Below are positions 1-45,724 of a stretch of DNA of 45,724 nt, piece by piece (the stretch's first letter is position 1; each line of letters begins with the position of its first letter). The stretch spans positions 1 through 45,724 of the forward strand of contig CANNQU010000020.1 of assembly GCA_947507965.1 (NCBI GenBank), given 5' to 3'. Source of the DNA: Bacteroidota bacterium. Lineage in GTDB: Bacteria > Bacteroidota > Bacteroidia > UKL13-3. A program made the position numbers and the translations under genes. The notes below the pieces were generated by a model that was not told the origin of the DNA, searched no databases, and saw only the letters and a list, made by a program, of their open reading frames with translations.

Positions 1-918
1 AGCCTTATAGGTTTTTTTGCCCTCACCATTGGCACGTACCTTATACGTTGCCTTCCCATCAACCACTTCTATTTTTACGCCATCTACATATACGTCGTTT
101 CTTTGCTTTGAATTATAGGCTGTAAGAATAATATCAGCCGTATACTCGCTACCCGAAGATACCGAAGCAGAAGCCGCATTAATGGTGGTTACCAACGCAT
201 CGAATTTAAAATCGGTAGCGTTAATTTGAGTCGACAAATAATTAATTACATCAGTCTCCGTTTTCTTTGCATCGTTTTGATATTTGGTTAGATTGGCAAA
301 GGCCGCTGCTAAAGGCAATGAGTTGAAAGTCTCCTCCAACCAGCTTAGTTGTTGTCCTTCTTTATTTGGGGGTGGTTGATCGCAGCGCAAATCGGATACG
401 ATCGGTGCCAGGATTCCAGCACTATCCCTAGTTAATTCCAAAAGCCGGTCGCGAGTATCATTTATTTTAGCCATGAGCTCCTTCCCTTTCAAATCTTTTT
501 CACCTCCTGAACCTTTGTTTTCCAAGAAATATTGAACGGCTCTTTCCATATCTTTAGCTGCAACTAACTGGCTATCCACTTCCCTTGGATTTTTACCATC
601 TTTTGAATCCTCAAGGAGTAAAATACCCTTTAACTCATCAATATATAAAACAAAGCTATCCGCCATTGCTTTTGCTTTATGCGCCTTCTCAGCAAATGGC
701 TTGGCTTTATCTCCTTGCTTCTCTACTTCCTTATCCATTGCAGCAAGGAGTTTCAAATTCGCTTGATCCAAATTCTTTCCCGCACTTTCCATCGATACTT
801 CAAACTTATAGAAAGCTTTTAAAATCTCGGAAGACACGTTTAACGCCAACATCGCAGTCAATACGAGATACATCATATTGATCATCTTCTGACGTGTTGT
901 AATTTTACCTGATGCCAT
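1..918 (-). CDS. gldM: Gliding motility / type IX secretion protein GldM (partial, C-terminus outside window)
   Basis: The minus strand reads open from an ATG at 918 to the left edge, giving 306 residues without a stop. The protein opens MASGKITTRQKMINMMYLVL, the conserved GldM start, with one membrane helix at about residues 15-33 followed by a long helical and then beta-rich periplasmic part. GldM and GldL form the proton-driven inner-membrane motor of the T9SS; GldM spans the periplasm and contacts the GldK/GldN ring. It follows gldL by about 80 bp in the usual gldK-L-M order, so gldN probably lies just left of the window. The left edge cuts the gene; I see no sign of a biological truncation. 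Confidence 0.96.
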   Translation of the reverse strand, partial: MASGKITTRQKMINMMYLVLTAMLALNVSSEILKAFYKFEVSMESAGKNLDQANLKLLAAMDKEVEKQGDKAKPFAEKAHKAKAMADSFVLYIDELKGILLLEDSKDGKNPREVDSQLVAAKDMERAVQYFLENKGSGGEKDLKGKELMAKINDTRDRLLELTRDSAGILAPIVSDLRCDQPPPNKEGQQLSWLEETFNSLPLAAAFANLTKYQNDAKKTETDVINYLSTQINATDFKFDALVTTINAASASVSSGSEYTADIILTAYNSKQRNDVYVDGVKIEVVDGKATYKVRANGEGKKTYKA

Positions 919-1000
919 TTTTTATATTTTGATTACGATTGTTTATAATTTTAAAGTCACTAAAAAGTCAATGTAACTACTTTATCTTACGTATAAAATA

Positions 1001-1792
1001 TTACGATGGACGACCAACCGACATCGCGTTTAACATATTTCCATAAACGTTGTTCAAATTCGTAAGGTTTTTAGCCAATTTGCCAATTTCCTCTTTAACG
1101 CCTGCTGAATGTGCTTCTGCATTCGAAAGATTACCCAAAACATTACCTAACTTATTATAGAAGGTACTCATGTTTTTGATATGAGAATCGGTATTCTGTA
1201 ATTCAACTTCATATAGCGTATTTAAGGCCGCAAGATTTTTTGTTACTTTTGTTACCTGTTCGGCATATTGTTTTGAATTCTCCGAAGAAGCCGACATGGC
1301 ATTCATAGCCTCCGTTGCTTTAACATAAGAAGTACTTAATCCTTCGATGTTTTTTGAAGCCTTCTGAACATTCTCCGAATAGGCAGAGGTGTTAGCAGCA
1401 GCATTGGAAAGACTTGACATATTATGTACGTTTTCGCTTAATGATTTTAAGCCTACGCCTAAAGTGCCAATTAGATCAGGTGTAACTTTTGCATCGATAA
1501 GCATCTTATCCAATTGAGCCGACACCGAACCTTTTTTCTTTCCAGCTTCGCCTTCTTCTCCAGCTAATTCAGGATAAACCAAACTCCAATCAATATCCTG
1601 ATGTGGTGGTTCAAAAGCAGAGATTGCAAAAATAATCGCCTCTGTAGTTAATCCAATCGTCAACATTTCATTTGCAAATTTTAAGTGCAAAATTTTAAAC
1701 ATGGCTCCTAAAATTACGACAGCGGCACCTAATCCGTAAGTCATTGACAAAAAACGCTTAGCACCTTTGCTTTCAAAAAAACTCTTTTTCAT
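1001..1792 (-). CDS. gldL: Gliding motility / type IX secretion protein GldL
   Basis: 263 residues. Two hydrophobic helices (about residues 14-35 and 43-60) are followed by a long Asn/Ser/Ala-rich, coiled-coil-like cytoplasmic region. The first helix carries the GAAVVILGAMFKILH segment typical of GldL, and the EPP motif directly follows the second helix. GldL is the cytoplasmic-membrane partner of GldM in the T9SS motor. It lies between gldK (89 bp upstream) and gldM (82 bp downstream) on the same strand, consistent with one operon. Length and order are those expected of the family. Confidence 0.96.
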   Translation of the reverse strand: MKKSFFESKGAKRFLSMTYGLGAAVVILGAMFKILHLKFANEMLTIGLTTEAIIFAISAFEPPHQDIDWSLVYPELAGEEGEAGKKKGSVSAQLDKMLIDAKVTPDLIGTLGVGLKSLSENVHNMSSLSNAAANTSAYSENVQKASKNIEGLSTSYVKATEAMNAMSASSENSKQYAEQVTKVTKNLAALNTLYEVELQNTDSHIKNMSTFYNKLGNVLGNLSNAEAHSAGVKEEIGKLAKNLTNLNNVYGNMLNAMSVGRPS

Positions 1793-1880
1793 GTGTGTGA
1801 ATAGTTAAAAATAAATTGATAAATTAGGTTAGAATTATGGTTAAATTAGTGTATTAATAAAATAAAAATTCGGTGAGAAC

Positions 1881-3209
1881 TTATTTTTTGTCCTTGTTTG
1901 AGCGTCCCATATATGGTTGTACACAACGAAATCCGACAAAAGATTTACAGGTATCCTGATACTCATATAAGCGACTGCCGCATTCCAGGTAATAGCCTAC
2001 GTCTTTCCAGCTGCCACCACGTATTACTTTACGTTTAAAGGTTTCCGGTTCATCATCTTTAGCTTGGTACTTATAATCAGGGCTCAAATCGTCAACCACA
2101 GCAACCGACGATTCAAGATAGGCAGAAGATGTCCATTCGGAAACGTTGCCCGCCATATTATACAGGCCGTAGTCATTAGGGAAATAAGAATAAATTTTTA
2201 CAGGATAAAACCCACCATCGGCGATATAGTTACCGCGCCCTGGTTTGAAGTTAGCCAAATAGCAACCTTTGGTATTACGTATATAAGGACCTCCCCAAGG
2301 GAACATATTCTCATCACGTCCACCTCTGGCGGCATACTCCCACTGCGATTCGGTAGGCAATAGAAACTGGGTGCGCTCTAAATCACCAACCGACATGGCC
2401 CAATCATTCATGTGACGAGTTCTCCACCAACAAAAAGCATTCGCTTGATTCCAATTTACCCCTACCACTGGATAGTCATCATAATTTGGATGCCAGAAAT
2501 AGTCCTCCGTCATGGGCTCGTTATAAGAATATGCAAAATCACGAACGAAAACTAAGGTGTCGGGATATACTTGTACTTTATATTTCTTAATAAAATGAGA
2601 GTGATCTTCATTGCTATGCGCTGTTTTTAAATCTTCGGTGCTCTGTACTTTAGCAGAATGAGCAGCAGCCTGGAAATCGAATATTTCATACTTGTAAATC
2701 AAATTACGTACATCCACCTGACGGCGGTGCATAAAACGTTCGCCTGGTTTATAAAGCATCGCTTGACTCGCATCGATGGATTCTTGTGATTCAGGATCAA
2801 ATTTCTCCCGGTAGTTAAGAATGGAATATTGATCATCCAAAGCCGGCTCCTCCCCAATCTGTGTTTTCATCGTTTCAATACTCTGAGATAGGTTTTCTCT
2901 GAAAATCGAATCGGAAACATAATTTACAAACTGACGGTATTCATTATTCGACATCTCGGTATCATCCATATAAAATGCCGGGATTGATACTTGTTTGTTT
3001 TTATGGATTTGATGCGAGCCCACTTCCTGGTCGCTTTGACCCATGTGGTACGTCCCGGTTGGAACATAAATCATTCCAAAGGGCTGAGGATGAGTCCATA
3101 TAGGGCGGTTGGGAACACCGTATAACTCACCATTATCGCCACCCGTACATCCAGCCAATACAATGATTGCCATAACCAAAACATACAGAAATTGAAAACT
3201 TTTACGCAT
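1881..3209 (-). CDS. gldK: Gliding motility / type IX secretion lipoprotein GldK
   Basis: GldK is an outer-membrane-anchored lipoprotein that forms a periplasmic ring with GldN in the T9SS. The N-terminus is a lipoprotein signal with lipobox LAGC, followed by FGMIYVPTGTYHMGQSDQ, the start of a formylglycine-generating-enzyme/sulfatase-modifying-like fold. The C-terminal RGGSWKD and GFRCV motifs complete that fold. I start at the ATG at 3209 (MRKSFQFLYV). In-frame ATGs at 3215 and 3233 also exist, but the 3233 codon overlaps a TAAATTTG -7 element and would lie upstream of the transcription start. It is the first gene of the apparent gldK-L-M operon. Confidence 0.95.
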   Translation of the reverse strand: MRKSFQFLYVLVMAIIVLAGCTGGDNGELYGVPNRPIWTHPQPFGMIYVPTGTYHMGQSDQEVGSHQIHKNKQVSIPAFYMDDTEMSNNEYRQFVNYVSDSIFRENLSQSIETMKTQIGEEPALDDQYSILNYREKFDPESQESIDASQAMLYKPGERFMHRRQVDVRNLIYKYEIFDFQAAAHSAKVQSTEDLKTAHSNEDHSHFIKKYKVQVYPDTLVFVRDFAYSYNEPMTEDYFWHPNYDDYPVVGVNWNQANAFCWWRTRHMNDWAMSVGDLERTQFLLPTESQWEYAARGGRDENMFPWGGPYIRNTKGCYLANFKPGRGNYIADGGFYPVKIYSYFPNDYGLYNMAGNVSEWTSSAYLESSVAVVDDLSPDYKYQAKDDEPETFKRKVIRGGSWKDVGYYLECGSRLYEYQDTCKSFVGFRCVQPYMGRSNKDKK

Positions 3210-3230
3210 AGTCATACTAATTATAGATTG

Positions 3231-3260
3231 CAAATTTAAAAATATTACTCAATTAAACAA
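3231..3260 (-). promoter_or_regulatory. Predicted Bacteroidota-type promoter of gldKLM
   Basis: Read on the minus strand, TTG (3258-3260) is followed by exactly 19 bp and then TAAATTTG (3231-3238). This matches the TTG / 19-21 bp / TAnnTTTG pattern of primary-sigma promoters in this phylum. Transcription would begin near 3224, a few bases upstream of the ATGs at 3215 and 3209, so this element decides the gldK start. Confidence 0.65.
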
Positions 3261-3447
3261 GTTTTGATTAAAAACATATTTAATTCCACTTACCACAATA
3301 GTTTTTGTTTTTCTCAAATTCTAGTATTTAATTACTTAAACGAAACTTTTTGTTTTTTATTGTTTACGTTTTTATTTATTTTTAATTTCCTTGCACCATC
3401 AGTGCCTTTCTCATGAAATCCACCATCGAATCTCACGACCATAAAAC

Positions 3448-4476
3448 TTAGTGCTGCGTGTCTTTCAGGTGACGAGGATCTAGCATATACTTCGTTGGCT
3501 TGGCTGTAATTACGATGCTTTTACAATATTGAACAAATAGCTCATGTGTGGTACGACTTCCTGGTTTCAGACCATTTACCACAAAATCGAAGGCATATCC
3601 CACTTTAAAATCGCCTTGCATAAAACCAATCATTAAATTGATATTATCGCCTTGTCGGTATGATAATCCGCCATAAAATTGTTGATTTAGTATGGCCAGG
3701 GCATTAATATCAATTTGCACGGTGCTTTTGTATTTGACTAAAATGTTAGGTTGAATAACTAAGCCCCCGGTACCGATCATGAAATTCATACCTGCATTAG
3801 CGTAGTAGTGCATGGTAATCGATGAGAAATTAGGAACGAATCCTCCCGACTTGTCGAAAACATTGGCTTCTAATAAGTGAACAGCCGATATTCCTACATT
3901 TAGATCATTTAATAGCGGGTTATAATAATGAGCTCCCACACCTAAATCATTCATCGACTTACTGGTAATAAGCATCGAAGGCACAGAAGGGTCGATTACC
4001 GAAGGATTCTGCAAAACAGATAGTGCTCTAAGCTTTGTACCATCTAACGACTTCTGCATTTGACCATAATACAATCCAAAAGATAATTCGCTCGTATTTT
4101 GAAACGACTTATAATACGCCAAACTTAGTTTCGGTAAAATAAAAGATTGAGGCCCAATTTTATCGTTGATTAAATTAACGGCAACGCCCCATTTTTCAAA
4201 TAATCTAGCCGAAAGATTCAAATATTGAGTAGAGGCCTTAATTTTGTAAGGCGCCACTTTATCCGTGCCGGCTTCGTTTTGAATTAAATCACTCATAAAA
4301 CCTGCATACTGCTCGTGAACCAATAAGCTCACGCACATTTTATCTTTCACCTTGCCTGCATAGGAAGGATTAAATGACACTTCATTGAATTGAAAATGTG
4401 TTTGGTATCCATCCTGTTGCGACCAAGCATTTACAGTTAAAGCAACAAAAAACAATAGCGTAATTTTCTTAATCAT
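3448..4476 (-). CDS. PorP/SprF family type IX secretion outer-membrane protein
   Basis: 342 residues with a Sec signal peptide (MIKKITLLFFVALTVNAWSQ). The mature start is typical of PorP/SprF proteins (FNEVSFNPSYAGK), followed by alternating amphipathic strands of an outer-membrane beta-barrel. These proteins associate with the T9SS and with surface attachment of some cargo. It lies directly upstream of gldK on the same strand, a common arrangement. A 214-bp gap and a separate promoter in front of gldK suggest it can be transcribed on its own. A -7-like TATATTTG lies at 4526-4533 on the minus strand. Confidence 0.9.
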   Translation of the reverse strand: MIKKITLLFFVALTVNAWSQQDGYQTHFQFNEVSFNPSYAGKVKDKMCVSLLVHEQYAGFMSDLIQNEAGTDKVAPYKIKASTQYLNLSARLFEKWGVAVNLINDKIGPQSFILPKLSLAYYKSFQNTSELSFGLYYGQMQKSLDGTKLRALSVLQNPSVIDPSVPSMLITSKSMNDLGVGAHYYNPLLNDLNVGISAVHLLEANVFDKSGGFVPNFSSITMHYYANAGMNFMIGTGGLVIQPNILVKYKSTVQIDINALAILNQQFYGGLSYRQGDNINLMIGFMQGDFKVGYAFDFVVNGLKPGSRTTHELFVQYCKSIVITAKPTKYMLDPRHLKDTQH

Positions 4477-4691
4477 ATTTCCTTTTTTAGTTAAAGGTGC
4501 ACGTATGCAAATACGTATATTTCTTCAAATATAACAAAAAAAAATAGAAAGAAAACGTTTTACACCTTATAATCGTTTCTTCTGGCTCGAAAGAAGCACA
4601 AAAATGGTGATGGTATCACCTACGAAAAACTGCTTTTCTCATTGCTTGTGACGACCATCAAACGATGGTGTCCAACGAATAGGATGCATTT

Positions 4692-5735
4692 TCATCGCTT
4701 CATTTTCTGCGCTGGAAGTTCTATGGCATGATACATTATAACGGCCCCGATGAGCGTACTGGAAAAACTCAGTAAAACAATAAGATTCTGCGAAAGCCCC
4801 TGAATATATAGATAGTCGACTTTACACCAAAACCAAATCGCTAAGAAATGTAGCAAGTAAAATTGAAAACTAATATTTCCTAAATAAACGAAGACCCGGT
4901 TTCCAAGAAATTTTGATATCATTCCTTGTTCGAAGCTAAACACAAAAATGAGAGCGGCGGCACTTGGTAAATAGTATATTACAAATCGGAAGTTTTCAGG
5001 CACTTGTTGATGCCATGCCACACAACCTATTACAACAAAAATGGCTACGATCTCCAAGGCGGTGCCTCGCATGATGGAGTGATGTAGCGGGATGCCTTTA
5101 TACATTATATATAAACCGATGCCACATAAAAACAATGCCAAATTAGATAACGGAAATAAATAGAACCAAAATTTAGCTATGGATGGGTCGTCTAAAAACC
5201 AAATGGCAACACCTTGCACCAAAATGAACCCTAAAACAATAATAATTCCGGTGGTCCATTTTACTTTATGAAGAGAGGCAATTAAAAAAGGAAATAAAAA
5301 ATAAAAAAATATTTCAACTGATAAACTCCATGCCGGTGGGTTTAAAAACCACTGATACCCATTATTGGGCACCCAGGCTTGAACCAATAAAAAATTGGAA
5401 AGAAGAATCGAAATGTAATTTCTGTTAGTCCATAACTCCTGTGCAAAATAAAACGACAACAAAAGCATTACCCAGGTGGAAGGATATATTTTTAAAAATC
5501 GCTTCCAATAGAATCGTACGATGGAAGGGTAGTGTAACGTCGAAAATTTGTCGTAATAGTTGTAGGAAAGAATAAATCCACTGAGAATAAAGAAGAAGTT
5601 TACACCAATAAATCCTTGCTTAAGCCATACTTTATAGTCTAAAAACCAAGATCCTTCTTGCGTAACAAAGGAAGTATGCGACAAGAAAACCATCAAGGCG
5701 AATACAAAACGAAACGATGTTAGCGAACGAATCAA
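4692..5735 (-). CDS. Membrane acyltransferase 3 family protein (OafA/YrhL-like)
   Basis: 347 residues with about ten hydrophobic helices and the family's N-terminal block: MIRSLTSFRFVFALMVFLSH, with the conserved R and H of the acyltransferase-3 active site, then GVNFFFILSGFILSYNY. Members move acyl groups (often acetyl) onto surface sugars, exopolysaccharide or lipids in the cytoplasmic membrane. The substrate cannot be told. It lies just downstream of the alpha-amylase on the same strand (54-bp gap) and could be co-transcribed with it, though no functional link is evident. Confidence 0.9.
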   Translation of the reverse strand: MIRSLTSFRFVFALMVFLSHTSFVTQEGSWFLDYKVWLKQGFIGVNFFFILSGFILSYNYYDKFSTLHYPSIVRFYWKRFLKIYPSTWVMLLLSFYFAQELWTNRNYISILLSNFLLVQAWVPNNGYQWFLNPPAWSLSVEIFFYFLFPFLIASLHKVKWTTGIIIVLGFILVQGVAIWFLDDPSIAKFWFYLFPLSNLALFLCGIGLYIMYKGIPLHHSIMRGTALEIVAIFVVIGCVAWHQQVPENFRFVIYYLPSAAALIFVFSFEQGMISKFLGNRVFVYLGNISFQFYLLHFLAIWFWCKVDYLYIQGLSQNLIVLLSFSSTLIGAVIMYHAIELPAQKMKR

Positions 5736-5789
5736 AAGAGGACCGTATTTAAAGTAATCCCATTTCTGAGTTGGACGTGTTGACTCATA

Positions 5790-8615
5790 TTATTCTATGA
5801 TTAATTTTTCAATCCAATGATTACCGGCCGACTCCAGTTCAACGAAGTACAATCCAGAAGCTAGATTTAAATACGGGAAGTGATATGTATTATTCACAGA
5901 AAAGTCGTTCGCTTTTTGACAGAGGACTTTGCCTGTAATATCTTTAATATGGAGGGTTGAAATGCCACCATCCGTTACCATTAATGTAATTAAATGTTGG
6001 GCAGGATTAGGATATAGCTTCATACGATTATTCGTGTTTGAAATTTGGGGAGTCATTCCGTTTCCGGCCGGCTTGGCGGTTATCCAGGAAGGCAAAGCTA
6101 CCCGCGGAGTGGTGTAAACATGATATTCGCCGGGCTGAAATAAGTAAGAAATGGCCATGTTATTAACGTAAATGCTATCGCCTGAGAAATAATCATACCA
6201 CCATCCGGTTTGCTGAAAATTTGGTGTACCCGACTGCGCAACAACATCGAAATTGCAAAGTGTAGTTACCTTTAAGTTGGTTCCAGTTACTTTTGCATTT
6301 TTCACCATGGTGCTCGTATTCCATTCGTAATTAGAAGTTCTAAATTCGGGGTTGGCATGAAGTAATTGCATCGCTCCAAAAACCTGGTACAAATGATAGC
6401 GATTGGGGTCGAGCAAATAATCCCATTTAATAGGTTTAGCGTCGGTTCTACAGGTACTGTTTATGGTGCCATTGCCACAGCGATTGATACTATAATCGTA
6501 TCCTAATTCGCCAAACTGCCAAATCATTTTTGGGCCTGGCTGAGAGTAGAACAACGCAGCGGCGGCTTCATTGCGCTTTAGGGCGGTATTAAAATCTTTG
6601 ACGAAATAACTACCACTCGAATTGCCATATTGCAGGTTCTTATACATCAATCGCTCCTCATCATGACTCTCCATATAAAGCACCAGATTATTGTTGTTGA
6701 AGCTTCTCGCCTTGGCGCTCCCCCAACTTAGGTTGCTATTGCTTGAGTAACCCATGGTATTTTGATTGTACTCGTTGTTCATTATTCCCCATAACATAAA
6801 ACCACGATTAGCCAGCTCTTTTTCCTCACTATTATCGCCAAGATGTTCCAGAATCATATAGGCAGAAGGCGAATAGGTTTTCACTTTATCATCAATGCGC
6901 TGCCATAAATCAATTCGACTTTGATCGAACTGCCCCCAAAGGCCAACATCACCGCCGCTATTCTTTTGTGTAAATCCTTTGGATAAGTCGAAACGAAATC
7001 CATCTAATTTGAACTCCTGAATCCAATACGACAGCACCGTATCAACAAAATCTTTGGTATAGCCACTTTCATGGTTAAAATCATAACCAACACTAAATGG
7101 ATGGGTAGCTGCAATATTAAACCAAGGGCTTTGTGCGGTTACCTGTCCGGTTGTTGAATTGAAATACATCTGAACCATTGGGCTCTGTCCGAAGGAATGA
7201 TTTAAAACCATATCCATTATCACTGCAATACCATTTTGATGGCATTTGTCGATGAGTTGCTTTAACTCATTTTTGTGCCCGTAGGCCTTATCCACGGCGA
7301 AATAAAAATCAGGATTGTATCCCCAACTTTCATTGCCTTCAAACTCATTAAATGGCATCAATTCCAGTGCGTTTATTCCCATTCGCTTCAAATACTCAAG
7401 CGAGTCCATTATCGTTTTAAAATTATGGTTTTGATGAAAATCGCGAATTAGCAATTCATAAACATTTAAATTATCTCGGTTAGGCTTCGTAAAATTGGCA
7501 CTGTATTGCCAATTAAATGCCGACTGCCCGATTTGAAAAACGGAAACGATTCCATTGGTTTTACCCGTAGGGTATTGCTTCAGATTAGGGTATATGGAAG
7601 ACGGGATATATTTGTCATTCCAAGGATCTAAAACCTTATCACACATGGGGTCGGCTACTTTCAATGCCCCATCAATTAAATATTGATAGGCATATTCGAT
7701 ACTGCTTTGCAATCCCGTTAATGTAATCCAGAAATATTTGCCATCAGGGGTTTTATTCATCAACGTGGAAGCATTGGGATACCAATCGGTAAAATCGCCA
7801 ACGACATAAATATAATTTTTATACGGTGCAATGAGGCATAACGTAACAGAAGAGGCATTAAGGTAGGTAATTCCGGGTGTCACGCCCATCGGTAATGAAG
7901 CAATCGGTGTGGTGCCATATACGACATAGCGTAGGGTGTCGTATGTGGTATTGCCATTATACGTAGCCGCAATCACCATTTTAACATTTCCAACAGACGA
8001 GGCTAGTGTATTAAACGCAAGAATAGAATCATTCGGTAAGCTAGCCACCTGAACGCCGTTTTCAAACAAGGTTAAGGCTGCTCTTTTTGAAGTGGTCGCC
8101 AGTACATGAACCGAATCATTTAAATTTATGATACTCCCTTTTGCAGGTGAGTTAAAGCTTACTGCAAAAATATTGGCCGGATAGATGGGGGCAAAAATAT
8201 CATTACCACCATTATCTTTACCCGTTTTACTCCCATCTCCATTTCTAAAAACCATGGCTAATTTCTGAATGGTTTCTCCTGCTAAAACATTAAAGGCCGA
8301 ACGCAAGCTAGGAGCCAATTTATAGGTATAGCTATTATTCCCTAAAGAGGTCATCTTCCAGGCGTTATTTACTTGCCCCCATGTCGTGAACACATGTTTC
8401 CAATCGGTGTTGCTGGTGCTTAAATTAGTAATTAATCCAATGTGAATATAAACATCACAAGCACAATTGATTAATCCGGCAGATCCTTTGGATGCATCGT
8501 AGGTTATGGTAACCGAGTCGGTTTCTATGGGAAACGCAGGAGTGGTAATAACCACTTGCGAACGAATGAATATAAAAGGGAGGAGTGATAAGAATAAAAA
8601 GAATCTACGTTTCAT
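5790..8615 (-). CDS. Secreted alpha-amylase family (GH13) protein with T9SS sorting tail
   Basis: 941 residues. There is a signal peptide (about residues 1-20), N-terminal beta-sandwich regions including a glycogen-binding-like segment (YIYVVGDFTDWYPN), and then a GH13 catalytic barrel. The three acidic catalytic positions are visible: the nucleophile Asp in GFRFDLSKG, the acid/base Glu in MILEHLGD, and the third Asp in ESHDEERL. The last ~75 residues start at KLYPNPA and end KLIIE, a T9SS type A sorting domain, so the enzyme should be exported across the outer membrane and surface-bound or released. The likely role is cutting starch or other alpha-glucans outside the cell. The neighbouring glgB points to alpha-glucan metabolism. 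Confidence 0.93.
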   Translation of the reverse strand: MKRRFFLFLSLLPFIFIRSQVVITTPAFPIETDSVTITYDASKGSAGLINCACDVYIHIGLITNLSTSNTDWKHVFTTWGQVNNAWKMTSLGNNSYTYKLAPSLRSAFNVLAGETIQKLAMVFRNGDGSKTGKDNGGNDIFAPIYPANIFAVSFNSPAKGSIINLNDSVHVLATTSKRAALTLFENGVQVASLPNDSILAFNTLASSVGNVKMVIAATYNGNTTYDTLRYVVYGTTPIASLPMGVTPGITYLNASSVTLCLIAPYKNYIYVVGDFTDWYPNASTLMNKTPDGKYFWITLTGLQSSIEYAYQYLIDGALKVADPMCDKVLDPWNDKYIPSSIYPNLKQYPTGKTNGIVSVFQIGQSAFNWQYSANFTKPNRDNLNVYELLIRDFHQNHNFKTIMDSLEYLKRMGINALELMPFNEFEGNESWGYNPDFYFAVDKAYGHKNELKQLIDKCHQNGIAVIMDMVLNHSFGQSPMVQMYFNSTTGQVTAQSPWFNIAATHPFSVGYDFNHESGYTKDFVDTVLSYWIQEFKLDGFRFDLSKGFTQKNSGGDVGLWGQFDQSRIDLWQRIDDKVKTYSPSAYMILEHLGDNSEEKELANRGFMLWGIMNNEYNQNTMGYSSNSNLSWGSAKARSFNNNNLVLYMESHDEERLMYKNLQYGNSSGSYFVKDFNTALKRNEAAAALFYSQPGPKMIWQFGELGYDYSINRCGNGTINSTCRTDAKPIKWDYLLDPNRYHLYQVFGAMQLLHANPEFRTSNYEWNTSTMVKNAKVTGTNLKVTTLCNFDVVAQSGTPNFQQTGWWYDYFSGDSIYVNNMAISYLFQPGEYHVYTTPRVALPSWITAKPAGNGMTPQISNTNNRMKLYPNPAQHLITLMVTDGGISTLHIKDITGKVLCQKANDFSVNNTYHFPYLNLASGLYFVELESAGNHWIEKLIIE

Positions 8616-8670
8616 AATTCAAGCGAGAGTAATATACAAAAATACAATTTATCTGATCTGTTTTTCATAA

Positions 8671-8711
8671 AAAGAGGCCTGTCTCAAACGAAACAGGCCT
8701 CTTTGAGTTTT
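8671..8711 (-). terminator. Rho-independent terminator after the bacilliredoxin gene
   Basis: Perfect 12-bp inverted repeat (8671-8682 with 8693-8704, core GAGGCCTGT) with a 10-base loop. On the minus strand the stem is followed by a short T-run. It lies just after the stop codon of the bacilliredoxin gene and upstream of the amylase start, so it separates the two transcription units. The plus strand also has a T-run after the stem, but no plus-strand gene ends here. Confidence 0.85.
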
Positions 8712-8722
8712 TTCATTATCGC

Positions 8723-9166
8723 TTAACAGAACTCATTATAAGCCGCTTGAAGGTTGTCGGCAATCATCTGAGCACTTCTACCTTCAATATTATGTCGCTC
8801 AATCATATGAACCAGCTCGCCATCTTTAAACAATGCGATTGCCGGTGATGAAGGAGGATAAGGCAATAAAAACTCGCGTGCCTTGGTTACCGCATCGCCC
8901 TCCATTCCGGCAAATACAGTAATTAATTCGCTTGGGTTTTTGCCATTTTCTAACGACTTACAAACTCCTGGACGTGCGGTACCTGCGGCACAACCACAAA
9001 CGGAGTTAATCACTAATAATTGCGTGCCTTGCTTCTTATTTAACTCCAACTCAACTTCCGTTGCGTTCATCAATTGTTTAAAACCTACGCGAGTTAATTC
9101 GTCTCGCATCGGGGCTACTAACATTTCGGGATACATAATTAAATATAGGATTAATATTTGAAGCAA
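8723..9166 (-). CDS. Bacilliredoxin, BrxA/BrxB (YphP/DUF1094) family
   Basis: 147 residues, the usual family length. The active-site motif is a CGC (NSVCGCAAGTARPG, about residues 54-67), typical of BrxA/BrxB proteins that reverse bacillithiol or other thiol adducts on proteins. The C-terminal HMIERHNIEGRSAQMI block also matches the family. Cytoplasmic, with no signal peptide. The gene is transcribed alone, divergent from glgB, and ends at a strong terminator. Whether this organism makes bacillithiol cannot be judged from the window. Confidence 0.92.
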   Translation of the reverse strand: MLQILILYLIMYPEMLVAPMRDELTRVGFKQLMNATEVELELNKKQGTQLLVINSVCGCAAGTARPGVCKSLENGKNPSELITVFAGMEGDAVTKAREFLLPYPPSSPAIALFKDGELVHMIERHNIEGRSAQMIADNLQAAYNEFC

Positions 9167-9254
9167 ATTTAAACAAAACTTATCTAAAATAGAGCATCTC
9201 TTTTAAATTTCACTCAAACCCATGAAGGGTAACGTACGGATCATATTATTCGCT

Positions 9255-9262
9255 TACTTTTG
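9255..9262 (+). promoter_or_regulatory. Predicted -7 element of glgB
   Basis: TACTTTTG matches TAnnTTTG. Transcription would start at about 9268-9270, so the in-frame ATG at 9265 is unlikely to be the true start, while those at 9271 and 9286 are usable. No clear TTG lies at the expected -33 distance. Confidence 0.5.
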
Positions 9263-9285
9263 CTATGTTTATGATTGCACCCAAA

Positions 9286-11430
9286 ATGAAAAAAAATACA
9301 TTGGAGGAAGTAAGGAAGCCCAAGGAGGATAAAACGAAAAAAGCCAAACCAAAAAAGGAACTTAAAAAAAAGACTCCGATTTCTAATACCGCATCCAGCC
9401 CATCGAATTTAGCTAAGGGCTTATCTACCATAGAGCGCTCTACCAAGCCAAAAACGAAAAGAAATCCTTCCAAGAAAGAGGCAAAAATGAGCCTTCATAA
9501 CCATCCTTCCACGGCGAATACAAAATCAGCTAATGCAATGCCTTTTAGTTTATTTACGGAGTCGGATATCATTTTATTTAAGGAAGGGAAGCATTTCCGA
9601 TTATACGAAAAGTTGGGATCTCACGTTGTAATTAACAATGGAAAAGAAGGCGTTTATTTTGCCCTGTGGGCTCCCAATGCGATATCGGTAAGTGTGATCG
9701 GCAACTTCAATTCATGGAACAGAGCAACTCATTTTTTGACCGCTCGAGGCGATGGAAGTGGAATTCTGGAAGGCTTTATTCCTGGCATTGTACAAGGAGA
9801 AACCTATAAATATTTTATTGACAGTAATCAAGGGATTCAAATTGAAAAGGGCGACCCCTATTGCTATTATTGGGAGATCCGTCCACTCACGGCATCCATA
9901 ACCTGGAAGCTCACGTATCATTGGAATGATTCGGCATGGATGAAGAAAAGAAAAACACACCAAGCGCTGAACAAACCATACAGTGTTTACGAAGTACATT
10001 TAGGTAGCTGGAAACGTGACCCCAACAACCCGGAGGCCTTTTTATCGTATCGTGACTTGGCGGCCCTATTGCCCCAATATTGCAACGAATTAGGGTTTAC
10101 GCATGTTGAATTGATGCCCGTCATGGAGCATCCGTATGACGGAAGCTGGGGATACCAGCAAACCGGCTATTTTGCGGCTACCTCTCGTTATGGCACACCT
10201 CAAGATTTTATGTTTCTGGTGGATACCTTTCACCAACATCATATCGGTGTATTGCTCGATTGGGTTCCATCGCATTTTCCATACGACATGCATGGCTTGT
10301 TTCAATTTGATGGCACGCATCTCTATGAACATGCCGATATGCGCAAAGGCTATCACCCCGACTGGAAGAGTTATATTTTTAATTCGGGGCGACCGGAAGT
10401 GAAAAGCTTTTTAATAAGCAACGCGTTATTTTGGATGGATAAATTCCATATCGACGGGTTGCGGGTAGATGCGGTGGCGAGTATGTTGCACCTCGATTAC
10501 AGTCGCAAGGAAGGTGAATGGGTACCCAATGAATTAGGTGGAAGAGAAAACCTGGAGAATGTAGCCTTTCTAAAAGAACTGAACGAAACGATTTATGCGG
10601 AATATCCCGATACCCAGATGATTGCTGAAGAAAGCACTTCGTGGCCCGGGGTATCGCACCCAACCTACAACGGAGGCTTGGGCTTCGGCATGAAATGGAT
10701 GATGGGGTGGATGAACGACACGTTAACCTATTTCAAACGTGAGCCAATTCATCGTAAATGGCATCAAAACGACTTGACCTTTAGCCTTGTTTATGCCTTT
10801 AGCGAAAATTTCATGTTGCCATTGAGCCACGATGAAGTGGTGCATGGCAAAGCCTCCATGATAAACAAAATGCCGGGCGATGAATGGCAACGATTTGCCA
10901 ACTTACGTTTACTGTACAGTTATATGTGGATGCACCCCGGCACGAAGCTCTTATTTATGGGAAATGAGTTTGCACAAAACAGTGAATGGAATTTTGAGAG
11001 CAGCCTCCAATGGCATCTGCTCGAATTTGAATCGCACCAAGGAATACAAAAGCTAATTGCTCAGTTAAATCATCTCTATAAAACAGAACCTGCGATGCAT
11101 GAGCATTCTTTCACTTCTGAAGGCTTTGAGTGGATTGCTGGTGATGACACCGAAAATTGCATTCTGGTTTTTATGCGTAAAGGAAAAAAAGCAAAAGACA
11201 CGCTTATCGTGGCTTTAAACTTTACCCCGGAACCCCATTATAACTATGCGATTGGGGTTCCAAAAAAGGGTGTTTATAAGGAAATATTCAATAGTGACGA
11301 TTTAACATTTTGGGGGGCAGGCATCGTCAATGAGACGATCAAAAGCAATGCCCTTGCAAAACACGGGAAACAAAATGCTATTGAGGCTACCCTTCCTCCG
11401 CTGGGGGCAGTGGTATTTAAACTGGTTTAA
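9286..11430 (+). CDS. glgB: 1,4-alpha-glucan (glycogen) branching enzyme GlgB with a basic N-terminal extension
   Basis: Makes alpha-1,6 branches in glycogen in the cytoplasm. After a Lys-rich, low-complexity N-terminal extension of about 75-85 residues comes a CBM48-like domain (FALWAPNAISVSVIGNFNSW) and then the GH13 barrel. Catalytic residues are visible: Asp in DGLRVDAVASML, Glu in MIAEESTSWPG, and Asp in LSHDEVVHGKASM. The C-terminal all-beta domain ends at VVFKLV. The start is uncertain: in-frame ATGs at 9265, 9271 and 9286. A TACTTTTG element at 9255-9262 argues against 9265, and I chose 9286 (MKKNTLEE). The extension is unusual; most branching enzymes of this type begin near the SLFTESDI block. 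Confidence 0.94.
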   Translation: MKKNTLEEVRKPKEDKTKKAKPKKELKKKTPISNTASSPSNLAKGLSTIERSTKPKTKRNPSKKEAKMSLHNHPSTANTKSANAMPFSLFTESDIILFKEGKHFRLYEKLGSHVVINNGKEGVYFALWAPNAISVSVIGNFNSWNRATHFLTARGDGSGILEGFIPGIVQGETYKYFIDSNQGIQIEKGDPYCYYWEIRPLTASITWKLTYHWNDSAWMKKRKTHQALNKPYSVYEVHLGSWKRDPNNPEAFLSYRDLAALLPQYCNELGFTHVELMPVMEHPYDGSWGYQQTGYFAATSRYGTPQDFMFLVDTFHQHHIGVLLDWVPSHFPYDMHGLFQFDGTHLYEHADMRKGYHPDWKSYIFNSGRPEVKSFLISNALFWMDKFHIDGLRVDAVASMLHLDYSRKEGEWVPNELGGRENLENVAFLKELNETIYAEYPDTQMIAEESTSWPGVSHPTYNGGLGFGMKWMMGWMNDTLTYFKREPIHRKWHQNDLTFSLVYAFSENFMLPLSHDEVVHGKASMINKMPGDEWQRFANLRLLYSYMWMHPGTKLLFMGNEFAQNSEWNFESSLQWHLLEFESHQGIQKLIAQLNHLYKTEPAMHEHSFTSEGFEWIAGDDTENCILVFMRKGKKAKDTLIVALNFTPEPHYNYAIGVPKKGVYKEIFNSDDLTFWGAGIVNETIKSNALAKHGKQNAIEATLPPLGAVVFKLV

Positions 11431-11490
11431 GATTTTTTTTTGAGAACATCATAATCTATTTCGTTTTAAATTTAATTTTGTAGTGTTTCT

Positions 11491-11945
11491 ATGGATGCAA
11501 TAATTGATGATAACAGCTATACCGGGTTGGCTTCGTTTGCCCCAATCCCACTCCATGTTTCTTCACCGGCCATAAAGCCGGAAGATCGAAAACTAATAAA
11601 AGCACAAGCGGTAGAAGCGATGCATTTAAAGGCACAGCAACAAATTGATTTGTTGAAACGACAAGCGGCCTTGATTATGGAACAGGCTCGAGAATTGGAA
11701 GACCGGGTACTCATTTCACAACAAATTTACGAAGCTACCATGCGCTTTTCCCCTTCCATGGGAAGACCTATCATATTTACAGGCGCCACGATGGTGAAGT
11801 TATTCTATCCTTAGTTTCGCCAGCCGAATGGGGACAAAAATTTCCTTTCAAGCATTTCGCAGCTACTGTAAAATTATTGGCCGACCACACCTGGGATATC
11901 TTACTAAAAGGTGACGCAGAAGCCGATGAGATCATAGCAAAATAA
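11491..11945 (+). pseudogene. DUF2452-like protein gene interrupted by a -1 frameshift
   Basis: The frame from the ATG at 11491 encodes an N-terminal part with an amphipathic helix (KAQAVEAMHLKAQQQIDLLK) and runs to MRFSP. It then shifts and stops at 11814. The +1-shifted frame from 11754 continues as FHGKTYHIYRRHDGEVILSL, then SPAEWG, and ends at TAA 11943-11945. That is what the family is expected to show after this helix. The break falls at the homopolymers TTTTCCCC (11746-11753); one additional C would restore a protein of about 151 residues. DUF2452 proteins are small, conserved and of unknown function. Either a sequencing indel or a true recent frameshift could explain this. Family naming is from recall. 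Confidence 0.8.
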
Positions 11946-11963
11946 TGGATGAGTAGCAAAAAC

Positions 11964-11997
11964 AAAAAACCGATCTGTGGATACAGACCGGTTTTTC
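11964..11997. terminator. Bidirectional terminator between the DUF2452-like gene and atpC
   Basis: Inverted repeat: 11964-11977 (AAAAACCGaTCTGT) pairs with 11982-11996 (ACAGACCGGTTTTT) around a short loop. A T-run follows on the plus strand and an A-run precedes it, giving T's on the minus strand. It can serve both converging genes. Confidence 0.8.
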
Positions 11998-12023
11998 TTT
12001 TTAGTTGTCTAAACTAATAATAA

Positions 12024-12254
12024 TTAAGCCAACACCACTACTTTGTTATCGCCACACTCTACAATTCCACCATTTATAGCGAACTGTTGTATGCCGCTTG
12101 CAGTATCTACCTTAACTATACCTTGCTTTAAAGACGCTACCATGGGGGCGTGGTGATTTAAAATTTTAAATGACCCATCCGTTCCTGGTAAGGATACTCC
12201 AGTTGCCTCTCCCTCAAAAAGCTTTTTATCGGGAGTTATTATTTCTAGTTGCAT
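12024..12254 (-). CDS. atpC: F1Fo ATP synthase epsilon subunit
   Basis: 76 residues beginning MQLEIITPDKKLFEGEATGV and continuing LPGTDGSFKILNHHAPMVASL, the N-terminal beta-sandwich of the epsilon subunit. The C-terminal helical hairpin found in many bacteria is absent. This short form is common in this phylum, so I do not regard it as truncated. It sits in the rotor stalk of ATP synthase. It follows atpD by 30 bp, so the two form one operon; the other atp genes are not in the window. Confidence 0.95.
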   Translation of the reverse strand: MQLEIITPDKKLFEGEATGVSLPGTDGSFKILNHHAPMVASLKQGIVKVDTASGIQQFAINGGIVECGDNKVVVLA

Positions 12255-12284
12255 TACGTTTGTTGTTACTAATCAAGTGAGTAA

Positions 12285-13805
<1,521 letters not shown>

Positions 13806-13828
13806 CTAAATCTTGATTTTTTGGAGTG

Positions 13829-13836
13829 CAAAGGTA
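13829..13836 (-). promoter_or_regulatory. Predicted -7 element of atpDC
   Basis: Minus strand TACCTTTG, a perfect TAnnTTTG match, 39 bp upstream of the atpD ATG. Transcription would begin near 13822. No TTG was found at the preferred -33 distance. Confidence 0.55.
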
Positions 13837-14381
13837 CTATTTTAAACGAAGAAAAAAATGAAATTATAAACTTTTTATACGCCACTGGATTTAGCCGACT
13901 TCTCTTTACTTGATGGGCTGAAGAGAAGGCCCTAATTAGCCAATTTACGATACGCTTTTGAGCCCCCCTCGGGGCCGACCAGCTGGCTGGCAAATTGAGG
14001 TAATTTTGAATTAAATGCCATCGATGATTACCTGCGAAGGAAGACCAAGCGACATCTCTAAATCGTACAGGAAAAAACGGCCTCAATTTATTTTGGGTTT
14101 TCCAAAAACGAGAACAAGAAAAGGCCTATATTTTTTGCATGCCCAACCAGTATAACATACCGATGGGCTTGAAGCCCAAATTGCTGTTTCCGACAACGAA
14201 GCGATGAAGACTTCAAAGTCGATGATTTGAAAATCTTCAATAAAAGCCTTTGAAGCATCGAAAGTTAGTTTGTCAGGAAGGTTTCGGAGCATTTTTATAT
14301 ACTGTTCTGAGGCTTGCTGTTTCTGTACTTTTTATGCTGTGCCTATTAAAAGATAGCACTAAACACCATCTTAATTTTATT
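13837..14381. other. Non-coding stretch without a recognised gene
   Basis: Between atpD and the membrane protein at 14451. Short open frames exist on the minus strand (13748-14086 and 14083-14292), but none resembles a known protein or has a signal or membrane pattern. Base use is uneven, with a short GC-rich run near 13965-13985 (CCCCCCTCGGGG). I see no RNA gene or mobile element. Confidence 0.5.
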
Positions 14382-14389
14382 TATATTTG
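14382..14389 (+). promoter_or_regulatory. Predicted -7 element of the 14451 membrane protein gene
   Basis: TATATTTG matches TAnnTTTG and would start transcription near 14396, giving a 5' leader of about 55 bases. No good -33 TTG was found. Confidence 0.4.
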
Positions 14390-14450
14390 ACTCGCATCAT
14401 ACGGTCGATTTCGATTTATTGAAGTGCCTATTTAATACTCGCTCGAATTC

Positions 14451-15005
14451 ATGTTAACAATAAAAGAAAAAACAATTCAATATGGTAAGTTCCTATTACT
14501 ATTCTTTTTTGGAATTGCATTGTTATTATTTGACCGCATTTTGCATGATGATGGTTATTCTGAAATAAGTTTTATCGGTTTTCTGGCGATGTCCATCAGC
14601 ATCATTTTCACTATCCTGAATTTGCAATTGGAGCGTATAAAACCAGAGATATGGGTCGTAAAAAACATCGGATTACTTTGCCTTCTTACCGGGATATTGT
14701 GTTTACTCTTTATTGTTGTTTATGCCTATTTTACAAACAGTTTATTGTCTGATATCATACTATTTTCGATGGTACTTATTTTTTCGGGGCTATTGTTTAC
14801 CATCATTAACCCCAACTTTCTTAGTGATGAACAAATTGAAATACTTTTAAAAGAAGGGCATGGAAATACCTTGTTAAATGCAATTTTTAAACAGGCTTCT
14901 TTTACGCGAAAAATAATTTGGGTGGTTTCCGTAATTATAGCATTCATCATCGCAGGATATACCCATCAATACCTTCAGGATTTGATTGGGCAATGGATTT
15001 TATGA
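14451..15005 (+). CDS. Hypothetical integral membrane protein
   Basis: 184 residues, not recognised. Hydrophobic segments at about residues 12-28, 40-58, 74-92, 97-115 and 154-172 suggest five membrane helices. A short soluble loop rich in acidic residues (LSDEQIEILLKEGHGN, about 124-139) precedes the last helix. No catalytic motif is visible. The gene stands alone, convergent with dcd, with a possible promoter at 14382. Codon use looks more AT-rich than that of the neighbouring metabolic genes. Function unknown. Confidence 0.7.
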   Translation: MLTIKEKTIQYGKFLLLFFFGIALLLFDRILHDDGYSEISFIGFLAMSISIIFTILNLQLERIKPEIWVVKNIGLLCLLTGILCLLFIVVYAYFTNSLLSDIILFSMVLIFSGLLFTIINPNFLSDEQIEILLKEGHGNTLLNAIFKQASFTRKIIWVVSVIIAFIIAGYTHQYLQDLIGQWIL

Positions 15006-15019
15006 GTAGGCATCAGTGG

Positions 15020-15048
15020 TTAAGCAATTACCGTAATCCGTTGCTTAA
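15020..15048. terminator. Inverted repeat between convergent genes (possible weak terminator)
   Basis: Perfect 8-bp arms, TTAAGCAA (15020-15027) and TTGCTTAA (15041-15048), lie between the stop of the membrane-protein gene and the stop of dcd. There is no clear T-run, so a terminator role is only possible. Confidence 0.35.
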
Positions 15049-15065
15049 GACTTACGCATCATGTT

Positions 15066-15602
15066 TTAAAATTTATTCTTCCACATCATACTCTCCACCG
15101 GCTTGATGCTTCGTTTGTTGTATTTGGCATCACGCTTTTTATTGTAGAGGGTATTAACCTCACCATCTACTACAAAATAAAGGAGTTGGCCAATAGGCAT
15201 CCCAGCATACACTCGAACGGGCATACTCACCGATATTTCAAGTGTCCAGGTGTTACAGAAGCCCACATCTCCCTTGCCGGCTGTGGCATGGATGTCGATG
15301 CCCAAACGGCCTGTCGATGACTTACCTTCCAAAAATGGAATATGTTTATGCGTCTCGGTATATTCTTCGGTCACGCCCAAATACAGCGTACCCGGATGAA
15401 GTATCAACCCCTCCATGGGAATAATTATTTCTTCTATTTTATTATGTGCTTTTGCGTCTAAAACACGACTGGTATACACAGCAAGATATTTACTTAAATG
15501 CACATCATAACTATTGGTGCCTAGGCAGTCGGGCTGGAAGGGTTCGATGAGGATGGTGCCTTTATTTATCTCTTCTAGTATTTTCTGGTCGCTTAAAATC
15601 AT
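15066..15602 (-). CDS. dcd: dCTP deaminase
   Basis: 178 residues. Converts dCTP to dUTP in the thymidylate supply route, in the cytoplasm as a homotrimer. Visible signatures are MILSDQKI at the N-terminus, CLGTNSYDVHL, EGKSSTGRLGIDIHATAG (nucleotide-binding segment), and GFCNTWTLEIS containing the catalytic Glu. Length is close to the family's usual 180-190 residues. It is transcribed alone, convergent with the membrane-protein gene. I cannot tell from sequence whether it is the mono- or the bifunctional (dUTP-forming) type. Confidence 0.95.
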   Translation of the reverse strand: MILSDQKILEEINKGTILIEPFQPDCLGTNSYDVHLSKYLAVYTSRVLDAKAHNKIEEIIIPMEGLILHPGTLYLGVTEEYTETHKHIPFLEGKSSTGRLGIDIHATAGKGDVGFCNTWTLEISVSMPVRVYAGMPIGQLLYFVVDGEVNTLYNKKRDAKYNKRSIKPVESMMWKNKF

Positions 15603-15917
15603 GGTGCAAATTAAATTCTTTTTTCGAGAGGGGCAAATCGGATTCTAATTCCATGGATTAAAGAAGAAATGTTGTGGTGTAGCATTTATTATAATGCAAT
15701 GCAAAAACTAAAGGAGGAAGACAATCCCTCAAACGTCGGCCTTCGAAATTCATTATTTCAAACAGAACAAACCCCAATTTACCCCTACAATGAAGACTTG
15801 GGGAGGCTTTTGCCTAACTTGTAAAACGAAGGCCAAGAGCTCTTACTACTGGATAAAACGCAGATTAAATAAATACATTATTTTTACCGTTTTAAAATTC
15901 ATCCTTCAACACACCGC
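15603..15917. other. Intergenic stretch between dcd and the GT2 fusion gene
   Basis: About 315 bp between divergently transcribed genes. It must hold both promoters, but I find no clear TAnnTTTG element. No gene, RNA or repeat is recognised. Confidence 0.4.
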
Positions 15918-17858
15918 ATGCAGCTTTCGGTAATCATTGTAAATTATAATGTGAAATACTTTTTGCAACTCTGCTTGCAATCGGTGGAGAGTGCGATGAA
16001 AGGAATTGAAGCCGAAGTATTTGTGGTGGATAACAATTCGAGCGATGGCTCGGTAGAGATGGTGCAGCAATCGTTTCCATGGGTGCAACTTATAGCCAAC
16101 AGGAATAATGCAGGGTTTGGGGCCGCAAATAACCAAGCCATTTCATTGGCCAAAGGCACCTATATTTTATTGCAAAACCCCGACACCGTAGTGGCTGAAG
16201 ATACCTATAGCCGTATCATCGATTTTATGGAGTTGAAGCCTGATGCCGGTGGATTAGGTGTAAAGATGATTGATGGGGTGGGTAAGTTTTTACCCGAATC
16301 GAAACGAGGATTGCCAACACCGGAAGTAGCATTTTATAAGATTTTTGGACTGAGTGTCGTATTCCCTAAATCGAAAATATTTGGGAAGTATCATTTAGGC
16401 TTTTTAGACCATCAGGAAATTCATGTGGTTGACGTGTTGAGTGGAGCCTTTATGCTCATGCGAAAGGAGGTGATTGATAAAATTGGAGCCTTCGACGAAC
16501 AGTTTTTTATGTATGGTGAAGATATTGACCTGTCGTATCGAATATCAGAGGCCGGTTATAAAAACTACTATTATCCAGGCACCACCATTATACACTACAA
16601 AGGAGAAAGCACTAAAAAAGGAAGCTTAAATTATGTGTTTGTGTTTTACAAAGCCATGATCCTGTTTGCGAAGAAACATTTCGCATCGCAAAAAGCAGCT
16701 TTGTTTTCTTTACTCATTAATGTTGCCGTGTACCTTAGAGCAGGGATAGCCCTGGTTTTTCGATTTCTACGGTTTTTTACTCGCCCGGTTCTCGATGCCG
16801 TCATAATGACCTCCATCATGCTCCTACTTATCCCTTGGTATGAGGCCGTAAAATTTAACGGAATTGGTCGATTTCCTGAAATTCTTTATACCATCAATCT
16901 GCCCATCTATATTTTTCTTTGGATGGCTGGATTGTTTTTCACCAATAATTACGCGAAGGAATTCCCGAGAGGCATTTCACTTTTCTATGGTACCGCTCTA
17001 GGTACCCTTTCGATAAGTGTTGTTTATGCCTTTTTGAGTGAAGATATGAGAGCTTCAAGGGCATTGATTTTAATTGGTGGATTTTTAAACTTCACGGCCT
17101 TGTTTCTATTGCGTTGGATTGTTCAACTCGTTAGATACCGAAGAATACGAATGTACAATACCTACCAACATCGAATTATTACCATTGGCGATGAGGCGGA
17201 CGTGCTTGAGCTGACTCATTTGATGCAGAAAAACATCGACAACTTTAATCTTATTGGATTTGCTGGAACAAATCAAAAGGAAGAATTAAAACACGGCTTT
17301 TTAGGTCATTTTATCCGACTTCCCCAAATTTTACAACTCTACAAAACAGAAGAACTCATATTTGTCACTCAAAAAGTTACTTGGAAAGAGGTGATTTCAA
17401 CGATGGAAATGTACCAGCAGAAATTCACCTACAAATTTTTTAATCGGGAAGCCTATTTTGCCATAGGAAGCAACTCTAAAAATGCCGCAGGCGAAACATT
17501 CACCCGTGGCATAAATTATGCTTTGAACACAACAGAAACCAAATACAACAAACGATTTACCGATATTGTTTTGTCGATTATACTTCTGGCAATAAGCCCG
17601 GCTTTACTTCCTTGGATACCCAATAGAATAAACCTATTGGCAAATATTGGGAAGGTATTACGAGGAAAAAAAACATGGGTTGGATTTTCGTTTCCTGAAA
17701 ATCCCAATTTACCCAAAACCAAGATTGGAATACTAAAAACAACGGTTGACACCAACGAAAGTAACGGGCATGTGGCCGACAATGAATACGCCAAAAACTA
17801 TACTTCACTAAAAGATGTACTTATCATCCTAAAGAACATTTCTCAGCTTGGAAACTAA
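15918..17858 (+). CDS. GT2 glycosyltransferase fused to a degenerate polyprenyl-phosphate sugar-transferase-like membrane half
   Basis: 646 residues. Residues 1 to about 240 are a family-2 glycosyltransferase of the rhamnosyltransferase-like type: SVIIVNYNVKYFL, then VVDNNSSDGS, the metal-site region LLQNPDTVV, and MYGEDIDLSYRI. The C-terminal half has several membrane helices (about 265-400), then a Rossmann-like segment (HRIITIGDEADV), then a region resembling the C-terminus of WbaP/WcaJ-type phosphosugar transferases (KRFTDIVLSIILLAISP, KVLRGKKTWVGF, LKDVLIILKNI). The catalytic stretch expected between them is missing. The probable role is transfer of a sugar to a lipid-linked glycan at the inner membrane. 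It is divergent from dcd and convergent with pyrD. Confidence 0.85.
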   Translation: MQLSVIIVNYNVKYFLQLCLQSVESAMKGIEAEVFVVDNNSSDGSVEMVQQSFPWVQLIANRNNAGFGAANNQAISLAKGTYILLQNPDTVVAEDTYSRIIDFMELKPDAGGLGVKMIDGVGKFLPESKRGLPTPEVAFYKIFGLSVVFPKSKIFGKYHLGFLDHQEIHVVDVLSGAFMLMRKEVIDKIGAFDEQFFMYGEDIDLSYRISEAGYKNYYYPGTTIIHYKGESTKKGSLNYVFVFYKAMILFAKKHFASQKAALFSLLINVAVYLRAGIALVFRFLRFFTRPVLDAVIMTSIMLLLIPWYEAVKFNGIGRFPEILYTINLPIYIFLWMAGLFFTNNYAKEFPRGISLFYGTALGTLSISVVYAFLSEDMRASRALILIGGFLNFTALFLLRWIVQLVRYRRIRMYNTYQHRIITIGDEADVLELTHLMQKNIDNFNLIGFAGTNQKEELKHGFLGHFIRLPQILQLYKTEELIFVTQKVTWKEVISTMEMYQQKFTYKFFNREAYFAIGSNSKNAAGETFTRGINYALNTTETKYNKRFTDIVLSIILLAISPALLPWIPNRINLLANIGKVLRGKKTWVGFSFPENPNLPKTKIGILKTTVDTNESNGHVADNEYAKNYTSLKDVLIILKNISQLGN

Positions 17859-17879
17859 GAGCAGAAACAGGAAATAGGC

Positions 17880-18908
17880 CTATTTCATCTTAATCGACAT
17901 CGCTATTTGTCGCACGAGTGCCGGACCTCCGTAGATGAACCCGGTGTATAATTGAACCAGATTTGCTCCTGCATCGATCTTCTGTTGGGCATCCTCTTTC
18001 GTCATAATACCTCCATTTGCGATAATGGGAATTGGTGTTTTTAATCTTAGATATTTGATGATCTCTGTTGATTTTTGAGTGAGTGGGGCACCACTTAAAC
18101 CGCCGGCACCGATGGACGTAATTTTGGCAGCCGACGTTTTCAAGTTTTCTCTTTCGATGGTGGTATTCGTCGCAATCAAACCGTCGAGCTTGGTTTGGTG
18201 CACTACATCCACCACCTCATCTAACTGTTCTGTGGTTAAATCAGGAGCAATTTTAAGCAGTATCGGCTTTTGCGTTTTACCCAATAACATAAAGCTTTCG
18301 CGCAATGACATCAGCTTGGTAATTATTTTAAGAAGTTCATTCTTATCCTGGAGAGCACGCAACCCCGGCGTATTAGGCGAACTTACATTGATAACAAAAT
18401 AATCGCATACTTCGTATAGTTTCTCAAAACAGATAGCGTAGTCATTAACAGCCTCATCGTTAGGCGTGAGTTTGTTTTTTCCGATGTTTCCTCCAATAAT
18501 CAGTTTTGTGGTTCGTTTTCTCAAACGTTCGAAAACAACGTCCACCCCTTCATTATTAAAACCCATCCGGTTTATTAAGGCCCTGTCTTTTACGCATCGA
18601 AACAAACGGGGTTTATCATTTCCAAATTGTGGTTTGGGTGTAACCGTTCCAATTTCAATAAATCCGAAACCTAAGGTTTCCAATATTTCAAGATAATCGG
18701 CATTTTTATCAAAACCAGCAGCCACTCCTACCCCATTCTTGAATTTTAAGCCAAGAAAAGTCACCGGGTTTTCATTTCTATAAATGGTTTGAACGATTTT
18801 TTTCACTCCCGGAATATAAAGAACGATGCGCATGAATTGCATGGTAAACCAATGTGCTGATTCAGCCGACAGAATAAACAGAAGACGTAAGAGTATGGAA
18901 TACATCAT
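17880..18908 (-). CDS. pyrD: Dihydroorotate dehydrogenase (quinone), class 2
   Basis: 342 residues. Oxidises dihydroorotate to orotate with FMN and membrane quinone in pyrimidine synthesis. The N-terminal amphipathic/hydrophobic helices (about residues 1-30) are the membrane-binding extension typical of class 2. Other signatures: GVAAGFDKNADYLE, GFIEIGTVTPKPQ, INRMGFNNEG, NVSSPNTPGLR with the catalytic Ser region, and IIANGGIMTKEDA for phosphate/FMN binding. Full length. The gene ends only 22 bp from the end of the convergent GT2 gene, and the intervening 17871-17886 is a perfect 16-bp palindrome overlapping the stop. Confidence 0.96.
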   Translation of the reverse strand: MMYSILLRLLFILSAESAHWFTMQFMRIVLYIPGVKKIVQTIYRNENPVTFLGLKFKNGVGVAAGFDKNADYLEILETLGFGFIEIGTVTPKPQFGNDKPRLFRCVKDRALINRMGFNNEGVDVVFERLRKRTTKLIIGGNIGKNKLTPNDEAVNDYAICFEKLYEVCDYFVINVSSPNTPGLRALQDKNELLKIITKLMSLRESFMLLGKTQKPILLKIAPDLTTEQLDEVVDVVHQTKLDGLIATNTTIERENLKTSAAKITSIGAGGLSGAPLTQKSTEIIKYLRLKTPIPIIANGGIMTKEDAQQKIDAGANLVQLYTGFIYGGPALVRQIAMSIKMK

Positions 18909-18990
18909 GCAGCGAAAATAAGCACTTTTATGCGTTTTGAATCGAAGTTTGATATCGGCTAGAAAGAAAATTATTATCTTGCGCTTGAAA

Positions 18991-20244
18991 ATGGATCTAA
19001 AAAAAACATTCCTTGCCTTTTTATCGATGTTCTATGGCGCCTTTGCAACCCATGCGCAAACCAAAGGATGCACCGATTCTCAGGCGAATAACTTCAACGC
19101 CAATGCAACCATCAATGATGGAAGTTGTACCTATAACAGCACCTCTTATTCTCCAATTAAACTCGTTGAAAAACTCTCGGATACGATAAACGAGACATCG
19201 GCGTTAATTACTATTGATGGCGAACTATGGACCCTCGACGATAGTGGCAACGCCAATGCAATTTATCATTTCGACAAAAACACCGGCACCATTTTACAAA
19301 CCATCTATATATCCAATGCCACCAACCACGACTGGGAAGATATGACAGCCGACAGCAAGAACATTTATATCGGCGATTTTGGGAATAATAATGGCGACCG
19401 TACCAACCTCGTCGTTTACAAGATTTCTAAATCTCAGTTAAGCACAAAAAAAGTGGATAGCATCACCGCACAAAAAATTCATTTCAGTTATGCCGATCAA
19501 AAAGATTTCACTTCTCGTAGTAATGCCAATAGCTTCGATTGCGAGGCGATGTTTGTGTACAACGACACACTACATTTATTGAGTAAGGATTGGGTTAATG
19601 GGTTTACCAAACATTATTTTCTTCCAACCATTACGGGCACCTATAGTATTGGTCCTGTTGATTCATTTGATGTGGCCTGTTTAATTACGGGTGCATCGTT
19701 GGAGTTATCCACTCATAGAGTCGTGCTTACCGGATATAACAAAACGGGATTTTGCTACCTGTGGATGTTTTGGGATTTTAATAATGCGCGAATTTTTGAA
19801 GGGAACAAACGCAAAATCGACTTTGGCTTTTTTACGAGCACCGGGCAGATCGAAGGGGTATGTTTTAACGACAGCAATACGATCTATATCACCAACGAAA
19901 AAAACATCATAAACAATAAATTATATGCGGCCAATATTGGGCAATGGATGAACAAAAAATCAATCGGTATAGACTATAGAAAACAACTAATAAGCGAATT
20001 GAAAGTATATCCAAATCCAGCCTTAACCGAGATCACGTTAAACTTCACACTTCAAAACCCTGCGTCGGTTTCATCGTGCATTTATAATGAAGCCGGCAAG
20101 GTAGTTTACTGCTCCAAAATGAAATTAAATGGTGGTATGGTACAGCAGAAAATTAATATCTCCGGCCTAAGTAACGGAAAATATTATATCGTGGTACATA
20201 GCAACAAAGCAAATTCAAAGAAACAGATTTTCATAAAACAATAG
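18991..20244 (+). CDS. Secreted protein with GCTDxxAxN motif and T9SS sorting tail, function unknown
   Basis: 417 residues from the ATG at 18991; an upstream in-frame ATG at 18937 would put 18 residues in front of a good signal peptide (FLAFLSMFYGAFATHAQ). After the signal comes a cysteine-bounded motif GCTDSQANNFNANATINDG, known as a short repeat in secreted proteins of marine and other Bacteroidota. The middle 300 residues look like a beta-propeller-type domain (TSALITIDGELWTLDDSG, HDWEDMTADSKNIYIGDFG). The end, from KVYPNPA to IFIKQ, is a T9SS type A tail. Enzymatic role unknown. RDD follows 11 bp later, although the two products seem unrelated. Confidence 0.85.
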   Translation: MDLKKTFLAFLSMFYGAFATHAQTKGCTDSQANNFNANATINDGSCTYNSTSYSPIKLVEKLSDTINETSALITIDGELWTLDDSGNANAIYHFDKNTGTILQTIYISNATNHDWEDMTADSKNIYIGDFGNNNGDRTNLVVYKISKSQLSTKKVDSITAQKIHFSYADQKDFTSRSNANSFDCEAMFVYNDTLHLLSKDWVNGFTKHYFLPTITGTYSIGPVDSFDVACLITGASLELSTHRVVLTGYNKTGFCYLWMFWDFNNARIFEGNKRKIDFGFFTSTGQIEGVCFNDSNTIYITNEKNIINNKLYAANIGQWMNKKSIGIDYRKQLISELKVYPNPALTEITLNFTLQNPASVSSCIYNEAGKVVYCSKMKLNGGMVQQKINISGLSNGKYYIVVHSNKANSKKQIFIKQ

Positions 20245-20254
20245 AACACAGGAA

Positions 20255-20989
20255 ATGGCAATTGTAACGGTTTTAACGGCAAATAATGTAGCGATTGAAT
20301 ATGAGATAGCAGGAATCGGCGACCGAGCCATCGCAACGCTTATTGATTGGGTCATTATGTTTGCCTACTTTTATATCTGGTACCGAATTTTTGCTGCATC
20401 CAACCTATTAAACAACTTAGGTTTCACCATAAAACTTCTCATTTACCTTCCGATTTTCTTATACCATTTGCTTTGCGAATTATTTCTTGAAGGACAAAGT
20501 ATTGGAAAGAAGGTAAGAGGCATCCGGGTGGTGATGCTCGATGCAGGAAGACCGGCATTCGTAAACTATTTTATTCGATGGGTGATTACTCCTTTCGAAT
20601 TTTCTTTTGGTGGAGCCGGGGTGGTAGCACTAATGGTGTGTGCTGCCAGTGGCCGTGGGCAGCGCTTGGCCGATATGGCTGCCGGCACCACGGTGATACG
20701 ATTGAAGTCGAAAACATCGATACATGAAACACTTTATGCACCACCTAGCGACCCCAATTATGTCGTACAATTTAGCGAAGTACTTCATCTTACCGATAGC
20801 GAAATGAATTTGATTAAACAAGTACAACGACAGATATACCGAAAGAAATACGACCAAGCAAACTTCTTCGCTGAAGAAACAAAAAAATCAATTTGTAAAA
20901 AAATAAATATCACCTCCGATATGGATGGAATAACATTCCTAGAGACTATTTTAAGTGACTATCAGCACCTCGCCACAGCCCATACTTAG
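20255..20989 (+). CDS. RDD family membrane protein
   Basis: 244 residues. The N-terminal two thirds carry the RDD domain: the Arg in IGDRAIATLIDWVIM and the Asp residues of the first helix, followed by hydrophobic helices at about 25-45, 54-75 and 116-135, and the QRLADMAAGTTVI motif at the domain end. The C-terminal ~80 residues are soluble and helical. Family roles proposed include ion transport, but no function is fixed. It begins 11 bp after the secreted protein gene and may be co-transcribed with it. Confidence 0.9.
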   Translation: MAIVTVLTANNVAIEYEIAGIGDRAIATLIDWVIMFAYFYIWYRIFAASNLLNNLGFTIKLLIYLPIFLYHLLCELFLEGQSIGKKVRGIRVVMLDAGRPAFVNYFIRWVITPFEFSFGGAGVVALMVCAASGRGQRLADMAAGTTVIRLKSKTSIHETLYAPPSDPNYVVQFSEVLHLTDSEMNLIKQVQRQIYRKKYDQANFFAEETKKSICKKINITSDMDGITFLETILSDYQHLATAHT

Positions 20990-21028
20990 TCTATTCAGGC
21001 CGAATAAATTGGTTTTTAACCTGCCCTT

Positions 21029-23044
21029 CTATTTTATATTACTTCCATTACCTATGGCCTCCTTCGGGTTCACAAACACCAATTTCCCGTTTTCATCTTC
21101 GGCCATTAATATCATACCATAACTATCGATGCCTCGCATTTTTCTAGGCGCTAAATTGGCCACCACCGTTACTTGAAGTCCGATGATATCCTCCGGCTTA
21201 TAATGCAGTGCAATACCTGAGAGAACGGTACGTATTTCAAAACCGAGATCAATGGTAAGCTGTAATAACTTATCTGCTTTCTCCACCTTTTTAGCTTCGA
21301 TAATAGTACCTGCACGTAAATCGATTTTGTTAAATTCGTCGATGGTGATTTCCGGCTTCAATGGCTTATGTACCGGTGTTATTGTTTCGTTTTTAGCTTC
21401 CACGCGTTGTTTTAATTTTTGAATCTGAGCCTCGATGAGCTCATCTTCTATCGGTTTAAATAAATATTGAGCATCGTTTATTTGATGCCCTGGCGTAAGA
21501 TTCAAATGCCGGTTCAAATTCAACATACCAGCCAACATCTCCGCCTTCAATGGCATAAAATAACGCATCAGTTGGGCCAGTTGTTCCGCCACTTGCAAGC
21601 CCGTGTACATCACCGTTTTGGTATGTATTTCATCGGTTTTGATAAGCTTCCATGGCTCCGCATCGGCGAGGTATTTATTCCCTGCACGGGCTAAGTTCAT
21701 GAGTTCGAATTGTGCCTCACGAAATTTATATTGTTCAATCAGTGAATGAACCTTCTTCGTTTGGGCATTGATATCAAACAGGATGTTTTTTTCTGCCTCC
21801 CCTGCCTCTCCAGGCAATGGAACCACACCCCCATAAAATTTATGCGTGAGCATCACGATCCGGTTAATATAATTACCTAAAATATCCACCAGTTCACTTT
21901 TGTTCGCTGTTTGAAATCCTTTCCAGGTGAAGTCGGCATCCTTTGTTTCAGGCGCGATGGCGGTCAAATAATAACGTAGCTCGTCGGTTTTATCCGGGAA
22001 GGCCTCTAAAAACTCATGCATCTCTATACTCCATCCTCTACTGGTACTCATTTTGTCGCCTTCCAAATTTAAAAACTCATTTGCCGGAACTTGATCCGGC
22101 AATATAAACTCGCCATGAGCATGAAGCATCACAGGAAAAATGATACAATGGAAAACGATATTATCTTTCCCTATAAAATGAACCAGTTTAGTTTCGCTAT
22201 GGCACCAATAATCCTTCCAGTTTTTATTGTTTTTTTCGGCCCAGGCTTTGGTAGCACTAATATAACCAATGGGTGCATCGAACCACACATACAATACTTT
22301 TCCTTCGGCCTCTTTCAATGGCACTTTCACTCCCCAATTTAAATCACGTGTTACCGCTCGTGGCTGCAAACCACCGTCGATCCAGCTTTTGCATTGCCCG
22401 TAAACCGTATTTCGCCATTTATCCTTTTTGTCTTTTATAATCCATTCCTGCAAAAAAGCCTCGTATTGGTTTAACGGCAGACTCCAATGCTTCGTTGCCT
22501 TAAGTGTGGGCTTGTTTCCACTTAATGTAGAAACAGGATTAATAAGGTCTTTCGGTGATAACGATTTTCCACAATGCTCACATTGGTCGCCATAGGCACC
22601 TTCGTAACTACAATTCGGGCATGTGCCTTGTATATATCGGTCGGCTAAGAAAAGTTTCGCTTCGGCATCATAATATTGCTCACTCTCATCGATTTGAAAA
22701 ACCCCTTTCTCATTTAGATTCGTAAAGAAATCCTGAGCCGTAGCGTGGTGCAAGGGATCACTGGTTCGATGATAAATATCAAAGTCGATATTAAATTTAT
22801 CGAAACAGGTTTTTAATAATTCGTGATACTTATCTACAATTTCTTTGGGTGTCGTTTTTTCTTTGAGAGCCTGAATGGTAATTGCAGCGCCATGTTCATC
22901 GCTTCCACACACAAAGGCCACGTCGTGCCCCTGTGCCTTTACATAGCGTGTGAAAATATCGGCAGGCAAATAAGCTCCTGCCAGATGCCCTATATGTTTG
23001 GGGCCGTTGGCATAAGGGAGAGCGGAGGTGATGAGATAACGCAT
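21029..23044 (-). CDS. metG: Methionine--tRNA ligase
   Basis: 671 residues. Charges tRNA-Met with methionine. The class I HIGH motif is intact at residues 17-20 (KHIGHL), and the KMSKS-type motif is DKMSTSRGW (at about residue 332). A zinc knuckle with four Cys (CPNCSYEG...CEHCG) lies at about residues 145-165. The C-terminal ~100 residues (IDEFNKIDLRAGTIIEAKKV) form the EMAP/Trbp111-type tRNA-binding domain used for dimerisation. This is the longer MetG1 form. No sign of truncation. It is convergent with the RDD gene. Confidence 0.97.
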   Translation of the reverse strand: MRYLITSALPYANGPKHIGHLAGAYLPADIFTRYVKAQGHDVAFVCGSDEHGAAITIQALKEKTTPKEIVDKYHELLKTCFDKFNIDFDIYHRTSDPLHHATAQDFFTNLNEKGVFQIDESEQYYDAEAKLFLADRYIQGTCPNCSYEGAYGDQCEHCGKSLSPKDLINPVSTLSGNKPTLKATKHWSLPLNQYEAFLQEWIIKDKKDKWRNTVYGQCKSWIDGGLQPRAVTRDLNWGVKVPLKEAEGKVLYVWFDAPIGYISATKAWAEKNNKNWKDYWCHSETKLVHFIGKDNIVFHCIIFPVMLHAHGEFILPDQVPANEFLNLEGDKMSTSRGWSIEMHEFLEAFPDKTDELRYYLTAIAPETKDADFTWKGFQTANKSELVDILGNYINRIVMLTHKFYGGVVPLPGEAGEAEKNILFDINAQTKKVHSLIEQYKFREAQFELMNLARAGNKYLADAEPWKLIKTDEIHTKTVMYTGLQVAEQLAQLMRYFMPLKAEMLAGMLNLNRHLNLTPGHQINDAQYLFKPIEDELIEAQIQKLKQRVEAKNETITPVHKPLKPEITIDEFNKIDLRAGTIIEAKKVEKADKLLQLTIDLGFEIRTVLSGIALHYKPEDIIGLQVTVVANLAPRKMRGIDSYGMILMAEDENGKLVFVNPKEAIGNGSNIK

Positions 23045-23101
23045 GAAAGCGAGAATAATAAATATTGAATAGTTATGGTTTGATTGTTGGGGCTTACCAA
23101 T

Positions 23102-24100
23102 TTAGCTAATAACAGAATAATCGCCGACATTGAGTTCACGCACCAACCCTTCATAATCGACAAAATTACCAATCATGGTATTGCGCAGATTGGCATGCGT
23201 AATTTTTGTGTTGTTTTGAATAATACTATTACTAATAATGCAATGATCGATGACGGTATTACTCCCAACAGAAGTAAAAGGACCGATAACAGAGTTTGAA
23301 ATTTTCACCCCCTCGCCAATATAACACGGTGGAACAATGACACTGTTGATGCTTTCATAGCTATCGGAGATTAATTTATCCTTTGTATTGGCCAATACTC
23401 TTTGATTGGTATGCACCGTCGCATTTTTATTTCCACAATCGAGCCATTCTTCTACTTTACCGATGGTAAGCTTCATGCCTTTATTTTTCATGTTCAGCAA
23501 GGCATCGGTGAGTTGGTACTCGCCTCCGTGTTTAATCTCATGGTCGAGCAAGAATTGCAACTCATCCTTTAAGGCTTCCCCACTTTTAAAATAATAGATT
23601 CCTATAATCGCTAAATCACTCACAAATGTTTTTGGCTTCTCTACAAAATCAAGAATGGTTCCGTAGGCGTCGAGCTTCACCACCCCAAATGCAGATGGGT
23701 CATCAATTCGATGTACCCAAATAATCCCATCCTTGGTTTTATCCATAATGAAATCGGCTTTAAAAAGGGTATCCGCAAAAGCCACAATAACATTTCCTTT
23801 AAGGCTTTCTTTAGCACATAAAATAGCATGCGCAGTGCCTAGTGGGTCGTTCTGATAACTTATGATTCCTTTCGCCCCAACGCTCTCTGCAATTTTCATC
23901 AGTTCTATTTCAATCTCCTCACCGAAGTTTCCAATAATAAAATTCACTTCTTCAATCTTTTCATTACAAACTTTTGAGATATCCTCAATAAGCCTCTGAA
24001 CAATAGGTTTCCCGGCGATGGGGATAAGTGGCTTGGGTACAGTAAGCGTATGTGGGCGCATGCGTTTCCCCATTCCTGCCATAGGTACGATAATATTCAT
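23102..24100 (-). CDS. Sugar-nucleotide (glucose-1-phosphate thymidylyltransferase-like) transferase with left-handed helix tail
   Basis: 332 residues. The N-terminal nucleotidyltransferase fold has the signature GMGKRMRPHTLTVPKPLIPI (binding loop plus KP motif), then the product-binding HAIL..KESL and FVEKPKTFVSD regions. The C-terminal ~90 residues are hexapeptide-like repeats (VIVPPCYIGEGVKISNSVIG). It should activate a sugar-1-phosphate with NTP for surface glycans. The exact sugar and nucleotide cannot be told. It lies 57 bp from metG, divergent from the cytidylyltransferase-like gene, with a TATCTTTG -7 element on the minus strand at 24127-24134. Confidence 0.9.
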   Translation of the reverse strand: MNIIVPMAGMGKRMRPHTLTVPKPLIPIAGKPIVQRLIEDISKVCNEKIEEVNFIIGNFGEEIEIELMKIAESVGAKGIISYQNDPLGTAHAILCAKESLKGNVIVAFADTLFKADFIMDKTKDGIIWVHRIDDPSAFGVVKLDAYGTILDFVEKPKTFVSDLAIIGIYYFKSGEALKDELQFLLDHEIKHGGEYQLTDALLNMKNKGMKLTIGKVEEWLDCGNKNATVHTNQRVLANTKDKLISDSYESINSVIVPPCYIGEGVKISNSVIGPFTSVGSNTVIDHCIISNSIIQNNTKITHANLRNTMIGNFVDYEGLVRELNVGDYSVIS

Positions 24101-24126
24101 TCTGGTTGAAATCTATTTAAAACGTA

Positions 24127-24134
24127 CAAAGATA
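24127..24134 (-). promoter_or_regulatory. Predicted -7 element of the sugar-nucleotide transferase gene
   Basis: Minus strand TATCTTTG matches TAnnTTTG, 27 bp upstream of the ATG at 24100. No TTG at the usual -33 distance. Confidence 0.5.
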
Positions 24135-24240
24135 ACATAAAACAGAGGTTGTTGAAAAGGATGACGTTGGACCCAGCGGCTGCCGATCAAAAATCATCAA
24201 TTCCTACCCTCGATTGGAGTGATTCATCAATTAATATTAC

Positions 24241-24248
24241 TATTTTTG
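24241..24248 (+). promoter_or_regulatory. Predicted -7 element of the cytidylyltransferase-like gene
   Basis: TATTTTTG matches TAnnTTTG, with a TTG at 24214-24216, a spacing of 24 bp that is longer than the preferred 19-21. It lies inside the longest open frame and so argues for a start at 24266 or 24269 rather than 24149. Confidence 0.45.
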
Positions 24249-24268
24249 CATCAACCAAATACTTAATG

Positions 24269-25018
24269 ATGCACGATTTTGCTGTTGTTACCGTACGTAA
24301 CTCTTCGACCCGATTACCGAATAAAGCAATTTTAGAGATTGCCCCTCAACTTAAAAGCATTGAGGCCGTAATTGAACGAGCCAAACGTACCCATTTGCCA
24401 GTGGTGCTTGCTACCTCTACCGATGACAGCGATGATATCTTTGAAGAAATCGCTTCAAAAAATAAGATACAAATCTTCCGGGGCGCCCTACTCAATAAAA
24501 TAAAACGTTGGAAAGATTGCTTCGACCAATTCCAAATTAATAACGCATTATTAATTGATGGCGACGACCTCCTGTATGACTATGATATTGGCATACGTGC
24601 CATCAACAAATTACACCACACCGATGCCTTAATGATAAAACACCCGGAGGATATCATCTGTGGGTATTTCACCTATGCCATCAAAAACGAAGGGATGAAT
24701 ACACTCTATGATTTTGCAAAGCAAGAAAATACCAATACGGATGTAATCACCGAATTTATAAAACAAAGCGGTATCACCGTTGATATTTTGGAGCTTACCC
24801 ATTGGGAAAGAGAGAAGTCGTTCCGCCTTACTTTGGATTATGAAGAAGATTTGCTTTTCTTCATTGAATTAATAAAACAGGTGGGAATCGGGGCAGAAGG
24901 AAAAACTATAACCAATTTCCTGGACGCCCATCCCGAAATCGTGAATATTAATTTACATCGCCAGAACGATTGGGCAATGAACCAGAAAAAATTTAATGAA
25001 GAAGTGAAAAACAGATAG
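24269..25018 (+). CDS. Cytidylyltransferase-like (SpsF/acylneuraminate type) protein
   Basis: About 249 residues from the ATG at 24269 (MHDFAVVTVRNSSTRLPNKA). The opening V.VR.SSTRLP.KA is the nucleotide-binding loop of SpsF/CMP-acylneuraminate-type cytidylyltransferases, followed by VVLATSTDDSDD and LLIDGDDLLYD, where the DGDD corresponds to the metal site. The open frame extends upstream to 24149, but the first ~40 codons look non-coding and contain a -7 element. Expected to activate an acidic or amino sugar for surface glycan. A GNAT starts 16 bp downstream, so the pair may modify and activate one sugar. Confidence 0.8.
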   Translation: MHDFAVVTVRNSSTRLPNKAILEIAPQLKSIEAVIERAKRTHLPVVLATSTDDSDDIFEEIASKNKIQIFRGALLNKIKRWKDCFDQFQINNALLIDGDDLLYDYDIGIRAINKLHHTDALMIKHPEDIICGYFTYAIKNEGMNTLYDFAKQENTNTDVITEFIKQSGITVDILELTHWEREKSFRLTLDYEEDLLFFIELIKQVGIGAEGKTITNFLDAHPEIVNINLHRQNDWAMNQKKFNEEVKNR

Positions 25019-25034
25019 CTAATTTATAATAAAA

Positions 25035-25655
25035 ATGAATACACAAAATACAAACCTCAAGAAGCGATTAAACGCCACCACCATCGAAACACCTCGATTG
25101 CTGCTCAAAAAGCTTGACCGTAGTGCCCTTCCAGACATGTACGAATATGGCAGTATGCCTGCGTTTTACAGCAACCTCGACTCCAAGCCCTTTCAAACCT
25201 ATGCCGATGCGGAATATTATTTTGAACGCTTGATGGATCTAGTGGAAAATAAAAACTCCGTGTATTGGGCCATCTGGCATAAGCACGACCAAAAGGTAAT
25301 TGGCACAGGTGGTATAAGGCATTATAACGCGCAAATAAATGATGCCGAAGGAACACTCGGCATTTCACCATTATATCAAAATGGGGGATTGGCTGTAGAA
25401 AGTTTTGGGTATATTCATGAGTATTGTTTTAACCAAATTGGGGTGAATGAAATCTATGGTATTGTAAGCAGTGAGCACACCAAATCAATAAAGATGCTCG
25501 ACCGAATAGGTTATCTTAAAAAACTCACCTTGGAGAAACATTTCACCAAACTGGATGGCCGGAAATACGACGCCTATAACTATGTCGTGTCACGCGATGA
25601 TTTCAATAAAAACAGCGACTTGAAAAAGTTCCTTGACGGATTGAATAACGTATAA
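25035..25655 (+). CDS. GNAT family N-acetyltransferase (RimJ/RimL type)
   Basis: 206 residues. Opens with a block typical of RimJ/RimL-like acetyltransferases (IETPRLLLKKLDRSALPDMY), then VIGTGGIRHYNAQINDAEGT, and the C-terminal EIYGIVSSEHTKSIKMLDRIGY, where the acetyl-CoA-binding helix ends in a conserved motif (N in most relatives, H here). The gene lies 16 bp after the cytidylyltransferase-like gene and so probably in one operon. The acceptor could be a protein N-terminus or a nucleotide sugar; the neighbour favours a sugar, by inference only. Confidence 0.88.
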   Translation: MNTQNTNLKKRLNATTIETPRLLLKKLDRSALPDMYEYGSMPAFYSNLDSKPFQTYADAEYYFERLMDLVENKNSVYWAIWHKHDQKVIGTGGIRHYNAQINDAEGTLGISPLYQNGGLAVESFGYIHEYCFNQIGVNEIYGIVSSEHTKSIKMLDRIGYLKKLTLEKHFTKLDGRKYDAYNYVVSRDDFNKNSDLKKFLDGLNNV

Positions 25656-25787
25656 GGAAGTTGGTGGAACGTATTCAAATGATATGGTGCTTGGTGCACC
25701 GAGACAAAAAATCACTTTCAAAAATTCTTTTCATAATGGCTAGACATTTCCAGTTAAAATAATTAACGAAATGGACAAAACGGAAAA

Positions 25788-26009
25788 ATCGCGAATAACG
25801 AAAGGGTGAAAACACCCGAATTGAGGTCCAATATTGAATTGGATGCATTTGTTGTAATGCCTAATCATATACATGGAATAATTGTGATTACCGAAACCGG
25901 CAGGGGTCGGGGCGTATTGAATACGCCCGATGACAATACGCCCGATGACAATACGCCCGATGATGAACGAACAATTTCAGATTATATCATTAATAAACCT
26001 GCAAAATAG
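25788..26009 (+). pseudogene. Remnant of REP-associated tyrosine (Y1/HUH) transposase with a 15-bp tandem repeat
   Basis: The open part from about 25806 encodes IELDAFVVMPNHIHGIIVI, the HUH metal site (HIH) of TnpA-REP-type transposases. It is followed by a glycine/arginine stretch, a threefold NTPDD repeat, and a stop soon after. The catalytic-Tyr region and most of the protein are missing. Flanking sequence upstream (25680-25800) shows no intact frame. In relatives the segment after the HUH motif is variable in length and composition, as here. This is a decayed fragment and is not expected to be active. Confidence 0.75.
25920..25964 (+). repeat. 15-bp tandem repeat, 3 copies
   Basis: AATACGCCCGATGAC repeats at 25920-25934 and 25935-25949, then 25950-25964 with a final T in place of C. 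It is in frame with the transposase remnant and encodes NTPDD three times. The uniformity suggests slippage expansion. Confidence 0.9.
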
Positions 26010-26090
26010 GATTACGATAATTTTTTTATAAAATGAAACGCAAATATTCATTCAAAAATCAAGGTTTCCATTATGAAAAAACAAATTAAA

Positions 26091-28862
26091 TCAATGTGCC
26101 TCGAGCCAATTCGCTCCCACTCCAATCTCCGCCTCTATGATAACATTCATCGGAATGGCATTCACCATTTTATCATAAATTAGTACTTTTAGTTCCTCCA
26201 ATTCATTCTTGTGGGCGTCGAAAACTAATTCGTCATGCACCTGAAGAATCATTTTTGACTTCATCTTTCTCGTTTTTAGTTCCTGATGAATATGTATCAT
26301 CGCCACTTTAATCATATCGGCGGCACTGCCTTGTATGGGTGCGTTAATCGCATTGCGTTCGGCAAAGCCACGTACCACGGCATTGGCACTGTTTATATCG
26401 CGTAAGTAACGTCTTCTCCCTAAAATGGTTTGAGCATATCCATGCTCACGGGCAAACTGCACATTATCATTCATATAGTTTTTGATATTAGGAAACTCGG
26501 CGAAGTAGGTGTCAATAATTTCTTTGGCTTCACCTCTGGAGATGCTTAGCTGCCCGGCCAATCCAAAAGCGGAGATGCCATAAATGATACCGAAATTAAC
26601 GCTTTTTGCTTTGCGACGCATGTCCTTCGTTACCTCTTCAATGCTTACGCCAAAAACCTTTGAGGCCGTGGCCGTATGAATATCAATTTTATCTTTAAAA
26701 GCCTGTAACATGCTTTCATCGTTAGCCAACGCAGCGATAATACGTAGTTCAATCTGAGAATAATCCGCACTTAAAAAAGTAAACTCTTCGTTACGAGGTA
26801 CAAATGCTTTGCGCACCTCTCGTCCTCGCTGGGTACGAATAGGAATATTCTGTAGGTTAGGATTATTACTACTTAAACGCCCGGTTGCAGCCACCGCCTG
26901 ATTGAAACTAGTATGCACCCTCCCGGTATCCTGATTGATCATTAATGGCAATGCTTCAACATACGTGCTCTTAAGCTTCGTGTATTCGCGATACTCCATT
27001 AACCGCTTGGCAATTTCATGTTCGTAAGAAAGATATTGCAATACGTCTTCGCCCGTTTGATACTGGCCGGTTTTCGTTTTCCTTGCTTTGGGGTCAAGCT
27101 TTAATTTCTCAAACAGAATAATGCCTAACTGTTTGGGTGATGCAATATTAAATACCTCACCGCTCAATTGATAGATGTCGGACTCTAAAAGTTTAATATC
27201 AACTTCCAATTCCTTATTAATGACATCGAGTACCTCACGATCAATTTTCACGCCTTCCAATTCCATCTGAGCTAGTACCGGAATTAAAGGAATTTCTACC
27301 TCATCAAATACTTTTTTAACGGGAATAAAGTTTCTATCTTTCTCCAATATATGCTTCAACTGCCAGGTAACATCGGCATCTTCGGTAGCGTATTCGGTGG
27401 CTTGGTCAATGGGCACGGTGCGAAAGCTCACCTGCTTCGCACCTTTGCCGATGAGTGTTTCTATGCTCACGGGCGAATACTGTAGGTAATTTTCACTCAT
27501 CGCATTCATATTATGCCGTTGATCGGGCTCAATAAGATAATGCGCTAACATCGTATCAAAAAGCTTGCCTTTCACTTCCACTCCATAACGATACAAAATC
27601 ATGTAATCGTATTTCACATTCTGACCTATTTTTCCGATGCCTTCATCTTCGAAAAACACCTTGAACTCGTCGAGTATTTCCTTGGCTTCATTATAGGTTT
27701 CGGGTAATGGAACATAATACCCCGAATGATGAGCAAAACTAAACGACATGCCTACCATTTCAGCAATAACAGCATCCACACCGGTCGTCTCGGTATCGAA
27801 ACAAACGATGTCTTGGCGAAGTAAAAGTGCCAACAAACCGGCTCGTTCTTCCTTGGTGGAAACCGTTTGATATTGATGTTCTACATCGGCAATGGTTTTT
27901 AAACGAAGTGCTGGCGGCGTTTCTTCCTCCAGGTTTATTGGCATTGAAATATCCGCTGGGGTAGAAAATAAATCAGCTTGAGTAGCCAAGGGTTCCAAGG
28001 TGGCAAAAACTCTTTTACTTAGGGTACGAAACTCCATCTCTTGGAAAAACGCTTCTACCTTTTCTTTATTAAATGGCCTGATTTCCAAATCATATTGCTC
28101 CAATTTAACCGGCACACTCAAGTTGATGGTGGCAAGCCTTTTACTCAATATTCCCTGTTCTTTAAACGCAATGAAATTCTCTTTTTGTTTGCCTTTCAGC
28201 TTTTCAACATTCTCGAAAATGGCTTCCATACTGCCATACTCTTGTATCAGCTTCTTAGCCGTTTTCTCTCCCACTCCAGGGATGCCCGGAATATTATCGG
28301 CAGAGTCGCCCCATAGCCCAAGAATATCGATCACTTTCAAAACATCATCCACCTCCCATTTTGCTTTCACTTTTTCCTCGTCTAAAATTTCATCTTCGCT
28401 TCCAAATTTCCCCGGCTTATAAATAAAAACATTATGACGAACCAGCTGGCAGAAATCTTTATCCGGTGTCATCATATACGTTTCTATTCCTGCCGCACCA
28501 GCTTCCAAGGCAAGAGTCCCTATAATATCGTCGGCTTCATAACCATCAAAGGTGATGACCGGAATATCCATTGACTCCAACAAACGAAAAACAAACGGGA
28601 TCGCTTTACTTAAATCTTCAGGCATGGCCTCCCGATGCGCTTTATAAGCTTCAAACTCAAGATGACGTTCGGTAGGCGCCGCCGTATCGAATACAACACC
28701 AAGATGCGATGGTTTTTGCTTTTTAATGATATCGAGTACCGTATTGGTTAACCCAAAAACGGCCGAAGTGTTCAACCCATAGCTCGTTATACGAGGGTTG
28801 TTTATAAAAGCAAAATGCGCTCTATAAATAAGAGCCATACCATCTAATAAAAACAATTTCAT
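26091..28862 (-). CDS. polA: DNA polymerase I
   Basis: 923 residues, full three-domain form. The N-terminal 5'-3' nuclease begins MKLFLLDGMALIYRAHFAF and has FDGYEADDIIGTLA. The 3'-5' exonuclease has an intact first motif (VCFDTETTGVDA), so proofreading is likely present, unlike some PolA enzymes. The polymerase domain has motif A (LSADYSQIELRIIAAL), the O-helix (KSVNFGIIYG), and motif C (MILQVHDELVFD). It fills gaps in repair and removes RNA primers. It is transcribed alone; the region before it lacks a clear TAnnTTTG element. Confidence 0.97.
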   Translation of the reverse strand: MKLFLLDGMALIYRAHFAFINNPRITSYGLNTSAVFGLTNTVLDIIKKQKPSHLGVVFDTAAPTERHLEFEAYKAHREAMPEDLSKAIPFVFRLLESMDIPVITFDGYEADDIIGTLALEAGAAGIETYMMTPDKDFCQLVRHNVFIYKPGKFGSEDEILDEEKVKAKWEVDDVLKVIDILGLWGDSADNIPGIPGVGEKTAKKLIQEYGSMEAIFENVEKLKGKQKENFIAFKEQGILSKRLATINLSVPVKLEQYDLEIRPFNKEKVEAFFQEMEFRTLSKRVFATLEPLATQADLFSTPADISMPINLEEETPPALRLKTIADVEHQYQTVSTKEERAGLLALLLRQDIVCFDTETTGVDAVIAEMVGMSFSFAHHSGYYVPLPETYNEAKEILDEFKVFFEDEGIGKIGQNVKYDYMILYRYGVEVKGKLFDTMLAHYLIEPDQRHNMNAMSENYLQYSPVSIETLIGKGAKQVSFRTVPIDQATEYATEDADVTWQLKHILEKDRNFIPVKKVFDEVEIPLIPVLAQMELEGVKIDREVLDVINKELEVDIKLLESDIYQLSGEVFNIASPKQLGIILFEKLKLDPKARKTKTGQYQTGEDVLQYLSYEHEIAKRLMEYREYTKLKSTYVEALPLMINQDTGRVHTSFNQAVAATGRLSSNNPNLQNIPIRTQRGREVRKAFVPRNEEFTFLSADYSQIELRIIAALANDESMLQAFKDKIDIHTATASKVFGVSIEEVTKDMRRKAKSVNFGIIYGISAFGLAGQLSISRGEAKEIIDTYFAEFPNIKNYMNDNVQFAREHGYAQTILGRRRYLRDINSANAVVRGFAERNAINAPIQGSAADMIKVAMIHIHQELKTRKMKSKMILQVHDELVFDAHKNELEELKVLIYDKMVNAIPMNVIIEAEIGVGANWLEAH

Positions 28863-29088
28863 AAGGGGTGAAATTAATGCATTTAGAGTGAAATGAAAAA
28901 ACGATGATATCGAATTTTCATAAACCGGGATAAGTAATCACGGTTTACTCGAATGATACGCCCGTTAATTGAAAAGTATTCGTGTCTTTCCACTAAAAAA
29001 AAACTCAATTAAAAAAGTCTATTGTTATGACCTACATCATTTTTTAGATGATAACTATTATTGAAATTCGAAAAAAAATATCCTCGTC

Positions 29089-32000
29089 ATGAAATCAAAA
29101 TTTTTACTTTTTCGATTGATCAAAAGTACTTTTTTAGTATTCTGCTTCACCGCCCTAAGCATCGCATCAAATGCAGCCAACATAACCTCTACGGGTACCG
29201 GTGGCAATTGGTTTAGCACCACCACGTGGATTGGGGGGGTGATACCGGCTACTACCGATAACGTAATAATTAATGCCGCCGTTTATGTAAATGGGAATGT
29301 AACGTGTGCCAATTTAACGGTAAATACAGGATCATTCCTGTATAACACCTATGCCAATTCACCTACGGTAACGGTAACGGGTACCGTGTTAAATAACGGT
29401 TCGATTTTAACCAACCCGGGGGGGTACTCTTTTTACTTAGACTTAAAAGGAAACATCACCAATAATGGGGCGTGGAATATTAATACAACGACGCTCTCGG
29501 GCACTACAAATCAAACCCTGCAAGAGGCCGCAGGAATGAAATTTGAAGGCTATATGGTAATGACCGACTCCATTGGCGATGTGGTTTTAGGCAGCGATGT
29601 ATTATTTTATGGAAACACCTTTGACTTAACCAGAACCAAAATTAAAACCAGCGGATTTAAATTGCTTACTTACGGATGTACGCTTAGAAATGGGTATATT
29701 GAATCGAATGATATTCTAAAACTAGACCAGTCATCGATAAAAGATTTGAACTTCACGGGTGCCTATACGCTTGATGGTAACGTGTATTCACAAACAGGAA
29801 ACATCTTCAATGGCACGCTCACCGTGGTCGACACCTTCATGAATCAATTCGCTTGGAGTCCGGTGGTAAAGATAAACGGAGCCGTAGTAAATAACGGCAC
29901 CATCATCAATAACCCTCAAGGATATTCCTTTGATTTAGAAGTTGATGGCAACCTAACCAACAATGGAATATGGCGCGTTTCATCAACGGTTATAACAGGC
30001 ACCGCAAACCATAACCTGCAAGAGTTAGTAGGTAAAGTGTTTGAAGGTCCTTTTAGCTTGTCTGATTCTATCGGTGAATTGATTCTTACTAGTGATGTAA
30101 AATTTCTAGCCAATTCTTTCAACCTAAATAGAACCACCCTTCGAACCAATGGGTTTAAATTACAGGCACAAGATCATCTGATACAAAATGGATCGATCAT
30201 TTCAAACGATACGATGCAGCTTCAAAATACCAGTATCGAAAGCTTAAATTTCTTTGGCGACTATAAATTAGACGGCAATATATTGGCACAGTCAAACAAC
30301 ATATTTAACGGTAATTGCACCATTCTCGACACGCTGTTCAACAAATATGCTTTTAGCCCAACCATAAAGGTAAAAGGTAACATCGTAAACAAAGGAACCA
30401 TAAGCAAACACCCCGCAGGCTATTCTCTAGATCTCGATATAACAGGTAATATTACGAATGAAGGAATATGGATTCCAACCGTCACTAATTTTGTAAGCAT
30501 TACAAATCAAAATATTCAACAAACGTTAGGCAAAAAATTTGAGGGGTATTTAAATTCCACAGATAGCCTAGGCGATATCGTGCTTACAAGCGATGTGATG
30601 CTGGAGAGCAATTCCTGGAATTTGAACAATACCATTCTTCGTACCAATGGTCATAAGCTACTATCCAATGCCTATACCCTGCTCAATGGTAAAATTATTT
30701 CTAACGACACTTCCATTTTAAATAATTCTTCCATTAACAACATGCGATTCTATGGGAATTATATTCTTGGAGGAAATCTATACTCACAAACAAACAATGT
30801 GTTTCATGATACCGTTACCATCATTGACAGCCTCTTTAATCAGTTTGCCTGGAGCAACATTATTCAAGTAAAAGGCAATATCATCAACAAAGGAACCATC
30901 GGTGGCCATTGGAATGGATACACGCTTACCCTTGACATCGCTGGCAATATACGCAACGAAGGAATATGGACACCCAACACCACCAGTTTTGTGGGTACGG
31001 CTAATCAAACCATTCAACAAACGGTGGGCAAAAAATTTGAAGGGTATTTATTTACCACCGATAGCATTGGCGATATTATTCTTGCAAGTGATATTATGCT
31101 CGAGAGTAATACCTGGAATTTAAACAATACCATCCTTCGTACCAACGGTCATAAGCTAGTATCCAATGCATACACCTTGCTCAATGGAAAAATCATCTCT
31201 AACGACACCTCTATTTTAAATAATTCCTACCTAAATAACATGCGTTTCTACGGAAATTATATTCTTGGAGGAAATCTATACTCGCAAAACAACAATGTGT
31301 TTAACGATACCGTTACCATTATCGACAGCCTCTTTAACCAGTTTGGCTGGAGTAACACCATTTTAATTAAAGGAAATATTATCAACAAAGGAACCATCGG
31401 CGGCCATTGGAATGGATATTCATTTACGCTTGACATTACCGGCAATATTCGCAATGAAGGAATTTGGATTCCGAGTACCACGAACCTTATTGGAACAACG
31501 AATCAAATGCTGGAGCAATCAACCGGCAAGCGTTTTGAAGGGGCCATTACTTCATCCGACTCTATTGGTGAAATAATTTTAGGAAGCATTATTAAGCTCG
31601 AGAGTAATACGTGGAACATGAGTAAGACGCTCCTTCGTACCAATGGATATAAACTGCTCTCCAATAATTACAATTTTAATAATGGCAAAATAACATCCAA
31701 CGACACGCTTTACCTTAATAATTCGGTGCTCGATGGCATGCGATTTTTTGGTCATTGCAAACTCGATGGAAATGTATATTCAAAAAGCAATAATAGTTTT
31801 AATGATACCCTCACCGTACTCGATACCTTAGTGAATTTATTTGGATCGAGCAACACCCTTCTTGTGAATGGTGATCTAATTAACAAGGGATCGATTATAA
31901 GCCATTGGAGTGGATATTCGTTTAGCATCGATTTAAAAGGAAACTTAACCAATAATAAGATTTTCAATATTTCCACGCTGACGCTACTTGGCACCAATGC

Positions 32001-34854
32001 TAGAACCATCTCTGGAAGTAATGCAAATGGAATTCAAGCCGGTATTTATGTTGACGATTCAATTCGGTTGGTAGGCAATAATACCCTTCCAAACCTTTAT
32101 TTTACCGGAAACACAAAGGCCTGGTGTGTGGTTGATACAGGATCGAGCCTCACCATTCCCACCATTTCTAACACCGCCAGATTAATTAATTATGGTAAGA
32201 TATCGCAAACGCAAAGTTTTGACAATACCTTAACCAATAGCTTAACCTTTTATGATGCTTCGGCAAATACAAAACCAGGAGTAACTATGACCAAATTAAT
32301 TGTTGATCATTATGGCTATCAACAACATCCTACAGCCACGGGAACAGTAAACGCTTGGTGGCGTATAAGAAACTTCCCTCAAAATTTTAAGGACTCATTC
32401 GTATGGCTCAAATTAAATTACAGAACCGATGCGTTAAATGGAAACGTACCTGACTCACTTAAAGTATTCTTTTCGGCTAATGCCGGCCTCGATTGGAGGC
32501 GTGTTACCTCGGGCGTTACCATCGACAAGACCACAAGAACCATAACCATTCTTAAGGCTCCATCGTATGGCCACTATTTGCTAGCCGCCAATTCATTAGG
32601 CATTAGCACCTTCCACCCCATATTAGAAACGGTTGAGCCACGATCAGGAGGAAATACCGGTTCGGTTACGCTATACCTTTTTGGTGCAGGACTTAAAAAG
32701 ACGAGCACCGTAAAATTAAAACTAACCGGTCAAACCGATGTCCTTGCCGATACCTCTTATTTAACCGACTGGATTGGAGAATCGATGCTGGCTCACTTTA
32801 ACCTAAAAGGAAAATCGATTGGCGTTTATGATGTGGTGGTTGAAACTCCCGGGGAAGCCACGCTAACCAAAACAGCCTACTTTACTATTGCTCAAGGGCA
32901 ACGAAGCAGCCCATGGGCAGCCTTATCCGGACGTGACCGCTTCCTATTGAACCGCTGGCAAACTTTTGACATTAACTTTGGAAATACCGCCAATGTAGAC
33001 GCCCTTGGAACCACATTAGTTTATGTAGTAAACGATCTTGCCGGGTTAAGTGTTCGATTTCCAGATACCAAAATTGCTTTGCCAAAGGGAATCACCGCTC
33101 TTGGGCCAAATTATACAAAAATTGCCGATTCTGTTTCTATCTATTATACTTCTGATAGCTTGACCGGATATATTGGTCAGCGTATGCGGGTATATCCATT
33201 TTATATTCCACTCATCAATGCTGGCTCATCCAATGGTGCGAGGGTTCAAGTGAATCTAACCGGAGCAGGAATATTAAAAATGAGTGCCTGGGTGGTAGAT
33301 CCATTATATGAAAATATTAATTATGGTGCAGAAGCTACCACCGAACAGATGCCGATGGAGGTTCGGGCTTGTATTACCTTTGTGGCAGAAAAATATGCCT
33401 TACAACAGCTTACCGGTGGCCTCCCCGTATTAAGTTGCATCGGCGTAGTCGATAAGCTTTTTCCTCCTGATACGTATTTACCTGACTGGATGACACCGGA
33501 AGAAAAACCGTATACCTGGGGAAGCTTCATCTGGGACTTTACGGCAGCAGGATTAAGCATGACCCAATGCGTAACCGGTTTTGTACCTGGCATCGGCACC
33601 GCCGTTTCCTACGGGCTATCGGTAGTAGGTGGGTTAATGGACTTAAAAGAAAATGCAGATATTAATGAAGGTTGTTGGCGTAAATGGAGGAAATTATCTC
33701 AAACTAAAAAGAACAGTAATGGTGTAACATCCTTCGACCCCAATGAAATTGTTGGGCCTCAAGGCTTTGCTGTCGATAATTACATTTCAAGTAAAGGAAA
33801 CAAGAACTATCGAATTTATTTTGAGAATAAAGCCACCGCCACCGCTGCTGCACTTGAAGTATTTGTAAAAGATACGTTAGACCTATCCAAGTTCGACGTG
33901 AGCACCTTCAGCTTCAATGCCATCGGCATCGCCGACACCACGATACAGATTCAAGAATATGCTAAAAAATTCACCGTTTTATATGATATGTATCCGAAGA
34001 AAAACATCATCGTGCAAATTCGTGGCACACTCGATACCCTTAATGGCGCTATTGCCTGGAGTTTTTATTCATTAGACCGTACCACCCTCGAGCTTACAGA
34101 AGATCCAGATCTAGGTTTTCTCTCGCCCAATAAAAATGCACCGGAAGGAGAAGGTAATGTGGCCTTTAGTTGTAAACTTAAAAAAGCGATTCCACATAAC
34201 ACCATCGTCTCCAATAAGGCGAGTATCGTATTTGATTTGAATGCACCCATCATTACCAATACCTACACGAATAAAATTGATACCCTGGTACCCGTAAGTA
34301 GCGTTACCGCTTTAAATCCGAAACAAACGGATAGTACCTTTACCGTGAGCTGGTCGGGAAGTGATCAAGGTTGTGGAATTGCTTATTACCATATCTTTGT
34401 CTCTAAAAACGATAGCCCCTATGTATTATGGAAAGGCAACACGAGTAGTACTTCTGCTATCTTCTACGGGAAGAAAGCCGGTAATTATAAGTTCTTCAGC
34501 ATCGCCTCCGACAGTATCGGGTTAACGGAAGTTCAAAAGCTCGTACCTGAAGCCGTCACCAGGGTAACGGTGGGAATTGAATCGGAAAAAAATCTCGTCA
34601 CACAAATTCAAATTTACCCCAATCCAGCGCGTAACAAGATAACGGTGGAAATGGATTTAACCGAACCCTCCAACTTTGAAATGGTGCTGGTAGATATGAC
34701 CGGAAGAGTGGTGGTAAAGGACGTGAAGCAAGCGAAATATGCAGGAAAAAACACTTGGCAGTACGACACATCGAATATCCCGCAAGGAGTTTATATGATG
34801 TCAATAAAAAATGCAACCGTACTTATCACTAAAAATGTAATGATTCTAAAATAA
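29089..34854 (+). CDS. Giant secreted repeat protein with six 166-residue repeats, DUF7619-like region and T9SS sorting tail
   Basis: 1921 residues. Signal peptide at about 1-29 (ending SNAAN). Residues ~30-90 resemble a G8-like segment (GGNWFSTTTWIGGVIPATTD). Then come six units with equivalent glycines at 104, 270, 436, 602, 768 and 934, an exact 166-residue period rich in N, G, T and beta-strand patterns. Each holds NKGTI and GYS.TLDI.GNI.NEGIW-type motifs, like a beta-helix stack. Later parts: a TIG/IPT-like sandwich (~1180-1270), a conserved FDPNEIVGPQGFAVDNY and FENKATATA segment (DUF7619-like, ~1545-1700), an FN3-like region (SWSGSDQGCGIAYYHI), and a T9SS tail (IYPNPARNKITVEMDLT to MILK). 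It is probably a surface or extracellular adhesin-like protein. No enzymatic motif is seen. Confidence 0.9.
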   Translation: MKSKFLLFRLIKSTFLVFCFTALSIASNAANITSTGTGGNWFSTTTWIGGVIPATTDNVIINAAVYVNGNVTCANLTVNTGSFLYNTYANSPTVTVTGTVLNNGSILTNPGGYSFYLDLKGNITNNGAWNINTTTLSGTTNQTLQEAAGMKFEGYMVMTDSIGDVVLGSDVLFYGNTFDLTRTKIKTSGFKLLTYGCTLRNGYIESNDILKLDQSSIKDLNFTGAYTLDGNVYSQTGNIFNGTLTVVDTFMNQFAWSPVVKINGAVVNNGTIINNPQGYSFDLEVDGNLTNNGIWRVSSTVITGTANHNLQELVGKVFEGPFSLSDSIGELILTSDVKFLANSFNLNRTTLRTNGFKLQAQDHLIQNGSIISNDTMQLQNTSIESLNFFGDYKLDGNILAQSNNIFNGNCTILDTLFNKYAFSPTIKVKGNIVNKGTISKHPAGYSLDLDITGNITNEGIWIPTVTNFVSITNQNIQQTLGKKFEGYLNSTDSLGDIVLTSDVMLESNSWNLNNTILRTNGHKLLSNAYTLLNGKIISNDTSILNNSSINNMRFYGNYILGGNLYSQTNNVFHDTVTIIDSLFNQFAWSNIIQVKGNIINKGTIGGHWNGYTLTLDIAGNIRNEGIWTPNTTSFVGTANQTIQQTVGKKFEGYLFTTDSIGDIILASDIMLESNTWNLNNTILRTNGHKLVSNAYTLLNGKIISNDTSILNNSYLNNMRFYGNYILGGNLYSQNNNVFNDTVTIIDSLFNQFGWSNTILIKGNIINKGTIGGHWNGYSFTLDITGNIRNEGIWIPSTTNLIGTTNQMLEQSTGKRFEGAITSSDSIGEIILGSIIKLESNTWNMSKTLLRTNGYKLLSNNYNFNNGKITSNDTLYLNNSVLDGMRFFGHCKLDGNVYSKSNNSFNDTLTVLDTLVNLFGSSNTLLVNGDLINKGSIISHWSGYSFSIDLKGNLTNNKIFNISTLTLLGTNARTISGSNANGIQAGIYVDDSIRLVGNNTLPNLYFTGNTKAWCVVDTGSSLTIPTISNTARLINYGKISQTQSFDNTLTNSLTFYDASANTKPGVTMTKLIVDHYGYQQHPTATGTVNAWWRIRNFPQNFKDSFVWLKLNYRTDALNGNVPDSLKVFFSANAGLDWRRVTSGVTIDKTTRTITILKAPSYGHYLLAANSLGISTFHPILETVEPRSGGNTGSVTLYLFGAGLKKTSTVKLKLTGQTDVLADTSYLTDWIGESMLAHFNLKGKSIGVYDVVVETPGEATLTKTAYFTIAQGQRSSPWAALSGRDRFLLNRWQTFDINFGNTANVDALGTTLVYVVNDLAGLSVRFPDTKIALPKGITALGPNYTKIADSVSIYYTSDSLTGYIGQRMRVYPFYIPLINAGSSNGARVQVNLTGAGILKMSAWVVDPLYENINYGAEATTEQMPMEVRACITFVAEKYALQQLTGGLPVLSCIGVVDKLFPPDTYLPDWMTPEEKPYTWGSFIWDFTAAGLSMTQCVTGFVPGIGTAVSYGLSVVGGLMDLKENADINEGCWRKWRKLSQTKKNSNGVTSFDPNEIVGPQGFAVDNYISSKGNKNYRIYFENKATATAAALEVFVKDTLDLSKFDVSTFSFNAIGIADTTIQIQEYAKKFTVLYDMYPKKNIIVQIRGTLDTLNGAIAWSFYSLDRTTLELTEDPDLGFLSPNKNAPEGEGNVAFSCKLKKAIPHNTIVSNKASIVFDLNAPIITNTYTNKIDTLVPVSSVTALNPKQTDSTFTVSWSGSDQGCGIAYYHIFVSKNDSPYVLWKGNTSSTSAIFYGKKAGNYKFFSIASDSIGLTEVQKLVPEAVTRVTVGIESEKNLVTQIQIYPNPARNKITVEMDLTEPSNFEMVLVDMTGRVVVKDVKQAKYAGKNTWQYDTSNIPQGVYMMSIKNATVLITKNVMILK
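29249..32236 (+). repeat. Six tandem 498-bp repeats within the giant secreted protein gene
   Basis: The equivalent glycine codons (GGT/GGC/GGA) start at 29398, 29896, 30394, 30892, 31390 and 31888: five successive spacings of exactly 498 bp, with no indel between units. Units 4 and 5 are the most alike at DNA level (for example the CATTGGAATGGA block); units 1 and 6 are the most diverged. The outer boundaries given here are approximate, set by half a period. Confidence 0.9.
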
Positions 34855-34873
34855 TCGCTTTACAGCGACCATC

Positions 34874-34918
34874 AACTCCGGCAACTCCTCAAAAAAGAAT
34901 TGCCGGAGTTTTTTTTTT
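34874..34918 (+). terminator. Rho-independent terminator of the giant secreted protein gene
   Basis: Inverted repeat of 11 bp (34874-34884, AACTCCGGCAA, with 34900-34910), a 15-base loop, and a run of T's to 34918. It lies 20 bp after the stop codon at 34854. Confidence 0.92.
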
Positions 34919-35127
34919 GACTATGTAGTAAACTATTTTGACTCCAACAGAAAGAGGGTATTTCAGGAATTGATGTGCTGAGTATAAAACAAATGAATTA
35001 TTTCCCATTCAGCTCCATCGGAGCGACCTGATAGTAGAAATGGAGGTTGTACAGTATTAAGCTTAAGGCAAGCTTGTATATTATTACTGCAAAAAGAAAC
35101 TTTAAATCCATTTCTTCGAAGTATTGT
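34919..35127. other. Intergenic stretch without a recognised gene
   Basis: Runs between the terminator and the lipoprotein promoter. It contains a short repeat of AAGCTTAAGGCAAGCTT type near 35058-35074. Nothing else is supported. Confidence 0.4.
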
Positions 35128-35135
35128 TATATTTG
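35128..35135 (+). promoter_or_regulatory. Predicted -7 element of the DUF1566-like lipoprotein gene
   Basis: TATATTTG matches TAnnTTTG, 27 bp upstream of the ATG at 35163. No TTG at the -33 distance. Confidence 0.5.
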
Positions 35136-35162
35136 TACTTGAGATAAAAAAAATCCTCTAAA

Positions 35163-35774
35163 ATGAATACCTTAAAATTGGTCAGCTTATTTTTATTTGC
35201 CTCTTTCCTTACGTTCAGTAGTTGTAAAACAAAGGTTAAAGGATGTATGGACGCTACGTCAACAAACTATAATGCAAAGGCTACCGAAGATGATGGCTCT
35301 TGCACCTATGCAGCCAAGAAACCAGGTGAAAGCTTTGGCGGAGGTCTGATTTTTTATGTGGATGGCACGGGGCAGCATGGTTTGGTAGCGGCAACCTCCG
35401 ACCAAGGCAATAGTCGCCTTTGGCTCAACTCTCAAATCCTCGCCACAGGTGCCATTAATACCGAGGTTGGAAAGGGGCAATCGAACACAAATTCTATCGT
35501 TGCATTTCAAGGAGTAGGCAATTATGCTGCCAGCATCTGTAACGACTTGGTATCTGCCGGTTTCAGTGATTGGTTTCTACCATCGCGAGATGAACTTAAC
35601 TTGATGTACACCAACTTACACTTAAAAAGTTTAGGTGGGTTTGCATTTGCAAGATATTGGAGTTCCACTGAAGTGAATGTAGATGATGCCATATGCGTTG
35701 AATTTAGCTCCGGCGTTATAAGCCAGCTCAATAAAAATTCAGCCATTAGTGTAAGGGCGGTAAGAGCCTTCTGA
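35163..35774 (+). CDS. Lipoprotein with GCMDxxSxN motif and DUF1566/Lcl-like domain
   Basis: 203 residues. Lipoprotein signal with lipobox FSSC (MNTLKLVSLFLFASFLTFSS then C). Directly after it comes the cysteine-bounded motif GCMDATSTNYNAKATEDDG, nearly the same as in the secreted protein at 18991. The remaining residues have the DUF1566/Lcl pattern: GGGLIFYVDGTGQHGLVAA, then DWFLPSRDELNLMY and YWSSTE, ending VRAVRAF. Such domains occur in secreted and surface proteins; the function is not known. Probably anchored in the outer membrane. A 9-bp inverted repeat (35798-35806 with 35821-35829) lies after the stop. Confidence 0.9.
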   Translation: MNTLKLVSLFLFASFLTFSSCKTKVKGCMDATSTNYNAKATEDDGSCTYAAKKPGESFGGGLIFYVDGTGQHGLVAATSDQGNSRLWLNSQILATGAINTEVGKGQSNTNSIVAFQGVGNYAASICNDLVSAGFSDWFLPSRDELNLMYTNLHLKSLGGFAFARYWSSTEVNVDDAICVEFSSGVISQLNKNSAISVRAVRAF

Positions 35775-35797
35775 AACGCATTCAAGAGGCCGTAAGA

Positions 35798-35829
35798 ACA
35801 CTTGTTAGCCGTTGATACAAAACAAGTGT
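35798..35829 (+). other. Hairpin after the DUF1566-like lipoprotein gene
   Basis: Perfect 9-bp arms, ACACTTGTT and AACAAGTGT, with a 14-base loop containing TAGCCGTTG. It lacks a T-run, so it may be a weak transcription end signal or part of a structured element. Confidence 0.4.
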
Positions 35830-35896
35830 AACTTCTTGATTCGTTGTCGATGAAAATCACCGTGTTACTTTAAGCACAACAAATTTCTTTTCCCTT

Positions 35897-36397
35897 TTGA
35901 ATACGCTCCAAACAAAAAGATTAACCCTTTGCCCGATAACCATAAACGAATCGGCCTTCATTTTTGAGTTACTCAATACCCCCGATTGGATAAAATTTAT
36001 TGGCGACCGCAACATTAGAACGCTGGCCGATGCGAGAGATTATATTGCCGACAAATTGATTAAAGGATATCAAGAAGATGGATTTGGATTGTTATTGGTA
36101 AAGCTACAAAACAATGAGGCGCCCATCGGAATTTGTGGGCTAATAAAACGCGAAGCCTTGGCTGACATTGATATAGGATTTGCCTTTCTACCTCAATTTT
36201 ACGGCAAAGGGTATGCATATGAGGCTGCAGCAGCAACGATGGATGACGCTCGAATGAACAGGGGGATAAAAAGGATTGTAGCGATTACAACAGAAGTGAA
36301 TCTGCGATCAATTCGTTTGCTTGAAAAAATTGGATTACACTTTGAAAAAAGATTTTACATGGAAGGCGATCCGGAGGAGTTACTTCTGTATTCATGA
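35897..36397 (+). CDS. GNAT family N-acetyltransferase with TTG start
   Basis: 166 residues starting at TTG (TTGAATACG), since no upstream ATG gives a better start. LQTKRLTLCPITINESAFIF is the RimJ/RimL-type opening. GICGLIKREALADIDIGFAF and YGKGYAYEAAAATM form the acetyl-CoA-binding motif (Q/RxxGxG/A-like), and NLRSIRLLEKIGL closes the domain. The family acetylates protein N-termini, antibiotics or other amines; the acceptor is unknown. It sits alone between the lipoprotein gene and convergent era, and its function may be independent of both. Confidence 0.85.
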   Translation: MNTLQTKRLTLCPITINESAFIFELLNTPDWIKFIGDRNIRTLADARDYIADKLIKGYQEDGFGLLLVKLQNNEAPIGICGLIKREALADIDIGFAFLPQFYGKGYAYEAAAATMDDARMNRGIKRIVAITTEVNLRSIRLLEKIGLHFEKRFYMEGDPEELLLYS

Positions 36398-36429
36398 TGA
36401 CAGCATTCAAGGCGTCAAATGAATCGTGA

Positions 36430-37305
36430 TTATAAATCGTAACCAAAGTTTTTGATATGGCTACTACTGTTCCTCCAATTTTCTCTTACTTTAACAAGGG
36501 TTTTAAGCATGACCTTCTTGCCAAAAAAGTTCTCCAGGCTTTTGCGTGCAGCGGTAGCGGCACTCTTAATGGCTACTGCATTATTGCCGATAACTATTTT
36601 CTTTTGTGTTTCACGCAACACATAAATATAGGCATCAATGGTAATGAGGTTAGGTTCATCCTTAAAATCATAGATTTCTACTTCGGTGCTGTACGGAATT
36701 TCTTTTTTATAGTAAAGAAATATCTTCTCACGAATAATTTCAGCGGCAAAAAAACGCTGCGGCTTATCGGTTAACTGATCCTTATCAAAATAGGCTGGTG
36801 ATTCGGGAAGATGGTTGAGTATTATTTGCTTCACGCCATCTAAATTAAATTTATTTAACGCCGAGACGGGCAATATCTGAGCATTTGGAAATAGCTTCTG
36901 CCAACCGCTTAACCTGTTGGCTACTTCTTCCTGGGAACTTAAATCAATCTTATTCAAGAGCACTACCAAGGGGCATTTCACCCTATTTAGCTTAGCGGCG
37001 ACGGCGGCATCCGGTTCATCATCTTCCACAGTAACAACATATAGAACCAAATCGGCTTCTGTAATTCCTTCATCTACCGCTTTCATCATGGCATTATGCA
37101 GCGTATAGGCCGGAGTAATAATTCCGGGAGTATCGGTAAACACAATTTGATAATCGTCGCCATTAACAATACCAATAATTTTATGACGAGTTGTTTGCGC
37201 CTTAGGAGTAATAATACTCAGTTTCTCACCAACAAGGGCATTCATGAGCGTTGATTTCCCCGCGTTGGGAGCTCCAATAATACTAACGAATCCAGCTTTA
37301 TGCAT
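36430..37305 (-). CDS. era: GTPase Era
   Basis: 291 residues from the ATG at 37305 (MHKAGFVSIIGAPNAGKST). An upstream in-frame ATG at 37353 would add 16 residues with no GTPase character, and a TACCTTCG element (about 37312-37319, minus strand) fits a leader just in front of 37305. G1 is GAPNAGKST, G3 is DTPG, and G4 is NKID. The C-terminal KH domain ends KVRENWRNSSSHIKNFGYD. Era binds 16S rRNA and assists 30S maturation and the cell cycle. Transcribed alone, convergent with the TTG-start GNAT and divergent from the LamG gene. Confidence 0.95.
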   Translation of the reverse strand: MHKAGFVSIIGAPNAGKSTLMNALVGEKLSIITPKAQTTRHKIIGIVNGDDYQIVFTDTPGIITPAYTLHNAMMKAVDEGITEADLVLYVVTVEDDEPDAAVAAKLNRVKCPLVVLLNKIDLSSQEEVANRLSGWQKLFPNAQILPVSALNKFNLDGVKQIILNHLPESPAYFDKDQLTDKPQRFFAAEIIREKIFLYYKKEIPYSTEVEIYDFKDEPNLITIDAYIYVLRETQKKIVIGNNAVAIKSAATAARKSLENFFGKKVMLKTLVKVRENWRNSSSHIKNFGYDL

Positions 37306-37573
37306 AAGGCACGAAGGTAGGCAAAATTGAGGATCATGGCTAGGTGCTTTCATTTCTAATAAATAAGTGCTGAATACTTTGGGCCATCAGTTTAAACAAG
37401 GCCTACACAAAAATCAGTTTATTATTATTAAATTGCGAACAAAAAAGCAACGTACTTGTATAAAGCCAACAACTGGAAGCAGACTTTATGCAATATAGTC
37501 GCACATATAACATGTTAAGGGCATGCTTGAACTACAATTGTCCATTGGTTAAACAATGAAAAATAAATAAAAA

Positions 37574-38527
37574 ATGAAAAATTTACTTTTTACAGCAATT
37601 GCAATCTTCGGATTATCGACAATTACATTTGGCCAAACAGTACCTTCTTATGTTCCTTCCAATGGACTAGTTGGTTGGTGGCCTTTTAATGGAAATGCTT
37701 ATGATGAAAGTGGGAATGGGAATAATGGAACTATTAATGGTGCTACTTTGACAAGTAATAGGTTTGGCAACGCGAATAGTGCATTTAGCTTTGATGGCTT
37801 GACATCATATATTACTGGTTCAATTGCTAATTTTACTAATACATCTAGCTCTACTGTTTCTGCATGGGTTAAATATACTGGTGATGCTGGTGGACAACCT
37901 TATGATTTATATTTTCAATACGGAAGTTACGGTAGTCACACATTTTCATATGACTACAACTTTAATAATAAAAATTTAGATTTATACTCTCAATGTTTTG
38001 CAAATCCATATACTAGTCTAAATATAACAAATGCTTGGCATCATATCGTTGTAGCTGACTCACTCGCAGAAACAACTATTTTTATTGACGGGAATATCTT
38101 GGTGAATTTCACATCGGGCTCCGGTTCTAATTGTTATCAAGGAAGTAATCAATTTTATATTGGAGGTGGGGTCAACAATCAATTTACTACAGGGCTTTTA
38201 GATGATATCGGAATTTGGAATCGCGCCTTAACACGACAAGAAATAACTTCTTTATATTCTAGTTCTTCTGTTGGAGTCAACGAAGTTTCACAATGTAATT
38301 TGTTTTCAGTTTTCCCTAACCCAGCTCAAAGCGCAATTAATGTAAAAGCAGATGCCAAACTTGTGGGTTCGGTATTTACGATTTATGACTACACGGGCAA
38401 AGGAGTTAAAACAGGAAAGCTAAACTCTGAAAATACAACCATTGAAATGGGAAATTTATCAGGTGGCATTTATACTTTCAGTATAGATGAAAACAGAAAG
38501 CAGACATTCAAGGTGATAAAAAAATAA
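37574..38527 (+). CDS. Secreted LamG-like (concanavalin-type) protein with T9SS sorting tail
   Basis: 317 residues. Signal peptide MKNLLFTAIAIFGLSTITFG, then the typical opening of a LamG/concanavalin-like fold (GLVGWWPFNGNAYDESGNGN), with FSFDGLTSYI and the conserved end DDIGIWNRALTRQEI. From FSVFPNPAQSAINVK to FKVIKK is a T9SS sorting tail. The domain usually binds glycans or acts as a carrier of other activities; no catalytic site is seen. The tail resembles that of the BNR-like protein at 42650. Base use is more AT-rich than in the housekeeping genes to its left, and the possible cassette region begins here. Confidence 0.9.
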   Translation: MKNLLFTAIAIFGLSTITFGQTVPSYVPSNGLVGWWPFNGNAYDESGNGNNGTINGATLTSNRFGNANSAFSFDGLTSYITGSIANFTNTSSSTVSAWVKYTGDAGGQPYDLYFQYGSYGSHTFSYDYNFNNKNLDLYSQCFANPYTSLNITNAWHHIVVADSLAETTIFIDGNILVNFTSGSGSNCYQGSNQFYIGGGVNNQFTTGLLDDIGIWNRALTRQEITSLYSSSSVGVNEVSQCNLFSVFPNPAQSAINVKADAKLVGSVFTIYDYTGKGVKTGKLNSENTTIEMGNLSGGIYTFSIDENRKQTFKVIKK

Positions 38528-38534
38528 GCCAGCC

Positions 38535-38590
38535 CTTAACAGCGTGTAAGCACAACCCTCCGGGTATGCGCCTACACGCCAAACGATATA
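38535..38590. repeat. attC-like imperfect inverted repeat S1
   Basis: Arms GCGTGTAAGCAC (38542-38553) and GCGCCTACACGC (38568-38579) pair at 10 of 12 positions. CTTAAC is just upstream, and AACGATAT (38582-38589) follows the second arm. It lies 8 bp past the stop codon of the LamG gene. Confidence 0.6.
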
Positions 38591-38668
38591 GCTATTTTAA
38601 ACCGACCGTTCACAATAAACAGAGGAGAAGTAAACATTGAAAACAACTAGAAAAGACTAATTTGACAT

Positions 38669-39172
38669 ATGGAAATTAAAATTCAAACCACAGCAATTTA
38701 CAACTGCTCACTTGAAAGAGCATTTAAAGCACCTATACTTTGCGATGTAACTAAAGTACACACAGGATTTGGACTTATGCCAAAAGTCACGAAGACAACT
38801 AATGACGAGAATTGGGGTAAGATCGGTTCAATAAAAAATGTTTATGCCGGAAAATCCATAACCTTTAAAGGTGGGGAAGTTTCAACTGATGAGGTTATTG
38901 AGCGCATTGAAAATAAGTATTGGAAAGTAGAAGTTGGAAATTTCAAATCTTGGATGTTGAACATTTGGAAATTCACATTCGAGTGGACAACAATTGAAAT
39001 TGAACCTAAAAAAATACAAATCAATTACGACTACACGATTCACGGAAAAGGTATTTTATTCATCCCTTTTCAATGGCTTTTTGCAAAAGTATTTTATAAA
39101 ATGTATATGAAACAAGTTCTAGAAAATGTACGAAAAATGGCAGAAGGAAACGAACCATTTCTATACGACTAA
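38669..39172 (+). CDS. SRPBCC (START/Bet v1-like) family protein
   Basis: 167 residues. The N-terminal IQTTAIYNCSLERAFKAPI is the usual first strand and helix of SRPBCC proteins (polyketide cyclase/START-like hydrophobic-ligand fold). Later it has strands with WTTIEIEPKKIQINYDYTIHG and a long C-terminal helix (VFYKMYMKQVLENVRKMAEG). Small cytoplasmic protein; ligand unknown. The gene sits between inverted repeats S1 and S2 and may be one cassette. Confidence 0.8.
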   Translation: MEIKIQTTAIYNCSLERAFKAPILCDVTKVHTGFGLMPKVTKTTNDENWGKIGSIKNVYAGKSITFKGGEVSTDEVIERIENKYWKVEVGNFKSWMLNIWKFTFEWTTIEIEPKKIQINYDYTIHGKGILFIPFQWLFAKVFYKMYMKQVLENVRKMAEGNEPFLYD

Positions 39173-39189
39173 AGATAAAAACAGCCACT

Positions 39190-39320
39190 AATTACGGTTT
39201 GGCAAAAGTGGCGGTTCAGTGCTTCGTATGACCGTTTGTGGTTCAACAAACAGTTGTGCTTCGTATCAACATTTGTGGTGAAAATCGCCACCTTCGCCAA
39301 GCCGCAAAACGATATCAATA
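39190..39320. repeat. attC-like imperfect inverted repeat S2
   Basis: Arms at 39195-39213 (CGGTTTGGCAAAAGTGGCG) and 39286-39304 pair at 16 of 19 positions. The 72-bp loop contains GGCGGTTCAGTG and TTGTGCTTCGTATCAA, words also found in S4. AACGATAT follows at 39308-39315. Confidence 0.75.
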
Positions 39321-39360
39321 ATTTGATGACTATGTTCCAAAAAAACGAAATAAAATAATC

Positions 39361-40125
39361 ATGAAACTACTGACAACAATTTTCATCCTAACAATTCTCT
39401 CAGCTTGCGTACAAACCCCTACCAAGACAACTGCAACTGAAAAGAAAATTACAAGAAATATCCAACACGACATTAATTTTCTAATTCCAACTGGAGAATA
39501 TATTGTTGACATTATGGATGAAGTAACAATTTCTCCACGCAGACAAGAATTGCAGGCCAAATTTACGAAGGCAATGAAGGACAATCCTGAGTGGTTTATG
39601 CAACAACAAAAACTTGTTGAGATAACGGGTAAAGGAATTTCCTATGACCCAAAATTGGGAATGAAGGAAGCGGAATGGGAAGAGTATAAAAAGCTCATAA
39701 ATAATATGAGCGATATGCAAGTTGTTTCATCCGGGACAGCCAAAATTACAGTTACTAAAACTGACGACATAATATCTTTCAAGGCTGAAGGTAAACTTTC
39801 TTATTTAAACTCCACAACCATTGACCTCAAGAATAATGTTGTCAAAGTTTCTGGTTATACCCTAACTCCGTTGGACACTATTTGTGTAACCAATGATGAT
39901 AATGCCTTTAAAACCTCATGGCGTGGATACAAGTGGCTGTTTTCAGACCCAGCAAATGCAGTAATGCCATCATCTCAAGAAGAACTCACACACTTTTCAA
40001 TGAAGCTTTACAGTCTAACTCTTGGACTTTTTGAGAAGACTAGAAGGTCATATATTGAAATTTCGGGTTCTGAGATAAGTGAAGGAAAAAAGACGGTTGA
40101 ATATAAAATACCAATTGTGTTCTGA
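39361..40125 (+). CDS. Hypothetical lipoprotein
   Basis: 254 residues, not recognised. The signal peptide ends in lipobox LSAC (MKLLTTIFILTILSAC, then VQTPTK). The mature protein is mixed and hydrophilic, with acidic and basic patches and no visible catalytic motif. It is bounded by inverted repeats S2 and S3, so it may be one cassette. Function unknown. Confidence 0.75.
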   Translation: MKLLTTIFILTILSACVQTPTKTTATEKKITRNIQHDINFLIPTGEYIVDIMDEVTISPRRQELQAKFTKAMKDNPEWFMQQQKLVEITGKGISYDPKLGMKEAEWEEYKKLINNMSDMQVVSSGTAKITVTKTDDIISFKAEGKLSYLNSTTIDLKNNVVKVSGYTLTPLDTICVTNDDNAFKTSWRGYKWLFSDPANAVMPSSQEELTHFSMKLYSLTLGLFEKTRRSYIEISGSEISEGKKTVEYKIPIVF

Positions 40126-40139
40126 TGAGAACTATTAAT

Positions 40140-40320
40140 GCAGCTAGCAGATGGGTTTAGAGCAATTTACTTTTGTGGGAGGGTACTCCGGTAATAAAGA
40201 GTATTGCTTCCTCTAACTTTTTTCGTAGTTTTGACGAGTACCGTTCCAAGCGCCACAAAAGTAAATTACTCAAACCGCAGAAACGATATCTGCAATGTTT
40301 GGAAACCGTTAAACATGAAA
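40140..40320. repeat. attC-like imperfect inverted repeat S3 with bulged base
   Basis: Arms at 40154-40178 and 40253-40276 pair over 23 bp with one mismatch and a single extrahelical A on the 5' side (GGTTTaGAG against GGTTTGAG). A second inner stem (GGTACTC/GAGTACC) lies within the loop. AACGATAT follows at 40282-40289, and a GTTAAAC core (GTTRRRY) occurs at 40308-40314. Confidence 0.75.
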
Positions 40321-40405
40321 CTTGACAACTAAATATTAAATTTGTTAACTAAAAAACGGGGAAGCTGAAAACCGAAAAGAGTAACCAATAACTAATTTAA
40401 AATAC

Positions 40406-40834
40406 ATGGACTTTAAAATTAACATTCTCGCTGTGTTGGTTGCTGTTGTAGCCAACTTTATTCTTGGTTCAATTTGGTATATGCCACTTTTTGGAAAAGT
40501 TTGGGGAAAAGAAATGGGGTATGACCCTAATTTGAAACCTGACAAGAAAGAAATGATGAAAGGAATGGCTTTTATGGTAATTGGAAATTTTCTTTTTGCA
40601 TGGGTGCTTGCCTGGACAATGGCTGGTTGGCAGTTTATCCCTGGTGCAAATGAAATGGGACCATTGGTGAATGCAATAAATTCTGCGATTTTTCTATGGC
40701 TTGGATTTTATATTCCCGGCAATTTGACAAATACAGTTTGGGAGAAAAAATCTTGGACGTTATTTGGAATTAATGCGGGGTATCAATTAGCGTCATTGTT
40801 AGTGGTTGCTTTTATTCTTACCTATTGGAAATAA
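40406..40834 (+). CDS. DUF1761 family membrane protein
   Basis: 142 residues. The opening ILAVLVAVVANFILGSIWYM and the LFGKVWGKEMG motif are typical of DUF1761. Four hydrophobic helices can be seen (about 5-25, 50-70, 85-103, 118-138). Function unknown; related genes are often found in accessory regions. TfoX-like and DUF1059-like genes follow with short gaps, so the three may be one transcription unit between S3 and S4. Confidence 0.85.
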   Translation: MDFKINILAVLVAVVANFILGSIWYMPLFGKVWGKEMGYDPNLKPDKKEMMKGMAFMVIGNFLFAWVLAWTMAGWQFIPGANEMGPLVNAINSAIFLWLGFYIPGNLTNTVWEKKSWTLFGINAGYQLASLLVVAFILTYWK

Positions 40835-40847
40835 AAACAATTACAAC

Positions 40848-41189
40848 ATGGCTTACAACGAAAAATTAGCAAATAGAATTCGTGAAGCACTTCAAGACCT
40901 TCCAATAATTGAAGAAAAGGAAATGATGGGTGGCCTGACATTTATGGTGAATGAAAAAATGTGCGTAGGAATTATAAAAGACGAAATGATGTGCCGAATT
41001 GACCCCACCTTTCACGAAACAGTAGTTGAAATGGCAGGTTGCAGGACAATGGATTTCACCAAACGACCAATGAAAGGTTATGTAATGGTGGACGATACAG
41101 GGATGAAAACCAAAAAGGAATTCGATTATTGGATTAATCTCTCCTTAGATTTCAATAGCAAAGCCAAGTCATCAAAAAAGAAAAAGTAA
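40848..41189 (+). CDS. TfoX N-terminal domain family protein
   Basis: 113 residues from the ATG at 40848 (MAYNEKLANRIREAL). The upstream in-frame codons overlap the end of the DUF1761 gene and are an unlikely start. Conserved blocks EMMGGLTFMVNEKMC and RPMKGYVMVDDTGM match the TfoX N-terminal fold (RmpG-like). The C-terminus is Lys/Ser-rich. TfoX relatives regulate competence in some bacteria, but this short form has no C-terminal half and a role cannot be claimed. It follows DUF1761 by 13 bp. Confidence 0.88.
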   Translation: MAYNEKLANRIREALQDLPIIEEKEMMGGLTFMVNEKMCVGIIKDEMMCRIDPTFHETVVEMAGCRTMDFTKRPMKGYVMVDDTGMKTKKEFDYWINLSLDFNSKAKSSKKKK

Positions 41190-41239
41190 TTTTATTAATT
41201 AATCATCGACCGACAAAAAAAATAACGAATTTGAAAACA

Positions 41240-41458
41240 ATGACGTGTAAGCAATTAGGTGGAGCATGTGAAAAAGAATTCCATGCAGATACATTTGAAT
41301 CAATGGCTGATCAAAGCAAAAAACATGCAATGGAGATGTTTCAACGTGGCGACAAAGCCCATTTAGACGCAATGAATAAAATGCAAGAACTTATGCAAAC
41401 ACCAGACGCCATGAAGGAATGGTTTGAAAATAAAAGAAAGGAATTCAATTCACTCTAA
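41240..41458 (+). CDS. DUF1059-like small protein
   Basis: 72 residues from the ATG at 41240 (MTCKQLGGACEKEFHADTFE). The earlier TTG at 41231 gives only three more residues and is less likely. The CKQLGGACEKEF block and helical acidic/basic pattern fit DUF1059-type small proteins; Cys residues could bind metal but are few. Function unknown. It is the last of the three-gene stretch between S3 and S4. Confidence 0.75.
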   Translation: MTCKQLGGACEKEFHADTFESMADQSKKHAMEMFQRGDKAHLDAMNKMQELMQTPDAMKEWFENKRKEFNSL

Positions 41459-41487
41459 TGTTGAGAGGACCGACAGAGAACACTTCA

Positions 41488-41620
41488 CATAACGGCACCT
41501 GCAAGAAATTGGCGGTTCAGTGGTTAAATGAAGCTTTGTGCTTCGTATCAAGTTCAGTGGTGGTAGACCGTTTTGTGCTCCGAAATCGCCAACTTCTTGT
41601 AGCTGCCAACCGAAACCACC
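41488..41620. repeat. attC-like imperfect inverted repeat S4
   Basis: Arms at 41494-41514 and 41587-41607 pair at 18 of 21 positions. The 72-bp loop contains GGCGGTTCAGTG and TTTGTGCTTCGTATCAA, as in S2, but AACGATAT is absent after the second arm (GCCAACCGAAAC instead). Confidence 0.75.
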
Positions 41621-41639
41621 AATTATAAACAACATCATT

Positions 41640-42014
41640 ATGACAAGGAAAATTACAAATTACTATTGGGTTTTTATCGTATTGCTACAAGTTGGAATCA
41701 TAATTAAAAAATTAATGTTTAATGGGATTCATATCCAAAATTCCATGACTTTAGTGGATGCATTCTTTTCCATTTTATGGAATATGGTTGCTCTTTTGGG
41801 TGCGTTGATTTTTATTTATAACAGATTTTATAAAAATAGAGTATTACTTAGCTGGGAAATACCACTTTCAGCATTTTTAGCACTTGATGGAGTCTCAAAT
41901 AGTATAGCACAATTTATAAGACTAGACAGTTATTTAGTTTTATATACGAGTCTAATTGTTGCTCCAGTATTATTGTTTATGACTTATTATATTTGGAAAG
42001 CTGAACAGAAATAA
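41640..42014 (+). CDS. Hypothetical small membrane protein
   Basis: 124 residues from the ATG at 41640 (MTRKITNYYWVFIVLLQVGI). The open frame extends upstream to 41538 through the S4 repeat, which is not coding. Hydrophobic helices lie at about 8-24, 35-58 and 93-118. Not recognised; no catalytic motif. It is bounded by S4 and S5 and may be a cassette. AT-rich. Confidence 0.75.
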   Translation: MTRKITNYYWVFIVLLQVGIIIKKLMFNGIHIQNSMTLVDAFFSILWNMVALLGALIFIYNRFYKNRVLLSWEIPLSAFLALDGVSNSIAQFIRLDSYLVLYTSLIVAPVLLFMTYYIWKAEQK

Positions 42015-42088
42015 TAAGGAAACACTCTTGAGTTCTCTTTTAATACCACTCATTTTGAGCAAAACAGGGACAGAATAACTGGTGGTAA

Positions 42089-42137
42089 CAACATAGGCTT
42101 CGTCGCGCCCGCAGGACGCACGATGAAGCCTATGTTG
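42089..42137. repeat. Inverted repeat S5 in a non-coding stretch
   Basis: The outer arms CAACATAGGCTTC (42089-42101) and GAAGCCTATGTTG (42125-42137) are complementary over 13 bp without a mismatch. The pairing extends inward with one or two mismatches (CGTCGCG on the left, GCACGAT on the right). The gap between 42015 and 42649 holds no gene, only this element and the A copy of the hairpin repeat. Confidence 0.7.
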
Positions 42138-42371
42138 CACGGAACCTTTGGTAGTTTTAATCTTTCTACGGGGATTGCGTTGTTGTTTCTGTTTTTGAAA
42201 ATAACTTGGTGAGCATAATTTTCAATCTTACAAACTATACGACCTTACCATAGCTGGCTCGTTCACTAAAAATGTCCACCGGACATTTTCTTAACGCTCG
42301 GCCCTCAAGCAGAAGTAATTAAGCCATCCTCGTTGTACTTCGTTTCGTTTGCTGATGGGATCGATGATAAT

Positions 42372-42510
42372 CAACTACGGGTGTGGCTAATACAAGACCA
42401 TGGCTCACAACACCACTACTCATAACTGGCCGATAGGCAAACCGCCGCCACATTCGTTATATTTGTTTCGGAATGGATGGTAGGCGGCACTTCGCCTATC
42501 GGCCATGACC
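42372..42510 (+). repeat. 139-bp repeat A with hairpin arms (second copy at 45220)
   Basis: Starts CAACTACGGGTGTGGC and ends GGCCATGACCTTA. Contains arms GGCCGATAGGCAAACCGCCGCC (42428-42449, first 20 shown in part) and the opposite arm 42484-42505, which pair closely, with a loop ATTCGTTATATTTGTTTC-like in between. The copy at 45220-45359 is about 85% identical by eye. Confidence 0.8.
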
Positions 42511-42649
42511 TTACCTGCAAAGTTTCTGTGGTAAATCAAATATTCGTTTTTCAAATCAGATTTTGTAGTAAAAATCCCGACCTTCGTATCGCTGTAAAAC
42601 CGTTAAGGCCAAGCATTGAAATAAATTCGTGTATTTAAATAGTAGAAAA

Positions 42650-43765
42650 ATGAGAACTACATTCCTGATTTTATTAGTACTATGGACATCAACATTGTTC
42701 AGCCAATATCCGTGGCAACGACCTCTTAAAACGGCATGGTCTACTGATGGTATTACTTTTAACGCCCCAACTATTTTTCAAGACTCTTCCGGTGTACCTT
42801 CCTTCATAAAATGGAAAGGGGATACACTAATTTGTGCTTTTCAATGGTTCAGACTGCCCATAGGATCTCCGAGTTGGGATAGGGTGGCAGTAAAATTCTC
42901 ATACGATAACGGAATAACATGGTCGCAACCAACTCCAATTAAGGTAAATGGACTTCCGCCAAATTACCAGAGACCATTCGATCCCACGCTGGTTGTTTTT
43001 AATGATGATAGTATCCGTATTTATTTCTCATCAAGTGACGGATTCCCCATTGGTGGTTTGGATTCAACAGTAAATACCTATTCGGCTAAAAGCACCGATG
43101 GCATTAACTATACTTTTGAAATAAATGCAAGGGTTGATGAGCTACATAAAAGGGTTATTGATCCTGCCGTGATCTATTTCAAAAATGCGAATCACTATTT
43201 ATCACCTATAGGCAGCCCGCAGCAAGGAGCATATCATTATGTTTCTCCCAATGGTCTTAATTTTATGAAGGTGCAAGATATTCCATCTGACCAAAACCAT
43301 AATTGGACTGGCAATTATATGATGAACGATACCAATGAGCTTCGATTTTATGGCGCGGGAGGCGCGGGTGTTTGGTTTAATTCAACATCCAATGGAGGTA
43401 TATGGAATGGATATGTAAATACAAATATTCAAGGCGGAGACCCTAGTGTATTAAAAGTATCTGCTACTAAATATCAAATGGTATATGTTGGCAACCCATA
43501 CTCAAACGGTACTAACCGGGAAGAAGCCAAGATGGAACGTATCACTATTTTTCCAAACCCAGCGAAAAGTGAAATTAATGTAAAAGTGAATGCAACATTA
43601 CGAGGCTTTGCATTTACTGTTTATGACAACACAGGAAAGGCCGTATTATCAGGAAAAATCACTTCGGAAAACACCATTATGGCATTGGATAATATACCGG
43701 TAGGTATATATTTGCTCCGTGTTGGAAATCATTTGAATCAAGCATTTTACGTTATTAAAGAATAA
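42650..43765 (+). CDS. Secreted BNR/Asp-box (sialidase-like propeller) protein with T9SS sorting tail
   Basis: 371 residues from the ATG at 42650 (MRTTFLILLVLWTSTLFSQY); the upstream in-frame ATG at 42629 would put seven non-signal residues in front. After the signal peptide the repeats are propeller-like, with an Asp-box-type SYDNGITWSQP and related motifs (RPFDPTLVVFNDDSIRIYFSS). Catalytic residues of sialidase are not evident, so a carbohydrate-binding or structural role is possible. From TIFPNPAKSEINVK to VIKE is a T9SS tail similar to that of the LamG protein. It follows the accessory region after a 600-bp gap. Confidence 0.85.
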   Translation: MRTTFLILLVLWTSTLFSQYPWQRPLKTAWSTDGITFNAPTIFQDSSGVPSFIKWKGDTLICAFQWFRLPIGSPSWDRVAVKFSYDNGITWSQPTPIKVNGLPPNYQRPFDPTLVVFNDDSIRIYFSSSDGFPIGGLDSTVNTYSAKSTDGINYTFEINARVDELHKRVIDPAVIYFKNANHYLSPIGSPQQGAYHYVSPNGLNFMKVQDIPSDQNHNWTGNYMMNDTNELRFYGAGGAGVWFNSTSNGGIWNGYVNTNIQGGDPSVLKVSATKYQMVYVGNPYSNGTNREEAKMERITIFPNPAKSEINVKVNATLRGFAFTVYDNTGKAVLSGKITSENTIMALDNIPVGIYLLRVGNHLNQAFYVIKE

Positions 43766-43786
43766 AGCCCAACCATTATCATTACT

Positions 43787-44497
43787 ATGGTCACCATTAT
43801 GATCGATTTATCGTCTGCGGATAATCAAATTCACGATGTCACGAATTTTCAGGATCTCGTTTGCACGCCGTTTCATGGCGAAATTAATGCGATTTGCTGG
43901 ACACGTAAACTCATTGGTGATTTTTCGGAGATTGTTAAAAAGATAGCGTTAAGCGAGAATATCGCAGTCGTTGAAGCAAAAGAGCTTTTAGAGCTTCCGT
44001 TGAGTGAACAGGGGCAACTTGCCCGTGAAATTATCATGAATGACATGAAGCTCTTGAAAGATCTGGGTGCAGCACCAATCCTTAATTTGATAAAGTACTA
44101 TGAGAGAGATGAGAACGATCCGTTTTTCCCTACCGATGTTTATTCGTTTCATGTAGATCGCTCTCCTTTGCCCATCGATACCTTTTTATGCACTTACTAT
44201 GGCGAGTCGAGTGAGCTATTACCCAATGCACAAGCCGAACAAAAAGTGCTTGTTCCTGAAATACGTCGTGAACTCAAAAAACGATACGAGGGTGAAGATG
44301 AAGGATTTGAAGCCTTTTTAAGTGCGCATTTTTTTGATCTGCATTATCGGGCTAAACCTCAGGCACATCCTATTAGCGTAGGACTCGGTACGATATGCAG
44401 GTTGGCGGTAGATCATCCTGAAAGTAACGTTCTTCCGTGTGTTCACCGCGCACCAAAGGAAAAGACGGGTGAGCATCGCTTGTTGTTGATTTGTTGA
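43787..44497 (+). CDS. DUF1826-like protein
   Basis: 236 residues. The central FHVDRSPL and CTYYGESSELLP motifs, with HRAP followed by EHRLLLIC near the C-terminus, resemble the DUF1826 family pattern (family name from recall). His and Asp of the HVD motif and the late His could coordinate a metal. Function unknown. It starts 22 bp after the BNR gene and may be co-transcribed. Base composition is closer to the housekeeping genes than to the AT-rich cassette genes. Confidence 0.65.
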   Translation: MVTIMIDLSSADNQIHDVTNFQDLVCTPFHGEINAICWTRKLIGDFSEIVKKIALSENIAVVEAKELLELPLSEQGQLAREIIMNDMKLLKDLGAAPILNLIKYYERDENDPFFPTDVYSFHVDRSPLPIDTFLCTYYGESSELLPNAQAEQKVLVPEIRRELKKRYEGEDEGFEAFLSAHFFDLHYRAKPQAHPISVGLGTICRLAVDHPESNVLPCVHRAPKEKTGEHRLLLIC

Positions 44498-45219
44498 AGG
44501 TGAAATCATTACGTACCAATTTTTCTGTGGTCAATACGTATTACGGATTCAAATTTATTATTCAAATTTACTGCACGAATAAAAGGGGTACCCATCTTTT
44601 GCGTTTGGGGGTAAAATAGAAGAACCAATATCACTCCAGTTTTGTTCTTGTTTTTTGTTCAGACAATACTTTAGCTGTTCGCCTTTTTGATGCTCTCTGA
44701 TAGAAACCCCCAATAAAAAAACCACATAAATACTGAAACCGTCAATCTGTGTGGCATTTTTCCTAAATTTTCACCTTCCATAAATACATTGTCTGAACTG
44801 CTGATTTTACTGATTAATGGATTACGCTGATTTTGACTATCTCTTTTTCCTTCTGTGTCATCGTTTAATCCGTCTAATCGGTGATTCCTATTCGTTGATT
44901 CAGAATTTACCATCTAGAATCAATAGTGGACTCTATAGTATAAAAATGGCATAAACATATCACTGAAAGTACTGATTAGGTTGAGATGTTATCTTATTCC
45001 CTAAATGCCACCCCTCGTTCAAAGTGGAGTGATCCAGTAGATTAAATTGCCTGAATAGTTTTTACTGAACTGGCAGGTATTTTTTAAAAGGTAAATTGGC
45101 AGTGGCCTCATTTTTTATACCGTCGATGAAAACACATGCACCTATCAGGCTGTACAAACGCAATATTTTAATCTTAAAAACTTTTGCTTCAATGGGTATT
45201 GTTTTTGGCGCGGGATGAA
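44498..45219. other. Non-coding stretch with degenerate GATTA-rich repeat
   Basis: About 720 bp with no recognised gene. Between about 44790 and 44890 is a series of related words (ACTGATTAATGGATTACGC, TTTAATCCGTCTAATCGG) resembling a widespread intergenic repeat of Bacteroidota. A minus-strand open frame at 44671-44913 overlaps this repeat and is not supported as a gene. Confidence 0.5.
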
Positions 45220-45359
45220 CAACTACGGGTGTGACTCATACAAGGCCATGGCTCACACCACTACTTATACCCGGCCGATAGGCAAAATGCCGCCACATTC
45301 GTACTATTTGTTTCGGAATGGATGGTAGGCGGCACCTCGCTTATCGGCCATGACGTTAG
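45220..45359 (+). repeat. 140-bp repeat B (second copy of the 42372 hairpin repeat)
   Basis: Starts CAACTACGGGTGTGAC and ends GGCCATGACGTTA. The arms GGCCGATAGGC... and ...TATCGGCC are kept. It shares the loop word TTTGTTTCGGAATGGATGG with the copy at 42372. The sequence immediately after is GCGGGC rather than CCTGC. Confidence 0.8.
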
Positions 45360-45557
45360 CGGGCAATTTTATGAGGTATCCCCTAAAAACACCAACTATT
45401 ATAATTTTGATATTCCTGTTTTATCGAATTCAAAAGCCTGTATTTGTGCCCCCCAGCATCAGGATTTCTTGACAACGGGGAATTAAAGGAATACGATTTT
45501 ATAGCATTATGGCAAACAACAGGGGCTAAGAGCTAAAAAAATCTGGTACATAAAAAA

Positions 45558-45584
45558 ACCCCATCATTTTACAATGATGAGGTT
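45558..45584 (-). terminator. Terminator after the 5S rRNA gene
   Basis: On the minus strand, arms AACCTCATCATT and AATGATGGGGTT pair (45573-45584 with 45558-45569) around a 3-base loop, followed by a T-run (45552-45557 on the plus strand is A's). It lies just after the 3' end of the 5S gene and would end an rRNA operon. Confidence 0.85.
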
Positions 45585-45593
45585 CTTTAGAAT

Positions 45594-45702
<109 letters not shown>

Positions 45703-45724
45703 GAAGATCGTTGACTCACAAGAA

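Follow-up and report, generated by a model that had tools for sequence, protein, structure and literature searches.

A partly decayed, probably integron-type cassette array in a Bacteroidota genome and the recombinase type, lacking the IntI additional domain, that accompanies sites of its family

Integrons of the IntI type (class 1–3 and sedentary chromosomal) are recognised by a tyrosine recombinase gene beside an array, by an attI site for cassette entry, and by the array itself, in which genes and attC sites form precise units. Their core consensus is RYYYAAC/GTTRRRY, and an additional domain of about 42 residues in the IntI recombinase is held essential for integron activity. Groups of at least two attC sites with no integrase nearby are termed CALIN. 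Xer enzymes carry out chromosome dimer resolution at dif. For Bacteroidetes, the IntegronFinder 2.0 article (PMC9024848) mentions only In0 elements from earlier work, followed by a single complete integron, that of Salinibacter, and PMC8618304 places Bacteroidota among the phyla with integrons. A 2016 article (PMC4792948) imagines that a Xer-like enzyme came to handle folded attC sites by gaining an I2-like domain, and PMC8138268 describes an integron-like subgroup where the insertion is 'not fully conserved'. Because surveys use the additional domain to select integron integrases, they can overlook a system that lacks it. The literature matches listed, which leave most subscription papers and all preprints uncovered, hold no description of Bacteroidota integrons with a 'patchless' recombinase, i.e. 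one devoid of the additional domain; a prior description is possible.

The window, which is the whole stretch of 45,724 nucleotides analysed here, resembles a CALIN, as it harbors seven attC-like sites (Table 1) and its contig has no recombinase gene in the ORF lists. It differs from a CALIN in that the sites belong to a patchless system, not to IntI, and that the recombinase lies elsewhere in the genome. With a probability of roughly 0.9, judged from sequence, the window contains a partly decayed cassette array of an integron-type system, whose Xer/IntI-superfamily recombinase is encoded elsewhere in the genome. An earlier sequence-only reading had proposed either an integrase-less attC-like cluster or an unnamed Bacteroidota cassette system, a proposal that is supported by end complementarity, recombinase association, an attI-like core and whole-cassette transfer. 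Its list of array parts was incomplete, omitting cassette 1 and the sites S4b, S5 and S6.

Table 1. Features of the cassette array in the window. R1 is the search model of the site family, with S2 and S4 among its training members.
Feature	Position	Strand	Remarks
Possible orphan attI-like stretch (GCACATATAACAT|GTTA)	37486..37517	+	Before first cassette; likeness to attI context by eye, spacing 1 nt short; 37514 outside the top 8 of the attI position matrix run over the window
Cassette 1, LamG / Por_Secre_tail gene 37574-38527	37514..38540	+	Ends GTTA-AGGGC / GCCCT-TAAC, 5-nt perfect complement
S1, attC-like, short form	38537..38588	+	Right core GATA in place of GTTA; hairpin; missed by R1
Cassette 2, gene 38669-39172	38585..39193	+	Non-complementary ends; no Pfam family
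S2, attC-like, 126 nt	39189..39314	+	TAAT as eroded left core, GATA at the right; R1 E 4e-36
Cassette 3, lipoprotein-like gene 39361-40125	39311..40150	+	Non-complementary ends; no Pfam family
S3, attC-like	40146..40288	+	Right core GATA, left core unrecognisable; 27-nt arms, 85% complementary; missed by R1
Cassette 4, DUF1761 (40406-40834), TfoX_N (40848-41189), small ORF (41231-41458)	40285..41493	+	Ends complementary over 3/4 nt; Pfam
S4, attC-like, 126 nt	41490..41615	+	Right core GAAA; R1 E 6.5e-26 (training member); structural scan 17.2
Cassette 5, small ORF 41643-42014, membrane-protein-like	41612..42089	+	Ends GAAA-CCACC / GGTGG-TAAC, 5-nt perfect complement
S4b, attC-like, short hairpin	42086..42150	+	Right end eroded; 20-nt arms, 90% complementary; folding z -4.8
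S5, attC-like	42423..42513	+	Right core CTTA; 23-nt arms, 87% complementary
S6, attC-like	42502..42605	+	Left arm eroded, right core GTTA; R1 43.5 bits, E 9e-10

The inverted repeats reported earlier are present, and their single-stranded DNA folds beat those of shuffled sequences (z -1.9 for S1, -2.1 for S2 and S4, -4.5 for S3 and -4.4 for S5); a further one, of 16 nt with 88% complementarity, belongs to cassette 1 (pair I17). Two cassettes, 1 and 5, have complementary ends, and cassettes 2–4 are without full complementarity. The cores GATA, GAAA and CTTA suggest that most sites in the window are inactive or poorly active. The gene of cassette 1 matches Laminin_G_3 and Por_Secre_tail in Pfam. 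The DUF1761 and TfoX_N genes named by the earlier reading were likewise found by Pfam, whereas its SRPBCC, lipoprotein, DUF1059 and membrane genes are unmatched there at E 0.001. The AT-richness that it attributed to the array holds in that GC content is 0.35–0.36 over 37–42 kb against about 0.40 in much of the window, but it is equally low in other 1-kb bins, at 1–2, 4–6 and 14–15 kb. Rfam gave only a 5S rRNA.

S2 and S4 belong to a family of ~126-bp sites of the form NNNN-TAAC … GTTA-NNNN, which 75 of 198 Bacteroidota genomes carry; this membership explains the loop words that the two sites had been noticed to share. The R1 score of S2 is not independent evidence, since S2 helped to build the model; independent support comes from the homologues that blastn finds for S2 on contigs C36, C66, C69 and C11 (the last over 54 nt only). 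Of the earlier reading's refuting conditions, two did not arise, since the gene order of relatives is not identical and further hairpin copies exist in the genome and in relatives: S4 has copies of 85–88% identity in relatives' arrays, S4b is 70% identical over 105 nt to a hairpin 3' of the recombinase in another genome (G027:C57, L042:1-105), and S5 has an 81% identical copy on contig C8 that directly abuts an S4-type site. Covariation across the family is seen in the stem, with 92.8% of cells paired and double changes in 20/20 pairs, versus 28–45% in slid controls, in a model-fitted alignment that counts training sites and some reverse-strand duplicates. The bottom strand folds better in 28 of 39 non-redundant sites, a modest preference.

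The word AACGATAT does follow S1, S2 and S3, as previously noted, at 38582, 39308 and 40282, and it reads as an altered AACGTTAT core, GATA standing for GTTA in three adjoining cassettes of the window. Within the window its excess is mild, as 2.4 copies are expected and 6 occur, a count that 3 of 100 shuffles reach; genome-wide it has 264 copies against 149 of the reversed word. As a genome-wide signal it was rejected: the five other GCNNAACGATAT copies of the genome reach best stem scores of 9.0–9.8, i.e. no hairpin above background on a scale where 60 random places have a median of 10 and a maximum of 12 and where S2 scores 16.2 and S3 14.2. No further AACGATAT beside hairpins was found among them, and the family core is C-GTTA-NNNN. 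The same test gives S1 itself only 10.0, as it demands a longer stem than S1 has. The loop word TTGTGCTTCGTATCAA, tried alone as a marker, was also rejected, with 37 places at up to 3 mismatches versus 33 for a control.

The cassette nature of the units is revealed by their ends. In 24 of 37 consecutive pairs, the four nucleotides following the GTTA of one site are the exact reverse complement of the four that precede the TAAC of the next, against 4/64 within sites, and none of 20,000 permutations is as high; 3 of 75 hits that lack a left core and 9 that lack a usable right one were dropped from this set, as were pairs more than 4 kb apart. A fresh set gives 27/36 consecutive pairs perfect over 4 nt versus 2/53 within one site (0 of 50,000 permutations as high). 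Whole cassettes are also shared between genomes. One, common to G019 and G006 (96% over 811 nt), runs exactly from GTTA to the next GTTA; another, common to Flavobacterium enshiense and G098 (87% over 1448 nt), has GTTA limits within 2 nt, the partner genome lying outside the window's class. In their 900-nt flanks no second match was found at E 1e-5. Six cross-genome pairs share bodies, and four were compared with their flanks (L121/L197 and L192/L207 stand outside the comparison): two have clean borders, L088/L095 the left border only and L204/L124 neither. The DUF1761 gene of cassette 4 has different neighbours in genome G002, the homology (89% over 651 nt) starting 10 nt past the G of the S3 core. 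Of 65 perfect-ended cassettes, 55 have their longest ORF in the direction of the array and 4 in the opposite one, and 6 have no ORF. On sequence evidence, genes and attC-like sites thus form the precise units of a cassette array.

It could be argued that nothing is mobile and that the hairpins, which fold well and lie between codirectional genes, merely terminate transcription intrinsically or stabilise RNA in a row of ordinary small genes. This is very improbable: the complementarity of the ends spans the whole cassette and not a single hairpin, homology blocks stop at the cores, sites at the strict cut-off occur only downstream of one recombinase type, gene order near era varies within the genus, and no T-run is seen by eye directly 3' of S1–S4. 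Scarcely credible is also the proposal that the sites are short non-autonomous mobile elements (REP/MITE-like) that landed between genes and that the same recombinase may have spread. Dispersed single copies in the window's own genome would fit it, as would S5, which may have inserted into S6, but what is transferred comprises the gene together with its hairpin, and it is across the gene, not the hairpin, that the ends pair, as the same-site counts above indicate.

Across the system, arrays stand beside a tyrosine recombinase gene, although that of the window itself does not. At the strict cut-off of the structural scan (15.8, chosen after first looks), all 46 sites found in 80 loci of named organisms are downstream of, and codirectional with, one type of tyrosine recombinase. 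They fall in 16 of 43 Bacteroidota loci, L111, labelled only 'bacterium', being counted with these in the position counts; 27 of the 43 have no site at this cut-off, and none occurs in 343 kb upstream or in the 37 other loci. Looser cut-offs give 51/52, 54/57 and 63/73 in Bacteroidota loci, the loosest thus placing 10 of 73 elsewhere, with 3 more in non-Bacteroidota loci. If R1 replaces the structural scan, 4 of 31 non-duplicate sites are upstream or on the other strand. A specificity control gave 0 of 32, an empty result that is uninformative by itself. Of 24 loci, 21 contain a predicted attI-like 8-mer between the recombinase stop and the first site, where chance would give 1.45, and in 16 it is within 180 nt of the stop; other loci with recombinase and sites (e.g. 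L087, L089, L090, L095-L097) are outside this set. Among 16 aligned loci, 5 have the sequence TAnnTTTG, the Bacteroidota -7 motif, in the interval from stop to attI, and 13 of another 20 loci have it no more than 160 nt from the stop, both being raw counts.

The search for a tyrosine recombinase IntI recommended earlier leads to contig C119 of the window's own genome, where a recombinase of fitting kind, though not a canonical IntI, is accompanied by an attI-like core and a cassette. In order, this one-cassette copy consists of the recombinase, GTTA-CCGG (the attI-like core), a gene, CCGG-TAAC and a hairpin. The cassette is followed by a short-form site that R1 misses even at E 5 and that folds better as top strand (-19.8 vs -15.3).

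This recombinase type lacks the ~42-residue insertion of IntI. The KDR-to-LRHS spacing is 63–69 in 34 Bacteroidota recombinases (many, not all, beside sites) and 69–72 in eight XerC/D-type proteins, versus 106 in 12/12 IntI measured; L177 and L218, which have no protein, and L166, which has no spacing, are outside the measurement. In the tree, an IntI clade with 100/100 support excludes the patchless recombinases, the monophyly of the latter being unresolved, and the eight XerC/D-type proteins from the same group of genomes form their own fully supported clade. The five array-type proteins tested reach 202–225 bits with TIGR02249, below its cut-off of 265 bits, and none of 41 relatives exceeds it. 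Matches below that cut-off were rejected as evidence of IntI: they occur in 41/41 relatives and 14/14 controls and are therefore uninformative alone. The cut-off (220) of NF040815, the NCBIfam entry 'site-specific tyrosine recombinase/integron integrase' for archaeal/bacterial Xer recombinases (XerA), is reached by three of the five, at 226–247 bits. The best rows of a fold search are XerA 5hxy (Z 21.7), XerA 4a8e (Z 21.6) and IntI4 2a3v (Z 20.1); the N-terminal ~60 residues are barely covered there, so no claim is made on their fold. The system is thus Xer-like in profile and fold matches, and differs from Xer in that the XerC/D-type proteins of the same genome group fall in a separate clade.

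The attC-like anatomy could also mean that the sites are attC of ordinary IntI integrons, with IntI acting in trans or lost and the patchless recombinase a bystander. True IntI does exist in the phylum, where 84 of 296 genomes exceed the cut-off, and some of these genomes have R1 sites too. Yet only one of the 84 belongs to the window's class, whose share of the 296 is not given, and 16 chosen true-IntI loci (199 kb) hold no R1 site, while the structural scan gives two hits there at 15.5, of which one passes the strict cut-off of 15.8. As the sites follow the patchless recombinase gene and an attI-like core that matches them, this alternative is distinctly unlikely.

The model proposed for the integron-type system is that a cassette consists of one or few genes plus an attC-like hairpin of ~60–130 nt, and that a Xer/IntI-superfamily tyrosine recombinase, presumably the patchless one, would insert and remove cassettes by crossover inside the GTTA core, probably acting on the folded bottom strand. 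The first cassette would enter an attI-like site just 3' of the recombinase gene, so that cassettes share the reading direction of that gene, and a promoter past the gene's stop may drive them. Judged by its site family, boundaries, end complementarity, attI-like core, recombinase association and absent additional domain, the system is a new variant of integron, in which we infer recombination itself. Like IntI integrons, it has a tyrosine recombinase gene, attI-like entry, tandem cassettes with a 3' hairpin and mostly codirectional genes, its R-box complementarity would be complete only in the excised circle, and its TAAC/GTTA cores are compatible with the consensus. It differs from them in the recombinase, which is no member of the IntI clade, carries about 60–70 extra residues at its N terminus and is transcribed towards the array, and in the sites, which by eye have a 1-nt/5-nt spacer, repeated wobble positions and a single-base bulge in some copies only.

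Bacteroidota quite probably possess a second, phylum-wide integron lineage, in which genes would be captured and shuffled by a recombinase that never had, or lost, the additional domain, with its own attC and attI families. In that case integron-type recombination can do without this domain, and the lineage may either retain an intermediate between Xer recombinases and IntI or have arisen independently. The system also opens to testing the long-standing question of how Xer-like recombinases came to use folded attC sites. The spread of the sites among genomes, the cassette shared by F. enshiense and a genome outside the window's class and the presence of recombinase and sites on a Chryseobacterium plasmid would add a large gene-exchange network.

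The same plasmid carries four opposite-strand hits of 147–149 nt, belonging to one sequence family.

By the sequence tests made, the system to which the window array belongs appears to work like an integron, yet its recombinase is not IntI. The window is the entire contig C20 (45,724 b), from a draft genome of 3.36 Mb; its Gld-like genes and Por_Secre_tail domains suggest Bacteroidota. The hairpins and words that the sequence-only reading had claimed were found again in it. DNA homologues of hairpin site S2 occur on four other contigs of the same genome with 78-85% identity, one of them only 54 nt long, and contig C8 carries copies of S4 and S5, which directly abut there. R1, a 134-position covariance model built from six copies (alignment A2), matched 39 of 41 genomes, own and relatives, at E <= 0.1, and across the phylum 75 of 198 genomes and 43 of 103 genera at E <= 1e-6, with no match among 32 genomes from outside the phylum, all with a distant homologue of the recombinase. 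In 75 sites printed in register, the left core (T/C)AAC is present in 72 and the right core GTT(A/G) plus the next 4 nt in 66, and the core-to-core length is 124-128 nt in most. Read by eye, two paired arms of about 20 nt each enclose a loop; 1 nt separates TAAC from the left arm and 5 nt separate the right arm from GTTA, with stem transitions recurring at the same places. In 64 aligned matches, fitted to the model and including training sites and some reverse-strand duplicates, 92.8% of cells were paired and 20/20 pairs altered on both sides, against 28-45% paired in slid versions of the stem alignment. For 28 of the 39 non-redundant sites, the better DNA fold is that of the bottom strand (p = 0.009).

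In integrons, the part of the right core past the crossover is the property of the next cassette, so that the two ends of a cassette should pair together and not inside their own hairpin. The right end matched the next left end perfectly over 4 nt for 24 of 37 consecutive sites less than 4 kb apart (best among 20,000 permutations, 9); same-site matches numbered 4/64 in this first set. In later-fetched loci, read by the structural scan, 27 of 36 pairs were perfect (best among 50,000 permutations, 11) and 2 of 53 sites matched themselves. Two sites 7 kb apart on contig C36 of the own genome also have complementary ends (TAGC/GCTA). The perfect-ended cassettes of all sets (n = 65) have a median size of 841 nt; in 55 of them the longest ORF has the direction of the array, in 4 it has the opposite direction, and 6 have no ORF. 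Comparison of 89 cassette bodies with the collected loci yielded six cross-genome pairs, and borders were checked with 900-nt flanks in four. The block shared by genomes G019 and G006 (96% identity) extends exactly from GTTA to the next GTTA. The cassette common to Flavobacterium enshiense and G098, a genome of the window's phylum but of another class, is 87% identical over the body and its own attC, the match beginning 2 nt outside the core. In a third pair the left border is exact to within 2 nt and the right side is truncated, and the fourth showed no clean borders within these flanks.

The window array is decaying. End pairing is perfect in cassettes 1 and 5 (see the table) and incomplete in cassettes 2-4, and the right cores read GATA at S1-S3 and GAAA at S4. 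Gene content near era varies among genus relatives: G002 has there a DUF1761 gene of 89% identical DNA, with different neighbours and no site alongside, and the stretches compared in G001 (up to the contig end) and G004 hold neither sites nor DUF1761. The end of the contig holds a 5S rRNA gene.

Coordinates of features in the window, on contig C119 of the same genome and at two other loci
Feature	Position	Ends or remarks
Cassette 1 (LamG/Por gene), window	37514-38540	GTTA-AGGGC / GCCCT-TAAC, perfect pair
Cassette 5, window	41612-42089	GAAA-CCACC / GGTGG-TAAC, perfect pair
5S rRNA gene, window	45592-45703	minus strand
Recombinase, C119	1720-2784	
attI-like core, C119	2858	GTTA-CCGG
Cassette gene, C119	2911-4968	
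Cassette 3' end, C119	4997	CCGG-TAAC, then short hairpin
Chryseobacterium sp. SNU WT5 plasmid NZ_CP041688	L181:16001-31956	IS110 transposase and group II intron reverse transcriptase among cassettes
Stretch with the separate patchless tyrosine recombinase, C89	L082:306-2372 (G000:C89)	

Named genomes were scanned with recombinase alignment A4, and the 80 best loci out of at least 592 were used. A structural scan that used no site sequence except the cores, at a strict cut-off of 15.8 set after first looks, found 46 sites, all 46 downstream of the recombinase and on its strand. They came from 16 of the 43 Bacteroidota loci; 343 kb upstream and the 37 other loci contained none. At looser cut-offs, 51/52 (15.5), 54/57 (15.0) and 63/73 (14.0) were downstream and codirectional, with 0, 0 and 3 matches in the other loci. 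R1 gave 34 rows on the recombinase loci, of which, minus 3 reverse-strand duplicates, 27 were downstream and codirectional and 4 were not. The F. enshiense DK69 locus has ten sites within 9 kb, and G019, G006, the complete genome G098 and plasmid NZ_CP041688 also combine recombinase and sites. IS110 and group II introns are kinds of element that target attC sites in ordinary integrons. Also in the plasmid array, four elements 147-149 nt long, all from a single sequence family, score on the opposite strand.

Entry of the first cassette at an attI predicts that, somewhere from the recombinase stop to the first site, a GTT core is followed by the 4 nt that complement the cassette's 3' end. Of the 24 loci tested, 21 showed this arrangement, against 1.45 expected (misses at L117, L121 and L156). 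The place lies <=180 nt from the stop in 16 loci, in about half of which an ATATAnAnnA-like stretch precedes it, and 277-1113 nt away in 5, where an undetected site probably ends. C119 carries a complete one-cassette copy in the own genome, its hairpin having been missed by the R1 search.

With the integron-integrase model (cut-off 265), the scores of five array-type proteins were 202-225 bits; NF040815 (cut-off 220), an NCBI family whose name already hints at integrons, gave the same five 213-247 bits. The KDR-to-LRHS spacing is 63-69 in 34 Bacteroidota recombinases and 69-72 in 8 XerC/D-type proteins, versus 106 in 12/12 IntI measured, so that the Bacteroidota recombinases lack the additional domain. 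In a 73-protein tree IntI and Xer form clades (100/100 each), and the Bacteroidota recombinases fall outside both, where they did not form a single resolved clade. An AlphaFold2 model of the recombinase (pLDDT 82) resembles the XerA and IntI4 structures. True IntI above the cut-off occurs in 84 of 296 phylum genomes, 83 of them outside the window's class; as grouped here, the phylum's remaining classes commonly carry canonical IntI. The surroundings of 16 chosen IntI genes contained no R1 site and two structural matches, one over the strict cut-off. The additional domain defines IntI in surveys (PMC8352920, PMC9668308, PMC2426708), and few Bacteroidetes integrons are reported in the IntegronFinder 2.0 paper (PMC9024848).

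Units, borders, end pairing, attI-like core and recombinase association are all legible in the DNA itself. The proposed catalyst of cassette recombination is this recombinase that lacks the additional domain; it would act on a folded single strand, and a promoter would lie past its stop. Such an enzyme may recognize the hairpin through the wobble positions that recur, through the 1/5-nt spacer or through its own N-terminal extension, which by eye is duplicated in some recombinases. Two N-terminal 'W...W.iP' copies were seen by eye at L113, L122, L130, L133 and L142, and recombinases with the duplication have open frames of about 460-700 residues. A similar extension occurs in recombinases of L131, L137 and L140 (contigs labelled Undinarchaeales, Firmicutes and Spirochaetota), whose collected flanks had no site by R1 or the strict structural scan. 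The separate patchless tyrosine recombinase, found on C89 and at L093, adjoins on C89 a transposase that looks IS91-type by eye, and forms with a G009 protein its own branch in the tree.
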